Source of the DNA: Flavobacterium arcticum
GTDB lineage: Bacteria; Bacteroidota; Bacteroidia; Flavobacteriales; Flavobacteriaceae
Length of the DNA stretch: 64,000 bases
Reading direction: 5' to 3'
NCBI RefSeq assembly: GCF_003344925.1
Contig: NZ_CP031188.1
Location: forward strand, 1,486,501 to 1,550,500
The position numbers and the translations under genes are program-made. This document shows, piece after piece, positions 1-64,000 of this stretch (positions within the stretch are counted from its first letter, which is position 1; the number at the start of each line of letters is the position of its first letter). The notes below the pieces were generated by a model. The model was not told the origin of the DNA and searched no databases. It worked only from the letters and a program-made list of their open reading frames with translations.

Positions 1-2
1 AA

Positions 3-182
3 CTTATTGATGTTGAGAAATTATTTTCGCCTGTATTGACTGCCAAGCGTGAAAATCTTGCTATAGGTATGCAAATGCCTGTAAAGCAAGTTGCTTTTAC
101 TAACGATAATCGCTTATTGTTTCTTACAGCCGCTAACGGTATAGGCGTATACAATGGCGAAGAATATATAATGCTCGAATAA
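3..182 (+). CDS. 3' end of an unidentified protein gene (runs off the left edge)
   Basis: An open frame enters from the left edge and stops at TAA 180-182, leaving 59 readable residues. The tail reads like a beta-rich domain and ends GEEYIMLE. I do not recognise the family. It is on the opposite strand to the phage genes that follow, so it may be a separate phage module or a host gene. No upstream sequence is available to identify it or give a start. Confidence 0.5.
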   Translation, partial: LIDVEKLFSPVLTAKRENLAIGMQMPVKQVAFTNDNRLLFLTAANGIGVYNGEEYIMLE

Positions 183-193
183 AACTCTTTAAA

Positions 194-223
194 GATTGCC
201 ACGTCGTCCCTCCTCGCAATGAC
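194..223 (+). repeat. REP-like dispersed repeat, copy 1
   Basis: Sequence of the form gATTGCCACGTCGT...CTCGCAATGAC with short inverted arms (ATTGC/GCAAT). Related copies occur at 836-861, 5938-5973, 18570-18633 (inverted), 19280-19309 and, in part, 30677-30696. All are intergenic or at gene ends, as expected of a dispersed REP-like family. Confidence 0.6.
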
Positions 224-262
224 TGCGACTTTAAACTATCAACTGCGATTGTTTATTAATTA

Positions 263-802
263 CTACTGTACACTTAGTTTTCTATAATCGGCTTCTACTT
301 CATTTTGTAGCTTGGTTTGTGCTAGTAGGCTAAAAATTTCACCATAGGGTTTGCGCCCCAAGTCGAAAGGGTATTGCCCCAGCAGCTTACCGAGTTGCAC
401 AAGGGGCAGGGTGTCGTTATAGGTGTTTAGTTTTTCGGCACCAGCCAACTTCCAGAGGTGACTATCGGTGCTTTGTGACGACATTACTTTGTTCTCTGTA
501 AATACTACACGTTCCAGTTCTTTTAAGATAAATTTTCTGGCACTGAAATATTCGGTAATGCTTGCTCTCCAAAATTCTTTTTCGGTTACATCATAACAGA
601 TATTAAACAGCTGATATATACCTGCCCAGTCTTTTATTTTTGGCAATAGCCTAATAGCATATTTTACGTTAGCATACGGCATACTGTTGATGCTCATTTG
701 CTTTTTGGCAAAGCTGTTTTTTGGGTTAAGGTGTTCTAGAACGGCATCATACAGGAGGGTGTCGCCTAACTGGGAATATTTTTTTAGTGTGATGTTTCTC
801 AT
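263..802 (-). CDS. hypothetical phage protein, 179 aa
   Basis: 179 residues, no signal peptide or membrane segment, apparently mainly helical and soluble. It lies downstream of the terminase genes on the same strand, where morphogenesis genes are expected, but I recognise no family motif. The 58-bp gap to the terminase gene carries a REP-like repeat. Start is the only ATG that uses the full frame (MRNITLKKYSQLG). A structural or head-tail role is only inferred from position. Confidence 0.6.
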   Translation of the reverse strand: MRNITLKKYSQLGDTLLYDAVLEHLNPKNSFAKKQMSINSMPYANVKYAIRLLPKIKDWAGIYQLFNICYDVTEKEFWRASITEYFSARKFILKELERVVFTENKVMSSQSTDSHLWKLAGAEKLNTYNDTLPLVQLGKLLGQYPFDLGRKPYGEIFSLLAQTKLQNEVEADYRKLSVQ

Positions 803-835
803 TTTTTGTTTTTTAGTTTAGTGTTATGGGTTGTG

Positions 836-861
836 GATTGCCGCGCTTTGCTCGCAATGAC
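836..861 (+). repeat. REP-like dispersed repeat, copy 2
   Basis: Short variant (gATTGCCGCGC...GCTCGCAATGAC) that touches the stop codon of the terminase gene (stop at 861-863 on the minus strand). The inverted arms ATTGC/GCAAT are kept. Confidence 0.5.
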
Positions 862-2186
862 TACCCCACCCGAACGCGCGCGTTATAACTTTTGCGTAAA
901 GCAAACCAGTAACGCATCATGATGCTGTCCCATTCGTCGGGGCTGCGCCCTATGAGGGCTTTTACGCGGTCTTTGGGTATAATGCCCTGTTTGCCATCTT
1001 TGTCTATATCTTTTAGTTTTACTTGTTCCATCTCCTCAATGGTGGTTTGCTGCACGGTGTCGTTATCGCAGATTTCACCTGCCATGCGAGCGGTTATCAT
1101 TTCTGCCATTTTAATACTGCATTGACTCTTGAGGTTGTCATAATTTGGCTTTACATAGGTGCCGTTCTCTTTCATTTCGAGTGGCGAAGCATTATTAATG
1201 AATCCTTTGCATTTCAGGAAATCGACTACACCGCCACCCACACCATCTTCATCGGCTATGGTGTTGCTGAGTGCAATGCCAAACTTTGCTTGTAACTGGC
1301 GCGCTCGTGCTACTACCTCGTCAAGTCCTGATTTGGCTATAGCCTCCCGATGGATGCACAGCCAACCGTGCCACACCCTGAAAATGGTATTGTCGCGCCC
1401 TTTTCGGGCTACATCTATAGTTAGGTATTTGAGCCCTTCGGGGGTTATATGTATGGGGTTAAAATAGTCGGCAATAGCATCGTAGTCTATTAATGTGGCA
1501 GGGTCGTTGTCGTACTCCCAGTTGCCAAAATAGAGGCGTTCGCGACTGTTTTTATCTAATCGTAATAACGATTGCAGGTAACTTGGATGCAGGTATGGGT
1601 TATCTGTGGGTAGGCTTTGTATAAACTTGCGGTATTGTGGCAATGTGTTCTCTCGGTAGGGCTTGAAAAATTCTTTATATGCCCAGTTTTTAGAGGGGTT
1701 GCAACTGCCTAACATTTTCGGGATAAGCCCGTGTTCTGATAGTTTGTAGCGGATTCTACTTTTTACGATTTGCCAAGCATGATAGACTACTTGGTTGCAT
1801 TCGTCTATAAATGCGCCTGTAACTTCGAGCGAACCTAAACTGTCAAAATTCGGGTCGCTGGGATAATGAAACAAGTCTTTTAGCAGTATTTCGCTACCGT
1901 TGTTCCACCTGATTATATTCTCCTGAGCGCGGTAATGAAATTGCTTACTGATTTGTAATATAGTAGCGAGTTCAAAAAAGGTGTTGAGGGTGGTTTCTTT
2001 CAGGTTCTTGAGCTTGCTACGCCCCATGAGCCACCGTGTACCTGGGTATTTTTGGCACATTTCCATGAGCCAAAGACACCCGAGTGCGCTCTTGCCGCCG
2101 CCTGCTGCTCCGCCGTAGAGTACCTCTTCAGTTAGGTTGTCTTTTAGGTAGTAAATGGCGTGTTCTTGTTTAACCAACAGCTTCAT
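861..2186 (-). CDS. phage terminase large subunit (ATPase-nuclease)
   Basis: DNA-packaging motor that translocates phage DNA into the prohead and cuts it at headful or at specific ends. Walker A is GGAAGGGKS at residues 25-33, and a Walker B-like GAFIDE lies at 124-129. The C-terminal RNase H-like nuclease shows acidic residues in DVARKGRDN (258-266) and ADEDGVGGG (311-319). The 441-residue length is normal for a complete TerL. The start overlaps the small-subunit gene by 17 bp, the classical packaging-gene arrangement. This is the best single marker that the left end of the window is a tailed-phage prophage. Confidence 0.93.
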   Translation of the reverse strand: MKLLVKQEHAIYYLKDNLTEEVLYGGAAGGGKSALGCLWLMEMCQKYPGTRWLMGRSKLKNLKETTLNTFFELATILQISKQFHYRAQENIIRWNNGSEILLKDLFHYPSDPNFDSLGSLEVTGAFIDECNQVVYHAWQIVKSRIRYKLSEHGLIPKMLGSCNPSKNWAYKEFFKPYRENTLPQYRKFIQSLPTDNPYLHPSYLQSLLRLDKNSRERLYFGNWEYDNDPATLIDYDAIADYFNPIHITPEGLKYLTIDVARKGRDNTIFRVWHGWLCIHREAIAKSGLDEVVARARQLQAKFGIALSNTIADEDGVGGGVVDFLKCKGFINNASPLEMKENGTYVKPNYDNLKSQCSIKMAEMITARMAGEICDNDTVQQTTIEEMEQVKLKDIDKDGKQGIIPKDRVKALIGRSPDEWDSIMMRYWFALRKSYNARVRVG

Positions 2187-2688
2187 CTGCTTCGGGGTTT
2201 TGACCAGAGCCCAAATTAAGCAGTATGTCTTTTTGCGGTTCGTCGGCTTCGTCGTGCTTATCGCTCCACTGCTGGGGGTTGCGATTTTTGAGCCAAAATT
2301 GCTGACTACGGAAGTCGGCAGGGATGTGTTTTTCTACTTCAACCACTTCTATACGCTCTTTTTCTACGCGCTTGCCGTTATCGTCATAATAAATTTCTTT
2401 GCACTTTATTGCCTGCTTGGTGGTTATAACCCTATCTATAGCGGCATTGTATAACGATAGTGCTACCTCCATATCGGCGGCTTTTTTTCCTTTTATGATT
2501 TGGATGTTAAACTCGTCGTGGGTTTTTTTCCAACGTGTTAACGTACTAGAGGACACGCCGAAAAAGGTTTCGAGTTCTTTATCGGTTGCGCCTAGTAAGC
2601 ATAGCTTGTATGCCTGATGCGGATATTCTTTTTTATAACGGGGTTTGCGTATTTTGGTGGAAGCTACAGTAGATTGTGCTTCTTTCAT
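2170..2688 (-). CDS. phage terminase small subunit (helix-turn-helix)
   Basis: 172 residues. An N-terminal helix-turn-helix (about residues 25-55, LGATDKELETFFGVSSSTLT then RWKK) is typical of small terminase subunits that recognise the packaging site. A charged C-terminal half follows that could contact the large subunit. Its stop codon lies inside the start of the large-subunit gene (17-bp overlap), implying coupled translation. Assignment rests on the HTH plus its place immediately before TerL. Confidence 0.82.
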   Translation of the reverse strand: MKEAQSTVASTKIRKPRYKKEYPHQAYKLCLLGATDKELETFFGVSSSTLTRWKKTHDEFNIQIIKGKKAADMEVALSLYNAAIDRVITTKQAIKCKEIYYDDNGKRVEKERIEVVEVEKHIPADFRSQQFWLKNRNPQQWSDKHDEADEPQKDILLNLGSGQNPEADEAVG

Positions 2689-2742
2689 TTAGTTGGGGTT
2701 TGTGAAATATTGGGTATTTTTAATAATAAGGAAGGATTATTT

Positions 2743-3213
2743 TTAATTTTTAGAGGCTTGTAATTTAGCTTCTAAAGAAGCTATTCTTTCACTTAATTCA
2801 TTAATGGATCTTTGTCCACTTTTTATTTGCTCGATTTCAAACTCACGAGAAGCTTTCATCAACTCATACTCTTGAGAAATTCTATTTTGTTCCTCCTCTA
2901 GCTTATCTAATACCTTTTTGTTATACCTCTGCCCCTTTATAGCTCCTAAGGTCATTCGCTCAATAATCATTGTAAGATAAGGTACAAGCAAAGTATAAAA
3001 TATGGCAATCAATAAAGGTGCTAATAATGCCCAATAGCCACAATAGTTTTTATCGATGTGTTTAATTTTATTTTCAATGGAGCTGTCAGATAAAAGCAAG
3101 ACGAGGATAGGGCGCCAGTTCCAAAGTAGAAAGGCTAATGCAAACGAACCTGTGATAGGGGTTTTAATCCTGTCGCGAGATGTTTCTAAAAAGTCTTTAA
3201 GTAAATCTTTCAT
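2743..3213 (-). CDS. membrane protein with C-terminal coiled coil (DUF4065-linked)
   Basis: 156 residues. Two probable transmembrane helices (about residues 22-42 and 62-84) are followed by a charged heptad-like coiled coil (about 100-150). The N-terminal pattern (DRIKTPITGSFALAFLLWNW) resembles a widespread unnamed membrane family. It sits 2 bp after the next membrane gene and forms a three-gene unit with it and the DUF4065 gene. A toxin or effector role is inference; a holin is a less likely alternative, given the long cytoplasmic coil. Confidence 0.65.
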   Translation of the reverse strand: MKDLLKDFLETSRDRIKTPITGSFALAFLLWNWRPILVLLLSDSSIENKIKHIDKNYCGYWALLAPLLIAIFYTLLVPYLTMIIERMTLGAIKGQRYNKKVLDKLEEEQNRISQEYELMKASREFEIEQIKSGQRSINELSERIASLEAKLQASKN

Positions 3214-3215
3214 AG

Positions 3216-3596
3216 CTATTTATCCCTCCCTTTAAACAAGTCTTTTAGTACAATAGCCATTAAACCCAGTACATTAAGTGTGGTTGTGCCCAGTAGGGTA
3301 GCCATAACGGTATCTGAAAGTTTAATTATATTGAAACCTACGGAGAGTAGGATAATGATAACAGCACCAAGCCAAATGCTTACTAATGTGGTTGCCCAGA
3401 GTATAAGTTTCTTGCGGTGTATGGAGTCGGCTTCATAGCGTTCTAGTTCGGCTTGACGTTCGCGCTCTTCAAAACTTATTTCTTGTTCTTCGGCTTTAAT
3501 TTCGTCTTCGGGGTTTACCTCTATTTTGGTATCCCTAAACGATATTTGTCGTAGTTTTTTTAGTTCTTTAACGTTGAAGTTGCCTTTGTCGCTCAT
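3216..3596 (-). CDS. small two-helix membrane protein (DUF4065-linked)
   Basis: 126 residues. A highly charged, Glu-rich N-terminal half (about 1-60) precedes two hydrophobic helices (about 64-85 and 94-116) separated by a TLLGTTT turn. It is 2 bp upstream of the coiled-coil membrane gene and 30 bp downstream of the DUF4065 gene, so the three are probably one transcript. No enzyme motif is visible. Toxins paired with DUF4065/Panacea antitoxins can be membrane proteins, so this is a candidate toxin. Confidence 0.65.
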   Translation of the reverse strand: MSDKGNFNVKELKKLRQISFRDTKIEVNPEDEIKAEEQEISFEERERQAELERYEADSIHRKKLILWATTLVSIWLGAVIIILLSVGFNIIKLSDTVMATLLGTTTLNVLGLMAIVLKDLFKGRDK

Positions 3597-3626
3597 AGTT
3601 GATGGATACTACTTGATTTCTATGAC

Positions 3627-4109
3627 TTATGATGCGTGGTCTAATACTTCGTGCATTTTGGTCTCGTAGTATTTTTGTACTAACTCTTTTGGGAGTGTAA
3701 GATTGTACCCTTTTGGGTATATTTCTGACCAAGGCGTGCCTTTGGTGTGTGTTATGGCACTTAGCTCTTTGCCAGAATATTGCCCGTATTTATCCCATAT
3801 AAAGTCTAAAAACTCAGCGTCTTCATCAGAAATAGCGTCTTTGTTGGCTTCTTTTAAGAAAATAGGCTCGTTAACTTTATTGCCGCCATACTTTTTTAGG
3901 GTATGGTATAGTGTGGGCAGTACAGGACCTAGATCCCAAGCTTGTGGTTCTTCGGTTACTAGCTTGTCGCCATCGCTCAATGCTAAGTACCACCCGTAGG
4001 CAATGTAAGTTAGTTTTATTAACTTCATTGGCGTTAACTGATCGTCGTTAGCATACTTTTTTATAAAGTAGTTTACAATAGTAACTGGGTTATACATAGG
4101 TTTTTGCAT
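3627..4109 (-). CDS. DUF4065 / Panacea-domain protein (antitoxin-like, GepA/SocA type)
   Basis: 160 residues matching the DUF4065 pattern: N-terminal VTIVNYFIKKY and LTPMKLIKLTYIAYGWYLA, then AWDLGPVLPTLYHTLKKYG, and a C-terminal HTKGTPWSEIY. The fold is found in phage-associated GepA, in the SocA antitoxin/proteolytic adaptor, and as the Panacea domain of many two-gene toxin-antitoxin systems. It has its own probable promoter box (4138-4145) and a perfect inverted repeat upstream (4191-4218), separating it from the replication genes. I infer a self-contained module with the two downstream membrane genes. Confidence 0.85.
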   Translation of the reverse strand: MQKPMYNPVTIVNYFIKKYANDDQLTPMKLIKLTYIAYGWYLALSDGDKLVTEEPQAWDLGPVLPTLYHTLKKYGGNKVNEPIFLKEANKDAISDEDAEFLDFIWDKYGQYSGKELSAITHTKGTPWSEIYPKGYNLTLPKELVQKYYETKMHEVLDHAS

Positions 4110-4137
4110 TTAAACGGATGGTTTTTAGTTGGTATTA

Positions 4138-4145
4138 CAAAAGTA
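4138..4145 (-). promoter_or_regulatory. -7 box of the DUF4065 module
   Basis: TACTTTTG on the minus strand matches TAnnTTTG and lies 29 bp before the DUF4065 start. No clear TTG is seen at the usual -33 distance, so the promoter may be weak or assisted. Confidence 0.4.
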
Positions 4146-4190
4146 ACAAATTTTATTTTAATTGTTGTGTTAATAAAATTACAATAATTG

Positions 4191-4218
4191 TACCATTTGC
4201 ACGCGTGTGCAAATGGTA
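4191..4218. promoter_or_regulatory. 28-bp perfect inverted repeat (candidate operator)
   Basis: Arms TACCATTTGCAC and GTGCAAATGGTA are perfectly complementary around a 4-base centre (GCGT). The site lies 45 bp upstream of the DUF4065 -7 box and after the stop of the gene before it. An operator fits best; a terminator is less likely because neither side has a clean T-run directly after the stem. Confidence 0.5.
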
Positions 4219-4272
4219 TTTATTTTTGGTTAAAAATCAGTATATCAAAGAACTATTGGTAATGATGAGGTG

Positions 4273-4824
4273 TTAACTCTTGCTGCTTTTGCCATGCCAT
4301 ATCCGTTTTAGGTTTTGCGAGTAGTTAAACTCGTCGATACTGCTAAAATCGGCATGGGTGCGGTGGCTTTCTTCTTCGGCTACTTGGCAACGCTCTTCAA
4401 AATAATCACGAAAGAATGATAGTACTTTGGCTATGGTAAGGCTTTCGTAAAACTCGCCATATTGCCCCGAGATGATTTTCTTGAACAAATAGGTTAGGTC
4501 GCTCATTTTTAGGCTGTAATAGTTGTTGTTTACCTCTTGGGCGCATAGCTCTATCTGTTCTTCTGTCATGGGTTTGTTTAGGTTGAGTATATCGTTTAAG
4601 TATACTAGCCAGCCCATTACGAGTGCATTGGCAAAGGCAGTGTTTTTTTCGCGCTGAATGCTGCCTAGTGTGGGGGCGGGGGCGTTTATTGCCTGTGCTA
4701 CGGTGCTCAACTTTCCTGAATGTCGCATACAGTTAACGGGACTGTAAACCTTCAGCAATTTTTCGTTTGAAATCGTTGCTATACTGTGTTTTGCCTTTTC
4801 GGGAAGGTGCTCTTGTTTGCTCAT
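4273..4824 (-). CDS. prophage protein next to the replication gene, DUF6633-like
   Basis: 183 residues, soluble. The order LLKVYSP near residue 23, a central VMGWLVYLNDILNLNKPM, then a segment ending GQYGEFYESLTIAKVLSFFR, resembles a protein that recurs beside replication genes in Bacteroidetes prophages and mobile elements (DUF6633 is my best guess from memory). The gene begins inside the last 92 bp of the DUF1376 gene. The conserved LLKVYSP lies within that overlap, which supports the early start. Function unknown; a replication accessory role is inferred from position. Confidence 0.65.
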   Translation of the reverse strand: MSKQEHLPEKAKHSIATISNEKLLKVYSPVNCMRHSGKLSTVAQAINAPAPTLGSIQREKNTAFANALVMGWLVYLNDILNLNKPMTEEQIELCAQEVNNNYYSLKMSDLTYLFKKIISGQYGEFYESLTIAKVLSFFRDYFEERCQVAEEESHRTHADFSSIDEFNYSQNLKRIWHGKSSKS

Positions 4825-5533
4825 TGCTTTTCAGTTCAAAAAATCCTTTCCAACCTTTGCTCATGCTTTGGTGCATTATGGCTATGGCATCGGCTTCGCT
4901 ATCAAGAGACAGGGTGCCGAGTTCGGCAAGGGCTGCTTGCTCGCTTTGCGGGCTGCGGTAATGAAAATTATGTTCTGTAGCGCGGTAGTTTTTCCATGCT
5001 TGCCATTGTTGTGCAAATGCTTCGGTAGGGTAGGGGTAGGTTATGTTTTGTTTTTCTCCCGTACCCTCTTTTCTATTTTCATTATTATTTTCTATTTCAT
5101 ATTCACTTTCATTTTCTAAAGGCTTTTTTTGGGTTAGGGTTGGGTTATTGGTTTCGTCCTGATTTGTATTGTTGTTAGTAATGGTATTGGTAGTCGCCCC
5201 GTCTTGACCTTGGGGGGCATTGTCTTTTTTGGGACGACCACCTTTTTTACCATTTTCTGATTGTTTTTGTTTAAACCGTGCTCTTTTTTCGCGTTCAAAC
5301 TCTAACCTTTCGTTATAATACACATCGTTTTTCTCGACAAACTTTTCGCGAATGGATAGCCACACGTTTTCCCAACCTGCGCCTATAATTATGCTAATTC
5401 TTTTTTTGGGTATGCCAAGGTTTACCCACTGGTAAGCTAGGAGCTTTATGTAAGCTCCTGTTTCTTCGCACGTCATGTGGAGTGTGCCTACCAAGAAGTC
5501 TTGGGCATAGAATGGAAATGCGGGATCTTTCAT
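4733..5533 (-). CDS. DUF1376-family phage replication protein
   Basis: 266 residues. The N-terminal DUF1376 (YdaU-like) domain is clear: FPFYAQDFLVGTLHMTCEET at residues 6-25, then the winged-helix-like region to about residue 90 and the basic FKQKQSENGKKGGRPKK. An Asn/Thr/Glu-rich linker follows, then a C-terminal part of about 90 residues (YPTEAFAQQWQAWKNYR). Such proteins act in phage replication initiation, often as organisers for a DnaC-like loader. The start shares one base with the previous stop (TAATG), so translation is coupled. The last 92 bp also encode the start of the next gene. Confidence 0.75.
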   Translation of the reverse strand: MKDPAFPFYAQDFLVGTLHMTCEETGAYIKLLAYQWVNLGIPKKRISIIIGAGWENVWLSIREKFVEKNDVYYNERLEFEREKRARFKQKQSENGKKGGRPKKDNAPQGQDGATTNTITNNNTNQDETNNPTLTQKKPLENESEYEIENNNENRKEGTGEKQNITYPYPTEAFAQQWQAWKNYRATEHNFHYRSPQSEQAALAELGTLSLDSEADAIAIMHQSMSKGWKGFFELKSNEQTRAPSRKGKTQYSNDFKRKIAEGLQSR

Positions 5534-5781
5534 TATACGCGTGCCAAGTTGTCTATTATTACATTGTTATAGGTGCCTTTTGAGCCTGAGATATGAAATT
5601 CTATCTCGGCTACATCGCCAGGAAAAAGGTCGTTTAACAATTCTATTTTTGTGCCGAGTGCGCTGGGGTATATTATCCTGCCTGTTTCTTGCTCAAAGTG
5701 AACTTGTTGTACGGCTGTGCCTAGTTTTGTAGTTTTTACTTCTCCTACTGCGGTAATGATTCCTTTTGCTTTAAATTGCAT
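5533..5781 (-). CDS. small DUF3127-like OB-fold protein
   Basis: 82 residues, nearly all beta: GIITAVGEVKTTKLGTAVQQ, then a GTKIELLNDLFPGDVAEIEF segment and a final NVIIDNLARV. This matches the DUF3127 layout, an OB-fold family resembling minimal single-stranded DNA-binding proteins in Bacteroidetes phages and chromosomes. It precedes the DUF1376 gene with a TAATG junction. A second protein of the same shape is at 6383-6652. A DNA-binding role in phage replication is inferred. Confidence 0.6.
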   Translation of the reverse strand: MQFKAKGIITAVGEVKTTKLGTAVQQVHFEQETGRIIYPSALGTKIELLNDLFPGDVAEIEFHISGSKGTYNNVIIDNLARV

Positions 5782-5937
5782 AGTGTTAATAATTTGTTGG
5801 TTTAAATATTAGGTTGGTTTTTGCTGTAATAGTATGGAGGCTATTATTTGGGTTAACGTTGGGTTTTTTAATAGATATTAGTAATTAGGCATAAGCCAAT
5901 AGCCAAAAGAGGATGTTATTTTTGACTATATGATTTA

Positions 5938-5973
5938 GATTGCCACGCTCCGTGGCTCTTCGCTCGCAATGAC
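5938..5973 (+). repeat. REP-like dispersed repeat, copy 3
   Basis: gATTGCCACGCTCCGTGGCTCTTCGC-type copy ending CGCAATGAC. It contains an inner GCCACG/CGTGGC hairpin. It lies in the 240-bp gap between two small prophage genes and is probably a later insertion. Confidence 0.55.
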
Positions 5974-6022
5974 GTTAGCTGTTTTTCTGTGACTGCAACC
6001 TGCGTCTTTACAACTTTCGTCT

Positions 6023-6295
6023 TTATGACTTTTGACTATCTGTTTCTTTTATTTTTACATTTTGAAAACAGAGCCTATTGGCTATTTGGTTAAAATCGAG
6101 TGTACCAGCACTGTTTTTAGTTAGTTTGTTATATACTACTGCTGGTGCAAGATTGCCAAGTGCATGAAAAAAATCGGCAGCATTGCTGTTGTCTTCCAGT
6201 TCTTTTATATCGATGTGGTTTTCACATTCTGTTTCGAAAAGTTGTTGTAACTGTTCGAGTATTTTTACGGTATATTCTTGTTGTTTTGATTCCAT
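6023..6295 (-). CDS. hypothetical prophage protein, 90 aa
   Basis: 90 residues, acidic, soluble, with a helical N-terminus (YTVKILEQLQQLFETECENH). No family recognised. It lies among early-region small genes transcribed away from the repressor and is probably part of the early transcript. Confidence 0.5.
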   Translation of the reverse strand: MESKQQEYTVKILEQLQQLFETECENHIDIKELEDNSNAADFFHALGNLAPAVVYNKLTKNSAGTLDFNQIANRLCFQNVKIKETDSQKS

Positions 6296-6382
6296 TGTTT
6301 TTCAGTGCTCTGCCCCATGTTTTTTGGGTGGGCTGTTTTAAATGTTAATGTTTGTTTGGTTTTGAGGGGTTTTACCTCATGG

Positions 6383-6652
6383 TTATTGCATAAGGGCACT
6401 CCCTGTTTGGGTTACCTCTTGTGCTACAAGGTTGTTATACTGTATACCGCTATTTTTAGAGGTTTTTCCTTCTAGTGTTACGGTTACTTCTATCTCGTCG
6501 TTTTCTTTAAAGGCGTCAAGATCTGCCATGCGCCTACCGCGAAATTCTACAAAGGCTTTTTGCCTAAATCCTGGTGCTATGGTTACTACTTTTTTTTCGT
6601 GTCCGGCTGTGTTACGGTACTCAATGCTCTCAATGTTTCCTGAAATTTTCAT
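6383..6652 (-). CDS. second DUF3127-like OB-fold protein
   Basis: 89 residues with the same beta pattern as the protein at 5533-5781: MKISGNIESIEYRNTAGHEK, a FKENDEIEVTVTLEGKT strand pair, and a final IQYNNLVAQEV. The two share organisation but little direct identity, so they are distant paralogs or two members of the family with separate roles. Predicted to bind single-stranded DNA or a partner protein. Confidence 0.55.
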   Translation of the reverse strand: MKISGNIESIEYRNTAGHEKKVVTIAPGFRQKAFVEFRGRRMADLDAFKENDEIEVTVTLEGKTSKNSGIQYNNLVAQEVTQTGSALMQ

Positions 6653-6721
6653 GATGAAAAGTTTAATAATTAAAAAAAATGTTGAAGTATTGGATTATTG
6701 ATAACTATGTGGGCAGAGTGC

Positions 6722-6973
6722 CTAATGGTGCTGTAGTAATGATGTGACAGCTAACTTTTCTTGAGAAATTTGTAACGTTAACGCATGGAGCGTTTCTACT
6801 TTTTGGTGTAAAAGGCTATTTAGTAATTCTTGTAGTGCTTCAAGGTCTTTTTCGCGTTTTGCTTCGCGGTTAAAGATGCTGTAAAACGGAAGTTGTTTTA
6901 CTGCCTTTATTTCTTTTTCACAGTCGGTAATGCGGCTGTTAATTGCTTGCAGCTTACTGTAAATTTTTTTCAT
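6722..6973 (-). CDS. hypothetical coiled-coil prophage protein, 83 aa
   Basis: 83 residues, almost entirely helical and charged (INSRITDCEKEIKAVKQ; EAKREKDLEALQELLNSLLH), suggesting a short coiled coil. No motif recognised. Part of the leftward early gene set. Confidence 0.5.
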   Translation of the reverse strand: MKKIYSKLQAINSRITDCEKEIKAVKQLPFYSIFNREAKREKDLEALQELLNSLLHQKVETLHALTLQISQEKLAVTSLLQHH

Positions 6974-7005
6974 GATAGTTCTTTTTTAGTTGGGGTAAGG
7001 GGTGG

Positions 7006-7311
7006 TTATTCTGTTATAGTAAATTTTTTATCATTGTTAAAGTGTAATATTGCGCTTAGTTCTTCGTTAGTGTAATTTATTTTTACACTAACGATTGTTT
7101 TTGGTGGTTTATTTTCCACATTTTCATCTAATTGATATAGTTCGGCGTATAATATGCGTAATAATTGTTTTGTTTTCTCTTTTTTATACTGCGCTTTTGT
7201 GGTGTTTTCCACATCGTTTGCTGCACTATATTTAGTTAAACAACGCGTATATGCCCATTTTATTTTTTCTAACTCATTTATTTTTTCTCTTACATGTTGT
7301 TTTTTGCACAT
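7006..7311 (-). CDS. first leftward early prophage gene, 101 aa, unknown
   Basis: 101 residues, basic, helical first half, short beta tail (VSVKINYTNEELSAILHFN). It is the gene nearest the divergent promoter and so occupies the cro-like position, but I see no clear helix-turn-helix. Its 3' part contains a 14-nt sequence also found in the intergenic operator region (see 7041-7054). Confidence 0.5.
   Translation of the reverse strand: MCKKQHVREKINELEKIKWAYTRCLTKYSAANDVENTTKAQYKKEKTKQLLRILYAELYQLDENVENKPPKTIVSVKINYTNEELSAILHFNNDKKFTITE
7041..7054. promoter_or_regulatory. second copy of operator-like sequence inside the early gene
   Basis: AAGTGTAATATTGC occurs here and again in the divergent intergenic region (7347-7360). 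Two identical 14-mers on either side of an early gene fit multiple repressor sites, as in other temperate phages. Confidence 0.3.
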
Positions 7312-7326
7312 TTATAAGTATCTTTG
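7297..7326 (+). promoter_or_regulatory. repressor promoter (TTG-N19-TATCTTTG)
   Basis: TTG at 7297-7299 and TATCTTTG at 7319-7326 with a 19-bp spacer match the Bacteroidetes housekeeping promoter. It reads towards the repressor start at 7432 and leaves a leader of about 100 nt. Confidence 0.6.
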
Positions 7327-7339
7327 TTCAAATACAGGA

Positions 7340-7369
7340 CAAAATTAAGTGTAATATTGCACATTTCAA
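7340..7369 (-). promoter_or_regulatory. early leftward promoter with operator-like palindrome
   Basis: On the minus strand, TTG (7367-7369) is followed after 19 bp by TAATTTTG (7340-7347). The spacer contains GTGTAATATTGCAC (7349-7362), an imperfect palindrome with one mismatched pair, placed where a bound repressor would block this promoter. It faces away from and lies beside the repressor promoter. Confidence 0.55.
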
Positions 7370-7431
7370 AATTAAATCAAGTTAAATTTTAAACTTTTGT
7401 TGAGGTTTAATGGTTAAAGTTATATAAAGTT

Positions 7432-8172
7432 ATGGTTATTAATGGTTTAGAAATAAGACAGGGTCGTGAGCGATTAGGTCTTACTCAAAAGGAGCTTGCA
7501 GAACTTATTGGTTCAAGTAGGGAGACTATCATTAATTATGAGAAAGGACGACCTATACCAAAATCTAAAAGCGAAATATTGCACAAGGTGTTAGAGCCCA
7601 AAGCTGTAGATTATCTTTCGGTGGTTCATAATGGTATGAAACCGCTTAGTGAAGATTTTGAAAATAAAAATGGTAATAAGTTTATCGAGTTACCAAATGG
7701 TCAGTATTATATGCTTATGCCTTTGGCAGAGTTTAAAATACAGGCAGGATTTCTTAGTAGTTATCAGGATACTGATTTTTTGATGGATTTAGCACAACAT
7801 GGTATTTTAGTAGATAAGCCTTTGCAGGGGCGTTATGTGGCGTTTCGTGTAAATGGCGATAGTATGGACGATGGTAGTAATAATGCTATTATTCGCGACA
7901 GTATAGTGAGTACTCGCGAGCTGCAACGTCACCATTGGGTAGATAAGTTACGATTTCGCGATTTCCCGTATTGGGTTATTTATACTACGCAGAGCAAGAT
8001 GCCGCTATTAAAAGAGATTGTGGAGCATAATACCGAAGAGGGATATATTACCTGCCATTCGTTAAATGATAGCCCAGAATTTACTGATTTTAAACTGCAT
8101 CTTAATGATATACAGGCACTGTTTTATGTTATTGATGTAAGCCGTAGTGTGAGTAAAAAGATTAGTTATTAA
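7432..8172 (+). CDS. phage repressor, XRE helix-turn-helix plus S24 autoprotease domain
   Basis: 246 residues. The N-terminal XRE-type HTH (about 6-56, RLGLTQKELAELIGSSRETI) binds operator DNA. The C-terminal LexA/CI-like S24 domain has a candidate Ala-Gly cleavage bond at 105-106 (IQAGFLS), a nucleophile Ser144 in GDSMDDG, and a plausible catalytic Lys194 in PLLKEI. It is therefore expected to self-cleave when RecA is activated, giving SOS-linked induction. It is transcribed divergently from the early genes. A 50-bp near-copy of its 3' end occurs at 9839-9888. Confidence 0.87.
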   Translation: MVINGLEIRQGRERLGLTQKELAELIGSSRETIINYEKGRPIPKSKSEILHKVLEPKAVDYLSVVHNGMKPLSEDFENKNGNKFIELPNGQYYMLMPLAEFKIQAGFLSSYQDTDFLMDLAQHGILVDKPLQGRYVAFRVNGDSMDDGSNNAIIRDSIVSTRELQRHHWVDKLRFRDFPYWVIYTTQSKMPLLKEIVEHNTEEGYITCHSLNDSPEFTDFKLHLNDIQALFYVIDVSRSVSKKISY

Positions 8173-8266
8173 TGTACTTATATTAGCAATAATGTAAGCT
8201 AAAATAGCGGCAGTTAAAGATACAATAACTAATTTTTTTTTAGTTTATAGATGATGTGTTTGTAAT

Positions 8267-8306
8267 AAAAAGAGGTCTGTTTATAGTATAAACAGACCTC
8301 TTTTTT
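8267..8306. terminator. bidirectional intrinsic terminator
   Basis: AAGAGGTCTGTTTA and TAAACAGACCTCTT form a perfect 14-bp stem with a 5-base loop, flanked by A-run and T-run. It serves both the repressor gene and the oppositely oriented redoxin gene and is a natural marker of the phage module boundary. Confidence 0.85.
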
Positions 8307-8356
8307 GTTCTTTATTCTTTTAAAGCTATAGCTTTTAATCTTAGTGTTAAGCGAAA

Positions 8357-9118
8357 TTAGGCTTTACTAGCTTTAACTGGGCATCCGATTGCTTTTGTTA
8401 GGTTTGGGCTAGGTTTTTCTCCGTTTTCTAATGCTTTTATTGCATTTTCAAGATATTTAACCTTCACGTCTTCGGTAGATTTAGCATTATCATCTATTGT
8501 ACCTATGTATTGTACTTTACGATCTTTGTCTAATAAAAATACGTGTGGAGTTCTAACGGCTCCATATTGAGGGTAAATTTTTTGTCCTTGGTCAACTAAG
8601 TAAGGGAATGGGAATCCTTTTTCTTTGGCTCTTTTTTGCATTGCTTTGTAACCTTCTTTTTCGTTTTCTGGGCTGTTAGGGTTAATAGCAATTACAGAGT
8701 ATCCTTTAGGAGCATAGGTGTTGTGTAGTTCTATTAGACGGTCTTCATACATTTTTGCAAAAGGACATTCGTTGCAAGTAAAGGTTACAATGTATCCTTT
8801 TGCATTGTCTATATCTGCTAAAGAAAACATAGAACCATCTATATTTTTAAGACTGAAATCGGTAGCTACTTCTCCTATTTTATAACCTCCAATTTCTTCT
8901 AAGGTTTTTGTTTGTTCTGGTCCATGACCACCTGGAGGTCCTTTTCTATCTCCGTCATGCGGAGGTCTTTTATGGTCGCCTTCTGGGTGTTCTTCTCTTT
9001 CGGGATTGTTGTTATTCTCGGCAGTAACATCTGTTTTTTGTTCTGCCTTATCTTTACATGAGATGGCTACGGTTGATAATAAACCGACTGCGGCGATGCA
9101 TAAAATTAACTTTTTCAT
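8357..9118 (-). CDS. thioredoxin-fold (AhpC/TSA-like) lipoprotein
   Basis: 253 residues. A lipoprotein signal ends at Cys21 (STVAISC). A His/Pro/Gly/Asp-rich linker (about 38-70) could bind metal. The thioredoxin-like domain spans about 75-230 with the active-site pair in TCNECPFAK (CxxC) and the cis-Pro region RTPHVFLL. A third conserved-looking Cys sits near the end (AIGCPVK), as in peroxiredoxin-like lipoproteins that end GCSIKW. It is probably a periplasmic thiol reductase or peroxide-linked redoxin anchored to a membrane. It lies 11 bp after the TlpA-like gene; the two are one operon. Confidence 0.8.
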   Translation of the reverse strand: MKKLILCIAAVGLLSTVAISCKDKAEQKTDVTAENNNNPEREEHPEGDHKRPPHDGDRKGPPGGHGPEQTKTLEEIGGYKIGEVATDFSLKNIDGSMFSLADIDNAKGYIVTFTCNECPFAKMYEDRLIELHNTYAPKGYSVIAINPNSPENEKEGYKAMQKRAKEKGFPFPYLVDQGQKIYPQYGAVRTPHVFLLDKDRKVQYIGTIDDNAKSTEDVKVKYLENAIKALENGEKPSPNLTKAIGCPVKASKA

Positions 9119-9129
9119 AATTAACTTCT

Positions 9130-9684
9130 TTATTGTTTTAAGGTTTCTGTTACGGTGTTTTCTAGCTCTTTTGTACTAGTGAAGGCATGCTCAAAAAAGG
9201 CTCTTTTTTTACTATTAAAAATTATAGTAAAAGGGATAGATCCAGACCAGTGTGGGTCTATTTTATCTATCCAAGCATTAGCGTCTGGATCATCTAATAG
9301 GATGACTTTAGATGTTATGTTTTTTTTCTTTAAAAAGGGTTTAAGCTTCGTCTCGATATCCTTTGGGAAATCAAGACTTATAAGTAATACTTCTACATCG
9401 GGGTTTTTGGCTGCATATTCTTCTATATAGGGTAGCTCTTCAACACATGGTCCGCACCACATAGCCCAAAAATTAATAATATAGGTCTTGTCTGTTTTAG
9501 TATAAAAAAGAGGTTCTAGGGTGTTAAAATCGTAAACAGGAATGTTGTTATTGATTTCAGAAACATTTTTGACCTCTGTAATTACTTTTGCTTCTTTGTT
9601 TTTGCAACTTATACAAAAAGAAAACAGTAAGCCGAGACATAATAGATGTCTTATTTTTTGTTTAAAGAATAGTATTGCTGACAA
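9130..9684 (-). CDS. TlpA/ResA-like thiol-disulfide lipoprotein
   Basis: 184 residues. A hydrophobic N-terminus ends in a lipobox near Cys27 (FSFCISCKNK). The thioredoxin domain carries the canonical WCGPC (WAMWCGPCVEELPY) and a cis-Pro loop (GSIPFTIIF). TlpA/ResA-type proteins reduce periplasmic disulfides, often for cytochrome c maturation. Its start is 11 bp upstream of the redoxin gene on the same strand, so the pair probably acts on related substrates. MSAILFFKQ is accepted as start because no internal Met precedes the signal peptide. Confidence 0.85.
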   Translation of the reverse strand: MSAILFFKQKIRHLLCLGLLFSFCISCKNKEAKVITEVKNVSEINNNIPVYDFNTLEPLFYTKTDKTYIINFWAMWCGPCVEELPYIEEYAAKNPDVEVLLISLDFPKDIETKLKPFLKKKNITSKVILLDDPDANAWIDKIDPHWSGSIPFTIIFNSKKRAFFEHAFTSTKELENTVTETLKQ

Positions 9685-10000
9685 AATTATAATTGTTTTA
9701 AATTATAGGACTTTTTAATTTGTTAAAGGTTTAAAGGATTGGGAAATAATTTTTTTTGTATGTTCATTTATTACTGATATGATAGCTGATAAAACAGTTA
9801 GGTTGCCCGTCATTTGCTTAACGATGTATAAACACTAATTTTATGTTATAGATGTAAGCCGTAGTGTGAGTAAAAAGGTTAGTTACAACTTTTCAATAAG
9901 TGTTTTTTCTTGTTAATAAATAGTTGATGTCATTATGGTTTGATTTTAGATTTATTCTTTTTTGTTATAATTATCCTATAAAATTTTAACAAACTAAAAA
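9685..10000. other. 316-bp gap with a repressor-gene remnant
   Basis: No complete gene. It holds the divergent upstream regions of the TlpA-like gene and the broken secreted-protein gene, and a 50-bp near-copy of the phage repressor 3' end at 9839-9888. The rest is AT-rich with no clear structure. Confidence 0.6.
9839..9888 (+). pseudogene. fragment of a second phage repressor gene (3' end only)
   Basis: These 50 bases match 8122-8171 of the repressor gene closely: in the first 47 bases (8122-8168 against 9839-9885) only two differ. In the repressor frame both copies read FYVIDVSRSVSKK and then I or V, then SY. The differences are silent (Ile, Tyr) or Ile to Val, as between two homologous genes rather than random drift of an attachment site. 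The rest of the gene is missing upstream of 9839. Confidence 0.6.
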
Positions 10001-10489
10001 ATGAAAAAAATTACGATTATTCTTGCTACGCTATTTACAACGCTTATTTATGCCCAAGCATCAGAAGAAATGATTTGTGACGGTAATGTTAGTTATGCGG
10101 TAAAAAAAAATGGAGAAATACGCTACATTGCTGTTACTGATGACAATATTTCTTTTATAGCAGGAACTATTGGTACTGATGAAATAAGCTACTATGCTTC
10201 TCTAACATATGTAGGTGGTGATAAGCCTGTAGTAAGAAAAAAAGGAACTAAAATTAATCTTCAAAATGGTAATATCATTAGTAAGCCCGATGTTGAGATA
10301 AAGGTTGATGTTAATGATAAAGCAGAATTTGAATATAAAGCTTTTGTTCCCCTTACTTAAGAAGAAGCCAAAATGCTTGTAGAGAATAAGATAGTGAGTA
10401 CAGAGCTTTATGTAATGGTACATAAGCTTAAAGATCCTGAAAAGATTCAGCGTATTTTTACTTGCATATACGAGAACACTAAAAAATAA
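10001..10489 (+). pseudogene. secreted protein gene interrupted by one in-frame TAA
   Basis: The frame opens with a signal peptide (MKKITIILATLFTTLIYAQ) and runs 119 codons to TAA at 10358-10360. The same frame then continues without another stop for 42 codons (EEAKMLVENKIVSTELYVMV...) to TAA at 10487-10489. The join (FVPLT-stop-EEAKML) suggests one nonsense change, for example from AAA, CAA or GAA. Either the gene is dead, or a protein lacking the last 42 residues is made. Family not recognised. Confidence 0.7.
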
Positions 10490-10505
10490 TACTACATCAT
10501 TTAAT

Positions 10506-10551
10506 GTAATAACAGATAAAGTTACCCATGGGTAACTTTATCTGTTATTAC
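10506..10551. terminator. 46-bp perfect palindrome, possible bidirectional terminator
   Basis: Two 23-base arms are perfectly complementary with no spacer (centre CCCA|TGGG at 10528/10529). As RNA it would form a stem of about 21 bp with a CAUG loop. There is no strong T-run after either arm, so termination is uncertain. It follows the broken secreted-protein gene. Confidence 0.5.
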
Positions 10552-10631
10552 GAGAAATTTTTGGTATATCAAACAATTCTTAAACAGGTATTAAATCTTA
10601 AAATGTTTTATTATTTACGGTTTGATTATAT

Positions 10632-10639
10632 TATATTTG
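10632..10639 (+). promoter_or_regulatory. -7 box before the photolyase gene
   Basis: TATATTTG matches TAnnTTTG and lies 51 bp before the photolyase start. The -33 element is not clear. Confidence 0.4.
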
Positions 10640-10690
10640 TAAGGCGAATTTATTTAGATTACTTTTAAATAACAACAACTACATACAAGA

Positions 10691-11986
10691 ATGCCTACAT
10701 CTATAGTTTGGTTTAAAACAGATTTAAGGCTGCATGATAACGAAGCTTTGGTAAAAGCTATACAGCAAAACAACAGCGTAGTACCTGTGTTTTGTATAGA
10801 CGATGACCAGTTTGGGAAAACAAAATTTGGTTTCGAGAAAACAGGCAGCTTTAGGGCGCAATTCCTGCTGGAATCGCTTGCCGACCTCGACACACAGTTA
10901 CGCAAATTAAAATCGGGGCTGGTAATAGTACGCGGTATTCCCGAAGAAGAATTGCCTCGTGTAGCACGGCTGTATAATGCCAAAAAGGTATATGCCAAAA
11001 AAGAGGTAACTACCGACGAGAAAAAACAGGAAGAACGTGTAGTGGCAGCCCTATGGAAGCAAGGCTGTATGGTAGAAACCTTTAGTACCAGTACTTTGTA
11101 CCATGCAGAGGATTTGCCGTTCCCGTTGCGTGGTATTCCTGATGTGTTTACCACTTTTCGAAAAAAGATAGAAAAAGAAGCAGGCATACGTCCTGTTTTT
11201 CATAAACCTGATAGTATTCCTTCGCCTATTATTCCGCTAATGGAATTGCCTTCGCTTGAAGAGCTTGGACTGGAGGAGATAGCTCTTGACAGTAGGGCAG
11301 CAATAACATTTAAAGGTGGTGAAACGGAAGGGCTAAAACGCCTTAACGATTATATTTTTAAAACCGAAGCTATTGCGACTTATAAGGAAACCCGTAATGG
11401 TTTGTTAGGTAAAAATTATTCGTCTAAATTTTCACCGTGGCTGGCTATGGGGTGCCTTTCGCCTCGCGAGGTGTATCACGAAGTGAAAAAGTATGAAGCC
11501 AAAAATGGTGCAAACAAGAGTACCTACTGGATGATATTTGAGTTATTGTGGCGCGACTACTTTAGGTTTATGATGAAAAAACACCGCAATAAGCTTTTCC
11601 TTTCTGGAGGTATAAAAAATATAGCGCCTAAATTATCAAAGCCTAACGCCGAAGTACTACAACGCTGGATAAATGGCGAAACGGGACAAGATTTTATAGA
11701 TGCCAATATGCGCGAGCTAAAACTTACGGGTTTTATGAGCAATAGAGGCAGGCAAAATGTGGCAAGCTACTTGTGCCACGAACTGGATACAGACTGGCGG
11801 TATGGTGCTGCTTATTTTGAAGAAATATTAATAGATTATGACCCGTCGAGCAATTGGGGCAACTGGGCTTATATAGCTGGTGTGGGTAACGACCCACGGG
11901 TAGAACGACACTTTGACCCACAAAAGCAAGCCGACGATTATGATGCTAAAAAAACATATCGTGACTTATGGCTACAAGAAGCATAG
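10691..11986 (+). CDS. cryptochrome/photolyase, DASH type
   Basis: 431 residues. The N-terminal photolyase alpha/beta domain (SIVWFKTDLRLHDNEALVKA) would bind an antenna cofactor. The C-terminal FAD domain ends with the DASH signatures TGFMSNRGRQNVASYL, DWRYGAAYFE, and SNWGNWAYIAGVGNDPR. CRY-DASH proteins repair cyclobutane dimers in single-stranded DNA and may sense light. Length is normal for the family. It overlaps the TIGR03643 gene by 19 bp, so the two are translated together. A class I CPD photolyase is less likely given the DASH motifs. Confidence 0.88.
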   Translation: MPTSIVWFKTDLRLHDNEALVKAIQQNNSVVPVFCIDDDQFGKTKFGFEKTGSFRAQFLLESLADLDTQLRKLKSGLVIVRGIPEEELPRVARLYNAKKVYAKKEVTTDEKKQEERVVAALWKQGCMVETFSTSTLYHAEDLPFPLRGIPDVFTTFRKKIEKEAGIRPVFHKPDSIPSPIIPLMELPSLEELGLEEIALDSRAAITFKGGETEGLKRLNDYIFKTEAIATYKETRNGLLGKNYSSKFSPWLAMGCLSPREVYHEVKKYEAKNGANKSTYWMIFELLWRDYFRFMMKKHRNKLFLSGGIKNIAPKLSKPNAEVLQRWINGETGQDFIDANMRELKLTGFMSNRGRQNVASYLCHELDTDWRYGAAYFEEILIDYDPSSNWGNWAYIAGVGNDPRVERHFDPQKQADDYDAKKTYRDLWLQEA

Positions 11987-12273
11987 CAATTAAAGAAACA
12001 TCTGACTTAACGGAAAGAGATATAGACCGTATTATAGAAATGGCATGGGAAGACCGTACCCCATTTGACGCCATAGAATATCAGTTTAGCCTTACCGAAG
12101 ATAAGGTAAAGGAACTCATGAAACGCGAGCTAAAGTTTAGCAGTTACCGCTTGTGGCGCAAGCGTGTAGAAAGTTGTAAAACTAAGCATGCTAAAAAACG
12201 TAGCGATGCTATAGACCGTTTTAAATGTAGCCGACAACGTGCTATATCTAGCAATAAAATTGCTAAACGGTAA
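11968..12273 (+). CDS. TIGR03643 / DUF2805 family protein
   Basis: 101 residues, basic. The core DRIIEMAWEDRTPFDAIEYQ followed by a KVKELMKRELKFSSYRLWRK segment is the signature of the TIGR03643 family of small, probably nucleic acid-binding proteins (HTH-like) that often sit beside photolyases. The lysine/arginine-rich tail supports DNA or RNA contact. It starts inside the last 19 bp of the photolyase gene. Function unknown. Confidence 0.8.
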   Translation: MATRSIAIKETSDLTERDIDRIIEMAWEDRTPFDAIEYQFSLTEDKVKELMKRELKFSSYRLWRKRVESCKTKHAKKRSDAIDRFKCSRQRAISSNKIAKR

Positions 12274-12347
12274 ACAGCTTACTGCTAGTAGACTAACTTT
12301 TGGAATAGTTTAAGAGTTGTTGAACGAGCAAAACTATATATAGTATT

Positions 12348-12355
12348 TAACTTTG
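12348..12355 (+). promoter_or_regulatory. -7 box before the SDR gene
   Basis: TAACTTTG matches TAnnTTTG 16 bp before the SDR start, leaving a very short leader. No -33 TTG is visible at the standard spacing. Confidence 0.35.
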
Positions 12356-12371
12356 TGTAAACAACAATGTT

Positions 12372-13061
12372 ATGGCTACTTATATATTTGCAGGAGCATC
12401 GTCGGGAATGGCAATGCAGGCTGCAACACTACTACAGGAACAAGGACACAAGGTTATAGGTGTCTCTACTAAAGAGGATACGGGTAATTATAATCAGTGG
12501 TACAAGGTACAAGAGTATGGCTTTGGTGCATTTCCTGCTATTGATGCCGAAATAGACGGGCTAGTTTATTTCCCAGGGACTATAAACCTGAAACCTTTTC
12601 ATAGAATTAATGAAAACGATTTTACTACCGATTTTACGATTAGCGCACTGGGTGCAGCAGCTTTTGTGCAGGCATATTTGCCTCAGCTTAAAAAGAGCGC
12701 TATTGCATCAATAGTATTTATTAGTACAGTGGCTGTGGGTACGGGTATGCCGTTTCATGCATCGGTAGCAATGGCAAAGGGTGCGGTAGAGGGTTTAACC
12801 CGATCGCTTGCTGCTGAGTATGCGCCTAAAGTGCGTGTAAACTGTGTAGCGCCCTCGCTAACCGATACACCACTTGCTGGGCGACTGCTAGCCTCTGAAG
12901 ATAAAATGGAGGCTGCTAAAAACCGTAATCCGTTAAAGAAGATAGGTACTCCTAATGATTTGGCTCAAGCTATAACTTTTTTGCTGGGCGCAAATGCTGC
13001 TTGGGTAACAGGGCAGGTGCTTGCTGTAGATGGCGGTATGAATAAACTAAGGCTATTGTAA
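12372..13061 (+). CDS. SDR-family oxidoreductase lacking the usual catalytic Tyr
   Basis: 229 residues. The Rossmann N-terminus has FAGASSGMAMQAA in place of TGxxxGxG. The active-site Ser is in FISTVAVG. Where YxxxK is expected the protein reads SVAMAK, so Lys is kept but the Tyr position is Val. The C-terminal NCVAPSLTDTPL and TGQVLAVDGG are typical SDR. I recall a branch of small SDRs with this HASxxxAKGAVEG pattern, so the loss may be a branch trait rather than damage. It probably works with the photolyase cluster upstream, or in pigment or cofactor chemistry (inference). Confidence 0.8.
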   Translation: MATYIFAGASSGMAMQAATLLQEQGHKVIGVSTKEDTGNYNQWYKVQEYGFGAFPAIDAEIDGLVYFPGTINLKPFHRINENDFTTDFTISALGAAAFVQAYLPQLKKSAIASIVFISTVAVGTGMPFHASVAMAKGAVEGLTRSLAAEYAPKVRVNCVAPSLTDTPLAGRLLASEDKMEAAKNRNPLKKIGTPNDLAQAITFLLGANAAWVTGQVLAVDGGMNKLRLL

Positions 13062-13085
13062 GATAATTTATCTCATAATAGCCTT
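13049..13085. terminator. hairpin over the SDR stop codon
   Basis: AAGGCTATT (13049-13057) pairs with AATAGCCTT (13077-13085), with an inner AGATAA/TTATCT extension. The stop codon lies within the structure. T-run is weak. Confidence 0.45.
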
Positions 13086-13391
13086 TAGTTACTAGCAATA
13101 GGATTTGCCTTGTAAGGGGGTACATAGGCAAACAGCTATATTGTATTAAATAGTTTTTATTCTTTTTGCAGCGGCAAAATTAATACTTTATTTGTGTCAA
13201 ATGTTATTTTATATGCATATAATTACAAATTTAATGTTAAAATTAACATAAAAACTATAATTCGATGTTAAGTTATTTTTTTCGATGAAAAGCATGTTTC
13301 GATGCTTTTACCTTGTAAAACTGTATGTTTTTTTGTGGTGCTATATAATGTTATAACGCTATATGTGTAGTAATATTGGGTGGTGGGGTTT
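13062..13391. other. 330-bp convergent gap, no gene
   Basis: Between the convergent SDR and 13392 genes. It contains the SDR-side hairpin, a TTTGCCT/AGGCAAA inverted repeat near 13103-13132, and an AAAAGCAT/ATGCTTTT hairpin at 13288-13309. The rest is AT-rich and I see no coding potential. Confidence 0.5.
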
Positions 13392-13802
13392 TTAGAATGC
13401 TGATAAATCAGGCTCGAGCCAATGGGTTTTGGCTTCAGGGAGATTAAAGATATCAATGGAGTAATGTGTTGCCAGCAATTCTTTTAAGTTGTATTTCAGT
13501 TCAGGAAACTCATTTATAAAATCGGTAAAGTTTGCATATTGAGAGCGTTGCATAAAATGATATACTGCTTTTACCGAAGCAATGGTAAGGGTATGGTTAA
13601 ACTTGCCTTCGGCACCCAAATGTTTTATATAAGCCTTTAGATTTACTACTGTTTTACGATATGCCATAGCTTCGTTATACTTGCACAGGTATATCCATGC
13701 TAGCCTTAGGTGAGCCTCATGGCTAAAAACCTCGGGGTTTAGCGAGCAGTTTTCAAACTCTTTTATAAATTCTTCGTCACTAAGTAGTAGGTGCTTTTCC
13801 AT
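13392..13802 (-). CDS. hypothetical protein, 136 aa, His-containing helical domain
   Basis: 136 residues, helical and soluble. The pattern FSHEAHLRLAWIYL and later KFNHTLTIASVKAVYHFM is shared by an unnamed bacterial family with the same two His-containing segments; the histidines could bind a metal. It lies 27 bp downstream of the formyl-THF cyclo-ligase gene on the same strand. No reaction can be assigned. Confidence 0.65.
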   Translation of the reverse strand: MEKHLLLSDEEFIKEFENCSLNPEVFSHEAHLRLAWIYLCKYNEAMAYRKTVVNLKAYIKHLGAEGKFNHTLTIASVKAVYHFMQRSQYANFTDFINEFPELKYNLKELLATHYSIDIFNLPEAKTHWLEPDLSAF

Positions 13803-13829
13803 AGCACAAATATATACTAACTGTTGGTA

Positions 13830-14405
13830 TTAATGTTGTTTATTAAACTGATACACCTTTTGTGGTGTTACACAATAGTCTAGGGCTATATCTGTGTCAC
13901 TATTGGGTAGTGTTTCTGTTTCAGACTCAAAAAAACTAAGCCCTATTTTTACCACATCGGAGCGACATTCGGCTAAGAATCTATCATAAAAACCTTTGCC
14001 ATACCCAAGCCTGTTACCATTATTATCAAAAGCGAGTAGGGGTATAAACACCACGTCTAGTTTTATGGAGGGTACTTCTAACCCGTCTATAGGTTCGGGT
14101 ATTCCGTACTGGTTTTTTGCCAGTTTTGTGTTATCAGTAAGTAGGTAGTGTGTCATGCCAAAGTTTTCAAAGTCAGATTTTGCGACTACAATCTCTTTAT
14201 CTTTCCCCGATAGTATGTGCAGCACAAATTCGGTTTGTACTTCTTTTTGTTCTTCAATACTCAAGAATAGGTGGTAGTAGGTTTTATCCCAAACGGGCAA
14301 TTGCAACAGCTTGTTAGCTATGGCAAGGCTTTGTGTTTCTACTTCGGCTGTAGTTAAGCCTTTGCGCAAGGCGCGATATTTGGCTCTTATTTCTTGCTTT
14401 GTCAT
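13830..14405 (-). CDS. 5-formyltetrahydrofolate cyclo-ligase
   Basis: 191 residues. It converts 5-formyl-THF to 5,10-methenyl-THF with ATP and so keeps folate one-carbon units in use. The family signature is near the C-terminus (FDNNGNRLGYGKGFYDRFL), giving the phosphate-binding Gly-rich loop. The N-terminal TKQEIRAKYRALRKGL is also typical. Length fits the family. It is followed on the same strand by the 136-residue unknown gene. Confidence 0.92.
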   Translation of the reverse strand: MTKQEIRAKYRALRKGLTTAEVETQSLAIANKLLQLPVWDKTYYHLFLSIEEQKEVQTEFVLHILSGKDKEIVVAKSDFENFGMTHYLLTDNTKLAKNQYGIPEPIDGLEVPSIKLDVVFIPLLAFDNNGNRLGYGKGFYDRFLAECRSDVVKIGLSFFESETETLPNSDTDIALDYCVTPQKVYQFNKQH

Positions 14406-14455
14406 AATAGCAAAGATAAAAGTTTTTAGATGTTGAGATTTTTTATGCTAATGGT

Positions 14456-16663
14456 TTAAAACCAAAACCCTACGCTTATCCATGTGTAGTGCTTATTAGT
14501 GTCTGGCGACCAACTGTGTTTTATTTCCAGAGGACCTATAATGCTTTCCATGCCATAGCCCATGGCATATCCTGTATACTCTGGTAGTGAGATGATATTA
14601 CCTTCGTTTAATAAATTATGCCCCACATTGGCATAGTTTGCTGTAGCGTTAAGGTGGTGTTTCCTGATGAACTCCCAGTCTAGTGTAAAGGTGCTTTTTA
14701 TATAGCTGTTGCCCGATAGGCTTATAAAATCGTATCCATAAAAATGGCGGAAGTTATTAATCGTGTTATAGCCATAGCCACCTAATATAAAATCGAAAAA
14801 GTTTGCTGTGTCTTCGCCTACAGTAATTCCTGCTTCTGTTTGCATTTCTATAGTAAAGTTGCGGTATATTTTTTTGGCTGTAGCTATCTCGGCTTTTAAA
14901 ATGGTAAAACGTTCGAAGTCTTTGTTATAGTCGCTAGAGTATAAAAACGATTTTGCTTCGCCCTGAAAATACCAACCTTTACTAGGAAAATAGCGCTTGT
15001 TATAGGAGTCGTAATTTAAGTAGCCATATACTGAGAAATAATCGCTATCGTCAAACACTTTTTTTCTATCTGTGCTTAAGGTTTCCGATTTTATTTTTAA
15101 ATGTTTAAGTTCTGCGCCACCGCCTAACAAGAATTTTTGTGCAAATATAGTTTGTATATATATTTGGTTGTTAATATCAGTATAATCTACATTAGCAGAG
15201 TTTACATCGATGTCAGATATAATATTGCCTGGCACATTACGGTTAAAACTATTTAGAGTAGAACGTACCCCATAGCTGGTATAAAAGCCGTTATCCATGT
15301 AGTAGTTAAACATGTATCTAAAGTTGTCGCCTAGCACAACGTCTAGCGCAGCTACGTCGCCACGCCTAAAGAGGTTTTTTTGAGTAAAGTTTACTAGTAC
15401 CCCACTTTTATAAAGTCCGTCATAATGCAACCCAAATTTTAGGTAACGGTTTATAGGGTTTTCTATAATAGTAAGGTTTAGTCTGTCGCCTTTACCAGTC
15501 TTTTCGAAATTGTAAGATATGGCATTGAAGTTTTGTGTAGCGTTGAGGTTGCTAATGCCACGATTGAACTTTTCGTACGAAATTTTTGTACCTGGTTTAA
15601 AGTTAAGTTTACCAATAACATAGGCTCTACTGTAATTTTTAAGTCCCGATATTTCTATTTCTGCTACAGCTATAGAGTCGTTTACCTGCATGGCTTTTTT
15701 TACAATAGGGGTGTTGCTCCCTAGTGCTTTTAGCTTATCTATTATGGCGTGTGCTGCCTCTTCTCCTTTATCAATTATTTGTCTGCCATCGTCAAACGAG
15801 ATAACGGTGTAACCCGAGATGTCTGGTTTTATATAAATGTCTGTAGCTTCGCGCTTAGCATCCATTTTCCTGATCATCTGGTAGTTGTTTATTTGTACCA
15901 GTACGCCTGTAGCTCCTTTTATTTGTGTTCTGTCTTTAAGCCCGTCTTGTACATCTACCCCAATAATAATATCGGCACCCATTTTTTTAACCTCCTCTAC
16001 AGGGTAGTTGTTAGTAACTCCGCCATCTATTAATAGTCGTCCGTCTATCTCTACAGGGTAGTATAACGATGGGAAAGCCCCACTGGCAAGTATAGCATCG
16101 GGCAATACTCCTTTATGTAATATTATTTCTTCGCCTGTTTCTATATCGGTAGCTACACAAACAAAGGGTATGGGTAGTTTATTAAAATCGCGCTGGTGTC
16201 GCACATTATCTGTAAGGCGGTTAACGGTGGTGTAGTTGTATAACCCCTTTGATAGGGCAGTAGGGAAACTGATTTTAAAGCCTTTAAAGGGTAATGATAG
16301 TGCGTAGAGCTCGTCATTACGCCTTTCGAAAAAGTTTTTAGAGCCACGAGGGGTGTAGTCTTGTATTAGTGCATCGGCATCGAGCGAGTTAAAAATAGAG
16401 TCTAGCTCTTGTGCCGAATAGCCTGCAGCATACAGCCCGCCTACAATAGCGCCCATGCTGGTACCGCCTATATAGTCTACCTTTATGCCTGCTTCTTCTA
16501 GTACTTTTAGTACGCCAATGTGGGCTAACCCTTTAGCTCCGCCACCGCTTAGTACTACGCCTATTTTGGGTCTTTTAGTATTGGTGTTAGCGCTGTTTTC
16601 CTCCTGTGCAGTAACCGTGCCTATAAGTAGTAAGCATAGTAACAGGGGAAGTATTTTTTTCAT
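14456..16663 (-). CDS. patatin-like phospholipase with C-terminal outer-membrane barrel
   Basis: 735 residues. A signal peptide (about 1-19) is followed by a patatin domain with the oxyanion loop GGGAKG, nucleophile in GTSMG (about residue 66) and the Asp of LLIDGGVTNNYP. A POTRA-like linker (about 330-400) follows, then a BamA/Omp85-type beta barrel ending in aromatic GFWF. This is the layout of type Vd autotransporters such as PlpD and of related Bacteroidetes proteins. The start shares one base with the uvrC stop (TGATG). Probable phospholipase exposed at or released from the outer membrane. Confidence 0.88.
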   Translation of the reverse strand: MKKILPLLLCLLLIGTVTAQEENSANTNTKRPKIGVVLSGGGAKGLAHIGVLKVLEEAGIKVDYIGGTSMGAIVGGLYAAGYSAQELDSIFNSLDADALIQDYTPRGSKNFFERRNDELYALSLPFKGFKISFPTALSKGLYNYTTVNRLTDNVRHQRDFNKLPIPFVCVATDIETGEEIILHKGVLPDAILASGAFPSLYYPVEIDGRLLIDGGVTNNYPVEEVKKMGADIIIGVDVQDGLKDRTQIKGATGVLVQINNYQMIRKMDAKREATDIYIKPDISGYTVISFDDGRQIIDKGEEAAHAIIDKLKALGSNTPIVKKAMQVNDSIAVAEIEISGLKNYSRAYVIGKLNFKPGTKISYEKFNRGISNLNATQNFNAISYNFEKTGKGDRLNLTIIENPINRYLKFGLHYDGLYKSGVLVNFTQKNLFRRGDVAALDVVLGDNFRYMFNYYMDNGFYTSYGVRSTLNSFNRNVPGNIISDIDVNSANVDYTDINNQIYIQTIFAQKFLLGGGAELKHLKIKSETLSTDRKKVFDDSDYFSVYGYLNYDSYNKRYFPSKGWYFQGEAKSFLYSSDYNKDFERFTILKAEIATAKKIYRNFTIEMQTEAGITVGEDTANFFDFILGGYGYNTINNFRHFYGYDFISLSGNSYIKSTFTLDWEFIRKHHLNATANYANVGHNLLNEGNIISLPEYTGYAMGYGMESIIGPLEIKHSWSPDTNKHYTWISVGFWF

Positions 16664-18459
16664 CAGTTCGGTTTTGAATGATAGAATTCAGTAATTTTTT
16701 TTGCTTTGGCAGGACCTATTACTTTGGCAATGTCTGCTTCGGGTGCTTCTTTTAATCGTTTTACCGATTTAAACTGTTTTAGCAATGCCACCATTGTTTT
16801 TTCGCCAATACCAGGGATGCTTTCTACTGATGTTTGTAGCGCATTCTTACTTCGCTTATCGCGATGGTGTGTAATGCCAAATCGGTGTGCCTCGTTGCGC
16901 AGGTGTTGGATAACCTTTAAGGTTTCCGATTTTTTGTCTAAATACATCGGTATCGAGTCGCCTGGATAGAATATTTCTTCAAGCCTTTTTGCGATGCCTA
17001 AGATAGTGATTTTACCACGTAGCCCCAAGATATCTAAGCTTTTTAATGCCGAAGATAATTGTCCCTTACCTCCGTCTATAATAATGAGTTGGGGTAGGGG
17101 TTGGTCTTCTTCGAGCAGGCGGCGATATCTACGGAAAACGACCTCTTCCATACTCGCAAAATCGTTAGGCCCTTCTACGGTTTTTATATTAAAATGGCGG
17201 TAGTCTTTTTTGCTAGGTTTACCGTCTTTAAACACCACGCAAGCCGCAACGGGGTTTGTACCCTGAATATTACTATTATCAAAACATTCTATATGGCGAG
17301 GCTCTGCAGGTAGGCGCAGGTCTTTTTTCATTTGTGCCATAATGCGGTTGGTGTGCCGTTCGGGGTCTACTATTTTTATTTGTTTTAGCTGATCCATACG
17401 GTAAAAACGGGCATTGCGCTCGCTTAAATCTAAAATCTGCTTTTTATCGCCTAGTTTGGGTACGGTTACTTTTACATTTTCGCCTAAGTTGATAGGGTGG
17501 GTGGCTAATACTTCTCTGGAAAGTAACTGGAAACGCTCGCGAAGCTCTACGGCTGCAATTTGCAACAGCTCTTCGTCAGATTCTTCTAGTTTCTTTTTTA
17601 TTTCCATGGTGTGCGAGCGGATGATAGCCCCATGCGATACCTGTATAAAGTTGATGTATGCCATAGCCTCATCACTTATAATGCTAAATACATCGAGGTT
17701 ATTAATCCGCGGATTAAACACGGTGCTGCGGGCTTGGTAGTTTTCGAGGGCTTCTATCTTCTCTTTTATCTCTTGTGCTTCTTCAAACTTCATATCGGCA
17801 GCCAAATTGTGCATATGGCTGTGAAATGCTTTTAGGCTTTCTTTAAAATTACCTTTTAGTATTTCGCGAATGGCGGCTACATGACGTTGGTATTCTTCGA
17901 GTGGTTCGTAGCCCTCGCAAGGACCTTTACAGTTGCCTATGTGGTATTCTAAACACACTTTGTATTTGCCTGATTGTATATTGCTTTTACTAAGGTCGTA
18001 ATTGCAAGTGCGCAAGGGGTATAGTTCTTTAATAAGCCCCAGTAGGGTTTGCACGGTTTTAAAGGAGGTATAAGGGCCAAAATATTCTGAGCCGTCTTTT
18101 ATAACGTTGCGGGTAGCAAACACGCGCGAAAAAGGTTCTTTCTTGATGCATATCCACGGGTAGCTTTTGTCGTCTTTTAAGAGTACGTTATAGCGTGGTT
18201 GCAGGTTTTTTATCAGGTTGTTTTCTAGTAGTAGTGCCTCGCTCTCTGTAGGGACTACGATGTGCTTTACTCTGACTATTTTGCGCACCATAACGCGTAT
18301 GCGACCCGAGTCGTTTGTCTTGTTGAAGTAAGACATTACGCGCTTTTTTAGGTTTTTTGCCTTGCCTACATAAAGCAGCTTGTCGTCTTTATCAAAATAT
18401 TGATATACGCCCGGGCTATCGGGTAGGGTTTGTATTTGGAGTTCCAACGGCGTTTGCAT
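16663..18459 (-). CDS. uvrC: excinuclease ABC subunit C
   Basis: 598 residues. UvrC makes the dual incisions in nucleotide excision repair. Visible parts are the N-terminal GIY-YIG domain (PGVYQYFDKDDKLLYVGKAK), the UVR domain (AADMKFEEAQEIKEKIEALE, about 215-235), the RNase H-like endonuclease half (ECFDNSNIQGTNPVAACVVF), and C-terminal helix-hairpin-helix (SIPGIGEKTMVALLKQFKS). Length is normal. It is directly followed by the patatin gene with a one-base overlap. Confidence 0.96.
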   Translation of the reverse strand: MQTPLELQIQTLPDSPGVYQYFDKDDKLLYVGKAKNLKKRVMSYFNKTNDSGRIRVMVRKIVRVKHIVVPTESEALLLENNLIKNLQPRYNVLLKDDKSYPWICIKKEPFSRVFATRNVIKDGSEYFGPYTSFKTVQTLLGLIKELYPLRTCNYDLSKSNIQSGKYKVCLEYHIGNCKGPCEGYEPLEEYQRHVAAIREILKGNFKESLKAFHSHMHNLAADMKFEEAQEIKEKIEALENYQARSTVFNPRINNLDVFSIISDEAMAYINFIQVSHGAIIRSHTMEIKKKLEESDEELLQIAAVELRERFQLLSREVLATHPINLGENVKVTVPKLGDKKQILDLSERNARFYRMDQLKQIKIVDPERHTNRIMAQMKKDLRLPAEPRHIECFDNSNIQGTNPVAACVVFKDGKPSKKDYRHFNIKTVEGPNDFASMEEVVFRRYRRLLEEDQPLPQLIIIDGGKGQLSSALKSLDILGLRGKITILGIAKRLEEIFYPGDSIPMYLDKKSETLKVIQHLRNEAHRFGITHHRDKRSKNALQTSVESIPGIGEKTMVALLKQFKSVKRLKEAPEADIAKVIGPAKAKKITEFYHSKPN

Positions 18460-18807
18460 ACTACAAAGTTAGTATTAAAGTCCTAAAGTTTGTAAAGTCC
18501 TAAAGTTGAAAGTTTATAAAGTTTTATTAGTTGTCAGGAAAAAGGCATTAGTTTACAGTTGCGGGTTACGCGTCATTACTTCGTCTGTTCGGGCTTTGCC
18601 CTCGGGTGCGAGGAGGTACGACGTGGCAATCTTTAAAAAGGTTATATATAAATTTACACTTTTGGAAAAACAAATGGCGAGTTATAAATTTGCAGTAAAA
18701 TAAGAAACTTCCTTACAAAAAGGCTTTTTAAGCCCAAATAATTTTATCATCAATTAACGACGTATAGATGTCAAGAACTAAAAAATAAGGGTGTCTATAT
18801 TTTAATT
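18460..18807. other. gap upstream of uvrC with repeats
   Basis: No gene. It contains a tandem AAAGTCCTAAAGTTTGTA-like duplication near 18477-18515, an inverted long REP-like copy (18570-18633) and AT-rich filler. An open frame across the REP copy is not regarded as a gene. Confidence 0.55.
18570..18633 (-). repeat. REP-like dispersed repeat, long inverted copy
   Basis: Read on the minus strand it has the same gATTGCCACGTCGTACCTCC start as the copy at 19280-19309, but carries an extra inner segment (GGGCAAAGCCC hairpin) before the closing AATGACGC. Confidence 0.55.
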
Positions 18808-18815
18808 ATATTTGT
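18808..18815 (+). promoter_or_regulatory. -7 box of the heptad-peptide transcription unit
   Basis: TATATTTG matches TAnnTTTG exactly. Transcription would start near 18821. No TTG is seen at the standard -33 distance. Confidence 0.4.
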
Positions 18816-18958
18816 AGTAAACAAAAAAGCCAAGAGCTGCAACTCATGGCTAATTTTTAAACAGCATTTGCTGTAATATTTCTGTTACGGTTTAACCGTA
18901 CTCTTATTGCCCATCATAGAGGTGAGTTCCTATGAAAGGATAACTTAATTTTAAAAAA

Positions 18959-19063
18959 ATGAATAAAATTAAAACTAAGGGCTTAACGTCCTTTATTAAA
19001 AATTTAACTTTATTAATCAGAAGCTTAACACTCTTATTAAAAGAGTTGACCACTTTACTATAA
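18959..19063 (+). CDS. 34-residue heptad-repeat hydrophobic peptide
   Basis: ATG at 18959, TAA at 19061-19063. The peptide is basic then hydrophobic, with a strict seven-residue period: LTSFIKN, LTLLIRS, LTLLLKE, LTTLL. This gives an amphipathic helix with Leu/Ile on one face. An in-frame stop just upstream (ATGAAAGGATAA, 18932-18943) fixes the start. It is followed 22 bp later by a strong terminator. Size and character resemble small membrane-active peptides such as type I toxins; no family is recognised and expression is unproven. Confidence 0.45.
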   Translation: MNKIKTKGLTSFIKNLTLLIRSLTLLLKELTTLL

Positions 19064-19085
19064 GTGTTAATTTAGTTTCTAACAG

Positions 19086-19111
19086 CCACCTGTTGACGCA
19101 GGTGGTTTTTT
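19086..19111 (+). terminator. intrinsic terminator
   Basis: CCACCTG (19086-19092) and CAGGTGG (19099-19105) form a GC-rich stem with loop TTGACG, followed directly by six T. Confidence 0.85.
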
Positions 19112-19128
19112 ATTTATAGTACAAATAT

Positions 19129-19280
19129 AAAAAGAAGTAACGAAAGAAACAATAAAAGAGGAACAAAAAGAAGTAACGAAAGAAACAATAAAAGAGAAAA
19201 CAAAAAGAAGTAACGAAAGAAACAATAAAAGAGGAACAAAAAGAAGTAACGAAAGAAATAATAAAAGAGAAAACAAAAAG
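19129..19280. repeat. minisatellite, four 36/37-bp units
   Basis: Units at 19129-19164, 19165-19201, 19202-19237 and 19238-19274, alternating 36 and 37 bp (a 73-bp double unit twice), plus a 6-bp partial. The unit begins AAAAAGAAGTAACGAAAGAA. Copies are nearly identical, suggesting recent slippage. No start codon opens a convincing frame in the repeat on the plus strand. Confidence 0.85.
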
Positions 19281-19309
19281 ATTGCCACGTCGTACCTCCT
19301 CGCAATGAC
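19280..19309 (+). repeat. REP-like dispersed repeat, copy 5
   Basis: Almost identical to the copy at 194-223 (one change in the centre) and directly abuts the minisatellite. Confidence 0.6.
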
Positions 19310-19581
19310 GCATAACTCATAACTTGTAACTCGCCAGCCACAACCAAAACCCAACGGCATAGAACGCTGTGGTGTATAGAAAATTACAAAAGCGGTGTTA
19401 AGAAGCATTCGGTGTTTGAGCACAGCGAGTTCGAATGGTTTAGCCACTTGCAGTAATTTTTAGCTTAAGGCGTTCCAGCCTTGACTTTTTCGTTCTTTTG
19501 TGTCAAGACAAAAGGACAGCCAACCCGCAACACAAAACCCGAAATACACTACCTTTACACAGTTAACGCAACTGTAAATTT
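19310..19581. other. gap with a further intergenic repeat
   Basis: No gene. It includes a TTCTTTTGTGTCAAGACAAAA hairpin-type element near 19492-19513, related to 24374-24400. The remainder looks like degenerate repeat sequence common in flavobacterial intergenic DNA. Confidence 0.4.
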
Positions 19582-20550
19582 ATGTCGTACAAAAATATAA
19601 CGATACTTGGCGAAACTATTTTGCCTGGCGAAAGCAAAACCATTAATATGGAAATTGCACGCTTGCACACTATGACTAAACTAAAAGTGCCTATAATTAT
19701 AGAACGTGCCGAAGAAGATGGTCCTGTGGTGCTGTTTACGGCATCTATTCACGGTGATGAGATAAATGGCACAGAGATAGTGCGCCAACTGATTGTAAGG
19801 AAAATAAACAAGCCGAAGCGCGGTACTATTATTTGTATTCCTGTGGTTAATATTTTTGGTTTTGTAAACAAGAGTAGGGAGTTTCCTGATGGGCGCGACC
19901 TTAATCGGGTTTTTCCGGGTAGTCAGCGGGGTTCGCTTGCCGGGCGTTTTGCATGGCATTTGTTTAGGGAGATTATCCCGAATGTAGATTATTGTATTGA
20001 CTATCATGCAGGGGGTGCGAGCCGTTTTAATGCGCCACAAATTCGTATTGTGCCGAATAATCCAGACCTTAAAGCACTTGCCGATGTGTTTAATGCGCCG
20101 TTTACGTTATATTCTAAAAATATTTCGGGGTCTTTTCGTAATGCGTGTGGCAGGCTGGGTGTAAAAATATTGTTGTATGAAGGTGGTAAGTCCCTCGACT
20201 TGAACCGAGATGTTACTCAAGCTGCGGTGCGTGGTACTAAGCGTTTTTTAAATCATTTGGATATGCTTAACCCGAAGAAAAAATTTAAACCAGCTCCTAC
20301 GCCATCGGTATATATAGAACGCTCGGCATGGGTGCGGGCTACCTATTCGGGGTTATTTCAAAATCGTACGCCTACAGGTAAACTAGTAGAAAAAGGCGAG
20401 GCTATAGCACTTATTACAGATCCTTTTGGCGATTTTGAACATGTGGTAAAAGCACCACATAGGGGATATATTATTAATAGTAATGATGCGCCTATTGTAT
20501 ATCAGGGCGATGCTATTTTTCATATTACCATGAAATTGACAGAACAATAA
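19582..20550 (+). CDS. succinylglutamate desuccinylase/aspartoacylase-family zinc hydrolase
   Basis: 322 residues. An M14-like zinc hydrolase: the metal-binding His and Glu are in ASIHGDEINGTEI, the substrate Arg/Asn stretch is DGRDLNRVFPGS, the third ligand is in IDYHAGG, and the catalytic Glu is probably in LLYEGGKS. A beta-rich C-terminal domain (KGEAIALITDPFGDF) is typical of this branch. Such proteins deacylate N-acyl amino acids or act on RimK-type modified substrates. No rimK gene is adjacent, so the substrate is unknown. Confidence 0.85.
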   Translation: MSYKNITILGETILPGESKTINMEIARLHTMTKLKVPIIIERAEEDGPVVLFTASIHGDEINGTEIVRQLIVRKINKPKRGTIICIPVVNIFGFVNKSREFPDGRDLNRVFPGSQRGSLAGRFAWHLFREIIPNVDYCIDYHAGGASRFNAPQIRIVPNNPDLKALADVFNAPFTLYSKNISGSFRNACGRLGVKILLYEGGKSLDLNRDVTQAAVRGTKRFLNHLDMLNPKKKFKPAPTPSVYIERSAWVRATYSGLFQNRTPTGKLVEKGEAIALITDPFGDFEHVVKAPHRGYIINSNDAPIVYQGDAIFHITMKLTEQ

Positions 20551-20608
20551 ATAACCAGTGTCAGTTTGCAGTATGATTGGCTATAAGCTGGATGCTTCTT
20601 AAAAACAT

Positions 20609-20647
20609 AAACATCCTGCAGGGTTTGTAAACCTTGCAGGATGTTTT
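20609..20647. terminator. bidirectional terminator
   Basis: ACATCCTGCA (20611-20620) pairs with TGCAGGATGT (20635-20644), with GGTTT/AAACC inside. It lies between convergent genes. A similar CCTG...CAGG element occurs at 30606-30645. Confidence 0.75.
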
Positions 20648-20675
20648 ATTTATATTATAAACTGAAAACTAAAGG

Positions 20676-20831
20676 CTATGCTTCTTGCCTGTCGGTTTCG
20701 TCGTCGTTTTCAGAGTAAGAGTCTGGTTCTTGTTTTGGCTTAGTAGTTAATACTTTATAGAAAAAATATACTGCTGCGGCAATTACTATGCCTTGCGCCG
20801 TTACCATTGTAATTAGTGCTTCTGTTTTCAT
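20676..20831 (-). CDS. 51-residue membrane protein coupled to the NSS transporter
   Basis: ATG at 20831 (minus) overlaps the transporter stop as ATGA, so translation is coupled. The peptide has one transmembrane helix (ALITMVTAQGIVIAAAVYFF) and an acidic, Glu/Asp-rich tail. Small partner subunits of NSS transporters are known (MetS of the methionine/alanine importer MetPS). Similarity here is in position, size and topology rather than clear sequence, so the assignment as transporter accessory subunit is inference. Confidence 0.65.
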   Translation of the reverse strand: MKTEALITMVTAQGIVIAAAVYFFYKVLTTKPKQEPDSYSENDDETDRQEA

Positions 20832-22642
20832 GAGTGTACCCTTCCTTCTTTTCTACGTTTAATAAATGCTCTATATACTACTAGGCTAATAAATAATAAT
20901 AATGCTACCAGTAACAGCCTGCCTATGGTTTTATAGAACACGTTGTTGGTAAATTTACCTTCGGCAATTGTATCATTAGGCGCTATTGTTTGCCCTACTG
21001 TTACCACAGGATTTTGTCCTTTTTTAAAGCTGTATGTTTTATAATCAGTAAAAGTTAGTGCTTCTAGTTTATCAAGTTTCTTGTTGTATACTTTTTTCTC
21101 GTTTTGGAACGATAGTTTAATAAAATCGGTTGTAACCGAGTCTACTACGCCAGTTTTTAAACCTTCTGAATCAAATTTTTCGGCATAATAAGCATCGGCA
21201 AACCACTCTTTATTATTAGTGTCATCGTTAGCTATTTTTGCAGCCATATCTGGTAAACTGGCTACTAATACCCATCCTAATAGTAGTGGGGTAACCACAA
21301 GAATTAAATATTTAAAGAATATAGGTACTTTAATGTCGGCACCCATATTTATCTCTGCCCATCCTTTCTTGATACCAAATATCCAAGAGAATAGTACTGT
21401 TTCTAAGAATGCAAATACTACAAGGCTAACGGTTCCTGCCCAGTAGTCATACTCGTCGAAAACGCCTTGCTGGAAGAAAAACACTGTAGGTAAACCCATA
21501 ATAAGTGCAATAAGCCCGAAAGACCATGCGCCTTTTTTGCCACTCCAGTTAAACTCGTCGCGCATAAAGCCCATCCAAGGTGTACCCATTGCGAGCGATG
21601 AGGTAATACCGGCAAAGAACAATAGCCCGAACCAAAAGATACCTGCAAATATTGCGAGTGTTTCGCCCCATTGCTGGAAGAGATATGGCATAGTTTGGAA
21701 CGCCATACCAAAGCCTGCATTTTGCAATACCCAGTCAAGACCAAGGTAACCAGCAGCAATAGGGATTACGATAAGGCTACCTAGTACTACTTCTACAAAC
21801 TCGTTCATAAAACCTGCCGATACAGCATTTAGTGCTACATCGTCTTTAGATTTTAGGTAGGCTGCATAGCAGTGAATTGTACCCATACCTACAGATAGGG
21901 TAAAGAATATTTGTCCTGCTGCGGCAAGCCACACTTTAGGGTTGGCAAGTGAGTCATATTGTGGTGTCCACAAGAAGTTAAGACCATCCCATGCGTTAGC
22001 ATCAGGGAAAAGGTCTGAAGCTCCATCAGTACCCAATGTTAAACCTCTTATGGCTAGTATAGCTCCGAATACTAATAGTAGCGGAATACCTATTTTGGCT
22101 ACGCGCTCTATTCCTTTTAGTCCTTTAGAGAGTATAAAGGTGTTTAGTAATAAACATAATATATAAAAGACAATGGCCTCATAAGGGATGCCTGTTGTCG
22201 ATTTTCCTATGGTGGTGTAGTCGTTAAAGAAACCTGCTATTTCGGCTTGGTTCATGGTGCTAAATGTACCTCTAACGGAGTGGTACACGTAGCTCATTGT
22301 CCACGATTCGATATAACAGTAGTAAGAGGCTACGGCAATATTAGTGAATATCCCGAAAACACCTATGTATTTCCAGATACGTCCTTTTGCCATAGTGTCT
22401 AATATATATGGTGTACTGTGGTTGCCATAGCGACCGCCATAACGCCCTGTAGACCACTCTATAAATAGTAATGGTATTCCCATTACTACAAAGCAAACAA
22501 GATAAGGAATGATAAATGCGCCTCCGCCGTTTTCTACTGCTTGTACGGGAAACCTTAAAAAGTTACCAAGCCCAACAGCATTACCAGCCATAGCGAGAAT
22601 TAAGCCTACCCTGGAACCCCACGATTCTGCTTTTCCTGACAT
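20828..22642 (-). CDS. sodium-dependent NSS (SNF)-family transporter
   Basis: 604 residues, about 12 transmembrane helices. TM1 has the NSS signature WGSRVGLILAMAGNAVGLGN plus FLRFP, whose unwound region binds Na+ and the amino-acid substrate. NGGGAFIIPYL and the long extracytoplasmic loops are also typical. A C-terminal extension (about 480-575) before the final helix is longer than in LeuT-like members. Likely imports an amino acid with sodium. It overlaps the small membrane ORF by 4 bp (ATGA). Confidence 0.93.
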   Translation of the reverse strand: MSGKAESWGSRVGLILAMAGNAVGLGNFLRFPVQAVENGGGAFIIPYLVCFVVMGIPLLFIEWSTGRYGGRYGNHSTPYILDTMAKGRIWKYIGVFGIFTNIAVASYYCYIESWTMSYVYHSVRGTFSTMNQAEIAGFFNDYTTIGKSTTGIPYEAIVFYILCLLLNTFILSKGLKGIERVAKIGIPLLLVFGAILAIRGLTLGTDGASDLFPDANAWDGLNFLWTPQYDSLANPKVWLAAAGQIFFTLSVGMGTIHCYAAYLKSKDDVALNAVSAGFMNEFVEVVLGSLIVIPIAAGYLGLDWVLQNAGFGMAFQTMPYLFQQWGETLAIFAGIFWFGLLFFAGITSSLAMGTPWMGFMRDEFNWSGKKGAWSFGLIALIMGLPTVFFFQQGVFDEYDYWAGTVSLVVFAFLETVLFSWIFGIKKGWAEINMGADIKVPIFFKYLILVVTPLLLGWVLVASLPDMAAKIANDDTNNKEWFADAYYAEKFDSEGLKTGVVDSVTTDFIKLSFQNEKKVYNKKLDKLEALTFTDYKTYSFKKGQNPVVTVGQTIAPNDTIAEGKFTNNVFYKTIGRLLLVALLLFISLVVYRAFIKRRKEGRVHS

Positions 22643-23206
22643 AAAAGAATGTTTTTTGGTTAATTATAGGCTTCAAAGATAGGAAAACAAACCAAAAAAC
22701 AACAAAAAGCGGAAACTTTGGTGCTTAAAAATAAATATCCGTAAAAGGTTTTAACAGATTTGCGATAAAGTTGATAACGATAGTGGTTGCTTGTTGTGGG
22801 TTTTGGGTCTTGTTTTACTGTGATTTTGTGTTCTTTTAACGCAGATGAAGCGGATTGTGCAGATGATCGCAGGTTATGAGTAGCGAAATATTAGTTTTGT
22901 CATGCTGAGGTACGAAGCATCTTTTTGATATGAATGAGATTCTTTATTACGCTTCGCTGCATTCAGAATGACAGCTCGTAGCTTATAACCCTAAAACAGT
23001 TTTTTTAATAAAAATTAAATCTTCCTCATTTTTTCTCAAAAACCACAGCCTAAAATTAAATTTTTCCGATATTTGTTACATGAATTCGCAATGGCTCGGT
23101 TTATTAAGCTATTTAAAATTCCTCATCAAGAGAAATCCTGAGTGAGGCAGTTGTTGTTATAACTGTTTTTCAATTTTACTGTTTAATAACTAAATACATT
23201 TTAATT
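22643..23206. other. 564-bp divergent intergenic region
   Basis: No gene seen. It holds the transporter promoter (22674-22681 box), an inverted repeat-like element at about 22904-22975 (CATGCTGAGGTACGAAGCAT to ATTCAGAATGACAG) and AT-rich sequence upstream of hmgA. Confidence 0.55.
22674..22681 (-). promoter_or_regulatory. -7 box of the NSS transporter gene
   Basis: TATCTTTG on the minus strand with a TTG 21 bp further upstream in a T-rich stretch; about 31 bp before the start codon. Confidence 0.5.
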
Positions 23207-24364
23207 ATGCCTATATACCACAAATTAGGGAAGTTTCCGCAAAAAAGGCACACACAGTTCGAGAAACCAGAGGGTGGCATCTATTATGAGCAGCTTTTTG
23301 GTACAGAGGGGTTTAATGGTCACTCGTCGTTACTGTATCAGGTACATCGCCCTACGCAAGTAAAAGAAATTTTGAGGTCCTACTCTGTTAAGCCAGAAAT
23401 TGCTATTGAGAGTAATATAAAATCATTATTACTAAAAGGGTTTGAGGTACAGCCTGCCGACGACTTTTTAGAGAGCCGTGTAGATATGCTAGTAAATAGC
23501 GATTGTACTATAGGGCTTGCTGCGCCAAGAAAATCGCTTCGCGATTACTTTTATAAAAATGCCGATGCCGACGAGATGATATTTATACATAAAGGGACAG
23601 GAACACTGCGTACCTTTATGGGTAACATTCCGTTTGAGTATGGAGATTACCTTATCATTCCGCGCGGAATGATTTACCAAATAGATTTTGATACCGAAGA
23701 GAACCGCTTGTTTTATACAGAGTCGGTTGCACCGATATATACACCAAAGCGTTATAAAAACGAGAGTGGTCAGTTACTAGAGCATTCGCCATTTTGTGAG
23801 CGCGATTTTAAACTACCGCAAGAGCTTGAAACCTATGATGAGAAAGGCGATTTTTTAATCAAGGTGAAAAAACAAGGCATGATGCACGAGATAGTATATG
23901 CCACGCACCCGTTTGACGTTGTTGGGTGGGATGGTTACAACTATCCGTATGCTTTTAGTATTCATAATTTTGAGCCTATAACAGGTAGGGTACATTTACC
24001 ACCACCAATACACCAAACGTTTGAAACGTCTACGTTTGTAGTATGCTCTTTCTGCCCGAGGTTGTATGACTATCACCCAAAATCGATACCTGCACCATAC
24101 AATCATAGTAATATAGATAGTGATGAGGTGTTGTACTATGTAGATGGCGATTTTATGAGCCGTAACAATATAGAACAAGGACACATAACGCTACACCCAA
24201 AAGGAATACCACACGGACCAGCACCTGGTGCTACAGAGCGTAGCATAGGGCAAACGGTTACTGAGGAGCTTGCTGTAATGGTAGATACCTTCCGTCCGCT
24301 TATGGTAACAAAAGCTGCGATGGGTATAGACGATGGTAAGTATTATAAAAGCTGGGTAGAGTAA
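23207..24364 (+). CDS. hmgA: homogentisate 1,2-dioxygenase
   Basis: 385 residues. Opens the aromatic ring of homogentisate to maleylacetoacetate with Fe(II) and O2, the ring-cleavage step of tyrosine catabolism. Cupin segments are visible: EMIFIHKGTGTLRTFMGNIP then YGDYLIIPRGMIYQI in the first half, and HPFDVVGWDGYNYPYAFSIH with GHITLHPKGIPHGP in the second, which supply the iron-binding His/Glu. It lies 124 bp upstream of the gene for the preceding pathway step, HppD, on the same strand. Confidence 0.92.
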   Translation: MPIYHKLGKFPQKRHTQFEKPEGGIYYEQLFGTEGFNGHSSLLYQVHRPTQVKEILRSYSVKPEIAIESNIKSLLLKGFEVQPADDFLESRVDMLVNSDCTIGLAAPRKSLRDYFYKNADADEMIFIHKGTGTLRTFMGNIPFEYGDYLIIPRGMIYQIDFDTEENRLFYTESVAPIYTPKRYKNESGQLLEHSPFCERDFKLPQELETYDEKGDFLIKVKKQGMMHEIVYATHPFDVVGWDGYNYPYAFSIHNFEPITGRVHLPPPIHQTFETSTFVVCSFCPRLYDYHPKSIPAPYNHSNIDSDEVLYYVDGDFMSRNNIEQGHITLHPKGIPHGPAPGATERSIGQTVTEELAVMVDTFRPLMVTKAAMGIDDGKYYKSWVE

Positions 24365-24373
24365 AGAGTAATT

Positions 24374-24400
24374 GTTCTTTTGTCTTAAAACAAAAGAACC
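24374..24400. repeat. hairpin element between hmgA and hppD
   Basis: GTTCTTTTGT and ACAAAAGAAC form a perfect 10-bp stem. A related sequence (TTCTTTTGTGTCAAGACAAAA) lies near 19492-19513. No T-run follows, so it is more likely a dispersed repeat or mRNA-stability hairpin than a terminator. Confidence 0.45.
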
Positions 24401-24488
24401 AAAAATTCAGGCAATAGAGTACGAAAAGTACATAAACAAGTTTAAAAGTAAAAACTGCGGATAAAAACGCAGTAAAAAATATAAGATT

Positions 24489-25649
24489 ATGAGTAAAGAA
24501 GTAAAAAATGTAGAATACGGACTCGAAAAAATATTTGAGGGCGCACAAGATTTTCTTCCCCTTATGGGAACAGATTATATAGAGTTTATTGTAGGTAATG
24601 CTAAGCAAGCTGCACACTACTATAAAACAGCTTTTGGTTACCAGTCGTTAGCCTATGCAGGACTAGAAACAGGAATGAAAGACCGTACTAGTTATGTGTT
24701 AAAGCAAGATAAAATTAGAATTGTATTAACTACGCCATTAACTGCTGAGTCTCCGCTAAACGATCATATCGTTAAACATGGTGATGGTGTTAAGGTGGTA
24801 GCGCTATGGGTAGAAGATGCTCGTAAATCGTTTGAAGAGACTACTAAGCGTGGTGCTAGAGTATATATGGAGCCAACTGTTGAAACTGATGAGCATGGCG
24901 AAGTAGTGCGTGCAGGTATTTATACCTATGGCGAAACAGTACACATGTTTGTAGAGCGTAAAAACTACAATGGTGTTTTCTTACCAGGTTTTAGAGAGTG
25001 GAAAAGTGACTATAACCCAGCACCAACAGGACTTAAGTATGTAGACCACATGGTAGGTAACGTAGGTTGGAACGAAATGAACACTTGGGTAAAGTGGTAT
25101 GAAGAAGTTATGGGCTTTGTTAACTTCCTTTCGTTTGACGATAAACAAATTACTACAGAGTACTCTGCATTAATGAGTAAGGTAATGAGTAACGGTAACG
25201 GTCGTATAAAATTCCCAATTAACGAGCCTGCCGAAGGAAAGAAAAGATCGCAGATAGAAGAGTATTTAGATTTTTATGGCGGTCCTGGTGTACAGCACAT
25301 CGCTATTGCTACTGATGATATTATTAAAACAGTAGGTGAGCTTAGAGCAAGAGGTGTAGAATTCCTTTCGGCTCCGCCACATGCTTATTATGAAGCAATA
25401 CCTGAAAGACTGGGTGCGCACATGGATATGATGAAAGAAGATATCTCGGTGTTAGAAGATTTGGCTATTATGATAGATGCTGATGAAGAAGGGTATTTAT
25501 TACAAATATTTACTAAGCCTGTTGAAGATAGACCAACACTTTTTTATGAAATAATACAGCGTATGGGTGCTCGTGGTTTTGGTGCGGGTAACTTTAAAGC
25601 GCTGTTTGAGAGTATAGAACGCGAACAACAGTTGCGAGGAACGTTATAA
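24489..25649 (+). CDS. hppD: 4-hydroxyphenylpyruvate dioxygenase
   Basis: 386 residues. Converts 4-hydroxyphenylpyruvate to homogentisate. Two glyoxalase-fold halves are visible. The iron ligands are probably His of YVDHMVGNV, His of GPGVQHIAIATDD and Glu of LFYEIIQRMGARGFGAGNFK, the last being the family signature. With hmgA upstream it gives two consecutive steps of tyrosine degradation. Length is normal. Confidence 0.95.
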   Translation: MSKEVKNVEYGLEKIFEGAQDFLPLMGTDYIEFIVGNAKQAAHYYKTAFGYQSLAYAGLETGMKDRTSYVLKQDKIRIVLTTPLTAESPLNDHIVKHGDGVKVVALWVEDARKSFEETTKRGARVYMEPTVETDEHGEVVRAGIYTYGETVHMFVERKNYNGVFLPGFREWKSDYNPAPTGLKYVDHMVGNVGWNEMNTWVKWYEEVMGFVNFLSFDDKQITTEYSALMSKVMSNGNGRIKFPINEPAEGKKRSQIEEYLDFYGGPGVQHIAIATDDIIKTVGELRARGVEFLSAPPHAYYEAIPERLGAHMDMMKEDISVLEDLAIMIDADEEGYLLQIFTKPVEDRPTLFYEIIQRMGARGFGAGNFKALFESIEREQQLRGTL

Positions 25650-25952
25650 AATAACCTCAAAATTACATTATGTGTAATTTTGACATATCAAAAAGCTATT
25701 TTTTTGAGGATAATGTGTTAAAGTTGATTTTTCATAAAAAAATCTTCAATAGTGTGAGTACATTTGCACTCGCAAAAAGAGAGGTAGTAACATAATTCAA
25801 TTTTTGTTGTAAATTTTTCATAATTTATAGTTTTTTGGTTGGTTAATAGCATAAAAACCCGGTCATTCGTTTGACTGGGTTTTTTTGTTTTCTTACTTTT
25901 GGAACAGAAATTGCGTTCACCCCTAGTAACATCAATCAAAAAAAATAGTATT
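25650..25952. other. intergenic region between two hairpins
   Basis: It holds a TCAAAATTACA/TGTAATTTTGA inverted repeat (about 25659-25683) just after hppD, a doubtful 29-codon minus-strand frame (25732-25821), and a strong terminator at 25854-25888. Otherwise AT-rich. Confidence 0.45.
25854..25888. terminator. intrinsic terminator
   Basis: AAACCCGGTCA and TGACTGGGTTT form a stem with one mismatch and a TTCGTT loop, followed by a run of seven T on the plus strand. Confidence 0.8.
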
Positions 25953-26714
25953 ATGAAAAAAATGTTAGCAATACTTTTGCTTTTCACACTGGGTAACGCT
26001 TTTTCGCAAGGTGCTTTTACTACAGGCGAATTTTTTAAATTCAGAATTCACTACGGGATAGTAAATGCGGGCTATGCCACCCTTGAGGTAAAAGATGCCG
26101 TGAAGAACGGTAAAAAAGTATATCATGTTGTAGGTAAAGGGCATACTACGGGTATGACACGATTTTTCTTTAAAGTAGAAGATAACTATGAAAGCTACTT
26201 TGATAAAAATACAGTGTTTCCGTACCAATATGTGCGAAAAATAAACGAAGGCGGTTATACTAAAGACCAAGAAGGTTTCTTTAATCAGAAGAACAATACT
26301 GTAGTGGTAAAAGACTATAAGCACGATACTGAGAAAACCATTTCGGTTCCAGCAGGTGTGCAGGATATGGTATCTACATTTTACTACTTAAGAAATCACC
26401 CCGATGTGAGCACTATGAAGGTGGGTGAGTACATAGCTGTAAATATGTTTTTTGACGACGAAACCACAAAATTTAAGCTCAAATTTATTGGCAGAGAGAA
26501 TATATCAACTAAATTTGGCGATGTTCCTGCAATGATATTTAGACCCTATGTACAAGCAGGACGTGTATTTAAGGAAGAAGAAAGTTTAACAGTCTGGATA
26601 TCAGATGATGATAATAAGATACCTTTGCGAATAAAGGCAAGCCTTGCTGTGGGTTCGTTAAAGGCAGATCTTATAGAATATAAGGGATTAAAATACCCTT
26701 TTAAAGCTAAATAA
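25953..26714 (+). CDS. DUF3108 domain-containing exported protein
   Basis: 253 residues from the ATG at 25953, which begins a clear signal peptide (MKKMLAILLLFTLGNAFSQ); an upstream TTG in frame is ignored. The mature part matches DUF3108: GEFFKFRIHYGIVNAGYATL, then VEDNYESYFD, PFQYV-like and FYYLRNHP segments. A lipid-binding-like beta barrel is likely; the function is unknown. It is followed 11 bp later by the tryptophan dioxygenase gene. Confidence 0.85.
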   Translation: MKKMLAILLLFTLGNAFSQGAFTTGEFFKFRIHYGIVNAGYATLEVKDAVKNGKKVYHVVGKGHTTGMTRFFFKVEDNYESYFDKNTVFPYQYVRKINEGGYTKDQEGFFNQKNNTVVVKDYKHDTEKTISVPAGVQDMVSTFYYLRNHPDVSTMKVGEYIAVNMFFDDETTKFKLKFIGRENISTKFGDVPAMIFRPYVQAGRVFKEEESLTVWISDDDNKIPLRIKASLAVGSLKADLIEYKGLKYPFKAK

Positions 26715-26725
26715 AACACACACAA

Positions 26726-27658
26726 ATGGAGTTAACACCTTCTATGCAAGATAAGCTAAGTGCTCTTGAAGAAAAATTTAAAGCGATAAACCAAAAAACC
26801 GAAACTCACTTAGAGGGTTTACTTTGGTCTAAACCAATTACTTATTGGGATTATATACAAACTGACGCATTACTTAACCTACAAACGCAACGCACTACAC
26901 TGCCCGATGAGATGATATTTATTATGTATCATCAGGTAAATGAGCTATTGTTTAAAATGATACTTTGGGAGACAGAACAATTGTGTCATGATGATGCGCC
27001 TACTACCGAAATATTTACGGAGAAGTTAATGCGCATAAGTCGCTACTTTGATATGCTTACCACATCATTTGATATTATGGGCGATGGTATGCAAGTAGAG
27101 CAGTACATGAAGTTTAGAAATACGTTAACTCCTGCAAGTGGTTTTCAGAGTGCGCAGTACAGGCTTATAGAGTTTGCTAGTACCGATTTGATAAACCTTA
27201 TAGATTATCGCTTTAGGGCTACTATAGATCGCGACACGCCCTACGAACACGCTTTTGAGCACCTGTATTGGCAAGCGGCAGGTAAAGACCATAAAACAGG
27301 CGAAAAAAGCTATTTGATAAAAGCATTCGAAAAGAAATATAAAGCCGAGTTCTTGCGTTATATGGAAGAGTATAACACCATAAATATTTGGAAGAAATTC
27401 CAGCAACTACCAGAGGCTGACCAAAAAAATACAATGCTTGTAAAAGCTATGCGTCATTATGATTATACCGTAAATGTTACTTGGGTAATGGGGCATTATA
27501 ATGCTGCTGCTAAGTACATAGAAAGCGCATCAGGACCACAAGAGGCTACAGGTGGTAGCGACTGGAAAAAATATATGCACCCAAAATATCAGCGAAGAAT
27601 ATTTTTCCCCGAATTATGGACAGAGGAGGAGTTGCGCACGTGGGGCGAAAATGTATAA
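26726..27658 (+). CDS. tryptophan 2,3-dioxygenase family protein
   Basis: 310 residues. A helical haem dioxygenase that opens the indole ring to N-formylkynurenine. Family hallmarks: IMYHQVNELLFKMILWE, FRNTLTPASGFQSAQYRLIE, and the C-terminal NVTWVMGHYNAA then ATGGSDWKKYM. The His of WVMGHY is a likely haem-iron ligand by family precedent. It fits an aromatic amino-acid degradation neighbourhood with hmgA and hppD. The rest of the kynurenine pathway is not in the window. Confidence 0.9.
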   Translation: MELTPSMQDKLSALEEKFKAINQKTETHLEGLLWSKPITYWDYIQTDALLNLQTQRTTLPDEMIFIMYHQVNELLFKMILWETEQLCHDDAPTTEIFTEKLMRISRYFDMLTTSFDIMGDGMQVEQYMKFRNTLTPASGFQSAQYRLIEFASTDLINLIDYRFRATIDRDTPYEHAFEHLYWQAAGKDHKTGEKSYLIKAFEKKYKAEFLRYMEEYNTINIWKKFQQLPEADQKNTMLVKAMRHYDYTVNVTWVMGHYNAAAKYIESASGPQEATGGSDWKKYMHPKYQRRIFFPELWTEEELRTWGENV

Positions 27659-27671
27659 TTGATTTTTTAAA

Positions 27672-28916
27672 ATGCCGAAATTGAGATATTTTACCATCAT
27701 ACTACTGCTATTTACTTTAATAGCCTGTAATGACGAGGAAAAGAAAGATAAAGAACAACAAGCTGTAGCAAAAAAAGAAGCTGTAAAAAAACAGTTTGGT
27801 TTTGTTTTGGATAATTATGAAGTAGAACATGATACCATACAAAACGGCGATACCTTTGGCGGATTATTGCAAAAACAAGGCTATTCGGTTACTGATGTAT
27901 ATAATATAACCGAAGCCATACGCGATACTTTTAACCTAAGAGATATTCGTGTAGGTAAGCCTTATACACTACTTAAAAATAAAAAGAACCCCGACAGTTT
28001 AGAGGTTTTTATATACCAAGCTAATCGCTTGAGTTATTATGTGGTAGACTTGCGCGACTCTATTGCAAAAGCCTATAAAAAAACCCGTCCGCTTACTATA
28101 AAGCGTAGGGTAATTGCTGCCGAGATAGAAGGTTCGCTATCGGCAACGGTACAAAAACTAGGAGCAAGCGCTGCATTAACCCAAGAGCTATCAGAGATAT
28201 ATGCTTGGTCTATCGACTTTTTTAGATTACAAAAAGGCGATAAATTTTCAGTTATTATAAATGAGCGCTATATAAGCGATACTATATATGCAGGACTTGA
28301 AAGTATAGAAGCTGCCGTTTTTGAAACAAAAGACGACAAGCGCTATGCATTCCCGTACAAGCAAGATCCTTCGGCAAGGTTTAGTAATTATTATGATGAA
28401 GAGGGTAAGGTGCTAAAGAGTATGTTTTTAAAAGCACCTTTAAAGTTTAGTCGTATTAGTTCGCGTTTCTCACCAAGGCGTTTTCACCCCGTACAAAAAC
28501 GTTGGAAAGCCCACAAGGGTACTGATTATGCTGCGCCTACAGGCACACCTATTATGTCAACCGCAACAGGTACTGTTATAGCAGCAGGCTACACCGCAGG
28601 TAATGGTAATTATGTAAAAGTAAAACACAATAATACTTATACTACCCAGTACTTGCACATGAGTAAAATAAAAGTGCGTAAAGGACAGCATGTAAACCAA
28701 GGCGATATTATAGGGCTGGTAGGAAGTACAGGGCTTGCCACAGGACCGCACGTGTGTTATCGTTTTTGGAAAAATGGCGTACAGGTAGATGCTTTAAGGC
28801 AAAAACTACCCGCCTCGCAACCTATGGATGCGAAGTATAAGCCAGACTTTATGAAACAAATGAAGCCATTAAAAAAAGAATTAGACAGCATCTATAACAT
28901 CACATTTAACAAGTAA
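27672..28916 (+). CDS. M23-family peptidoglycan endopeptidase lipoprotein
   Basis: 414 residues. A lipobox (FTLIACND) ends the signal at about Cys19. After a LysM-like/OapA-like region (about 50-200) comes the M23 domain with zinc ligands HKGTDYAAP and HVCYRF, plus QYLHMS. Such enzymes cut peptide cross-links between stem peptides during wall growth. It lies 13 bp after the tryptophan dioxygenase gene and 2 bp before pgi. Confidence 0.92.
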
Positions 28917-28918
28917 TT

Positions 28919-30562
28919 ATGGCACTCGAAAACACCAACCCTTCTGGTACTGCTGCATGGCAGGAATTAAGAGCACATTTTGCCGATATGCAACAAGCAT
29001 CTATGCAAGATATGTTTACTGCTGATGGCAGCAGAAGCGAAAAATTCCACATTAAGTGGAATGATTTTTTAGTAGACTATTCTAAAAATATTGTAAACCA
29101 AAAAACGCTAGACTTGTTGCAAGACCTTGCCAAAGAGGTAAACCTTGCAGGCGCTATGGAAAGCTATTTTGCAGGTGAAGCAATAAACCGCACCGAAGGC
29201 AGGGCAGTATTGCATACAGCACTACGCGCACCACAATCGGCAGATATTAAGGTTGATGGGCAAAATGTAATGCCCGAAGTGTATGCAGCAAAAAATAAAA
29301 TAAAACAATTTACTGATGAGGTAATAAGTGGTAGCCGAAAAGGTTATACAGGTAGAGCTTTTACGCATGTAGTAAACATAGGTATAGGTGGTAGCGACTT
29401 GGGTCCTGCTATGGTAGTAGAAGCTTTGGCATACTACCAAAACCAGCTTGAAGTACGATTTATATCTAATGTGGATGGCGACCATGTTATGGAAAAGCTA
29501 AAAGGACTAAACCCCGAAACAACGCTTTTTGTAATTGTGTCTAAAACATTTACTACTCAAGAAACACTTAGCAATGCTAATACAGCAAGAGCATGGTTTT
29601 TGGAGCAGGCCACGCAAGATGATGTAGCGAAACACTTTGTAGCGGTAAGCACCAACCTGAAAAATGTAACTGAGTTTGGTATTAACCCCGATAATGTTTT
29701 CCCGATGTGGGACTGGGTTGGTGGTCGTTTCTCACTGTGGAGCGCCGTTGGATTATCTGTAGCATTAGCGGTAGGTTATGATAATTTCGACAAATTACTG
29801 CAAGGTGCACACGAAATGGACGAGCATTTCCGTACTGCTCCGCATGAAGAAAATATACCCGTTGTACTGGCTTTACTAAGTATTTGGTACAACAACTTTT
29901 TTGGTGCCGAGAGCGAAGCGTTAATACCTTATACACAATACCTGCAAAAACTAGCACCTTACCTGCAACAGGGTATTATGGAGAGTAACGGTAAGAGTGT
30001 AGGGCGCGATGGTAACCCTGTAAATTACCAAACGGGTACTATTATTTGGGGAGAGCCAGGTACTAACTCGCAGCACGCGTTTTTCCAGTTGATACACCAA
30101 GGGACAAAGTTAATCCCTACTGATTTTATAGGTTTCATTAAGCCACTACATGGCAATCATGACCACCACGATAAACTGATGTCGAACTTTTTTGCACAAA
30201 CCGAAGCATTGCTAAATGGTAAAACCGAAGCACAGGTAAAAGCAGAGTTTGATGTAAAAGGGGTAACAGGCGAAGAAGCCGATTTCCTGCTTCCGTTTAA
30301 AGTGTTTAGAGGGAACAAACCTACCAATACGTTATTAATAGATAAATTAACGCCAGAAACGTTGGGTTCATTAGTAGCACTATACGAACACAAAATATTT
30401 GTGCAGGGTGTTATCTGGAATATATTCAGTTATGACCAGTGGGGTGTAGAGCTTGGTAAACAGCTTGCCAACTCTATTTTAGGAGAAATCAACTCGGGCG
30501 ATGTAAAACAGCACGATAGTAGTACTACGGCATTGCTGAAAGCTTTTTTAGCGAAAAAATAG
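28919..30562 (+). CDS. pgi: glucose-6-phosphate isomerase
   Basis: 547 residues, the long form. It interconverts glucose 6-phosphate and fructose 6-phosphate. Signatures: [15 protein letters not shown] for phosphate binding, [22 protein letters not shown] and the catalytic Glu region in [10 protein letters not shown], with His in [15 protein letters not shown]. It starts 2 bp after the M23 peptidase gene. Confidence 0.97.
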
Positions 30563-30605
30563 CCTTAAATAAGGCATTAGCCAATAGTGAATAGGCATTA
30601 GTATA

Positions 30606-30645
30606 GCACCTGTAAGGTTTTTAAAACTTTGCAGGTGTTTTTTTG
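30606..30645 (+). terminator. intrinsic terminator after pgi
   Basis: CACCTG and CAGGTG with inner AAGGTTTT/AAAACTTT pairing, followed by seven T. Confidence 0.8.
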
Positions 30646-30676
30646 TCTTTGCGAGTGAAGTTCAGCTCCACAGGTC

Positions 30677-30696
30677 ATTGCGAGCGGAGTGACGAT
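30677..30696 (-). repeat. partial REP-like repeat
   Basis: GTCATTGCGAGCGGAGTGAC is the short, inverted form of the same family as the copy at 836-861. Confidence 0.45.
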
Positions 30697-30769
30697 GAGA
30701 GTATTTTTGCATCTCACTCAAAACTAGGGTTTTTTAAGATAAGTATGTACAAGTTTAAACTGTTAGATT

Positions 30770-31039
30770 TTAGTTGTTAAATGACTTCATATAGTTATTG
30801 AAAAGAATATTAACTTGCTCTTTAATATCCTCTACTTGTTCGGCTGATGGATTTCGTGTATTTATATAACCATTTGCCATTTCATTAACTTTTGTTCTTT
30901 TTGCCTCTAAAACCTCTGTGAAATTAGATAACTTATTACGCATTGCTTGCATACTTATCCCGCTTTGAGGGCCTATTGTAGATTCAATAGGTTTTAAAAC
31001 CTCTGCTATTGTGTTTAGGAATTGTTCTTGTTCAGACAT
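30770..31039 (-). CDS. hypothetical protein, 89 aa, helical
   Basis: 89 residues, soluble, with several amphipathic helices (FLNTIAEVLKPIESTIGPQ; QVEDIKEQVNILFNNYMKSF). No signal peptide or known motif. Monocistronic between convergent and divergent neighbours. Function unknown. Confidence 0.5.
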   Translation of the reverse strand: MSEQEQFLNTIAEVLKPIESTIGPQSGISMQAMRNKLSNFTEVLEAKRTKVNEMANGYINTRNPSAEQVEDIKEQVNILFNNYMKSFNN

Positions 31040-31189
31040 AAACTAATTTTTAATTATAAAAATACAAAATAATATTGACAATAAATTTTATTGGTTATTA
31101 CACTCTTTGTTTGTGTTAATATTCATTTAATCTAATATAAACCTCTCCTTATAAAATTGTACCTTGCCTATACAATTCTACAAGACAAA

Positions 31190-31660
31190 ATGAACGAAAT
31201 AGAGCGCAAGTTTTTAGTACTAAATAACGATTATAAAACCGAGGCTTTTTCGCAAAAGCGTATTACACAAGGTTACTTGAGCAGTGTGCCAGAGCGTACC
31301 GTTCGGGTGCGTACCAAAGGCGATAAAGGCTATCTTACTGTAAAAGGCAAAAGCAACGAAAGCGGTACTACCCGCATGGAATGGGAGACCGAAATCACCC
31401 TTGCTGAAGCCGAGCAGTTACTGGCTATTTGCGAAACAGGCGTGATAGACAAAACACGCTATGAAGTAAAGGCAGGCAAGCACACTTTTGAAGTAGATGA
31501 ATTTTATGGCGATAACGAAGGTTTGGTTATAGCTGAAGTAGAGCTTGATGATGAAAATGAAACTTTCGTGAAACCCGTATGGCTAGGGCAGGAGGTAACG
31601 GGCGACGAACGCTACTATAATGCCTACCTAAGCCATAAACCCTACACTACATGGAAATGA
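31190..31660 (+). CDS. CYTH domain protein (triphosphate tunnel metalloenzyme family)
   Basis: 156 residues from ATG 31190; an earlier TTG in frame is rejected because EIERKF must be near the start. The ExExK-type N-terminus (MNEIERKFLV), alternating charged strands (RTVRVRTKGDKGYLTVKGK) and DKTRYEV fit a closed beta barrel that binds triphosphate with Mg2+ or Mn2+. Related proteins hydrolyse tripolyphosphate or make cAMP; the substrate here is unknown. Its stop overlaps the next gene. Confidence 0.88.
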   Translation: MNEIERKFLVLNNDYKTEAFSQKRITQGYLSSVPERTVRVRTKGDKGYLTVKGKSNESGTTRMEWETEITLAEAEQLLAICETGVIDKTRYEVKAGKHTFEVDEFYGDNEGLVIAEVELDDENETFVKPVWLGQEVTGDERYYNAYLSHKPYTTWK

Positions 31661-32628
31661 TGAATGAACCGTATGACTTGATTATAATAGGGAGTGGCCC
31701 TATAGGTATGGCATGCGCTATAGCGGTACAGCAAAAAGGACTTAACTATTTGGTGCTCGAAAAAGGGGCATTGGTAAACAGCCTTTATAATTATCCGTTG
31801 TATATGACGTTTTTCTCTACTGCCAAAAAGTTGGAGATTGGCAATGTACCGTTTAGCTGTATTGCGCCCAAACCGGGTAGGCAGGAGGCATTGGAGTACT
31901 ACCGTAACATACAAAAGCATTTTGCACTGAATATTCATTTTTATGAAAAGGTAAACGGTGTGCAAAAGCAAGAAAAGGGAGAGTTTGCTATAAAATCCGA
32001 TAAGCAAAATTATACCGCTAAAAATGTGGTTATTGCCACAGGTTTTTATGATATACCTATGTATATAGATGTACCAGGTGAAAACCTGCCAAAAGTACGC
32101 CATTACTACCGCGAAGCCCATGAATATGCTTTTAGGAAGGTGCTGGTTATCGGGGCAAATAATTCATCGGTAGATGCTGCGCTGGAGTGCTGGCATAAAG
32201 GTGCCGAGGTAACCATGGTTATAAGAAAAGGAGAGATTAACGACCGCGTGAAATATTGGATTAAACCTGATATTGAAAACCGTATAAAAGAGGGGAGTAT
32301 TAAGGCTTATTTCTACTCGGAAGTGACGGCAATACACGAAAATTCGGTTGCTATTACAACACCTGATGGGGATATTACTGTTGAGAATGACTTTGTACTT
32401 GCCTTAACGGGTTATCGTCCTGATTTAGATTTTCTGCGAAAAGCAGGGGTAAATATTTCGTCGGGTATTAACTGTACTCCGCAATATAACCCTGATACTA
32501 TGGAAACCAACGTAAAGGGGCTTTACCTTGCCGGTGTAGTATGTGGCGGACTAGAAACACACAAATGGTTTATAGAGAACTCACGTGTTCATGCCGATAT
32601 GATTGTGAACAGTATTATCGGAAAATAG
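31651..32628 (+). CDS. YpdA-family bacillithiol disulfide reductase (putative)
   Basis: 325 residues. FAD-binding GSGPIGMACAI at about 15-25 and NADPH-binding VLVIGANNSSVDAALE at about 165-180 fit the two-dinucleotide thioredoxin-reductase-like fold. No CxxC redox pair is visible in the central region, as in YpdA (Bdr), which regenerates bacillithiol. Possible starts are 31651, 31657 and 31660; the last two overlap the CYTH stop as ATGA, suggesting coupled translation. Confidence 0.85.
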   Translation: MEMMNEPYDLIIIGSGPIGMACAIAVQQKGLNYLVLEKGALVNSLYNYPLYMTFFSTAKKLEIGNVPFSCIAPKPGRQEALEYYRNIQKHFALNIHFYEKVNGVQKQEKGEFAIKSDKQNYTAKNVVIATGFYDIPMYIDVPGENLPKVRHYYREAHEYAFRKVLVIGANNSSVDAALECWHKGAEVTMVIRKGEINDRVKYWIKPDIENRIKEGSIKAYFYSEVTAIHENSVAITTPDGDITVENDFVLALTGYRPDLDFLRKAGVNISSGINCTPQYNPDTMETNVKGLYLAGVVCGGLETHKWFIENSRVHADMIVNSIIGK

Positions 32629-32697
32629 TTAGTTTACAGTCGCAGTCGCAGTACTCAGTTTTAGAGTCCATCCACCCACTGTAAACTGAGACTAATA
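32628..32697. repeat. CAGT-type intergenic repeat, copy 1
   Basis: Direct and inverted copies of ACTGTAAACTGAGACT-like sequence. Relatives are at 62680-62720 and 63125-63180. It lies between two convergent genes. Confidence 0.45.
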
Positions 32698-32700
32698 AAA

Positions 32701-33753
32701 CTAAAACAACCGCAATTGCTCTCCTTTTGTACCATCAAATAAATCGGTGGTAAGTTTAGGCATTTCTTTATTGGCAAAATATTTTTGTTTCGCTACTTTA
32801 AAGCTGGTATGTATCATATCGGCAATATTACCTTCGCCTTTTCGGCGTTTTGCAACACTTTTTTCGCCCAGTTTACCGCCGTGTAACGTGCTTATTTGGT
32901 GTAATACTTTATCTTGCCTGTCGGGATAATGCTCGGCAAGCCATTCTTTAAAAACAGGTTCTACCGTATCGTTAAGTCGCACTAAGGTATAACCGCAGGC
33001 TAATGCTCCTTTTTCGGCAATGGTTTTTACTATGGGTAGTATCTCCATAGTGTTTAGCCCCGGTATCATGGGGGCTACCATAATGTGTACGGGTATGCCG
33101 TTTTGCGTTAGGGTTTCTATTGCCTTTAGTTTTGTGTTTACTGATGAGGTTCGCGGTTCGAGTTTTCGTCTTAGGTCTTCGTTTATAGTGGGTATGCTGA
33201 GTGATACAGTTACTAAGTTTTTTTCGGCAAGTTGGCTTAGTATATCTATGTCGCGGGTTACGAGTGCATTTTTGGTGAGTATGTTTACAGGGTGACGGTA
33301 GTCTAGAAATACCTGCAACAGCCTACGGGTTATTTGCATTTTGCGCTCTACGGGTTGGTAACAATCGGTATTACCAGATAGTAAAATAGATTCGGGAACG
33401 TAGCCTCTTTTTTTAAAGAATTGTTCTAGTAATTCGGGGGCATTTTTCTTGGCGAGTATTACCCGTTCAAAATCGACTCCTGCGCTGTAGCCCCAGTATT
33501 CGTGTGTGGGACGCGCATAGCAGTAGGCACAACCGTGTTCGCACCCTTGGTAGGGGTTCATGGAATATGCCATGTGTAAGTCGGGGCTTTTTACCTTGTT
33601 TACAATCGTTTTTGGGAATATAGGTATTACCTGTGTTTTGGCTATATCTTCTTCATAGTCGTCCTGATAAATGCTTTGTTCATAACGGTTTTTCTCGAAA
33701 TGGTTGTGTACATTGCTAACAGCTCCCTGTCCTTTTATGGTTTCCTTTTTCAT
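32701..33753 (-). CDS. PA0069-family radical SAM protein (SplB-like)
   Basis: 350 residues. The [4Fe-4S]/SAM motif is CEHGCAYC (CxxxCxxC) in YQGCEHGCAYCYARPTHEYW, the signature of the PA0069 branch, related to SplB. A TIM-barrel-like rest follows with SGNTDCYQP and TLVRLNDTV. These proteins make 5'-deoxyadenosyl radicals; the substrate of this branch is not known. Confidence 0.9.
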   Translation of the reverse strand: MKKETIKGQGAVSNVHNHFEKNRYEQSIYQDDYEEDIAKTQVIPIFPKTIVNKVKSPDLHMAYSMNPYQGCEHGCAYCYARPTHEYWGYSAGVDFERVILAKKNAPELLEQFFKKRGYVPESILLSGNTDCYQPVERKMQITRRLLQVFLDYRHPVNILTKNALVTRDIDILSQLAEKNLVTVSLSIPTINEDLRRKLEPRTSSVNTKLKAIETLTQNGIPVHIMVAPMIPGLNTMEILPIVKTIAEKGALACGYTLVRLNDTVEPVFKEWLAEHYPDRQDKVLHQISTLHGGKLGEKSVAKRRKGEGNIADMIHTSFKVAKQKYFANKEMPKLTTDLFDGTKGEQLRLF

Positions 33754-33868
33754 AATCCTGCTCCTTTACAGGCGCAAGATAATAACTATATGATTATTTT
33801 CTTAGCATTGTTTAGAAAATATTACCATTAAGTTTTGTTTATATTTGAGACACTAAAAATTACAACCT

Positions 33869-34186
33869 ATGACAACGATAGATTTTGCTGTAGATGATAC
33901 TCATGTAACTCTTTATAATAGCATAGCGGGCAAAGAGACAATTACAGTAAACGGTAAAACTGTTTCAGAGAAACATTCTTTTTTTGGTACACGTCACGAG
34001 TTTACTTTTGAAGATGATACTTATGAAGTTATTACTGCCATGCAGTGCTGGCAAACTATTGGCGTTAAGGTACAGCTGCGTAAAAACGGAAAACTTATAG
34101 AAGAGAAAACTGAAGGGCAAAGTATGCTCGCATTGTTAGTAGGTACTCTTATTTTAGTGCTTTTATTACAGTTTCTTGTAGGATAA
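33869..34186 (+). CDS. hypothetical beta-rich protein with C-terminal membrane anchor, 105 aa
   Basis: 105 residues. A short beta domain (DDTHVTLYNSIAGKETITVN; KHSFFGTRHEFTFEDDTY) ends in one hydrophobic helix (MLALLVGTLILVLLLQFLVG), giving a tail-anchored topology. No signal peptide and no family recognised. A terminator follows directly. Confidence 0.6.
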   Translation: MTTIDFAVDDTHVTLYNSIAGKETITVNGKTVSEKHSFFGTRHEFTFEDDTYEVITAMQCWQTIGVKVQLRKNGKLIEEKTEGQSMLALLVGTLILVLLLQFLVG

Positions 34187-34192
34187 TATAAA

Positions 34193-34223
34193 AAAACTCC
34201 ACAAACAATGTGGAGCTTCTTTT
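34193..34223. terminator. bidirectional terminator
   Basis: CTCCACA and TGTGGAG form a stem with a short loop, A-run before and T-rich after, between convergent genes. Confidence 0.8.
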
Positions 34224-34238
34224 AAAGTGAGTTAGTAT

Positions 34239-35066
34239 TTATTCTTTAATAATTTTTATTGTTTTTTGGGCTGCACCTGCGGTAACTTTTAAAAAGTAAA
34301 TGCCTGCGCTAAATGCTTCGGTATTTATTTTTACATCGCTGCTTGTAACTTGTTGCGAAAGTACTTTTTGCCCAGTTACGGTATAGAGTTCAAGGTTATC
34401 TACATCATTAGCATTAGCTAGATTAATTTCATTTTTTACTGGGTTAGGATACACCGTTAAGCGGCTAAAAGTGTTTTCTTTTACTGCTGCGGTGGCAGTT
34501 TCTTCTATAGTTATATCATCTAAATAAAGGTAGCCTTGCCCTCCTGCTAGATGTATTTCTATAGCGAAGTAGTAAGAGTCGCTTTCTGCTACAGTAAAAG
34601 GCGCTGAGATAAAAGTTGAAGGGTTACCTGCTGCAACGTTGTTTTGTTCGGGTAAATAGGTGTATTCGCCTCCGCGAACCAACATAATGCGAACCAGCCC
34701 CATTACACCATCGGGGTTGCTCATTCCGTATTTATATGACACCGTGTAAGATGTTCCTGCACTAAAAGCAATTGATGGAATGCCAAGTGTAACGCCTGTA
34801 CCCGCATCTTCGGGTATTCCCTCGGCTACAATTTCTGTGTTGTATAGTAATGCGTTACCAGAGAACCCTTCGATGGGGGTTGCTGTTGTTTCAAAAATTT
34901 CGGTAGAGGCAAAAGTAAAATAGCCACTAACCATACAGTCAGGAAGCTGAGGTGCGGTTGCCGACTCAGCATTTTCGAAATACGGGAGAGCAACTCCTTC
35001 GCATTGTGAAAACGCACTATAGCTAAATGCTAAGAATGCGCTAAATAGTAAAGTAAGATTTTTCAT
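34239..35066 (-). CDS. secreted T9SS type A cargo protein
   Basis: 275 residues from the ATG at 35066, chosen because it opens a signal peptide (MKNLTLLFSAFLAFSYSAFS); the upstream 13 codons lack one. A jelly-roll, choice-of-anchor-J-like carbohydrate-binding domain is plausible (about 25-190). The C-terminal sorting domain is clear: LTVYPNPVKNEINL, LELYTVTGQKV, AFSAGIYFLKV and a terminal IKIIKE. It is exported by the type IX secretion system and may be surface-anchored. Ligand unknown. Confidence 0.88.
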   Translation of the reverse strand: MKNLTLLFSAFLAFSYSAFSQCEGVALPYFENAESATAPQLPDCMVSGYFTFASTEIFETTATPIEGFSGNALLYNTEIVAEGIPEDAGTGVTLGIPSIAFSAGTSYTVSYKYGMSNPDGVMGLVRIMLVRGGEYTYLPEQNNVAAGNPSTFISAPFTVAESDSYYFAIEIHLAGGQGYLYLDDITIEETATAAVKENTFSRLTVYPNPVKNEINLANANDVDNLELYTVTGQKVLSQQVTSSDVKINTEAFSAGIYFLKVTAGAAQKTIKIIKE

Positions 35067-35141
35067 AAAACAATTTTTTAAATTAATACTAATGTAAAAG
35101 TACATCCTGTTTAGGTTTAATTTTTTATGAAAAAACTGGAA

Positions 35142-35984
35142 TTACTTGTAAATTTCAAGTGTAGTTGCCTGTAACTCTGATGGTGTGAGTTTACTTTGAG
35201 ATTTTATAAAGTTGCTAAAGTTTGCTTGGCTGTCAAAGTTAAGTTCGAAGGCTATTTCTTTTAGCGAAAGCTTATTTAGCAGCATAAGCCTGCGTATTTC
35301 GAGTATAAGCTCTTCATGAATGAGTTTAAGTGGGGTTTTGCCAAGGCTTGCCTTGCAAGCATCATTTAGTTTTTCGGTACTACACTCCATGAGGTTACAG
35401 TAATCAGAAACTTTTCTTTGTGTTTTAATATGTTGTGGCAATAACGATAAGAACTCGGTTACAATATTGGTTTTAAGCATAGCCGATTTGGCGTCATGAA
35501 GTTCTGGTAACGATATGAGTATAATTTGTAGGTAGCTATATATTTTATGATGTGCAAAGGGTGTAAGCTCTTTGTTTTCTAATAGGCGCATCATTCGTTC
35601 GGTTACATCATACAGGTGGTTAAAATTTTCTGTATCGAGGTTAAATACCTGCTCTGGAAAGTACAGTTGGTAATGCTTTAGGGGTTGTAAAAATTTAAAG
35701 ATATCTTTCCTAAACTGTATTAGTAAACCTGTTGCTGTATTGCGGTACATTAGGTGTATTTGCCCTGGGTATATGGCATATAATTGCTCTCCTAGCATGT
35801 TGTACTCTTGGAAGTCTATAAACTGCCTGCCTTTGCCATTTTTTACTAATATTATTTCAAAATAATCATGCCGATGCGGTTTATGATAATCATAAGGGTT
35901 ACTGTAATCCAAGGGTTCGATAACCAATGGTTTGTCATGTTGTGGCAGTTGTACAGCGTTTACATCAACATCCTTGTTATTCAT
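35142..35984 (-). CDS. AraC-family transcriptional regulator
   Basis: 280 residues. An N-terminal cupin sensor domain (PHRHDYFEIILVKNGKGRQF) precedes two C-terminal helix-turn-helix motifs (MECSTEKLNDACKASLGKTP and LSLKEIAFELNFDSQANFSN), typical of AraC/XylS regulators. The ligand and targets are unknown. The neighbouring T9SS cargo gene or the RND operon are possible targets by position only. Confidence 0.9.
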   Translation of the reverse strand: MNNKDVDVNAVQLPQHDKPLVIEPLDYSNPYDYHKPHRHDYFEIILVKNGKGRQFIDFQEYNMLGEQLYAIYPGQIHLMYRNTATGLLIQFRKDIFKFLQPLKHYQLYFPEQVFNLDTENFNHLYDVTERMMRLLENKELTPFAHHKIYSYLQIILISLPELHDAKSAMLKTNIVTEFLSLLPQHIKTQRKVSDYCNLMECSTEKLNDACKASLGKTPLKLIHEELILEIRRLMLLNKLSLKEIAFELNFDSQANFSNFIKSQSKLTPSELQATTLEIYK

Positions 35985-36110
35985 GGTAGAAATAGATATT
36001 AATAAGAAAGCGAAAGTTACAAAAAACGTGTTGAGTATTTTAAAAATCAGGAATATTAAGTAAAACTAATCTAAATAGTATTGTTTTGGTTGTAAGGCTA
36101 GTAATAACAA

Positions 36111-36142
36111 AAACCCCGATACAGTTTCCTGCATCGGGGTTT
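36111..36142. terminator. bidirectional terminator
   Basis: AAACCCCGAT and ATCGGGGTTT form a perfect 10-bp stem with a 12-base loop; it lies after the efflux operon on the minus strand. Confidence 0.75.
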
Positions 36143-36180
36143 CAAACATAAAACAAAACAATTAACCTTATTAATTATTG

Positions 36181-37578
36181 TTATTGCCATCCGCCACCAA
36201 GGGCTTTATATAAATTGATGATGGCTTGATATTGTTGGTATTTATTATCTATAAGACTTAGCTCGCTATTTAATGCGTTGTCTTTTGCAGTAAGTACCTC
36301 TAGGTAGTTTACTAAACCATAATCTAGTAACTCATCAGAATAGTCGGCAGCTTTAACTAGTGCATCTACTTGTTTTTCGCGAATGGTTAGTTTTTTGGTT
36401 TCGTTAGTATAATTAGCTAATGCATCACTAACTTCTTTACCTGCTGTTACGAGTGTTTGCTCAAACTGAATGTAAGCCTGCTCTTGTTGTGTTTTGCTCA
36501 CCTCATATTGCGTGCGTATTTTTCTGCCATTGAATATGGGTTGTGTAAGTCCTGTAATAACGTTGGCAAAAATAGAGTTGGCACTAAACCATTCTTTAAG
36601 ATCTATACTTTGTAAACCTCCGCTAGCGGTAACAGTAAGCGATGGATAAAAATTGCTACGTGCTACATTAGTAAGCTCAAAAGCGTTTACTAATCCATAT
36701 TCGGCAGCTACCACATCAGGACGGTTACGTAATAATGATGCTGAGTAACCTAGTTTTATTTCGGGATTAAGCTCTTGTTCTACAAGGGTAGTGCGCTCAA
36801 CTTTGGTAGGGGCTTCTCCTAGCAATAAACTCATATAGTTTTCCATTAAAACAATGTTGTTTTTTAGGTCTTCTATAATAAGCTCTGTGCTGTATTTTTG
36901 TGCCTCGGTTTGTTTTACACCTACTTCGTTAACACTACCAGCTTCTTTTAATGCCAGTATTGTTTCGACACTTTCATTTCTATTATCAAGTGTTTTTTGG
37001 GCTACTTCAAGCTGTGCATCAAGCGAAAGCAATTGATAATAGGTAGCAGCTATATTTGTTATTACCTGTGTTTTTACTGCTTGATTTGCAGCAATGGTTT
37101 GCAGGTAAGAGGCACCCGCAGCACGCTTGTTGCTACGGATTTTGCCCCAAATATCGGCTTCCCATGACAGGCTACCACTTAGCTCATATTGGTCTAAGTT
37201 ACTAAATAGACTACCAAACTGGCTATTTTTGGCAAACTCTTGGTGTGTCCATTGCCCTGTTCCAGAAAGGGTAGGGAAGTAACCCGTTTTGGCTTGCTTT
37301 AGGTAAGCATTAGCAGCGGTAATATTTTGCATTGCTATGCGAATATCAAAGTTGTTTTGTAACCCTTTGTTTATGTGTTTTTGCAACACAGGGTCGGTAA
37401 ACATTTTTTCCCACGATATGTTTGCCATCGAGGTACTGTCTTTTGCCACTACTTCGGTGCGGTACAGGTTTTCTGCCTGTACATCCGGTCTTTCGTAAGT
37501 TTTTGCGCTAAAGCACGATTGCATTAGCAGTGCGATACCGGTAACCGCTATTATTCTATATGTTTTTATAAATTTCAT
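36181..37578 (-). CDS. outer-membrane efflux lipoprotein of the RND system (NodT/OprM type)
   Basis: 465 residues. The lipobox (LLMQSCFS) gives a lipid-anchored mature protein. Two TolC repeats are visible; long helices alternate with beta strands (INKGLQNNFDIRIAMQNITA; ALNSELSLIDNKYQQYQAII). It forms the outer-membrane channel of the tripartite pump with the permease (11 bp upstream) and adaptor. Last gene of the four-gene operon. Confidence 0.93.
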   Translation of the reverse strand: MKFIKTYRIIAVTGIALLMQSCFSAKTYERPDVQAENLYRTEVVAKDSTSMANISWEKMFTDPVLQKHINKGLQNNFDIRIAMQNITAANAYLKQAKTGYFPTLSGTGQWTHQEFAKNSQFGSLFSNLDQYELSGSLSWEADIWGKIRSNKRAAGASYLQTIAANQAVKTQVITNIAATYYQLLSLDAQLEVAQKTLDNRNESVETILALKEAGSVNEVGVKQTEAQKYSTELIIEDLKNNIVLMENYMSLLLGEAPTKVERTTLVEQELNPEIKLGYSASLLRNRPDVVAAEYGLVNAFELTNVARSNFYPSLTVTASGGLQSIDLKEWFSANSIFANVITGLTQPIFNGRKIRTQYEVSKTQQEQAYIQFEQTLVTAGKEVSDALANYTNETKKLTIREKQVDALVKAADYSDELLDYGLVNYLEVLTAKDNALNSELSLIDNKYQQYQAIINLYKALGGGWQ

Positions 37579-37589
37579 ATCTATATTTT

Positions 37590-40500
37590 TTATGCTACCG
37601 TGTTTTCAGTTTCTTCTTTTTCTTCGGGTTTTCCTGATATTCTTTCCTGTAGTCCTTGGAATATAACAAACAGGATAGGTATTACAAATACCCCGAATAC
37701 AGTACCCACAAGCATACCACCTACAGCACCCATACCAATAGAGCGGTTACCTACAGCACCTACACCTGTTGCTAGTGCTAGTGGCAATAGACCGAGTATA
37801 AAGGCAAACGATGTCATAAGAATAGGTCGTAAACGTGCCTTGGCACCCTCTATAGCCGACTGTGTAAGGCTCATGCCGTGTCGCCTTCGCTGTACGGCAA
37901 ACTCTACTATAAGTATGGCATTCTTGGCGAGTAGCCCGATAAGCATTATTAATGCTACTTGGAAGTAGATGTTGTTTTCTAGCCCAGCAAGTTTTACAAA
38001 GCCAATGGCTCCTGCTATACCTACAGGTAATGATAGTAGTACAGATAGTGGTAATACGTAACTTTCGTATTGCGCACTAAGCAGGAAGTATACAAATATT
38101 AAACTCAACAGGAATACGCCTGCTGCTTGGTTACCTGCAAGTATCTCCTCTCGTGTCATACCACTAAACTCGTAGGTATAACTGCTAGGTAAATGTTCGG
38201 CTGCCACTTCTTGTATGGCTTTAATAGCATCGCCACTACTATAGCCTGGGTTTGCTTTACCGTTTACGTTAACTGCTTTTAGCAGGTTAAAACGCGATAC
38301 TGCCTCTGGACCATATATTTTTTTGAAATCTACAAACTGGCTTATTGCTACCATTTCTCCGCTAGCGTTACGCACATAAACATCGTTTATAGAGCGTTCG
38401 TCGGCTCTGTTTTCAGGTTTAGCCTGTATCATTACACGGAACTGTTTACCAAAGCGGTTAAAATCTGTAGTATATAAACCACCATAGTAACCTTGCATGG
38501 TGTTAAAGATATCGCTTACTGATACGCTTGCATCTTTTGCCCTTTCTACATTAATATCCATTTGATATTGTGGGAAGTTAGGGTTAAAGTTGGTAATAGC
38601 ATATTGTACCTCTGGACGTTGTGATAGTGCAGCAAGAAACTCGTTTGACACTTTACTTACTGTAGCCCAATCATCGTCACCTTTATCTTCAATTTTAAAC
38701 TCAAAACCATCGGCGTTACCAAAACCTTGTACACTTGGCGGAGTAAAGAATAGCATTCGGGCATCTTTAAAGCCTGCAGTTTTGGCAAAAAGTTCGCCTA
38801 CTATTGCATCTACTGTTTGGTTTGGCTCTGTACGCTCTGACCAGTCTTTTAATCTAATAACGGTAAAGGCATACGAGCCTCCGTTAATACGGTTTAGTAA
38901 ACTGAAACCAACAATGTTCATACGGGCTTCTACCATTGGCATCGATTGTAGTATCGAGTCAAGTTGTTTAACCGATTCTTCTGTTTTCTCTAAAGTAGTT
39001 CCTGGTGGCAATGTTATATCTGCCATTATAATACCTCTATCTTCATTAGGTATAAACCCAGATGGGGTAGTAGTAAACAGGTAGTATGTAATACCAGAGA
39101 ATACTACAAGAGCAACAACAGTTATCCATTTTCTTTTTGCTAATACTCTAAGTGAACCTGTATATTTTTGGTTCATGGCATTAAAGCCAACATTAAAGGC
39201 ATCAAAGAAACGGTCTTTTATATTTTTCTTTTTACTATGATCGTCATCGTGTGGTTTTAATAGCAATGCACATAGCGCAGGACTTAATGTAAGTGCATTA
39301 AGTGCCGAGATAAGAATTGCTATAGCAAGGGTTATGGCAAACTGCTGATAGAATACTCCCGATGGTCCTTGTAGGAACGATACTGGTATAAATACTGCCG
39401 ACATTACTAAGGTAATAGATACAATAGCACCTGTTATCTCGTTCATTGCCGAAAGGGTTGCTTTCTTAGCCGATTTTTCGCCCTCGTCTAGTTTGGCATG
39501 TACTGCCTCGACGACGACAATAGCATCATCGACCACAATACCAATGGCTAGTACTACCGCAAACAGCGTTAGCAGGTTGATAGAGAAGCCAAACAGGTTA
39601 AGGAAAAAGAATGTACCTATAATGGCTACGGGTACTGCAATAGCAGGTATTAATGTAGAACGGAAGTCTTGAAGGAAAAGATATACTACAATAAACACCA
39701 AGATAAAGGCTTCTATAAGTGTGTGTATTACTTTTTCTATAGAGGCATCTAAGAAGGTTTTAGTGTTAAATGGTATTACATATTCTATACCTTTTGGGAA
39801 TGATGCTTTTTCTTCTTCTAGTATGCTTAATACTTCGTCAATAATATCATTAGCGTTAGAGCCAGAGGTTTGGAATATACCCATTGCAACCCCTTCGTTG
39901 CCCATACCATAGTTTTTTTGCCCGTAGTTAAAAGCACCAAGTTCTATATTAGCAACATCTTTTAGGTGTAAAAAGTTACCGTTTCCTGTAGCTTTTATTA
40001 CAATGTTTTCATATTCTTCTACTTGGTTAAGACGTCCTTTATATTTTATTACATATTCGTAAATACCATCGGCATTTTCTCCAAATTTACCTGGTGCTGC
40101 TTCTACGTTTTGTTCTCGTAGCGCATTCTGTATATCGGCAGGAGTTAGGTTGTATGCTGCCATTTTCTCTGGGTCTATCCATATACGCATTGAGTAGTCT
40201 TTACCACCAAATACGGTTACCTGCCCTACACCTTTTACACGTTTTAGTTTTGGTACAAGGTTTATATTGGCAAAGTTTTGTACAAATGTTCCGTCAAACT
40301 CTTTATTAGTAGAGTATAGCGAAAGGAACATTAAGGCACTTGTTTGGGTTTTTGCAGTTGTTACCCCCGTTTGTACTACAGCTTCTGGTAGCTTGCTTGT
40401 AGCACGTGCTACCCTGTTTTGTACGTTTACGGCAGCGATATCTGGGTCTACACCTAGCTCGAAAAATACGTTTATAGTACCTACACCATCATTAGATGCG

Positions 40501-40742
40501 GTAGAGGTCATGTAGGTCATTCCTTCTACCCCGTTTATTTCTTCTTCTAGCGGAACTATTACACTGTTTAGTACTGTACCAGCATTAGCACCAGTATAGG
40601 TAGAGGTAACCTGTACCGTTGGCGGTGCAATTTCAGGATACTGCTCTATAGGCAGAGACATAAGCCCTAATATCCCTAGTATGGTTATTAGTATCGAAAT
40701 AACGGTAGAGAGTACCGGTCTTTCTATAAAAGTTTTTAACAT
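37590..40742 (-). CDS. RND efflux pump permease (AcrB/HAE1 type)
   Basis: 1050 residues, full length. Twelve transmembrane helices in two halves, with large periplasmic loops. The proton-relay region reads AIGIVVDDAIVVVEAV (the paired Asp of TM4), and the C-terminal half has GLLAKNAILIVEFA with its Lys. It exports drugs or other hydrophobic compounds using proton motive force. It is flanked in the operon by its adaptor (9 bp upstream) and channel (11 bp downstream). Confidence 0.97.
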   Translation of the reverse strand: MLKTFIERPVLSTVISILITILGILGLMSLPIEQYPEIAPPTVQVTSTYTGANAGTVLNSVIVPLEEEINGVEGMTYMTSTASNDGVGTINVFFELGVDPDIAAVNVQNRVARATSKLPEAVVQTGVTTAKTQTSALMFLSLYSTNKEFDGTFVQNFANINLVPKLKRVKGVGQVTVFGGKDYSMRIWIDPEKMAAYNLTPADIQNALREQNVEAAPGKFGENADGIYEYVIKYKGRLNQVEEYENIVIKATGNGNFLHLKDVANIELGAFNYGQKNYGMGNEGVAMGIFQTSGSNANDIIDEVLSILEEEKASFPKGIEYVIPFNTKTFLDASIEKVIHTLIEAFILVFIVVYLFLQDFRSTLIPAIAVPVAIIGTFFFLNLFGFSINLLTLFAVVLAIGIVVDDAIVVVEAVHAKLDEGEKSAKKATLSAMNEITGAIVSITLVMSAVFIPVSFLQGPSGVFYQQFAITLAIAILISALNALTLSPALCALLLKPHDDDHSKKKNIKDRFFDAFNVGFNAMNQKYTGSLRVLAKRKWITVVALVVFSGITYYLFTTTPSGFIPNEDRGIIMADITLPPGTTLEKTEESVKQLDSILQSMPMVEARMNIVGFSLLNRINGGSYAFTVIRLKDWSERTEPNQTVDAIVGELFAKTAGFKDARMLFFTPPSVQGFGNADGFEFKIEDKGDDDWATVSKVSNEFLAALSQRPEVQYAITNFNPNFPQYQMDINVERAKDASVSVSDIFNTMQGYYGGLYTTDFNRFGKQFRVMIQAKPENRADERSINDVYVRNASGEMVAISQFVDFKKIYGPEAVSRFNLLKAVNVNGKANPGYSSGDAIKAIQEVAAEHLPSSYTYEFSGMTREEILAGNQAAGVFLLSLIFVYFLLSAQYESYVLPLSVLLSLPVGIAGAIGFVKLAGLENNIYFQVALIMLIGLLAKNAILIVEFAVQRRRHGMSLTQSAIEGAKARLRPILMTSFAFILGLLPLALATGVGAVGNRSIGMGAVGGMLVGTVFGVFVIPILFVIFQGLQERISGKPEEKEETENTVA

Positions 40743-40751
40743 CTTTCTGGT

Positions 40752-41897
40752 TTATTTTTTTTGTGATGAATTGGTTGTTTCTTCGGTAGCTACTTCTTCT
40801 TTAGCAGGTGTACTTTGCTTACTGCTATCTTGTGGTACTATTTGTTGTCCTTCTTTTAGTTTTGTAGCTCCTGCGGTTACTATTACTTCGCCAGCTTCAA
40901 GTCCGCCACTCACTATATAGTCTTTACCAGCGGTAGTGCTTGTTTCTATAATGCGGGGTGCAACTTTGTTTTCTTTATCTACTACATACAGCATTTTTTT
41001 GCCTTGCATATCTATTACAGCATTTTGTGGTACTAGTAGAGCTCCACCTTTTTGTACAGGGATGCGCACTATACCGCTACCGCCACTTCTTAGTACGGCA
41101 TCGGGGTTAGGGAATGCTGCTTTAAACTCTGATGTACCTGTAGATGAGTTTACTAATCCGCTTACCGTTATTAGTTTACCTTTCTCGGCATACTCGCTAC
41201 CGTCTACTAGTACTAATGATACTTCAGGAGTATTTTTTAGTTTAGCCTCTAGCGTACTACCGCTAAAGTTGCGTGTAAAGTTTAGCATTTGTTTTTCGTT
41301 CATAGAAAAATAAGCGTGCATTACTTTACTGTCAGACACTGTTGTAAGTGGCATTGTGTTAGTAGCACTTACAAGACTTCCTTCTCTATAAGGTAGGCTT
41401 CCTACAACCCCATTTACAGGCGATGTTATGGTACCATAGCCCGCATTAGTAGCTACACTGCTGTATGCTGCTTTTGCTTGTGCTAGTTTTGCCTTGGCAG
41501 TTTCTAGCTGTACATTACTTATTATGTTTCGTTTTACTAGTGGTTGTAGTCTATCTACTTCTACTTGTGCAGCATTTACATTAGCTTTTGCAGCGGCAGC
41601 TTCTTGCCCAAGGCTTTGGGTTTCTATTTTAAATAGCAGTTGCCCTTTTTTTACTTGTTGCCCCTCAGTAACATAAATTTTTTGGATAAATCCATCTACT
41701 TTTGGGCGAATTTCTACGTTTTGCTGCCCTTCAAGGTTAGCGGTATATTCTTCATATATTATGGCATCTTGGGGTGCTATGGTTTGTACAGGGAAAGGTA
41801 TTGGCCCTTGTGCCTGCGGAGCTTGTTGCTCTTTTTTGCCACATGCTGATACGATTAGTAAGGCTGCGATTGCGCCTAAGAAAGATCTTTTTTTCAT
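40752..41897 (-). CDS. RND efflux periplasmic adaptor lipoprotein
   Basis: 381 residues. The signal ends at the lipobox Cys of LIVSACGKK. A lipoyl/barrel-sandwich domain (EGQQNVEIRPKVDGFIQKIY; GTITSPVNGVVGSLPYREGS), a helical hairpin (about 95-130) and a beta-barrel domain fit AcrA-type adaptors joining permease and channel. Located between the regulator and permease genes. Confidence 0.95.
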   Translation of the reverse strand: MKKRSFLGAIAALLIVSACGKKEQQAPQAQGPIPFPVQTIAPQDAIIYEEYTANLEGQQNVEIRPKVDGFIQKIYVTEGQQVKKGQLLFKIETQSLGQEAAAAKANVNAAQVEVDRLQPLVKRNIISNVQLETAKAKLAQAKAAYSSVATNAGYGTITSPVNGVVGSLPYREGSLVSATNTMPLTTVSDSKVMHAYFSMNEKQMLNFTRNFSGSTLEAKLKNTPEVSLVLVDGSEYAEKGKLITVSGLVNSSTGTSEFKAAFPNPDAVLRSGGSGIVRIPVQKGGALLVPQNAVIDMQGKKMLYVVDKENKVAPRIIETSTTAGKDYIVSGGLEAGEVIVTAGATKLKEGQQIVPQDSSKQSTPAKEEVATEETTNSSQKK

Positions 41898-41928
41898 TTG
41901 ATAATTATTATGCTAGTAGTGGTTATAT

Positions 41929-42426
41929 TTAATTGTTGTTATCTATGTCTGCTTCTATTTTTTTAAACATATCTATTGTTTTTATCATTAGTTGTTCTAT
42001 TTCCAATAGGTGTTCTTTATAGGCTGTTGAGGTCTTTAGGTTACATTGTTCTGCAGGGCATTCTGCTGTCTGGTTGCGGTAGGCTATTACCCGTTCTACT
42101 ATTTTTTTTTCGAAGTCAATCATTTTCATGTAATTCGAAAACCGCTCGCTTAATGGCGATGGTTTAAAGTATTTCTTTCTATCACACGGGATGGTATAGT
42201 ATACTATCTTCTCCATTTTTAACAGTAAGTTTAGGCTAGTAGAAACAGAGCTTTTACTTGCTCCTGTGCGTTCTACAAGTTCTTCGAAAGTAATTCCTGC
42301 CCTACAGCTATCTATAATTAGTGTTCCTAATATTCTGGAAGCTAGTGGTGGTAGGTTGTAATGTGTTTCGAAATGAACCCCAAACAATTCTATTATTTCC
42401 TCTTTTTCTTTTTGAGCATCTATCAT
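41929..42426 (-). CDS. GbsR/MarR-family repressor of the efflux operon
   Basis: 165 residues from the ATG at 42426. A start 11 codons earlier is rejected because it overlaps the -7 box. The winged HTH is LVERTGASKSSVSTSLNLLL with the following wing (KIVYYTIPCDRKKYFKP). A helical C-terminus serves dimerisation. It is the first gene of the operon with adaptor, permease and channel, the usual arrangement for an autoregulated efflux repressor. A palindrome at 42468-42491 is its probable operator. Confidence 0.88.
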   Translation of the reverse strand: MIDAQKEKEEIIELFGVHFETHYNLPPLASRILGTLIIDSCRAGITFEELVERTGASKSSVSTSLNLLLKMEKIVYYTIPCDRKKYFKPSPLSERFSNYMKMIDFEKKIVERVIAYRNQTAECPAEQCNLKTSTAYKEHLLEIEQLMIKTIDMFKKIEADIDNNN

Positions 42427-42445
42427 CGTATCGTTAAAATTTGAG

Positions 42446-42453
42446 CAAATATA
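42446..42453 (-). promoter_or_regulatory. -7 box of the efflux operon
   Basis: TATATTTG on the minus strand, 19 bp before the ATG at 42426. The expected -33 region overlaps the inverted repeat at 42468-42491. Confidence 0.55.
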
Positions 42454-42467
42454 GAACATTAGTTCTT

Positions 42468-42491
42468 TTGGTTCTGTTAAAACCGAACCAA
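42468..42491. promoter_or_regulatory. probable operator of the GbsR/MarR regulator
   Basis: TTGGTTC-N10-GAACCAA, perfect 7-bp arms, centred about 30 bp upstream of the -7 box, so bound repressor would exclude RNA polymerase. Typical size and symmetry for a MarR-type site. Confidence 0.6.
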
Positions 42492-42588
42492 CTAATCGTT
42501 AAAATTTAGTTAATAAAAATAACGGCGGTTTTATTACATCGTTTTAGTAGTGTGTTTGGCTTGTTAACATAATTTTTTGGACTAAAAA

Positions 42589-42614
42589 ACCCCCTAATAA
42601 TTTAATTAGGGGGT
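42589..42614. terminator. terminator after the RlpA-like genes
   Basis: ACCCCCTAAT and ATTAGGGGGT form a strong stem; on the minus strand it is followed by six T. Confidence 0.85.
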
Positions 42615-42640
42615 GGGTTTATTTTTAAGAGTATTATTTG

Positions 42641-43027
42641 CTATTTGGCAACTTCTATGGTAACATCTAGCAAGCCTCTTTTTTTGTCGTGGGTAATTGC
42701 CATCCATGCTTTTTTAGAGAGGTCTATATCGCGCCCGCGTGTAAAAGGCCCTCGGTCATTTATTTTTACAATTACCGATTTTCCGTTGGCTTTATTAGTC
42801 ACTCTTACTTTTGTGCCAAAGGGTAGTTTTTTATGTGCAGCGGTATATTTACTATTGCTAAATTTTTCGCCACTGGCTGTTTTTCTGCCGTTGTATTTAT
42901 TAGCATAATAACTGGCAACAGCTTTTTTATCGTATGATTTAAAACTTGCCGATGATCCTTTTTTTGAAGATGAACAGGCTGTGAGTAAGACTACTGTTAT
43001 AAATAATAATAAAATGCGTTTTGCCAT
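42641..43027 (-). CDS. RlpA-like double-psi beta-barrel lipoprotein (1)
   Basis: 128 residues. The lipobox is LLTACSSS. The DPBB core reads [20 protein letters not shown] and [20 protein letters not shown] then [15 protein letters not shown], the RlpA signature for binding or cleaving denuded glycan strands. No SPOR domain, so it is a minimal member. It follows its paralog by 6 bp. Confidence 0.9.
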
Positions 43028-43033
43028 TGGTGT

Positions 43034-43450
43034 TTATTTGTTTTCTATAATTTCTAAATCAACCTTTATTGTACCCGAATTAGTATTTGCTATTGCTACA
43101 AATGCTTTTTTGGTAATGTCTATTTCTAGCTTTTGGTTATGAGGTCCTCTATCGTTTACCCGTACATCTACCCATTTGCCATTTGCAGGGTTAGTAACGC
43201 GCACCATAGTGCCAAAAGGCAAGGTTTTATGTGCAGCTGTATATTTGGTATTATCAAAACGTTCGCCGCTGCTGGTTTTACGCCCGTTAAACTTATCGGC
43301 ATAGTAGGTGGCAATTACGTTTTGTTTATACTTTGTTAGTTCTACCTCTTCTTGTTGTGGGCTACTGTTATGTATAGTAGTAAAACCTGTAAGTACTACA
43401 AGTAGTAGGCTAGTTGTAAATACTAAAATGCTTTTTTTCATTACACTCAA
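43034..43450 (-). CDS. RlpA-like double-psi beta-barrel protein (2)
   Basis: 138 residues with an N-terminal signal or anchor (SILVFTTSLLLVVLTGFTT). The same core as its neighbour: ATYYADKFNGRKTSSGERFD, FGTMVRVTNPANGKWVDVRV, NDRGPHNQKLEIDITKKAF. The two genes are clearly tandem paralogs, one lipidated and one not, probably acting on peptidoglycan in different positions. Confidence 0.9.
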   Translation of the reverse strand: MSVMKKSILVFTTSLLLVVLTGFTTIHNSSPQQEEVELTKYKQNVIATYYADKFNGRKTSSGERFDNTKYTAAHKTLPFGTMVRVTNPANGKWVDVRVNDRGPHNQKLEIDITKKAFVAIANTNSGTIKVDLEIIENK

Positions 43451-43481
43451 TTAAAATGGTTACAGGCTTTATAAAAAAAGA

Positions 43482-43503
43482 AAAGCCCTTTTTAAGGGCT
43501 TTA
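43482..43503. terminator. terminator between 43510 and RlpA-like genes
   Basis: AAGCCCTT and AAGGGCTT with a 3-base loop; short, flanked by A- and T-rich sequence. Confidence 0.6.
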
Positions 43504-43509
43504 TTATGT

Positions 43510-43950
43510 TTAGTCTAACCAGGCACTCCAAGGGATTCTGCTTAGTAGCAGTACAAGCCCTATGGCATACATGTAGGCTATTTTCTTGAATTTTGTAGTG
43601 TCATCTGTAGCTTTTTTATGCTTAGACCATCCTATAGTTATTAGTATAAGTGCTATAATGTTTATAAGTGGGTGTTCTACTACATAAAGTCGTATTGTGC
43701 TGTCTTTCATGGCAGCGCCCATACCCGATGCTTTTACAGCCTCAAAATAAGGTGATAGGAAAAGCAGTATTAAGCCTATAACAAACTGTGTGTGTGCAAA
43801 TGCAAGTGCTATGAGTGCTATTTGTCTGTCTTTTTTAAGAAATGGTCTTTTAGCAGCAATTCCTGTAAAAGCATTTAGCGCAGCTATTAATAATAGCCCA
43901 AGCACAGCAAAGGCAATATACGAGTGTAGTTCTTGGATAGTTGAGTACAT
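43510..43950 (-). CDS. four-helix membrane protein (cytochrome b-like)
   Basis: 146 residues, four transmembrane helices (about 10-30, 43-65, 90-112 and 126-142). Conserved-looking His residues sit in or next to helices (ELHSYIAF, LAFAHTQF, VVEHPLINI), which would suit haem coordination. In flavobacteria such proteins are sometimes labelled cytochrome b, but I see no decisive motif. Monocistronic. Confidence 0.65.
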   Translation of the reverse strand: MYSTIQELHSYIAFAVLGLLLIAALNAFTGIAAKRPFLKKDRQIALIALAFAHTQFVIGLILLFLSPYFEAVKASGMGAAMKDSTIRLYVVEHPLINIIALILITIGWSKHKKATDDTTKFKKIAYMYAIGLVLLLSRIPWSAWLD

Positions 43951-44120
43951 GGTTTTAAACTTTTTTAGGATTGGTTGTTTGCAAAAATAAACATTTTAAA
44001 ATATCATTATAACATAAACTTTTTATAATAGGTATAAATAGTAGTTTGTATATACAGTTTAAGAGGTTGTAAATGTCTATTTTGTAATAAGAGTCGAAAA
44101 TTTACTATTAAATATTACAG

Positions 44121-44128
44121 TATTTTTG
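44121..44128 (+). promoter_or_regulatory. -7 box abutting the dinB start (leaderless mRNA?)
   Basis: TATTTTTG is followed by TGGT and then ATG at 44133. With initiation a few bases after the box, the mRNA would have almost no leader. The CDF gene has the same layout (56726-56737). Confidence 0.5.
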
Positions 44129-44132
44129 TGGT

Positions 44133-45227
44133 ATGGAAGCGCAGTTACCCCAACGTAAAATAATTCATGTAGATATGGATGCCTTTTATGCCTCTGTAGA
44201 GCAGAAGGATAACCCCGAGTTGCAGGGTAAGGCTATAGCTGTAGGTGGCGGCGAAACAAGGGGTGTGGTGGCTGCTGCTAGTTATGAAGCTCGAAAGTTT
44301 GGGGTGCGTAGCGCGATAAGCGGTTATCTTGCCAAGAAGCGATGCCCTGAGCTTATATTTGTAAAACCTCGTTTTGACCGTTATCGAGAGATATCGCAAA
44401 TTATTCGAAAAGTTTTTTTTGAATATACTGATTTGGTAGAGCCACTATCTTTAGATGAAGCCTACTTAGATGTAACTCATAATAAGAAAGACAACCCGAG
44501 TGCGACCATGATAGCCGAAGAGATACGCCAACGTATTTTTGAAGAAACGGGTTTAACAGCTTCGGCAGGTATATCTATTAATAAGTTTATAGCCAAAGTA
44601 GCGAGCGATTATAACAAGCCGAATGGACAAAAAACGGTAAACCCCGATGAGGTTATTGCTTTTCTTGAGGAATTACCTATAGGTAAGTTTCATGGTGTGG
44701 GTAAGGTAACGACCCAAAAAATGTATCAGCTTGGTATTTTTACGGGTAAAGATTTAAAATCAAAAACCGAAGAGTACTTAGTGCAACATTTTGGCAAATC
44801 GGGTGGGTATTATTACCATGTGGTGCGAGGTATACATAATAGTGAGGTGAAGCCTAACAGGATTGCCAAAAGTGTGGGTACAGAGCATACTTTTTTTGAG
44901 AACTTAGTATCGGAGGTATTTATAGAAGAAAAACTGGTGCGCATTGCCGATGAGCTGGAACGCCGACTGAAGAAAAAGAAAATAGCAGGTAAAACCATAA
45001 CGCTAAAAATAAAGTATAGCGATTTTACTGTGCAAACCCGAAGCAAAACGTTACCTTATTATATTACGGATAAAAACCTAATGTTCGAAATGGTAAAAGA
45101 GTTACTGTACCAAGAACGACTAAAAGAGTCGGTGCGATTACTGGGTATCTCGCTCTCTAACCTTAATACTGATGCTGCCAAAGGTGAAAAAAAATCAGTG
45201 GTAGTGCAGTTGCAATTTGATTTTTAA
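44133..45227 (+). CDS. dinB: DNA polymerase IV (Y family)
   Basis: 364 residues. Translesion polymerase. Catalytic carboxylates are in HVDMDAFYASVEQ and SLDEAYLDVT; helix-hairpin-helix GVGKVTTQKMYQLGI and the little-finger domain (about 240-345) follow. The C-terminus ends VQLQFDF, a good beta-clamp-binding motif. The start is next to the promoter box, suggesting a leaderless message. Confidence 0.96.
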   Translation: MEAQLPQRKIIHVDMDAFYASVEQKDNPELQGKAIAVGGGETRGVVAAASYEARKFGVRSAISGYLAKKRCPELIFVKPRFDRYREISQIIRKVFFEYTDLVEPLSLDEAYLDVTHNKKDNPSATMIAEEIRQRIFEETGLTASAGISINKFIAKVASDYNKPNGQKTVNPDEVIAFLEELPIGKFHGVGKVTTQKMYQLGIFTGKDLKSKTEEYLVQHFGKSGGYYYHVVRGIHNSEVKPNRIAKSVGTEHTFFENLVSEVFIEEKLVRIADELERRLKKKKIAGKTITLKIKYSDFTVQTRSKTLPYYITDKNLMFEMVKELLYQERLKESVRLLGISLSNLNTDAAKGEKKSVVVQLQFDF

Positions 45228-45235
45228 GCATAAAA

Positions 45236-45257
45236 AAAACTGCCATCTGGCAGTTTT
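45236..45257. terminator. bidirectional terminator between dinB and the BI-1 gene
   Basis: AAAACTGCCA and TGGCAGTTTT form a perfect 10-bp stem with a 2-base centre, A-run before and T-rich after. Confidence 0.85.
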
Positions 45258-45279
45258 ATTATTATATAGTATAAACTAC

Positions 45280-46047
45280 TTAGTCTTGTAATTTAGATAG
45301 TAATCTTAAGAACTCGAAGTATAACCATACTAATGTAGCCATAAGTGCCATAGCGCTTATCCATTCCATGTTTTTTGGTAATCTGCGTTTTGCACCTTGC
45401 TCTATCAGGTCAAAATCTAAGAAAAGGTTAAGCGCAGCAATAACAATTACAAATACGCTAAAACCGATACTCATTAATGAACTGTCATGATGAAACATTT
45501 GAACGCCAAACATTGAAAGTATAATTGATATAAAGTAATAGGTAGCGATGGCTAATGTAGCTGCAATTACTACCGATTTGAATTGTTCTGTAACTTTTAC
45601 CACCTTAAATCGATACAGTAGGAAACATACAAATGCTGTTACAAAAGTACCTCCTACAGCTTGTAGTACTATGCCAGGATACCATGCCTCCATTAATGCA
45701 GAAAATGCACCTATAAATATGCCTTCGAGGATGGCATAGGCAGGAACAAGGTAGTGGGCATAATCGGTTTTTCGGATAGCTATCATGGCCATAATAAAAG
45801 CCATAATACCTCCGCCAATCATAAACGGATATATGTTTGCACCAGTGTTAGTTAAATTCCATGTTACATATGCAGCTCCTATTAATAGTATTAGTGTAAG
45901 GAAACTTTTGTTTATAGCGCCTTGCACCGTCATAGTGCTATTGTAGTCTATGATTTCTACAGGGCGACCGTCAGGGTCAAATACTGTTGTTGCTCCTGTT
46001 TTGTATGCTTTATTGTTTAATACAGGGTTACTCGATTTAAATTCCAT
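45280..46047 (-). CDS. Bax inhibitor-1/YccA family membrane protein
   Basis: 255 residues from the ATG at 46047. A TTG start 10 codons earlier is rejected because it lies within the -7 box. Seven transmembrane helices are predicted, ending in SALALMATLVWLYFEFLRLL-like sequence. BI-1 family members form pH-sensitive calcium leak channels or modulate membrane proteases; the role here is unknown. Confidence 0.9.
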   Translation of the reverse strand: MEFKSSNPVLNNKAYKTGATTVFDPDGRPVEIIDYNSTMTVQGAINKSFLTLILLIGAAYVTWNLTNTGANIYPFMIGGGIMAFIMAMIAIRKTDYAHYLVPAYAILEGIFIGAFSALMEAWYPGIVLQAVGGTFVTAFVCFLLYRFKVVKVTEQFKSVVIAATLAIATYYFISIILSMFGVQMFHHDSSLMSIGFSVFVIVIAALNLFLDFDLIEQGAKRRLPKNMEWISAMALMATLVWLYFEFLRLLSKLQD

Positions 46048-46074
46048 GTGTTTAATAATTTTAGAATAGGTATT

Positions 46075-46105
46075 CAAATATAATTTATTTTAGCGTACGA
46101 ATCAA
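46075..46105 (-). promoter_or_regulatory. promoter of the BI-1-like gene
   Basis: TTG (46103-46105) is followed after 20 bp by TATATTTG (46075-46082) on the minus strand, an exact match to the Bacteroidetes consensus, 27 bp before the ATG. Confidence 0.65.
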
Positions 46106-46181
46106 AAAGTATGCCCTGTTCATTAATTTGTTAACTCAGCGTATACTTTGTACGATAATAGTAGTAGGTAATTTGTTGTTA

Positions 46182-46661
46182 CTAAAGCAGTTTACCGCCC
46201 TCGTTTTCATAAAAGGCATCTACATTTAGGTTGGGTTGTGTGGCTGCCATAACGGCAAGCTGGTCGCAACGCTCGTTTTGTGGGTGGTTGTTATGCCCTT
46301 TTATCCATTTAAAATCTACCTTGTGTTGTCGGTATATTTTTAAGAAGCGTTTCCACAAGTCGGGGTTTTTTTTGCCTGTAAATCCTTTTTTTTCCCAGTT
46401 AAAAACCCATCCTTTTGCTACGGCATCTACTACATACTTGCTGTCGCTTACTACCAGTACGGCAGTATTGGGGGTTTTCAGTTTTTCTAGTCCTACTATT
46501 ACGGCAAGCAGTTCCATACGGTTGTTAGTCGTTAGCCGAAATCCTTCGTAAAACTCTTTTCGATAAGGTTGCCCCACGAGTTCCATAACTATACCATAGC
46601 CACCGTTACCGGGGTTGCCTTTTGCTGCGCCATCTGTATATATGTGTACGGTGTGGGTCAT
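46182..46661 (-). CDS. rnhA: ribonuclease HI
   Basis: 159 residues. Cuts RNA in RNA-DNA hybrids. The four catalytic acids appear in IYTDGAAKGNPG, TNNRMELLAVI, VVSDSKYVVDA and HPQNERCDQLA. A basic handle (WEKKGFTGKKNPDLWKR) is present. It starts 1 bp after the stop of the lipoprotein gene. Confidence 0.95.
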   Translation of the reverse strand: MTHTVHIYTDGAAKGNPGNGGYGIVMELVGQPYRKEFYEGFRLTTNNRMELLAVIVGLEKLKTPNTAVLVVSDSKYVVDAVAKGWVFNWEKKGFTGKKNPDLWKRFLKIYRQHKVDFKWIKGHNNHPQNERCDQLAVMAATQPNLNVDAFYENEGGKLL

Positions 46662-46662
46662 T

Positions 46663-47214
46663 TTAGTTATAGGTAGGTTTAGTTATAGATAGGTCTTTTA
46701 TTTCTATTAGATACCAAGAACTGGTATCGGAAACAAAAGTATGGTTTACGTTAATACCATTTTCTATTCCAATGTATTTGTAAAAAATAGTATCTTTCTT
46801 TTTTTTAATGACAATTTTACACTTAGGAGATAAACTATCAATTTTTTTTGCTTCTGATTTGTAATCTTTGTAATTAATGCTAGTAAAATTTTCTTCCCTC
46901 ATAAAACGGTTACCAAATCCGTTAAAATCCATAAAGCTATATTTTAGAGGAAATCGTGTGTGTTTTTTTTGAAATATGGAGTCTTGAGCATATTTTTCAA
47001 AAAATGTTTTGAACCCGTCATGCTCTTCAAAAAACACTGTCAAATTATGTTTCCACATAGTATCTGCTGTTATTCCATATAATTCGTTCTTATCTGTCAA
47101 AGAGCTTTTATCTAAATGTATTTCTTTTACAGTTTCAACTTCCTTTTGTGTGTTTCTTTGTTTGCATCCAATTATAAGTAGCATTGTACCAATTAATAAC
47201 AAATACTTTTTCAT
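46663..47214 (-). CDS. hypothetical lipoprotein, 183 aa
   Basis: 183 residues. The lipobox LLIIGCKQ ends the signal near Cys17. The mature protein has a mixed pattern with many Lys, Asp and aromatic residues and no recognised domain. It lies between purN and rnhA on the same strand with very short gaps (2 and 1 bp), so it is co-transcribed, although a functional link is not obvious. Confidence 0.65.
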   Translation of the reverse strand: MKKYLLLIGTMLLIIGCKQRNTQKEVETVKEIHLDKSSLTDKNELYGITADTMWKHNLTVFFEEHDGFKTFFEKYAQDSIFQKKHTRFPLKYSFMDFNGFGNRFMREENFTSINYKDYKSEAKKIDSLSPKCKIVIKKKKDTIFYKYIGIENGINVNHTFVSDTSSWYLIEIKDLSITKPTYN

Positions 47215-47216
47215 GT

Positions 47217-47789
47217 TTAAGTTGTTGTCTTAATAAGTAGTTCTTCAACTACCATAGGCAAATGTTTATGCTCTAAAGTCAGCACTTTTGCAGCTACATC
47301 TTCGGGTGTTTCACATTCTTGTACATTTACACTCTTTTGTAATATAACGTTACCCTCATCATAATTATCGTTTACATAGTGTATGGTAATACCACTTTCT
47401 GCTTCTTTATTTTCAAGTACTGCACGGTGCACGTGTATGCCATACATGCCTTTTCCGCCATAATTAGGTAATAGCGCAGGGTGTATATTTATCACTTTTT
47501 GTGGGTAGGTAGCTATAATATCTGACGGAAATTTCCATAAAAAGCCTGCCAGCACGATAAGGCTAGGACTTATTTCGTTAATTTTTTGCAATACCAAGCC
47601 ATTATTTAGCTCCTCTCGGGTAAAAATTACAGTGGGCACACCATAGTTTTTTGCTTTTTCTATAACTCCTGCATTGGGATTATTTGTAAAAATGGCTGCT
47701 ACGGTATAGGTGTTCTTTTGCTGGGCATATTGTATAATTTGTGCCGCATTAGAGCCACTACCCGAAGCAAAGAGAATTGTTTTTTTCAT
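47217..47789 (-). CDS. purN: phosphoribosylglycinamide formyltransferase
   Basis: 190 residues from the ATG at 47789 (MKKTILFASGSGSNA). A longer frame with 51 extra hydrophobic, low-complexity codons is rejected. It transfers formyl from 10-formyl-THF to GAR in purine synthesis. Signatures: GSGSNAAQII for phosphate, catalytic NIHPALLPNYGGKGMYG, and the Asp loop VNDNYDEGNVI. It is divergent from acpP. Confidence 0.94.
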   Translation of the reverse strand: MKKTILFASGSGSNAAQIIQYAQQKNTYTVAAIFTNNPNAGVIEKAKNYGVPTVIFTREELNNGLVLQKINEISPSLIVLAGFLWKFPSDIIATYPQKVINIHPALLPNYGGKGMYGIHVHRAVLENKEAESGITIHYVNDNYDEGNVILQKSVNVQECETPEDVAAKVLTLEHKHLPMVVEELLIKTTT

Positions 47790-47926
47790 TAATAGAAGGG
47801 TTTTACACTGCAAAAAAAAGAATAATAATCTGCAAAAACACATAGCATTGTCATATTTGTAAAATTTATTTTTTATTTTAGTACTCACATTTTTGAGTGA
47901 AAACGTTGTTTTAAAATAAAGTTTTT

Positions 47927-47934
47927 TATTTTTG
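47927..47934 (+). promoter_or_regulatory. -7 box of acpP
   Basis: TATTTTTG with a TTG 18 bp upstream (47906-47908); about 31 bp before the acpP start. Confidence 0.5.
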
Positions 47935-47965
47935 CCATTCAATTTAAATTCTAAAATTAAAGATT

Positions 47966-48202
47966 ATGTCAGACATTGCATCAAGAGTAAAAGCGATTAT
48001 CGTAGACAAATTAGGTGTTGACGAAAACGAAGTTGTTTCAGAAGCTAGCTTCACAAACGATCTAGGAGCAGACTCTCTAGATACTGTTGAGCTTATAATG
48101 GAGTTTGAAAAAGAATTTGATATTCAAATTCCAGACGATCAGGCTGAGAACATCGCCACTGTTGGTCAAGCTATTTCTTACATAGAAGAAGCAAAAAAGT
48201 AA
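47966..48202 (+). CDS. acpP: acyl carrier protein
   Basis: 78 residues, acidic. Carries fatty-acyl chains on a phosphopantetheine attached to the Ser of [13 protein letters not shown]. The gene is followed by a strong terminator and then fabF, the usual arrangement for type II fatty acid synthesis. Synonymous codon use here is less AT-biased than nearby, as expected of a highly expressed gene. Confidence 0.97.
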
Positions 48203-48211
48203 TGAATATAT

Positions 48212-48244
48212 AACATCCATGTGTATTACTACTACATGGATGTT
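48212..48244 (+). terminator. terminator after acpP
   Basis: AACATCCATGT and ACATGGATGTT form a perfect 11-bp stem followed by a T-rich stretch, allowing acpP to be made in excess over fabF. Confidence 0.8.
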
Positions 48245-48406
48245 GTTGTTTATTGACTATAGAGCGTGCCGCTCTAAAAAATAAATGAACGGCTTTTACC
48301 TTATTTAAAGACATTCATAAATATTACAGATGCCCATGTTTCTTACCACGTGATTAAAGAGATTCATGGGTATTGTTCTATAAATTGAAACTATAAAATT
48401 TACTTT

Positions 48407-49660
48407 ATGAAATTAAGAAGAGTTGTAGTAACAGGTTTGGGCGCACTTACCCCAATAGGTAACACAGTACAAGAATACTGGGAGGGACTTATTAACGGTA
48501 AAAGTGGCGCTGCCCCTATTACTTATTTTGATACTACTAACTTCAAAACCAAATTTGCTTGCGAAGTAAAGAATTTCAACGTTGAAGATTTTATAGAAAG
48601 AAAAGACGCAAGAAAAATGGATCGTTATGCACAATATGCTGTTGTTGCTACAGACGAAGCCGTTAAAGATGCCAAATTTGATTTTGAAAAATTAGATAAG
48701 GATAGAGTAGGTGTTATATGGGGTTCTGGTATTGGCGGACTCGAAACTTTTCAAGAAGAAGTTATTGGGTGGGCTAAAGGTAGCGGTATCCCAAAATTTA
48801 ACCCTTTCTTTATTCCTAAAATGATAGCAGATATTGCCGGAGGGCATATTTCTATAAAATATGGTTTTAGAGGACCAAACTTCACAACCGTTTCGGCATG
48901 TGCATCATCTACAAATGCACTTATAGATGCGTTTAACTACATACGCCTAGGTCATGCCGATGTTATGGTAACAGGTGGTAGTGAGGCAGCAGTAACTATT
49001 GCCGGTATGGGTGGCTTTAATGCCATGCATGCACTTTCTACTCGTAATGATGATCCTACTACAGCTTCTAGACCTATGGATAAAGACCGTGAGGGCTTTG
49101 TGCTAGGCGAGGGTGCAGGTTCGCTTATACTCGAAGAGTATGACCACGCCGTAGCAAGAGGAGCAACTATATACTGCGAGATAGGTGGTGGCGGAATGAG
49201 TGCCGATGCGCACCACATTACTGCACCACACCCTGAGGGGCTTGGCGCTAAAAATGTAATGATAAACTGCTTGCGCGATGCAGGACTTACTCCAGAGGAT
49301 GTAGATGGTGTTAATATGCACGGTACATCGACACCGCTAGGTGATATTGCAGAGAGCAAAGCGATACTAGAAGTATTTGGCGAGCATGCTTATACGCTAA
49401 ACCTTAACTCGACTAAGTCAATGACGGGGCACTTACTGGGTGCAGCAGGCGCTATAGAGACAATCTCATCTATACTATCTATAAAACATGGTATTGTACC
49501 CCCTACCATAAACCACTTTACTGACGACGAAAATATAGACCCTAAGTTAAACTTTACGTTTAACAAGGCTCAAAAGCGCGACATGAATGTGGTTATGAGT
49601 AATACATTTGGGTTTGGTGGGCATAATGCCTGCGTTTTGATAAAAAAACTCGAACTGTAA
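48407..49660 (+). CDS. fabF: 3-oxoacyl-[acyl-carrier-protein] synthase II
   Basis: 417 residues. Elongating condensing enzyme. Catalytic Cys in VSACASSTNAL, His in HGTSTPLGD, and Lys/His in STKSMTGHLLGAAGA, with the GFGGHNA loop near the end. It follows acpP and is 11 bp upstream of rnc, a conserved acpP-fabF-rnc order. Confidence 0.97.
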   Translation: MKLRRVVVTGLGALTPIGNTVQEYWEGLINGKSGAAPITYFDTTNFKTKFACEVKNFNVEDFIERKDARKMDRYAQYAVVATDEAVKDAKFDFEKLDKDRVGVIWGSGIGGLETFQEEVIGWAKGSGIPKFNPFFIPKMIADIAGGHISIKYGFRGPNFTTVSACASSTNALIDAFNYIRLGHADVMVTGGSEAAVTIAGMGGFNAMHALSTRNDDPTTASRPMDKDREGFVLGEGAGSLILEEYDHAVARGATIYCEIGGGGMSADAHHITAPHPEGLGAKNVMINCLRDAGLTPEDVDGVNMHGTSTPLGDIAESKAILEVFGEHAYTLNLNSTKSMTGHLLGAAGAIETISSILSIKHGIVPPTINHFTDDENIDPKLNFTFNKAQKRDMNVVMSNTFGFGGHNACVLIKKLEL

Positions 49661-49671
49661 CGATTTAGGTT

Positions 49672-50415
49672 ATGGGTGTAATAAAAAAAATATTCAGCCA
49701 ATCCCGTCGTTCTCCGGAAGACGGGATTTTTTTTGATGAAATGAAAAAACTGCTAGGTTTTAACCCTATAGATCTAGCACACTACCGTAAAGCATTTACC
49801 CATAGATCATCTAACAAAGTTGATAGTAATGGCACTCCTGTAAATTATGAGCGATTAGAGTTTCTTGGCGATGCTATGCTAGGCTCAGTCATAGCTGCTC
49901 ACCTTTTTACCGAAGCGCCTACAGGCGATGAAGGATATCTTACCAAAATGCGTTCTAAAATAGTGAGCCGTGAGCATCTTAATGAGCTTGGGCGCGATCT
50001 TAACCTTATACACTGGGTAGAGAGTAAAGTATCTGCACAGCATTTTGGCGAAAATATTCATGGCAATCTTTTTGAAGCCTTTGTGGGTGCTATATATTTA
50101 GACAGGGGTTTTGCCTACTGCGAAAAATTTATACACAAAAAAGTAGTAATTCCGTATGTTGATATTGCTAAGCTAGAGGGCAAGGTTATTAGCTATAAAA
50201 GCCTGCTTATAGAATGGTGCCAAAAAGAGAAAAAGAAATTTAACTTTGAGGTGTATGAAGATAACGGAATGGAAGGGCAACGCTATTTTGGGGTGAAATT
50301 AAAAATAGACGGCAAAATAATAGCAAAGGCACGAGCTACCTCTAAAAAGAAAGCAGAAGAAAAGGCATCTCAAAGAGCCTATTTTGCATTTCAGGAAAAA
50401 ATTAACATAAAATAA
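49672..50415 (+). CDS. rnc: ribonuclease III
   Basis: 247 residues. Cuts double-stranded RNA (rRNA precursors, structured mRNAs). The signature ERLEFLGDAMLG and the second acidic site in NLFEAFVGAIYLDRG are intact. A C-terminal dsRNA-binding domain ends KKKAEEKASQRAYF. Its first 20 codons contain a terminator-like hairpin (49700-49734). Confidence 0.96.
   Translation: MGVIKKIFSQSRRSPEDGIFFDEMKKLLGFNPIDLAHYRKAFTHRSSNKVDSNGTPVNYERLEFLGDAMLGSVIAAHLFTEAPTGDEGYLTKMRSKIVSREHLNELGRDLNLIHWVESKVSAQHFGENIHGNLFEAFVGAIYLDRGFAYCEKFIHKKVVIPYVDIAKLEGKVISYKSLLIEWCQKEKKKFNFEVYEDNGMEGQRYFGVKLKIDGKIIAKARATSKKKAEEKASQRAYFAFQEKINIK
49700..49734 (+). promoter_or_regulatory. terminator-like hairpin inside the rnc coding region
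   Basis: AATCCCGTC (49700-49708) pairs perfectly with GACGGGATT (49720-49728), followed by T to 49734 (eight T in a row from 49727). It has the full form of an intrinsic terminator but lies 28 bp after the rnc start codon. Translation would normally mask it; poor translation could stop the transcript. Confidence 0.55.
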
Positions 50416-50528
50416 AGCAAATCTGCTGTTTACGAAAACGTTTTAGTGATTAATTTAACGTAAACTTACTTTATCTGCTGTTTTTTGTTGTTTATATATA
50501 CTATATTTACGGCTTATTTGGATGTAAA

Positions 50529-51020
50529 ATGGCTATTCACAAACTACAAATCGACGATTTTGTAACTATTGATTATGAATTGATTGCCATACACTCTTCT
50601 ATAGAAGATTATAGGCTTGCCTATTTTATAAACCAAAATTTGCACTTACTGCTCGAAAAAAGCCGTAAAGATATAAGTGTAAAATCTGCCAAAGCAGAAA
50701 GCTGTTTTTCTAGGTTTATTTTTGAAGATGCCGATACTGATATTACTTGGAATCTTATACAGAATAAAAGCAGTACAACTGTTGCACAACAAAAAAATGT
50801 GCCAATATCATTATTTAGCGAAGCCGAAATTGATATAACAACAAGCAGCCATTTGCTGCCCGAACTAAAGAAGGTAGATTATATACTTAAGGTAGAAAAT
50901 AAGCCCTCCTTTTTTATGCCCAGTACCTTGATTAATAAATTATTAGGTATAAAGCATATTACTACAGCCTACACAATAGAACACAATAAACTCAAATCTA
51001 AAAACAATTTAATTTTTTAA
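50529..51020 (+). CDS. IPExxxVDY-family protein
   Basis: 163 residues. Bacteroidetes-specific family of unknown function named for a motif here read as LLPELKKVDYILKVE. The N-terminus (HKLQIDDFVTIDYELIAIHS) is also characteristic. It is 4 bp upstream of pyruvate kinase and co-transcribed with it, a common arrangement in flavobacteria. Confidence 0.82.
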   Translation: MAIHKLQIDDFVTIDYELIAIHSSIEDYRLAYFINQNLHLLLEKSRKDISVKSAKAESCFSRFIFEDADTDITWNLIQNKSSTTVAQQKNVPISLFSEAEIDITTSSHLLPELKKVDYILKVENKPSFFMPSTLINKLLGIKHITTAYTIEHNKLKSKNNLIF

Positions 51021-51024
51021 TAGA

Positions 51025-52455
51025 ATGCCAACAAGAAAGAAAACCAAAATTGTAGCCACATTAGGCCCCGCCTGTAGCACTAAAGAAACAATCAAGCAAA
51101 TGATTGATGCTGGTGTAAATGTATTCAGGATTAACTTTTCGCATGCCGATTATACTGATGTAACCGAGCGTATACAAATAATAAGAGGTCTTAACGAAGA
51201 GTTTGGTTACAATACCTCTATACTTGGCGACTTGCAGGGTCCTAAACTGCGCGTTGGGGTAATGAAAGAAGATGTAGTAGTAGCTCCTGGCGATATTGTT
51301 ACTTTTCAAACAGCCGAAGATGTACCTGGTACTGCTGATAAGGTGTACATGAACTATAAAGAGTTTCCTAGAGATGTAAACCCAGGCGAAAGGGTATTGC
51401 TTGATGATGGTAAACTTATTTTTGAAGTATTAGAAACAAATAGAGAAACAGAGGTAAAAGCAGTAGTAATACAAGGAGGTCCTTTAAAATCTAAAAAAGG
51501 GGTAAACTTGCCTAACACAAAACTGTCGTTGCCAGCACTTACCCAAAAAGATATTAAGGATGCTATATTTGCAATAAAAGAAAAGGTAGACTGGATAGCA
51601 CTTTCTTTTGTAAGAACATCTAAAGACCTTGAAGAGCTGCAAGACCTTATTGCAGAACACTCTGATCATAAAATTCCGATTATTGCTAAGATAGAAAAGC
51701 CAGAAGCAGTAGAAAATATTGATAAAATTGTTGCTTTTTGTGATGCACTTATGGTGGCTAGGGGCGACCTTGGTGTAGAAGTTCCTGCGCAAGAAGTACC
51801 ACTTATTCAAAAGAAACTAGTACACCGCGCTAAAACGGCACGTATACCAGTAATTATTGCTACTCAAATGATGGAAACCATGATTACTAGCCTTACCCCA
51901 ACAAGGGCAGAGGTGAATGATGTGGCTAACTCTGTTATGGATGGTGCCGATGCGGTAATGTTATCTGGAGAAACATCTGTAGGTAATTACCCAGTGCAGG
52001 TAATAGAGAAAATGACACAAATTATTGAAGCGGTAGAAGATTCTCCGCTAATACAAGTACCACAAGATACTCCGCAAGTGCGTACTAAACGTTTTATAAC
52101 AAAATCTATTTGTTATCACGCGGCACAAATGGCAAATGCAATTAACGCAAAAGCTATTAGTACACTTACTAATAGTGGTTATACAGCATTTCAAATATCG
52201 GCATGGCGACCACAAGCTGATATATTAGTATTTACATCTAATAAAACAATATTATCGCAACTTAGCTTACTATGGGGGGTTAATGCTTTTTATTATGATG
52301 AGTTCCGTAGTACAGATGATACAGTAGAAGACGTAAATGCTATAGCTAAAGAAAAAGGCTTTGTAGAAAAAGGCGATATGCTTATAAACCTTGCAGCAAT
52401 GCCAGTAGTAGATAAAGGTATGGTAAACACACTACGTGTTAGCGAAATTGAATAG
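51025..52455 (+). CDS. pyk: pyruvate kinase
   Basis: 476 residues. Last step of glycolysis. Visible motifs: KTKIVATLGPACSTKETI, the active-site Lys in IPIIAKIEKPEAVENID, and VARGDLGVEVP with TQMMETM. A C-terminal domain of about 120 residues follows. Complete. Confidence 0.97.
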   Translation: MPTRKKTKIVATLGPACSTKETIKQMIDAGVNVFRINFSHADYTDVTERIQIIRGLNEEFGYNTSILGDLQGPKLRVGVMKEDVVVAPGDIVTFQTAEDVPGTADKVYMNYKEFPRDVNPGERVLLDDGKLIFEVLETNRETEVKAVVIQGGPLKSKKGVNLPNTKLSLPALTQKDIKDAIFAIKEKVDWIALSFVRTSKDLEELQDLIAEHSDHKIPIIAKIEKPEAVENIDKIVAFCDALMVARGDLGVEVPAQEVPLIQKKLVHRAKTARIPVIIATQMMETMITSLTPTRAEVNDVANSVMDGADAVMLSGETSVGNYPVQVIEKMTQIIEAVEDSPLIQVPQDTPQVRTKRFITKSICYHAAQMANAINAKAISTLTNSGYTAFQISAWRPQADILVFTSNKTILSQLSLLWGVNAFYYDEFRSTDDTVEDVNAIAKEKGFVEKGDMLINLAAMPVVDKGMVNTLRVSEIE

Positions 52456-52485
52456 ATTGAGTTAGTTAAATATTTTATTGCAAAG

Positions 52486-52515
52486 CAGCCGCCTTTTATG
52501 GGTGGCTGTTTTTAT
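52486..52515 (+). terminator. terminator after pyk
   Basis: CAGCCGCC and GGTGGCTG (one wobble) with a 7-base loop, followed by five T and more T-rich sequence. Confidence 0.85.
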
Positions 52516-52608
52516 TTTTATTAACTAGTAAAATACCCATTGTTGAGTATTGTTGTCTTACGGGCTTATGGTTTTCTTTGTGTGTAAAATATTTTATATA
52601 TTTAAAAC

Positions 52609-52737
52609 ATGGAGTTACAAAACGATTTTAGCATAGGGTTATTTATATGGCAATTTGTCGTGCTACTATTAATTATTGGGTTTATATATCTAGCTTATTT
52701 AGTAGTAAGGATAATTATAAAAGCGAATAAGAAATAA
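52609..52737 (+). CDS. 42-residue single-helix membrane protein
   Basis: ATG 52609, TAA 52735-52737. A central hydrophobic helix (FIWQFVVLLLIIGFIYLAYL) is followed by a basic cytoplasmic tail (IIIKANKK). An own hairpin terminator follows at 52749. Codon pattern and flanking signals suggest a real small gene. Confidence 0.55.
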   Translation: MELQNDFSIGLFIWQFVVLLLIIGFIYLAYLVVRIIIKANKK

Positions 52738-52748
52738 CTTTTATTGAA

Positions 52749-52776
52749 AGACTTTACTTTTTAAAGTCTGCTTTTA
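52749..52776 (+). terminator. weak terminator after the small membrane ORF
   Basis: AGACTTTA and TAAAGTCT arms around a 5-base loop, followed by GCTTTT. Confidence 0.5.
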
Positions 52777-52791
52777 AATAATATATTATCA

Positions 52792-53262
52792 GTGAAAAGG
52801 TTCCTGTCCAAATATAATTTCTTCTTTATAATCATCATCATATTTTTTTCAAGTTGTAGAACCCAGAGGTATTATGATCATATAGACTTGCTTTATAACA
52901 TTGATTATGAATCTAAGTTTATGAGAGCATATAATCTTGTTGACAATGAAACAGATGCCAAAATCATAGCCTGTTCTTATTTTTCTAGACATTTTAAGGA
53001 TTTAGATATTGACTTTAATGAGTATGAATCTTTAACTGCAACACTGATTAATAGGGAACAAATTTGGAGAGTTAAAATGGTTCGTCATGAAGATGAACCA
53101 GAAACTGATGATCCAAAATATGATGTTGCGAATTATTTTCTATTTATAGCTAGGGCAGATGGAGCAGTGTTTTTAATTCTCAGGGAAAGGGGGGAGTGGA
53201 TAGGAGATATAGAAATTCATGAGAGAGCATATAAAATGAGAACAGGCAAAACGCTGAATTAA
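52792..53262 (+). CDS. hypothetical lipoprotein, 156 aa, GTG start
   Basis: 156 residues starting at GTG. A hydrophobic signal (YNFFFIIIIIFFSSC) ends in a lipobox Cys. The mature domain is mixed alpha/beta with many acidic residues (MVRHEDEPETDDPKYDVANY) and no recognised motif. Base composition is ordinary for the window. Confidence 0.6.
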   Translation: MKRFLSKYNFFFIIIIIFFSSCRTQRYYDHIDLLYNIDYESKFMRAYNLVDNETDAKIIACSYFSRHFKDLDIDFNEYESLTATLINREQIWRVKMVRHEDEPETDDPKYDVANYFLFIARADGAVFLILRERGEWIGDIEIHERAYKMRTGKTLN

Positions 53263-53325
53263 ATATTATCAAAATACCCCTTCTTTAATACTTGTTTTAA
53301 CTATTGCCAATAAAAGGTATTCGTT

Positions 53326-53355
53326 TTGTAGTTTGTAACTTATCAAGTATCTTTG
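53326..53355 (+). promoter_or_regulatory. promoter of the PfkB-type kinase gene
   Basis: TTG (53326-53328), 19-bp spacer, TATCTTTG (53348-53355), 24 bp before the chosen ATG. Confidence 0.6.
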
Positions 53356-53379
53356 CAGCTTCAATTTTCAACCCATATT

Positions 53380-54312
53380 ATGAATAAATTACTGATTGTA
53401 GGTACAGTAGCTTTTGATGCTATAGAAACACCTTTTGGAAAAACAGATAAAATTTTAGGAGGAGCGGGCACTTACATAGGGCTTTCGGCATCATTTTTTA
53501 AACTACAACAGGCAATAGTATCGGTAGTAGGCGAAGATTTTCCGCAGGAATACATTGACTTACTTACAGATAGAAATATAGATGTTACAGGACTTGAAGT
53601 GGTAAAAGGCGGTAAAACGTTTTTTTGGAGCGGACGTTACCATAACGACCTTAACTCGCGCGATACCTTAGATACACAACTTAATGTACTTGCCGATTTT
53701 AAACCAGTAGTACCACAGCATTATAAAGATGCCGATGTAGTATTGCTAGGCAACCTGCACCCAATGGTACAAATAAGTGTATTAGACCAAATGGAAAAAC
53801 AACCAAAACTTGTAGTACTAGATACTATGAACTTTTGGATGGACTGCGCACTACCTGAGTTATTAGAAGTAATAAAAAGGGTAGATGTTATTACCATAAA
53901 TGATGAAGAGGCACGTCAGCTTTCTGGAGAATACTCATTAGTAAAGGCAGCAGCCAAAATACGCACAATGGGTCCAGAATATGTAGTGATTAAAAAAGGA
54001 GAACACGGAGCGTTATTGTTCCATGATAAAGAAGTATTCTTTGCGCCAGCATTACCACTCGAAGAAGTGTTTGACCCTACAGGGGCAGGTGATACCTTTG
54101 CAGGAGGGTTTGCAGGGTATATTACCCAAAGCGAAAACATCTCTTTCGAGAACATGAAAAATGCCATTATATACGGTTCTAACATGGCTTCGTTTTGTGT
54201 AGAGAAATTTGGTACAGAACGGATGGTAGATCTTACTAAAGAAGAAGTGCTCGACCGTTTAGAACAGTTTAAAGCACTAACCCAGTTTGATATATCGCTG
54301 GGCGATGAATAA
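53380..54312 (+). CDS. PfkB-family sugar or nucleoside kinase
   Basis: 310 residues from the ATG at 53380. An earlier in-frame start overlaps the promoter box and is rejected. The N-terminal GGAGTYIGLSASF and C-terminal DPTGAGDTFAGGFAGYIT (anion hole and catalytic Asp) are intact ribokinase-family signatures. The substrate cannot be read from sequence. It is 70 bp upstream of the PurF-like gene, so a nucleoside or ribose substrate is possible. Confidence 0.88.
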   Translation: MNKLLIVGTVAFDAIETPFGKTDKILGGAGTYIGLSASFFKLQQAIVSVVGEDFPQEYIDLLTDRNIDVTGLEVVKGGKTFFWSGRYHNDLNSRDTLDTQLNVLADFKPVVPQHYKDADVVLLGNLHPMVQISVLDQMEKQPKLVVLDTMNFWMDCALPELLEVIKRVDVITINDEEARQLSGEYSLVKAAAKIRTMGPEYVVIKKGEHGALLFHDKEVFFAPALPLEEVFDPTGAGDTFAGGFAGYITQSENISFENMKNAIIYGSNMASFCVEKFGTERMVDLTKEEVLDRLEQFKALTQFDISLGDE

Positions 54313-54322
54313 TAAAAAAACT

Positions 54323-54348
54323 AAGGCCTCATTGTGGGGCTTTTTTTA
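54323..54348 (+). terminator. probable terminator after the PfkB gene
   Basis: AAGGCCTC pairs imperfectly with TGGGGCTT and is followed by a T-run. Confidence 0.5.
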
Positions 54349-54382
54349 ATATACAACAACACAACAACGAAGGGATAAATTT

Positions 54383-56281
54383 ATGAGCGACGCTATTAAA
54401 CACGAATGCGGTATTGCGCTTTTAAGGCTAAAAAAGCCTTTAGATTTTTATAAACAAAAATACGGTTCTGCTTTTTATGGCATACAAAAAATGTATTTGC
54501 TAATGGAAAAGCAGCACAACCGTGGGCAAGATGGTGCCGGTTTTGCTAGTATTAAAATGGATGTTAAACCTGGGCAACGCTACATAAGCCGTGTGCGCTC
54601 TAACCAGCAACAACCTATACAAGACATTTTTAAACAAATAAACGAAAGGATAAGCGAAGAGCTTACTGCACACCCAGAGTATAATGAGGATACTGCCTTA
54701 ATGAAAAGCCAAGTGCCTTATGTGGGCGAGGTTTATTTAGGGCACGTGCGTTATGGTACTTTTGGTAAAAACAGTATAGAGAGCGTTCACCCGTTTTTGA
54801 GGCAAAACAACTGGATGCACCGTAACCTTATTGTGGCGGGTAACTTTAACATGACTAATGTTAAAGAACTTTTTGAAAGTTTAGTAGAGCTAGGGCAGCA
54901 CCCTAAAGAACTTGCCGATACAGTAACGGTAATGGAGAAAATAGGTCATTTTCTTGATGATGAGGTTGGTGAGTTATACCAAGATTGTAAAAATGAAGGA
55001 TTAAGCAAAGAAGAGGCATCGCCTGTAATATCTGAAAGGCTAGATGTAGCACGCATATTAAGACGTGCTTCTAAGCAATGGGATGGTGGTTATGCTATGG
55101 CAGGACTTTTTGGTCATGGCGATAGTTTTGTATTTCGCGACCCTGCGGGTATTCGTCCAGCATATTATTATGAAGATGATGAGATTGCCGTAGTAGCATC
55201 AGAGCGTCCTGTAATTCAAACTACATTTAATGTACCGTTTGAAGAGGTAAAAGAACTTGAACCAGGTCATGCTATTATCATTAAAAAAGATGGCGAAGTA
55301 TCTATACGAGAAATTATACCCTCTGTAGGTAAAAAAGCATGTTCTTTTGAGCGTATTTACTTTTCTAGAGGTAGTGATGCCGAAATATATAAAGAGCGTA
55401 AAGAGCTAGGTAAATTAGTATTACCACAAGTGCTTAAAGCTATTGATAATGATACTGATAATAGTGTGTTTAGTTATATACCTAATACTGCCGAAACGTC
55501 TTTCTTTGGGATGGTAGAGGCAGCTCAAGATTTCTTGAATGACAGGAAGAACAACCATATACTAGAAAATAGAGAAACCCTTACTGAGGAAACCCTAAAA
55601 GAGTTATTGTCAGTAAAAATACGTACCGAGAAGGTAGCTATTAAAGATGCCAAACTACGTACTTTTATTACAGAAGATAGTAGTCGTGATGATCTTGTAG
55701 CACACGTGTATGACGTTACCTATGGTGTGATAAAGCCAGAGGATAATCTTGTTATTATAGATGATAGTATTGTGCGTGGTACTACATTAAAAATGAGTAT
55801 CATAAAAATGATGGATAGGTTAAACCCGAAACGTATTGTAGTAGTGTCATCTGCTCCGCAAATACGTTATCCTGACTGTTATGGTATAGATATGGCAAAA
55901 CTAGAAGGTTTGGTGGCATTTCAGGCAGCGCTGGCACTTCATAAAGAGCGTGGTACCGAAGATATTGTTGATGAAGTATATAAAAAGTCGAAAGCACAAG
56001 AGAACACGCCCGATATTGATGTGGTAAATTATGTAAGAGAGTTTTATGCTCCTTTTACAGATGAAGAAATTTCAGACAAAATAGCAGAGCTGCTAAAGAC
56101 AGAAGATGTAAAAGCAGATGTAAAAGTAATATTTCAAAGCGTTGATAACTTGCACAAAGCTTGTCCTGATAACTTAGGGGACTGGTATTTTACAGGCGAT
56201 TACCCTACACCAGGTGGTAATAGAGTTGTAAATCGTGCATTTATCAATTTTTATGAAGGTAATGATGCCCGCGCATACTAA
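54383..56281 (+). CDS. divergent PurF-like amidophosphoribosyltransferase
   Basis: 632 residues, about 120 longer than usual PurF. The nucleophile Cys9 (KHECGIALL) would be exposed after removal of an 8-residue propeptide. The glutaminase half has RGQDGAG (47-53) and GHVRYGT. Where PurF has NGN the protein reads AGNFNMTN (N154, F155), so the oxyanion Gly is replaced by Phe. The PRPP loop VIIDDSIVRGTT is intact. The first committed step of purine synthesis is expected, but altered glutamine use is possible. The first small RNA gene begins 79 bp after it. Confidence 0.85.
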   Translation: MSDAIKHECGIALLRLKKPLDFYKQKYGSAFYGIQKMYLLMEKQHNRGQDGAGFASIKMDVKPGQRYISRVRSNQQQPIQDIFKQINERISEELTAHPEYNEDTALMKSQVPYVGEVYLGHVRYGTFGKNSIESVHPFLRQNNWMHRNLIVAGNFNMTNVKELFESLVELGQHPKELADTVTVMEKIGHFLDDEVGELYQDCKNEGLSKEEASPVISERLDVARILRRASKQWDGGYAMAGLFGHGDSFVFRDPAGIRPAYYYEDDEIAVVASERPVIQTTFNVPFEEVKELEPGHAIIIKKDGEVSIREIIPSVGKKACSFERIYFSRGSDAEIYKERKELGKLVLPQVLKAIDNDTDNSVFSYIPNTAETSFFGMVEAAQDFLNDRKNNHILENRETLTEETLKELLSVKIRTEKVAIKDAKLRTFITEDSSRDDLVAHVYDVTYGVIKPEDNLVIIDDSIVRGTTLKMSIIKMMDRLNPKRIVVVSSAPQIRYPDCYGIDMAKLEGLVAFQAALALHKERGTEDIVDEVYKKSKAQENTPDIDVVNYVREFYAPFTDEEISDKIAELLKTEDVKADVKVIFQSVDNLHKACPDNLGDWYFTGDYPTPGGNRVVNRAFINFYEGNDARAY

Positions 56282-56359
56282 ATAATGCATTTCATCGGTT
56301 TTTAATGCATTTCATCTATAATGTTTATTGTATGTTAAAAATGTTTATATATTTAATAC

Positions 56360-56434
56360 AAATAGCATTAGTAATTTAATTTTATGGTATTTGGGGGCGA
56401 GAAAGCGAAAACTATACAGTTTTCGCTTTCTTTT
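56360..56434 (+). ncRNA. small RNA family, copy A (divergent)
   Basis: About 75 nt. -7-like box TATATTTA at 56348-56355; the RNA begins near AAATAGCA (56360). It has the family order: AT-rich 5' part, unpaired GGTATTTGGGGGC (five G at 56393-56397), then a perfect 13-bp terminator stem with ATAC loop (56401-56430) and T-run. It could also terminate the purF-like message. Confidence 0.75.
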
Positions 56435-56548
56435 GTTTAAGCGTTTTATTATTAGCTATTTAATATCATTACCATCTGTATAATGATATTTTTGTAACAA
56501 TTTAATAACTTTCTTTAACTTTTTTTTATGATTTTTATTACTATAGGT

Positions 56549-56579
56549 TTGTAGTGTAGTGGTACATAGTTTATCTTTG
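56549..56579 (+). promoter_or_regulatory. promoter of small RNA copy B
   Basis: TTG (56549-56551), 20-bp spacer, TATCTTTG (56572-56579): exact consensus, with the RNA start 6 bp later. Confidence 0.7.
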
Positions 56580-56584
56580 TAATC

Positions 56585-56662
56585 AAATAGCAAGTAAAAA
56601 TTAATTTTTACGATATTTTTGGGGATAGAAAGCAGAAACCTTGGTTTCTGCTTTCTTGTTTT
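56585..56662 (+). ncRNA. small RNA family, copy B (divergent)
   Basis: About 78 nt. Starts AAATAGCA; a longer 5' hairpin (GTAAAAATT/AATTTTTAC, perfect) replaces the 5-bp one of other copies, keeping the pairing. ATTTTTGGGG (four G, 56621-56624) follows, then a 13-bp terminator stem (56628-56655). Directly upstream of the CDF gene but with its own terminator. Confidence 0.8.
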
Positions 56663-56725
56663 ATATTGGTACTATACCGGTAGTAAACCTTCTTTAAATT
56701 ATGAGTTCGTCTGTAAAGTAATTTA

Positions 56726-56733
56726 TACTTTTG
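56726..56733 (+). promoter_or_regulatory. -7 box abutting the CDF start (leaderless mRNA?)
   Basis: TACTTTTG, then CGGT, then ATG at 56738. The same spacing and GGTATG context as dinB. Confidence 0.5.
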
Positions 56734-56737
56734 CGGT

Positions 56738-57613
56738 ATGAATAAAAATCACCAAACAGCCGTTAGAGCCACTTATTTTAGTATAGCCACTAATGCTGCA
56801 TTGGCAGTTATAAAAGCAATAGTAGGTGTTTTTGGTAATTCGTATGCATTAATAGCCGATGCTATAGAATCGGCTACCGATATTTTTTCTTCACTTTTGG
56901 TATTATTTGGTTTAAAATATGCTAGTAGACCTGCCGATGAAAATCATCCGTATGGGCATGGGCGTGCAGAACCACTTATAACATTTATTGTAGTTGGGTT
57001 TTTAATAGCATCGGCTATGCTTATTGCTCATGAGAGTATTGAAAACATAGGCATTCCGCATGCACCACCTAAACCATGGACACTTTTTTTTCTTGGAGCA
57101 CTTATTATCTGGAAAGAGCTATCGTTTAGAATAGTAATGCAAAAAGCAATACAGTCTAACAGTTCGTCGCTAAAAGCAGATGCATGGCACCATCGTAGCG
57201 ATGCTATAACATCGGTAGCGGCATTTATAGGTATTACTATAGCTGTAATATTTGGAGAGGGGTATGAAGCTGCCGATGACTGGGCAGCACTGTTTGCTTC
57301 GGGTTTTATACTATATAATGCCTATAAAATATTTAGACCAGCACTGGGCGAAATAATGGATGAACATTTATATGACGATGTTATAGCTAATATAAGAGAA
57401 GTAGCTGTAAAAGTAGAGGGTATAGTAACTACAGAGAAGTGCTATGTGCGCAAAGCAGGTATGCAATATCATATAGATCTTCATGCTGTTGTAGATGGTA
57501 CTATTACAGTAAAGCACGGGCATGAGCTGGCGCATAACCTTCAGGATAGGCTAAGGCTCGAATTTCCTGAATTTGGTAATATTCTTATTCATATAGAGCC
57601 AGATAGCTATTGA
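56738..57613 (+). CDS. cation diffusion facilitator family transporter
   Basis: 291 residues. Six transmembrane helices and a C-terminal cytoplasmic domain. Metal-site residues are IADAIESATDIFSS and DAWHHRSDAITS, with the HPYGHGRAEPL loop. Exports a divalent metal (Zn2+, Fe2+, Mn2+ or Co2+) with protons. Small RNA genes lie immediately before and after it, but each has its own signals. Confidence 0.93.
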   Translation: MNKNHQTAVRATYFSIATNAALAVIKAIVGVFGNSYALIADAIESATDIFSSLLVLFGLKYASRPADENHPYGHGRAEPLITFIVVGFLIASAMLIAHESIENIGIPHAPPKPWTLFFLGALIIWKELSFRIVMQKAIQSNSSSLKADAWHHRSDAITSVAAFIGITIAVIFGEGYEAADDWAALFASGFILYNAYKIFRPALGEIMDEHLYDDVIANIREVAVKVEGIVTTEKCYVRKAGMQYHIDLHAVVDGTITVKHGHELAHNLQDRLRLEFPEFGNILIHIEPDSY

Positions 57614-57677
57614 TGTTTGAGTACAAAAATGGTAAATAGTGTATTTAATCGATTTTTCATTCTGTTTGTCTAAATGG

Positions 57678-57710
57678 TTTGTATTGAGCAGTACTGTTGT
57701 TGTATGTTTG
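57678..57710 (+). promoter_or_regulatory. promoter of small RNA copy C
   Basis: TTTG (57678-57681), 21-bp spacer, TATGTTTG (57703-57710). The same promoter recurs at 57905-57937, 58136-58168 and 58366-58398. Confidence 0.8.
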
Positions 57711-57716
57711 TCAATG

Positions 57717-57792
57717 AAATAGCAATAGTAAATTAATTATTACGGTATTTTGGGGGCAAAAAGCGACAACTATATAGTTATCGCTTTTTTTT
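57717..57792 (+). ncRNA. small RNA family, copy C
   Basis: About 76 nt. AAATAGCAATAG start, G-run 57752-57756, terminator stem GCGACAAC...GTTATCGC with one C/A mismatch compared with the perfect stem in copies D-F, then eight T. Confidence 0.85.
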
Positions 57793-57904
57793 GTGCTTAA
57801 TTTTTTGAGCTATATAATCAATATCCTTTATAGTTACTGATTAGCAGGTATTTAGTGTGAAAAAGTGCATTTAAACGATTTTTTTATTCTGTTTATCTAT
57901 ACGG

Positions 57905-57937
57905 TTTGTAACGAGGAGTACTGTTGTTGTATGTTTG
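57905..57937 (+). promoter_or_regulatory. promoter of small RNA copy D
   Basis: TTTG (57905-57908), 21-bp spacer, TATGTTTG (57930-57937). Confidence 0.8.
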
Positions 57938-57943
57938 TCAGTG

Positions 57944-58019
57944 AAATAGCAATAGTAAATTAATTATTACGGTATTTTGGGGGCAAAAAGCGAAAACTAT
58001 ATAGTTTTCGCTTTTTTTT
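57944..58019 (+). ncRNA. small RNA family, copy D
   Basis: About 76 nt; same order as copy C, G-run 57979-57983, perfect GCGAAAACTA/TAGTTTTCGC terminator and eight T. Confidence 0.88.
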
Positions 58020-58135
58020 ATGTCTAATTTTTTTGGGTAATATGTAGTTTATGATCTTTATAGTTACTGATTAACAGGTGTTTTGGGTGTAAAAAGTGTA
58101 TTTAAACGATTTTTTCATTCTGTTTGTCTAAACGG

Positions 58136-58168
58136 TTTGTATTGAGGGGGACTGTTGTTGTATGTTTG
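58136..58168 (+). promoter_or_regulatory. promoter of small RNA copy E
   Basis: TTTG (58136-58139), 21-bp spacer, TATGTTTG (58161-58168). Confidence 0.8.
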
Positions 58169-58174
58169 TCAGTG

Positions 58175-58249
58175 AAATAGCAATAGTAAATTAATTTTAC
58201 GGTATTTTGGGGGCAAAAAGCGAAAACTATATAGTTTTCGCTTTTTTTT
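58175..58249 (+). ncRNA. small RNA family, copy E
   Basis: About 75 nt; GTAAA/TTTAC 5' hairpin, G-run 58209-58213, perfect terminator stem and eight T. Confidence 0.88.
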
Positions 58250-58365
58250 GTGCTTAATTTTTAGGGACTACATATATCAAATGCCTTTTATAACTACCCA
58301 TTAATAGGTATTTTGAGTAAAAAGTGTGTATTTAAACGATTTTTTTATTGCGTTCGTCTATACGG

Positions 58366-58398
58366 TTTGTACTGAGGTGTGTTGTTGTTGTATGTTTG
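58366..58398 (+). promoter_or_regulatory. promoter of small RNA copy F
   Basis: TTTG (58366-58369), 21-bp spacer, TATGTTTG (58391-58398). Confidence 0.8.
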
Positions 58399-58404
58399 TC
58401 AGTG

Positions 58405-58479
58405 AAATAGCAATAGTAAATTGATTTTACGGTATTTTGGGGGCAAAAAGCGAAAACTATATAGTTTTCGCTTTTTTTT
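58405..58479 (+). ncRNA. small RNA family, copy F
   Basis: About 75 nt; differs from copy E in the transcript by one A to G in the 5' hairpin loop (TTGAT for TTAAT), leaving the stem intact. G-run 58439-58443. Confidence 0.88.
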
Positions 58480-58629
58480 ATGCACTATAGTTAAGTCTAA
58501 ATTCTTTGCACTCTTTGCTTAAAGAGCAAGTATTTTGTTACAGCTTAACGTTTTGCTTCTTTTTTTAACAAAAAAAAGAATATTTTTATTTGAATATTAA
58601 ATTTTGTGATTAATATTTTAAATAATTAA

Positions 58630-58660
58630 TTGTGTTATAGCTTATAATAATTTAAATTTG
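58630..58660 (+). promoter_or_regulatory. promoter of small RNA copy G
   Basis: TTG (58630-58632), 20-bp spacer, TAAATTTG (58653-58660). Confidence 0.65.
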
Positions 58661-58665
58661 TACTG

Positions 58666-58741
58666 AATAATATAGTAAATTAATTTTTACGGTATTTTTT
58701 GGGGGCGGAAGCGGAAACTCAGTTTTCCGCTTCTTTTTTTT
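58666..58741 (+). ncRNA. small RNA family, copy G (divergent)
   Basis: About 76 nt. Keeps GTAAA-TTAATT-TTTAC, ACGGTATTTTTTGGGGGC and a terminator, but the stem has changed to GAAGCGGAAA/TTTTCCGCTTC-type sequence on both arms, so pairing is conserved while the sequence is not. Confidence 0.8.
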
Positions 58742-58754
58742 ATAAATGGTATAA

Positions 58755-58787
58755 AAAAACGGATGCCTGTTTTTGACACCCGTTTTT
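58755..58787 (-). terminator. terminator of the superoxide dismutase gene
   Basis: AAAAACGG and CCGTTTTT arms with imperfect inner pairing (GGTGTC/GGCATC region); T-rich on the minus strand. Confidence 0.55.
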
Positions 58788-58807
58788 ATATCTACTATAA
58801 GTCTTGC

Positions 58808-59416
58808 TTATTTTTCCATTGCATAGCGTCTTGCTACTTCTTCCCAGTTAATAACATTAAAGAAAGCCTCTATATAATCAGGACGTTTGTTTTGGTAGTT
58901 TAGGTAATAAGCATGTTCCCATACATCAAGACCTAATATAGGTGTACCACCGCAGCCAACTTCTGGCATTAATGGGTTGTCTTGGTTAGGAGTAGCACAT
59001 ACATCTACCTTACCACCTTTATGTACACAAAGCCAAGCCCATCCAGACCCAAACTGTGTAGCAGCAGCTTTGGCAAATGTTGCTTTAAACTCCTCAAATG
59101 TACCGAAAGCTTTTTCAATAGCTTCTTCTAGGTCACCTGTTGGTCGTCCGCCACCGTTTGGCGACATTACTTGCCAAAAAAGGCTGTGGTTATAAAAACC
59201 ACCACCGTTATTTCTTACGGCTTTGTTAGCCATATCTAAGTTTATAAGGATATTTTCTATAGTTTTACCTTCAAGGTCAGTACCTTCTATAGCATTATTT
59301 AGGTTAGTAGTATAACCATTATGGTGTTTTGTATGGTGTATTTCCATAGTGCGTGCATCAATATGAGGCTCAAGAGCATCATATGCATAAGGAAGTTTTG
59401 GTAATTCAAATGCCAT
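58808..59416 (-). CDS. superoxide dismutase, Fe/Mn type
   Basis: 202 residues. Dismutates superoxide in the cytoplasm. Metal ligands by family alignment: His in [12 protein letters not shown], His in [13 protein letters not shown], and Asp/His in [12 protein letters not shown]. No signal peptide. The metal (Fe or Mn) cannot be told with confidence. A -7 box (TAAATTTG, 59456-59463 on the minus strand) precedes it by about 39 bp. Confidence 0.95.
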
Positions 59417-59455
59417 GATATGTGTGGATTTAAAAGATTAGTATTAATTTTAATC

Positions 59456-59463
59456 CAAATTTA
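59456..59463 (-). promoter_or_regulatory. -7 box of the superoxide dismutase gene
   Basis: TAAATTTG on the minus strand matches TAnnTTTG; -33 not clear. Confidence 0.45.
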
Positions 59464-59537
59464 GAGATTTATGCTTTAAAAAGAAATAAGATTTTGTTAT
59501 AATTTCTCTTACTTAATATTAAATAGTACAAATTAAG

Positions 59538-62500
59538 GTGACTAAAACTACATTTTCTATATATAATGCTTCGGCAGGGTCAGGGAAAACCTATATGCTT
59601 GTAAAAGAGTACTTAAAGATAGTATTGCTTGCTGGTGCCAACGATGCTTACCGAAAAATACTCGCCATAACGTTTACCAATAAAGCGGTAGAGGAGATGA
59701 AGGGGCGAATAATTTTTAACCTTTCGGATTTTTCTAAAGATGATCCTACAGAGAAAGGCGCAGCATTAATGAAAGTTTTAGCTCAAGAAACAGGACTATT
59801 TATAGCTACAATAAAAGATAAATCGAAGGCAATAATAAAGAATATTATACACAATTATGCCTCGTTTGATATCTCTACTATAGACAGGTTTACTCACAAA
59901 GTTATTCGAGCTTTTGCGCATGACCTTAATCTCTCGGTGTCGTTTGATGTTTCGCTTGAAACCGAAAATTTACTTAAAGAGGCTGTAGATGCTATTATTG
60001 CCAAAGCGGGCGAAAACGAACAGTTAACCAACTTGCTTGTCGATTTCTCGTTAGATAAAACCGATAATGATAAAAGTTGGGATGTTACCTATGAGCTTTT
60101 TGAAACAGGTAAACTCCTTATAAATGAAAACAACCGTAATGAACTGAACCAGTTTAAAGAAAAAACAATAGACGAGTTTATAACGGTAAAAGAAAAATTG
60201 CAAAAAGCAGTAGAACATCTTGATGCCGAGTGTGTAACATTGGGTAATAACCTCAATGCTATGTTGCAAGATGCAGGTATAGACCCAAAATCGTTTTCAG
60301 GGCAGTATTTCCCAAAACATATAGGATACATAATAAAGGGAGAGTTAAAATCTACCCACAAAAAATATCGCGAAGCAGAGGATATAAAGATAAATAAAAC
60401 AGCAAAAGACCGCGATGCTATAGAAGCGATAATACCGCAACTACTAGCAACGTTGCAAGAAGTATATAATAACTACGAGAAGAAAAACTTTTATGAGGCG
60501 TTCCTTAAAAACATCACGCCACTATCGTTGCTTAACTCGATAGGGCAGGAATTGGAGCGCATTCAAAAAGACCAAAATGTACTTTCGATATCTGAGTTTA
60601 ATGCCATAATACATAAAGAAATACAAAACCAGCCCGCACCTTTTATATATGAGCGACTGGGTGAGCGATACCGACACTTTTTTATAGATGAGTTTCAAGA
60701 TACCAGCCAAATGCAATGGCAAAACCTAATACCACTTATAGACAATGCGCTTTCATCTGAAGATATGGGTGTAAAAGGTTCGCTAATGCTAGTGGGCGAC
60801 CCAAAACAATCTATATACCGATGGCGTGGTGGTAAGGCAGAGCAGTTTATCGACTTGAGTAAAGGCTTTAATCCATTTGCTAACCCCGATAAGCAGGTTG
60901 TAGATCTAGAAACTAACTTTAGGAGCTATAGTACTATTATCGATTTTAATAACGATTTCTTTTCGATGCTGTCAGGTATATTTCAAAATGAAGATTATAC
61001 TAATATGTATCGTAACAGTAAGCAGAAACATAACCCTAAGCAAGGTGGTTATGCGAACGTTGCCTTTGTTCCCGAAGTTGATACCACTGATGAAGATGCC
61101 CCAAACCGAGATGACCTTTACCTAGAAGCCACGCTTGATACCATACAAAAGGTAAAAGCGCAAGGCTTTATGTATAAAGATATAGTGCTGCTTACGCGAA
61201 AACGCCAACCAGGTGTGCAGCTTGCTAACTATCTTACAGAGCAGGGTATCCCTATACTATCATCTGAAACGTTATTGATAGAAAATGCTACCGAAGTAAA
61301 GTTGATATTAAACCTATTGCGCTACTTAAAAAGTAATGACAACAAAGAGGCAAAAGCACACTTTTTATACTTCGTGGCAAATACTCGACAAATGGGCGAG
61401 GGCATACACCATTTTATAGCCGAAGGAATGGAGCAGCCCACAGAGGAAGCTTTAGAAAAATGGTTAAGCGGTTATGATATACATATCTCTTTTAAAGGAT
61501 GCCGAAAAAAATCGTTGTATGAAGCGGTAGAAACTATAGTAGATGCTTTTATAAAAGAAAAAGCCAACCAGAGTTATGTACAATATTTCTTGGATTTGGT
61601 ATTAGAGCGCGACATCCGTACGCAGTCAGGTATTGCCGATTTTTTAACCTATTGGGATGCTAACGGGTCTAAATTTAGCATACCATCACCCGAAGGTAAT
61701 GATGCCGTGCGCATCATGACCATACATAAGGCTAAGGGGTTAGAATTTCCCGTAGTGATATTCCCTTTTGCCGAAGAAGATTATGCCCGCGCACCACGTA
61801 GCAAAATGTGGCTAGAGCTAGAAGATGAAACATTTGGGATTGAAAAAGCATTAATAGATCGTAATAAAAGTGTAGCCGATTATGGCGAGCGTGGCGCAGC
61901 ACTCTATACTATTAAGGAGCAAGAAGAATTATTAGACAATATTAATATACTATATGTGGCGCTTACCCGTGCCGAAGAGCAGTTGTATATAATATCGGCG
62001 CGGAACATTAAAGCCAATGGCGAGCTTACCGATAATATGTCGTCTTTCTTTATACAATACCTGCAAAACAAAGGAGTGTATGCTGACGATAAAAATGAAT
62101 ATGAGTTTGGTAATCCCAAACGCCTTTCTGTCCCTGATGAAGAAACACAACAACAGCCTACTATACAAGTGGTACAACAACGCCTAAATCCACAAGCGGT
62201 AAAAATAGCGCAGCGCGAAGCCCTTATGTGGGGTAGTACTCAGCTAAAAGCAATAGCTTTTGGTAATGTAATGCACGAAATATTGGCTTTTGTAAAAACA
62301 CCCGATGATATACCGCTAGCGGTAACAAAAGCAGTAGAGTCGGGACTTATAACACAAGGACAAAACGAAGAAGTAACTCATACGCTAAATGAAATAGTAA
62401 ATCACCCTGATTTATCCGTATTTTTTATACCCGATGCTACAGTGTATAACGAGCAGCGTATTATAGGGTTAGGTATGCAAACTATAAAACCCGATAGGGT

Positions 62501-62678
62501 AACAGTGAGTAATGGTAAAGCTTACTTGTTAGATTATAAAACAGGAGCACATCAGGCTAAATATGAAAAGCAATTAGATGGTTACCAGTCAGCGTTACAA
62601 CAAATGGGCTTACAAGTCGCTAAAAAAACGCTTGTATATATAGGAGCGGAAATAAATGTAGTAAATTTGCCCGTGTAA
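59538..62678 (+). CDS. UvrD-type helicase-nuclease (AddA/RecB-like)
   Basis: 1046 residues starting at GTG. Superfamily 1 helicase motifs: Walker A YNASAGSGKTYMLV (8-21), ITFTNKAVEEMKGR, Walker B FFIDEFQDTSQMQW, VGDPKQSIYRWRGG, and IMTIHKAKGLEFPVVIFPF. The C-terminal PD-(D/E)XK nuclease region shows YLLDYKTGAHQAKY. It processes double-strand ends for recombination. The usual AddB-like partner gene is not adjacent: the upstream gene is the divergent sod. A partner elsewhere or a stand-alone role are both possible. Confidence 0.9.
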   Translation: MTKTTFSIYNASAGSGKTYMLVKEYLKIVLLAGANDAYRKILAITFTNKAVEEMKGRIIFNLSDFSKDDPTEKGAALMKVLAQETGLFIATIKDKSKAIIKNIIHNYASFDISTIDRFTHKVIRAFAHDLNLSVSFDVSLETENLLKEAVDAIIAKAGENEQLTNLLVDFSLDKTDNDKSWDVTYELFETGKLLINENNRNELNQFKEKTIDEFITVKEKLQKAVEHLDAECVTLGNNLNAMLQDAGIDPKSFSGQYFPKHIGYIIKGELKSTHKKYREAEDIKINKTAKDRDAIEAIIPQLLATLQEVYNNYEKKNFYEAFLKNITPLSLLNSIGQELERIQKDQNVLSISEFNAIIHKEIQNQPAPFIYERLGERYRHFFIDEFQDTSQMQWQNLIPLIDNALSSEDMGVKGSLMLVGDPKQSIYRWRGGKAEQFIDLSKGFNPFANPDKQVVDLETNFRSYSTIIDFNNDFFSMLSGIFQNEDYTNMYRNSKQKHNPKQGGYANVAFVPEVDTTDEDAPNRDDLYLEATLDTIQKVKAQGFMYKDIVLLTRKRQPGVQLANYLTEQGIPILSSETLLIENATEVKLILNLLRYLKSNDNKEAKAHFLYFVANTRQMGEGIHHFIAEGMEQPTEEALEKWLSGYDIHISFKGCRKKSLYEAVETIVDAFIKEKANQSYVQYFLDLVLERDIRTQSGIADFLTYWDANGSKFSIPSPEGNDAVRIMTIHKAKGLEFPVVIFPFAEEDYARAPRSKMWLELEDETFGIEKALIDRNKSVADYGERGAALYTIKEQEELLDNINILYVALTRAEEQLYIISARNIKANGELTDNMSSFFIQYLQNKGVYADDKNEYEFGNPKRLSVPDEETQQQPTIQVVQQRLNPQAVKIAQREALMWGSTQLKAIAFGNVMHEILAFVKTPDDIPLAVTKAVESGLITQGQNEEVTHTLNEIVNHPDLSVFFIPDATVYNEQRIIGLGMQTIKPDRVTVSNGKAYLLDYKTGAHQAKYEKQLDGYQSALQQMGLQVAKKTLVYIGAEINVVNLPV

Positions 62679-62679
62679 A

Positions 62680-62720
62680 AAGTTTACAGTCACAGTAAAT
62701 AGTCTCAGTCAAAAATGCAG
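62680..62720. repeat. CAGT-type intergenic repeat, copy 2
   Basis: GTTTACAGTCACAGT...AGTCTCAGTC, upstream of the four-helix-bundle gene; its sister at 63125-63180 lies downstream, so the gene is bracketed by the repeat. Confidence 0.5.
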
Positions 62721-62736
62721 TTCATAAATAATAACT

Positions 62737-63066
62737 ATGGATTTTAGGGAATTAATAGGGTATAAGAAAGCATTTGAAATATCGATGGAGGTTTTTCATA
62801 TCTCTAAATCATTCCCTGTTGAAGAAAAATATTCTCTTACCGATCAAATAAGGCGTTCATCACGTAGTGTATGCGCTAACTTTGCCGAGGCATATAGAAA
62901 AAGACGTTATGTGAACCATTTTATAAGCAAGTTGACAGATTGTGATGCCGAAAACTCTGAAACAAATGTTTGGCTTGAATTTGCTCTCAAGTGTAATTAT
63001 ATAAATAATGAAACTTATATAGATTTAACTACAAAGAATGCAGAAGTAGGAAAAATTATAAGATAA
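62737..63066 (+). CDS. S23-type four-helix-bundle protein, C-terminus frameshifted
   Basis: 109 residues. The start MDFRELIGYKKAFEISMEVF and DQIRRSSRSVCANFAEAYRK are the hallmarks of the 23S rRNA intervening-sequence (four-helix bundle) family. The frame stops at KIIR, about ten residues early. In another frame the sequence right after encodes NNPEKFGCKI (63066-63098), which is the normal family ending (NNPEKFG), so a small deletion, probably 7 bp, has shifted the end. The protein may still fold. Confidence 0.82.
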   Translation: MDFRELIGYKKAFEISMEVFHISKSFPVEEKYSLTDQIRRSSRSVCANFAEAYRKRRYVNHFISKLTDCDAENSETNVWLEFALKCNYINNETYIDLTTKNAEVGKIIR

Positions 63067-63124
63067 ACAATCCTGAGAAATTTGGGTGTAAAATTTAATT
63101 TAAAGACTTTTAAAAGGAATTAGA

Positions 63125-63180
63125 GGAACTGTCAACTGAGACTGTCAACTGAGACTGAGCACTGCGACTGAAAACTAATA
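63125..63180. repeat. CAGT-type intergenic repeat, copy 3
   Basis: Tandem GTCAACTGAGACT twice, then GAGCACTGCGACTGAAAACT. Related to 62680-62720 and 32628-32697. Confidence 0.55.
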
Positions 63181-63207
63181 AGAACAACAAACAAACTATA
63201 TAATAAT

Positions 63208-64000
63208 ATGTACGGAAAAATTAAAGAGTATTTGGCTGAGGAGCTAGAAACGATAAAAGAAAACGGACTGTATAAAAAAGAGCGCATTATCGCATCGCCA
63301 CAAGATGCCGAGATAACACTTACTGATGGTAGTAAAGTATTAAACTTTTGTGCCAACAACTATTTAGGGTTATCATCGCACCCAGAAGTAGTACAAGCAG
63401 CTAAAGATGCTATGGATACCCATGGTTTCGGTATGTCGTCAGTACGTTTCATTTGCGGTACGCAGGATATTCATAAAGAACTAGAGCAAAAAATAGCTAA
63501 TTTCTACGGTACAGAAGATACTATACTGTATGCAGCAGCTTTTGATGCTAATGGTGGTGTTTTTGAGCCATTACTTGGTGCCGAAGACGCTATAATATCT
63601 GATAGTCTTAACCATGCCTCTATTATAGATGGGGTGCGCCTTTGTAAAGCAGCACGTTACCGTTATGCGAATAACAACATGGAAGAGCTAGAACAACAGC
63701 TTATAAAAGCCAATGAAGAAAACAGACGTTTTAAAATCATTGTTACCGATGGGGTTTTCTCTATGGATGGGCTTGTAGCGCCATTAGACAAAATATGCGA
63801 CCTTGCCGATAAGTATGATGCACTTGTAATGGTAGATGAGTGCCATGCCGCAGGTTTTATAGGTGCTACAGGTAAAGGTACGCTAGAGGCTAAAGGTGTT
63901 ATGGGGCGTGTAGATATTATAACAGGTACACTAGGTAAAGCACTTGGTGGCGCTATGGGAGGTTATACAACAGCCAAAAAAGAAGTTATAGAGATACTAA
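63208..64000 (+). CDS. kbl: glycine C-acetyltransferase (2-amino-3-ketobutyrate CoA ligase), 3' end missing
   Basis: 264 residues are visible before the right edge. A PLP enzyme of the alpha-oxoamine synthase family. [20 protein letters not shown] and [20 protein letters not shown] are typical of Kbl, as are the [20 protein letters not shown] segment, DECHAAGF and the PLP-Lys region [13 protein letters not shown]. It makes glycine and acetyl-CoA from 2-amino-3-ketobutyrate in threonine degradation. Confidence 0.93.

Follow-up and report, generated by a model that had tools for sequence, protein, structure and literature searches.

A family-wide small RNA between purF and sodA in Flavobacteriaceae: tandem copies, upstream operators and predicted start-codon targets

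The sRNA cluster in the window and its RNA

In the window, by which we mean the whole 64,000-nucleotide stretch of the Flavobacterium arcticum genome that was analysed, seven copies of a small RNA (sRNA) gene, referred to as A, B, U1 to U4 and G, all lie between purF and sodA. The main units U1 to U4 each consist of a Bacteroidota promoter, an RNA of about 76 nt with two hairpins and a terminator. The initial annotation had described these four units as a tandem array, and Tandem Repeats Finder recovers this array at 57632-58483, with a period of 230, 3.7 copies and 86% matches. By regular expression, every one of the four units contains an exact TTTG-N21-TATGTTTG promoter (at 57678, 57905, 58136 and 58366). 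Transcripts are predicted to start near 57717, 57944, 58175 and 58405, where the initial annotation had placed them, its T-runs are confirmed as well, and the ORF list contains no frame of at least 60 aa inside the units. The copy number of four had to be raised to seven, as three diverged copies nearby had been overlooked. The features are the following:

54383..56281, + strand: purF (amidophosphoribosyltransferase, named from sequence), ORF; conserved upstream neighbour
56291..56318, + strand: operator of copy A, GCATTTCATC-N10-GCATTTCATC; score 15/16, spacing 20
56359..56434, + strand: sRNA copy A (diverged) with terminator; R1 match 56359-56433, 93.5 bits; fold z -5.9
56548..56579, + strand: promoter of copy B, TTTG-N20-TATCTTTG, by regular expression
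56584..56658, + strand: sRNA copy B (diverged) with terminator; R1 84.1 bits; without operator of score >=15
56738..57613, + strand: gene of 291 aa, ORF, which we take from its sequence to encode a cation-efflux-type transporter; interrupts the cluster
57645..57672, + strand: operator of U1; score 16/16
57678..57710, + strand: promoter of U1, TTTG-N21-TATGTTTG, by regular expression
57716..57792, + strand: sRNA U1 with terminator; R1 101.8 bits
57871..57899, + strand: operator of U2; score 16/16
57905..57937, + strand: promoter of U2, by regular expression
57943..58018, + strand: sRNA U2 with terminator; R1 105.1 bits
58102..58130, + strand: operator of U3; score 16/16
58136..58168, + strand: promoter of U3, by regular expression
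58174..58248, + strand: sRNA U3 with terminator; R1 102.6 bits
58332..58360, + strand: operator of U4; score 16/16
58366..58398, + strand: promoter of U4, by regular expression
58404..58478, + strand: sRNA U4 with terminator; R1 100.5 bits
58664..58741, + strand: sRNA copy G (diverged) with terminator; R1 match 58664-58737, 75 bits; without operator of score >=15
58808..59416, - strand: sodA (superoxide dismutase, named from sequence), ORF; conserved convergent neighbour

As in families of the LhrC type, several near-identical copies are adjacent, here four of them together with three diverged ones, and consensus and folding predict a promoter of their own and a rho-independent terminator. Because model R1 was built from all seven window copies, the scores of its members, including those of A (93.5 bits), B (84.1) and G (75), match by construction, and the real support for these three copies is their common core, promoters and terminators. 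A small coding gene was rejected: the main-type frame ATGGTA..ATTTGGGG ends at many lengths or beyond the stretch read, and it is missing from 18 of 306 copies. At the start-codon position of the window copies, U1 to U4 and G read ACGG and B reads ACGA, ATGG being kept in A only.

Two further features of the window lie apart from the cluster. A 36-bp tandem repeat with 4.2 copies was found by Tandem Repeats Finder at 19129-19281. At 62737-63066 there is a 109-aa ORF that may be akin to the four-helix-bundle (23S rRNA intervening-sequence) proteins, and a similar ORF occurs in the locus of a relative (L066).

The predicted fold of the sRNA consists of a first hairpin, then a single-stranded UUUUGGGGGC linker and then the terminator hairpin, with fold z-scores of -2.9 to -4.7 for U1 to U4 and of -4.0 to -5.9 for A, B and G. 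Two sequence types could be distinguished: the main type, with the core ACCATAACATTAGTAGGTTAAGTTTATGGTAGATTTGGGGCAAA, and the window type, found in the window and a few relatives, with the core AAATAGCATTAGTAAATTAATTTTTACGGTATTTTTGGGGGCAAA; single-copy folds show that both keep the two-hairpin design. Main-type copies carry long, nearly invariant stretches, e.g. TTATGGTAGATTTGGGGCAAA, and the window-type core has 22 invariant and 15 nearly invariant columns among 17 copies. The motif TAnnTT[TC][GA] is present in 282 of 305 copies, compared to 15% in shuffles. The terminator stems vary freely in sequence and covary strongly, with 7 of 10 pairs changed on both sides, and the covariation count of the whole structure was reached by none of 500 shuffles, in an alignment that had been fitted to model R2. 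The first hairpin is nearly devoid of covariation (0 of 7 pairs changed on both sides in alignment A6, one pair being unpaired in 26 of its 40 rows) and is absent from the RNAalifold prediction on the main-type alignment A4. This hairpin is too conserved for a covariation test.

Distribution and chromosomal address

The initial annotation had left open whether the units correspond to the Rfam motif Flavo-1 or are new. Identity with Flavo-1 is contradicted by the searches, as no Flavo-1 was detected up to E 10 around the array and no Rfam match in the window reached the gathering level. In a relative, a true Flavo-1 stands apart from the sRNA (L109:6785-6864), at about 0.9 kb from the last sRNA copy and on the opposite strand. 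More generally, no Rfam 15 family reached its gathering score in any of the sequences searched, namely the window, the arrays of nine genus loci and 20 family loci. Other Rfam families were rejected, the best sub-threshold match on the array being STnc40 with 31.5 of 45 bits, and the GibS model, in a main-type locus, stayed at 21.2 of 115 bits and matched the opposite strand. The literature searches brought up no recognisable description of the array or of a CAP-targeting flavobacterial sRNA. Thus, the family is new as far as Rfam 15 and this literature reach; it may have been detected earlier as an unnamed transcript in data from F. psychrophilum or F. columnare.

A search of other flavobacterial genomes, which had been proposed as a check, revealed a family-wide distribution. 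R1 matched 135 of 150 genomes of the same genus at E<=0.01, and R2, the model built from the main type, matched 246 of 299 family genomes and 198 of 236 genera at E<=0.001. Outside the family, only three weak matches were obtained from a sample of 246 genomes drawn across the order, some of them from the family itself; these matches were judged to be chance because parts of the core are broken or missing. The exact 21-mer TTATGGTAGATTTGGGGCAAA occurs in at least 120 stretches of named genomes; the 80 stretches listed come mostly from Flavobacterium, and also from Winogradskyella, Algibacter, Xanthomarina, Lacinutrix, Psychroserpens, Tamlana, Mangrovimonas and others. F. pectinovorum (L208) carries two copies with this exact core. 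Two or more copies were found in 41 of 60 fetched genus loci, with at most four, a lower bound given the strict pattern. It is important to add that copies and genomes are related by descent and that the genus and named collections overlap, so the counts and Fisher values reported here are not independent trials.

The address of the sRNA is largely fixed. Across 61 genus-level loci (60 fetched ones and the window), purF was found in 59, pfkB in 59 and sodA in 52, arranged as pfkB-purF-sRNA(s)-sodA; wherever purF is present, the sRNAs share its strand. In the genus loci other than the window, no gene on the sRNA strand lies between copies. At the family level, 109 loci in which the pattern found a copy, many of them ending close to it, comprised 81 with purF and sodA, 17 with purF only, 4 with sodA only and 7 with neither. 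Copies with neither purF nor sodA nearby include single ones in L304, L202, L198 and L240 and a pair in L254. In genomes without a match, 19 purF loci contained no credible copy, the best score being 16.8 bits for the terminator part only; one of these loci (L342) ends 61 nt behind purF, and purF itself was unmatched in 2 of the 21 genomes checked for hidden copies. These purF loci without a copy indicate that real losses of the sRNA occur. The neighbouring genes were rejected as targets, with mean z values of -0.24 for sodA, +0.33 for purF and -0.99 for pfkB; the pfkB duplexes were set aside because they are long, gapped and AU-rich.

This distribution bears on an objection that had been raised in advance, namely that the units are a scattered mobile or terminator-only repeat. 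Such a repeat does not agree with the syntenic locus, one main-type unit had no phage or plasmid match, and the RNA core is conserved across many genera. Conservation, structure, promoters, terminators and synteny all speak in favour of the proposal that the units are separately transcribed sibling sRNAs, as far as genome comparison can tell.

Operators and predicted targets

Upstream of the -33 element of the sRNA genes lies an operator of two half-sites, TTYATCGA and TTCATCTA, forming a 20-21-bp direct repeat. Of 212 operator matches of score >=12, 200 are spaced exactly 20 bp, and a score >=13 is reached in 155 of 305 copies compared to 4 of 1525 shuffles. In the window, the operator precedes five of the seven copies (A and U1 to U4), and none of score >=15 is present at B and G. 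Across the 64 kb, sites of score >=15 occur only at A and U1 to U4 (six matches, one of them overlapping U4's own); the reversed control of the window had three sites at score 15 and none at 16.

The repeats of the window operators measure about 10 nt, with a spacer of 10-11. According to the available text of one source, LytTR operators consist of two repeats of 9-11 nt that are 11-13 nt apart, and the site of YpdB is GGCATTTCAT-N11-GGCATTTCAT (PMC4847170). The operator of copy A, GCATTTCATC-N10-GCATTTCATC, has nearly the same half-site and spacing as this YpdB site, although the spacer of 10-11 found here differs from the range of 11-13 stated there (PMC4847170). The closeness of the half-site makes a LytTR-type regulator of the sRNA promoters likely, as yet as a candidate only. 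Seven LytTR matches were found in the own genome.

In some loci, the copy nearest sodA carries another upstream box, CTCATTTGCCTATCATTCCAATATATTT, replacing the common operator (L072, L073, L075, L076, L077 and others). In 13 of the 14 copies with this box the copy is the last of two or three, and in one it is a single copy, which suggests differential control of the siblings. Separately, both half-sites occur in the own genome with a spacing of 22, at ~110 nt ahead of an ORF of 646 aa (G000:C1 ~2532696; L318/L463) that by eye looks like a PAS-type sensor histidine kinase. This site is possibly a further member of the regulon, or the sensor, or chance; sites of this kind outside the array number five genome-wide and five in the reversed control.

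Some of the R2 matches without terminator sit antisense over start codons. A sequence-only model of the first 46 nt of the sRNA, R3, was searched against 34 hand-picked genomes and gave 24 off-locus matches at E<=0.01 below the score range of the sRNA itself. All except one of these (G303) were examined: 19 of the 23 lie antisense over the 5'UTR and start codon of genes for CAP-domain lipoproteins, 2 lie on this UTR where a contig ends, and 2 are without ORF. PF00188 was found in all three CAP proteins tested. The UTR of the predicted target reads TTTGCCCCACA(A)TCTACTTTAAACTTAACCTACTA..ATG. At 14 CAP sites of the genus, the calculated duplexes range from -42 to -53 kcal/mol, and at each site none of 100 shuffles was as good. 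The duplexes at 593 other starts have a mean of -15.5 kcal/mol (sd 4.5), the lowest reaching -29.1 kcal/mol when one ORF call antisense to an sRNA copy (-75.9) is excluded. A map of 21 sites shows pairing in three parts of the sRNA: the beginning of the 5' arm, which lies over the start codon, the loop, and the 3' arm together with the linker. Within these parts, one base of the 3' arm pairs at a single site of the 21 and one base of the linker at 10, and several CAP sites have an insertion near the rarely paired base of the 3' arm.

CAP sites are present in 15 of 27 main-type Flavobacterium genomes, a set that includes four genomes chosen because sites had first been seen there and in which the ORF of one site genome (G082) is cut off by contig ends; in the other 12, no site was detected at E<=0.2. 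CAP is therefore not the sole target. In sRNA-bearing genomes of other genera, 7 of the 10 best CAP genes keep, as judged by eye, a shorter bipartite site before the start, composed of CCAAATCTA and ACCTACTT or close variants; 1 has a partial site and 2 have no evident site. The CAP genes of two sRNA-less genomes and four second CAP copies showed no site by eye.

A pattern for the bipartite site gave 48 matches in 149 family genomes, compared to 23 in the reversed control. Thirty of these loci were inspected: 3 are CAP genes, 12 encode a small protein of about 41 aa, 2 encode short secreted-peptide-like ORFs, and the remaining 13 revealed no recurrent class. The ~41-aa protein represents a second predicted target family, found in 12 of 12 loci of one pattern class. 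Its frame is intact in 11 of the 12 loci and shortened in one (L459), one site lies ahead of the start and one within the gene, and the start codons of four loci were re-read from ORFs. Conserved complementarity to the starts of trans-encoded mRNAs is thus seen in main-type relatives, as predicted from their genomes.

Several other matches were observed. The two secreted-peptide-like ORFs (L437 and L453, ~40 aa, MKN.KR.VLLI..IF.AS) have the bipartite site before the start; peptide-signal genes are typical LytTR targets. Among five weaker R3 matches, two cover the start codons of additional proteins with predicted secretion, one of 545 aa (L412, in G120) and one of 275 aa (L413, in G082), which are possible further targets, and three do not. 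In L409, at ~2300-2410, two complementary sites stand in tandem without an ORF behind them and may represent a decayed target or an RNA decoy. Complements of 11 nt to the linker that are not preceded by T were hardly enriched (13 compared to 7 in the control), with a filter that would have hidden the UTR sites too.

An earlier degenerate operator score had been chosen after the CAP upstream regions had been seen, and the comparison was therefore repeated with a matrix trained on 127 sRNA operators alone. With this matrix, the upstream regions of all 19 CAP genes and of 10 of the 12 small-protein genes lie above the 99th percentile of 517 background regions, and 15 CAP and 10 small-protein regions exceed the background maximum. 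The other two small-protein genes and the two short secreted-peptide ORFs had no operator above background, the latter scoring 13 on the earlier scale, like background. In CAP genes, the operator is nearer to the promoter than in the sRNA genes. Because the operator is common to both, the sRNA and its predicted targets seem to form a single regulon, which a LytTR-like regulator may control.

In the case of the window's own lineage, the picture is different. A protein search at E<=1e-8 detected no CAP lipoprotein in any of 8 window-type genomes, so that the CAP target is not directly applicable to the window, nor in any of 5 Flavobacterium genomes without R1 match; of these five, three have an empty stretch behind purF, one has a stretch that is truncated there, and one gave no purF match. 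The Fisher test for CAP sites in 15 of 27 main-type genomes versus 0 of 13 others gave p 0.0005, and without the four genomes in which sites were first seen (11 of 23 versus 0 of 13) p 0.003; presence was judged by the site in the main-type group and by protein search in the other, and kinship is uncorrected. One genome, G097, has the CAP gene with its site; purF and the sRNA were both searched for there and not detected. As the window-type core differs and CAP is missing, the seed appears to have changed where the CAP target is missing.

The best candidate target in the window lineage is a conserved 64-aa ORF of the own genome (L012), selected as the top BLAST match (E 0.02) among those off the locus and at a start codon. 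Its start-codon region is predicted to pair with U1 to U4 at about -26.8 kcal/mol, with none of 200 shuffles as good, and more weakly with A, B and G; it has seven homologues besides itself among 5.8 billion proteins, and no operator above score 13. Two other matches of the own genome (L013 and L015) were rejected because they lie inside coding sequence. Separately, the own genome has a 3' hairpin with CCCC in its exposed loop, a complement of the sRNA linker (L016, G000:C1:2747081-2747097). This hairpin is flanked by the end of one gene and by a convergently oriented gene for a LytTR response regulator; it could be a sponge, or chance.

Proposed mechanism and relation to known sRNAs

Building on the family, its synteny, the operators and the complementarity that the genomes display, we consider it likely that the units are tandem sibling sRNAs that act in trans by base pairing, have promoters of their own, are linked to an operator and block the translation starts of their targets; expression, repression, the identity of the regulator and the target in the own genome are the parts that we infer. 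Each copy would be transcribed from its own promoter; just upstream, at A and U1 to U4 in the window, lies a direct-repeat operator that resembles those of LytTR-type response regulators. To pair, the RNA of ~76 nt would use its 5' arm, its loop and the linker, and the duplex would span the 5'UTR and the start codon on the target side and most likely block translation initiation. In the main type, the targets would be CAP-domain lipoproteins and the ~41-aa protein, mostly with the same operator, which would yield a feed-forward loop of either sign, the regulator acting on both the sRNA and the target and the sRNA acting on the target in turn. In the window lineage, where the CAP target is gone and the seeds are altered, the RNA would act on other mRNAs. 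More tentatively, and with somewhat less than even confidence, one response regulator may drive, via one shared operator and throughout the family, both the array and the mRNAs silenced by the sRNA; where a lineage has lost the lipoprotein target, the array may have been kept, re-seeded for new mRNAs and amplified, with copy number and seed evolving while the chromosomal address stays fixed.

The sites in the UTR could also activate, the sRNA opening or stabilising its target mRNAs in a coherent activating loop under the shared regulator. An operator common to targets and sRNA would be expected in such a loop as well, and deletion of Rfp18 lowers its target mRNA (PMC9723704, available text). 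However, the pairing covers the start codon itself, which is the usual geometry of repression, and the FopS sRNAs of Bacteroides are described in the available text as repressing by binding beside the start codon (PMC11697453). We thus regard activation as unlikely.

Alternatively, the RNA might mainly sequester a protein, with the CAP complementarity secondary or an evolutionary by-product and additional copies raising the capacity of the sponge. CsrB and 6S RNA act in this way, and the nearly invariant TTATGGTAGATTTGGGGCAAA stretches, the several copies per genome and the 12 of 27 main-type genomes without CAP site at E<=0.2 would fit such a role. Yet sequestration does not predict shared operators, nor near-full antisense exactly over CAP start codons in several genera that is missing in two sRNA-less genomes, and this makes it rather improbable as the main function.

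For the array of the window genome, one may further ask if it has drifted after target loss and is on its way out, given that all 8 window-type genomes miss the CAP gene, that the core differs from the main type and that B and G have no operator. Against such decay stand the 22 invariant and 15 nearly invariant columns of the 17 window-type copies, the growth of this very cluster to seven copies and the five intact operators. Altogether, conserved core, growth and intact operators point to a retained function with new targets, and we give drift little credence. That the units are degenerate terminator or promoter repeats without RNA function, as their freely varying terminator stems and tandem recurrence might insinuate, is hardly credible for a syntenic locus with a core kept across many genera and TAnnTT[TC][GA] in 282 of 305 copies.

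The preferred reading, base-pairing sibling sRNAs, has parallels in other bacteria. Like FopS/GibS of Bacteroides thetaiotaomicron, described as multicopy sRNAs of ~65-70 nt with a terminator and pairing beside start codons (PMC11697453), the present sRNA is multicopy and would pair at start codons. The 14 FopS paralogues comprise 9 intergenic, 4 antisense and 1 3'UTR-derived ones and, in the text available, are distinguished by a single-stranded 5' seed and susC targets (PMC11697453), whereas the present sRNA has one syntenic tandem locus, two hairpins, and CAP and small-protein targets as predicted. LhrC1-5 of Listeria likewise form a homologous sRNA family, and activation of lhrC1-5 needs the response regulator LisR, according to the parts of the sources available (PMC5880928, PMC13350326); phylum and regulator differ, and the present RNA is without Rfam match. 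Flavo-1 (RF01705) is also a short flavobacterial RNA, but it has no match in the window. Rfp18 and the other Rfp sRNAs of Flavobacterium psychrophilum are similarly conserved, structured flavobacterial sRNAs (PMC9723704); in Rfp18 a third stem-loop is described as pairing with metalloprotease mRNAs, unlike the two hairpins here (PMC9723704). The present RNA, compared with the Rfp sRNAs by description, may be identical with one of them (PMC9723704).

In conclusion, the units belong to a new sRNA family of sibling type that occurs across the Flavobacteriaceae and is probably controlled by a response regulator, and comparison among the relatives provides strong evidence for predicted start-codon pairing to targets that share its operator. 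To our knowledge, post-transcriptional control in Flavobacteriaceae is hardly known, and we know of no Hfq-type chaperone network established in this family. Because the sRNA is syntenic and family-wide, has predicted targets at start codons as well as an operator, and varies naturally in copy number and seed, hypotheses on dosage, feed-forward control and seed switching become testable in laboratory strains. It would also add an RNA family that is missing from Rfam 15.
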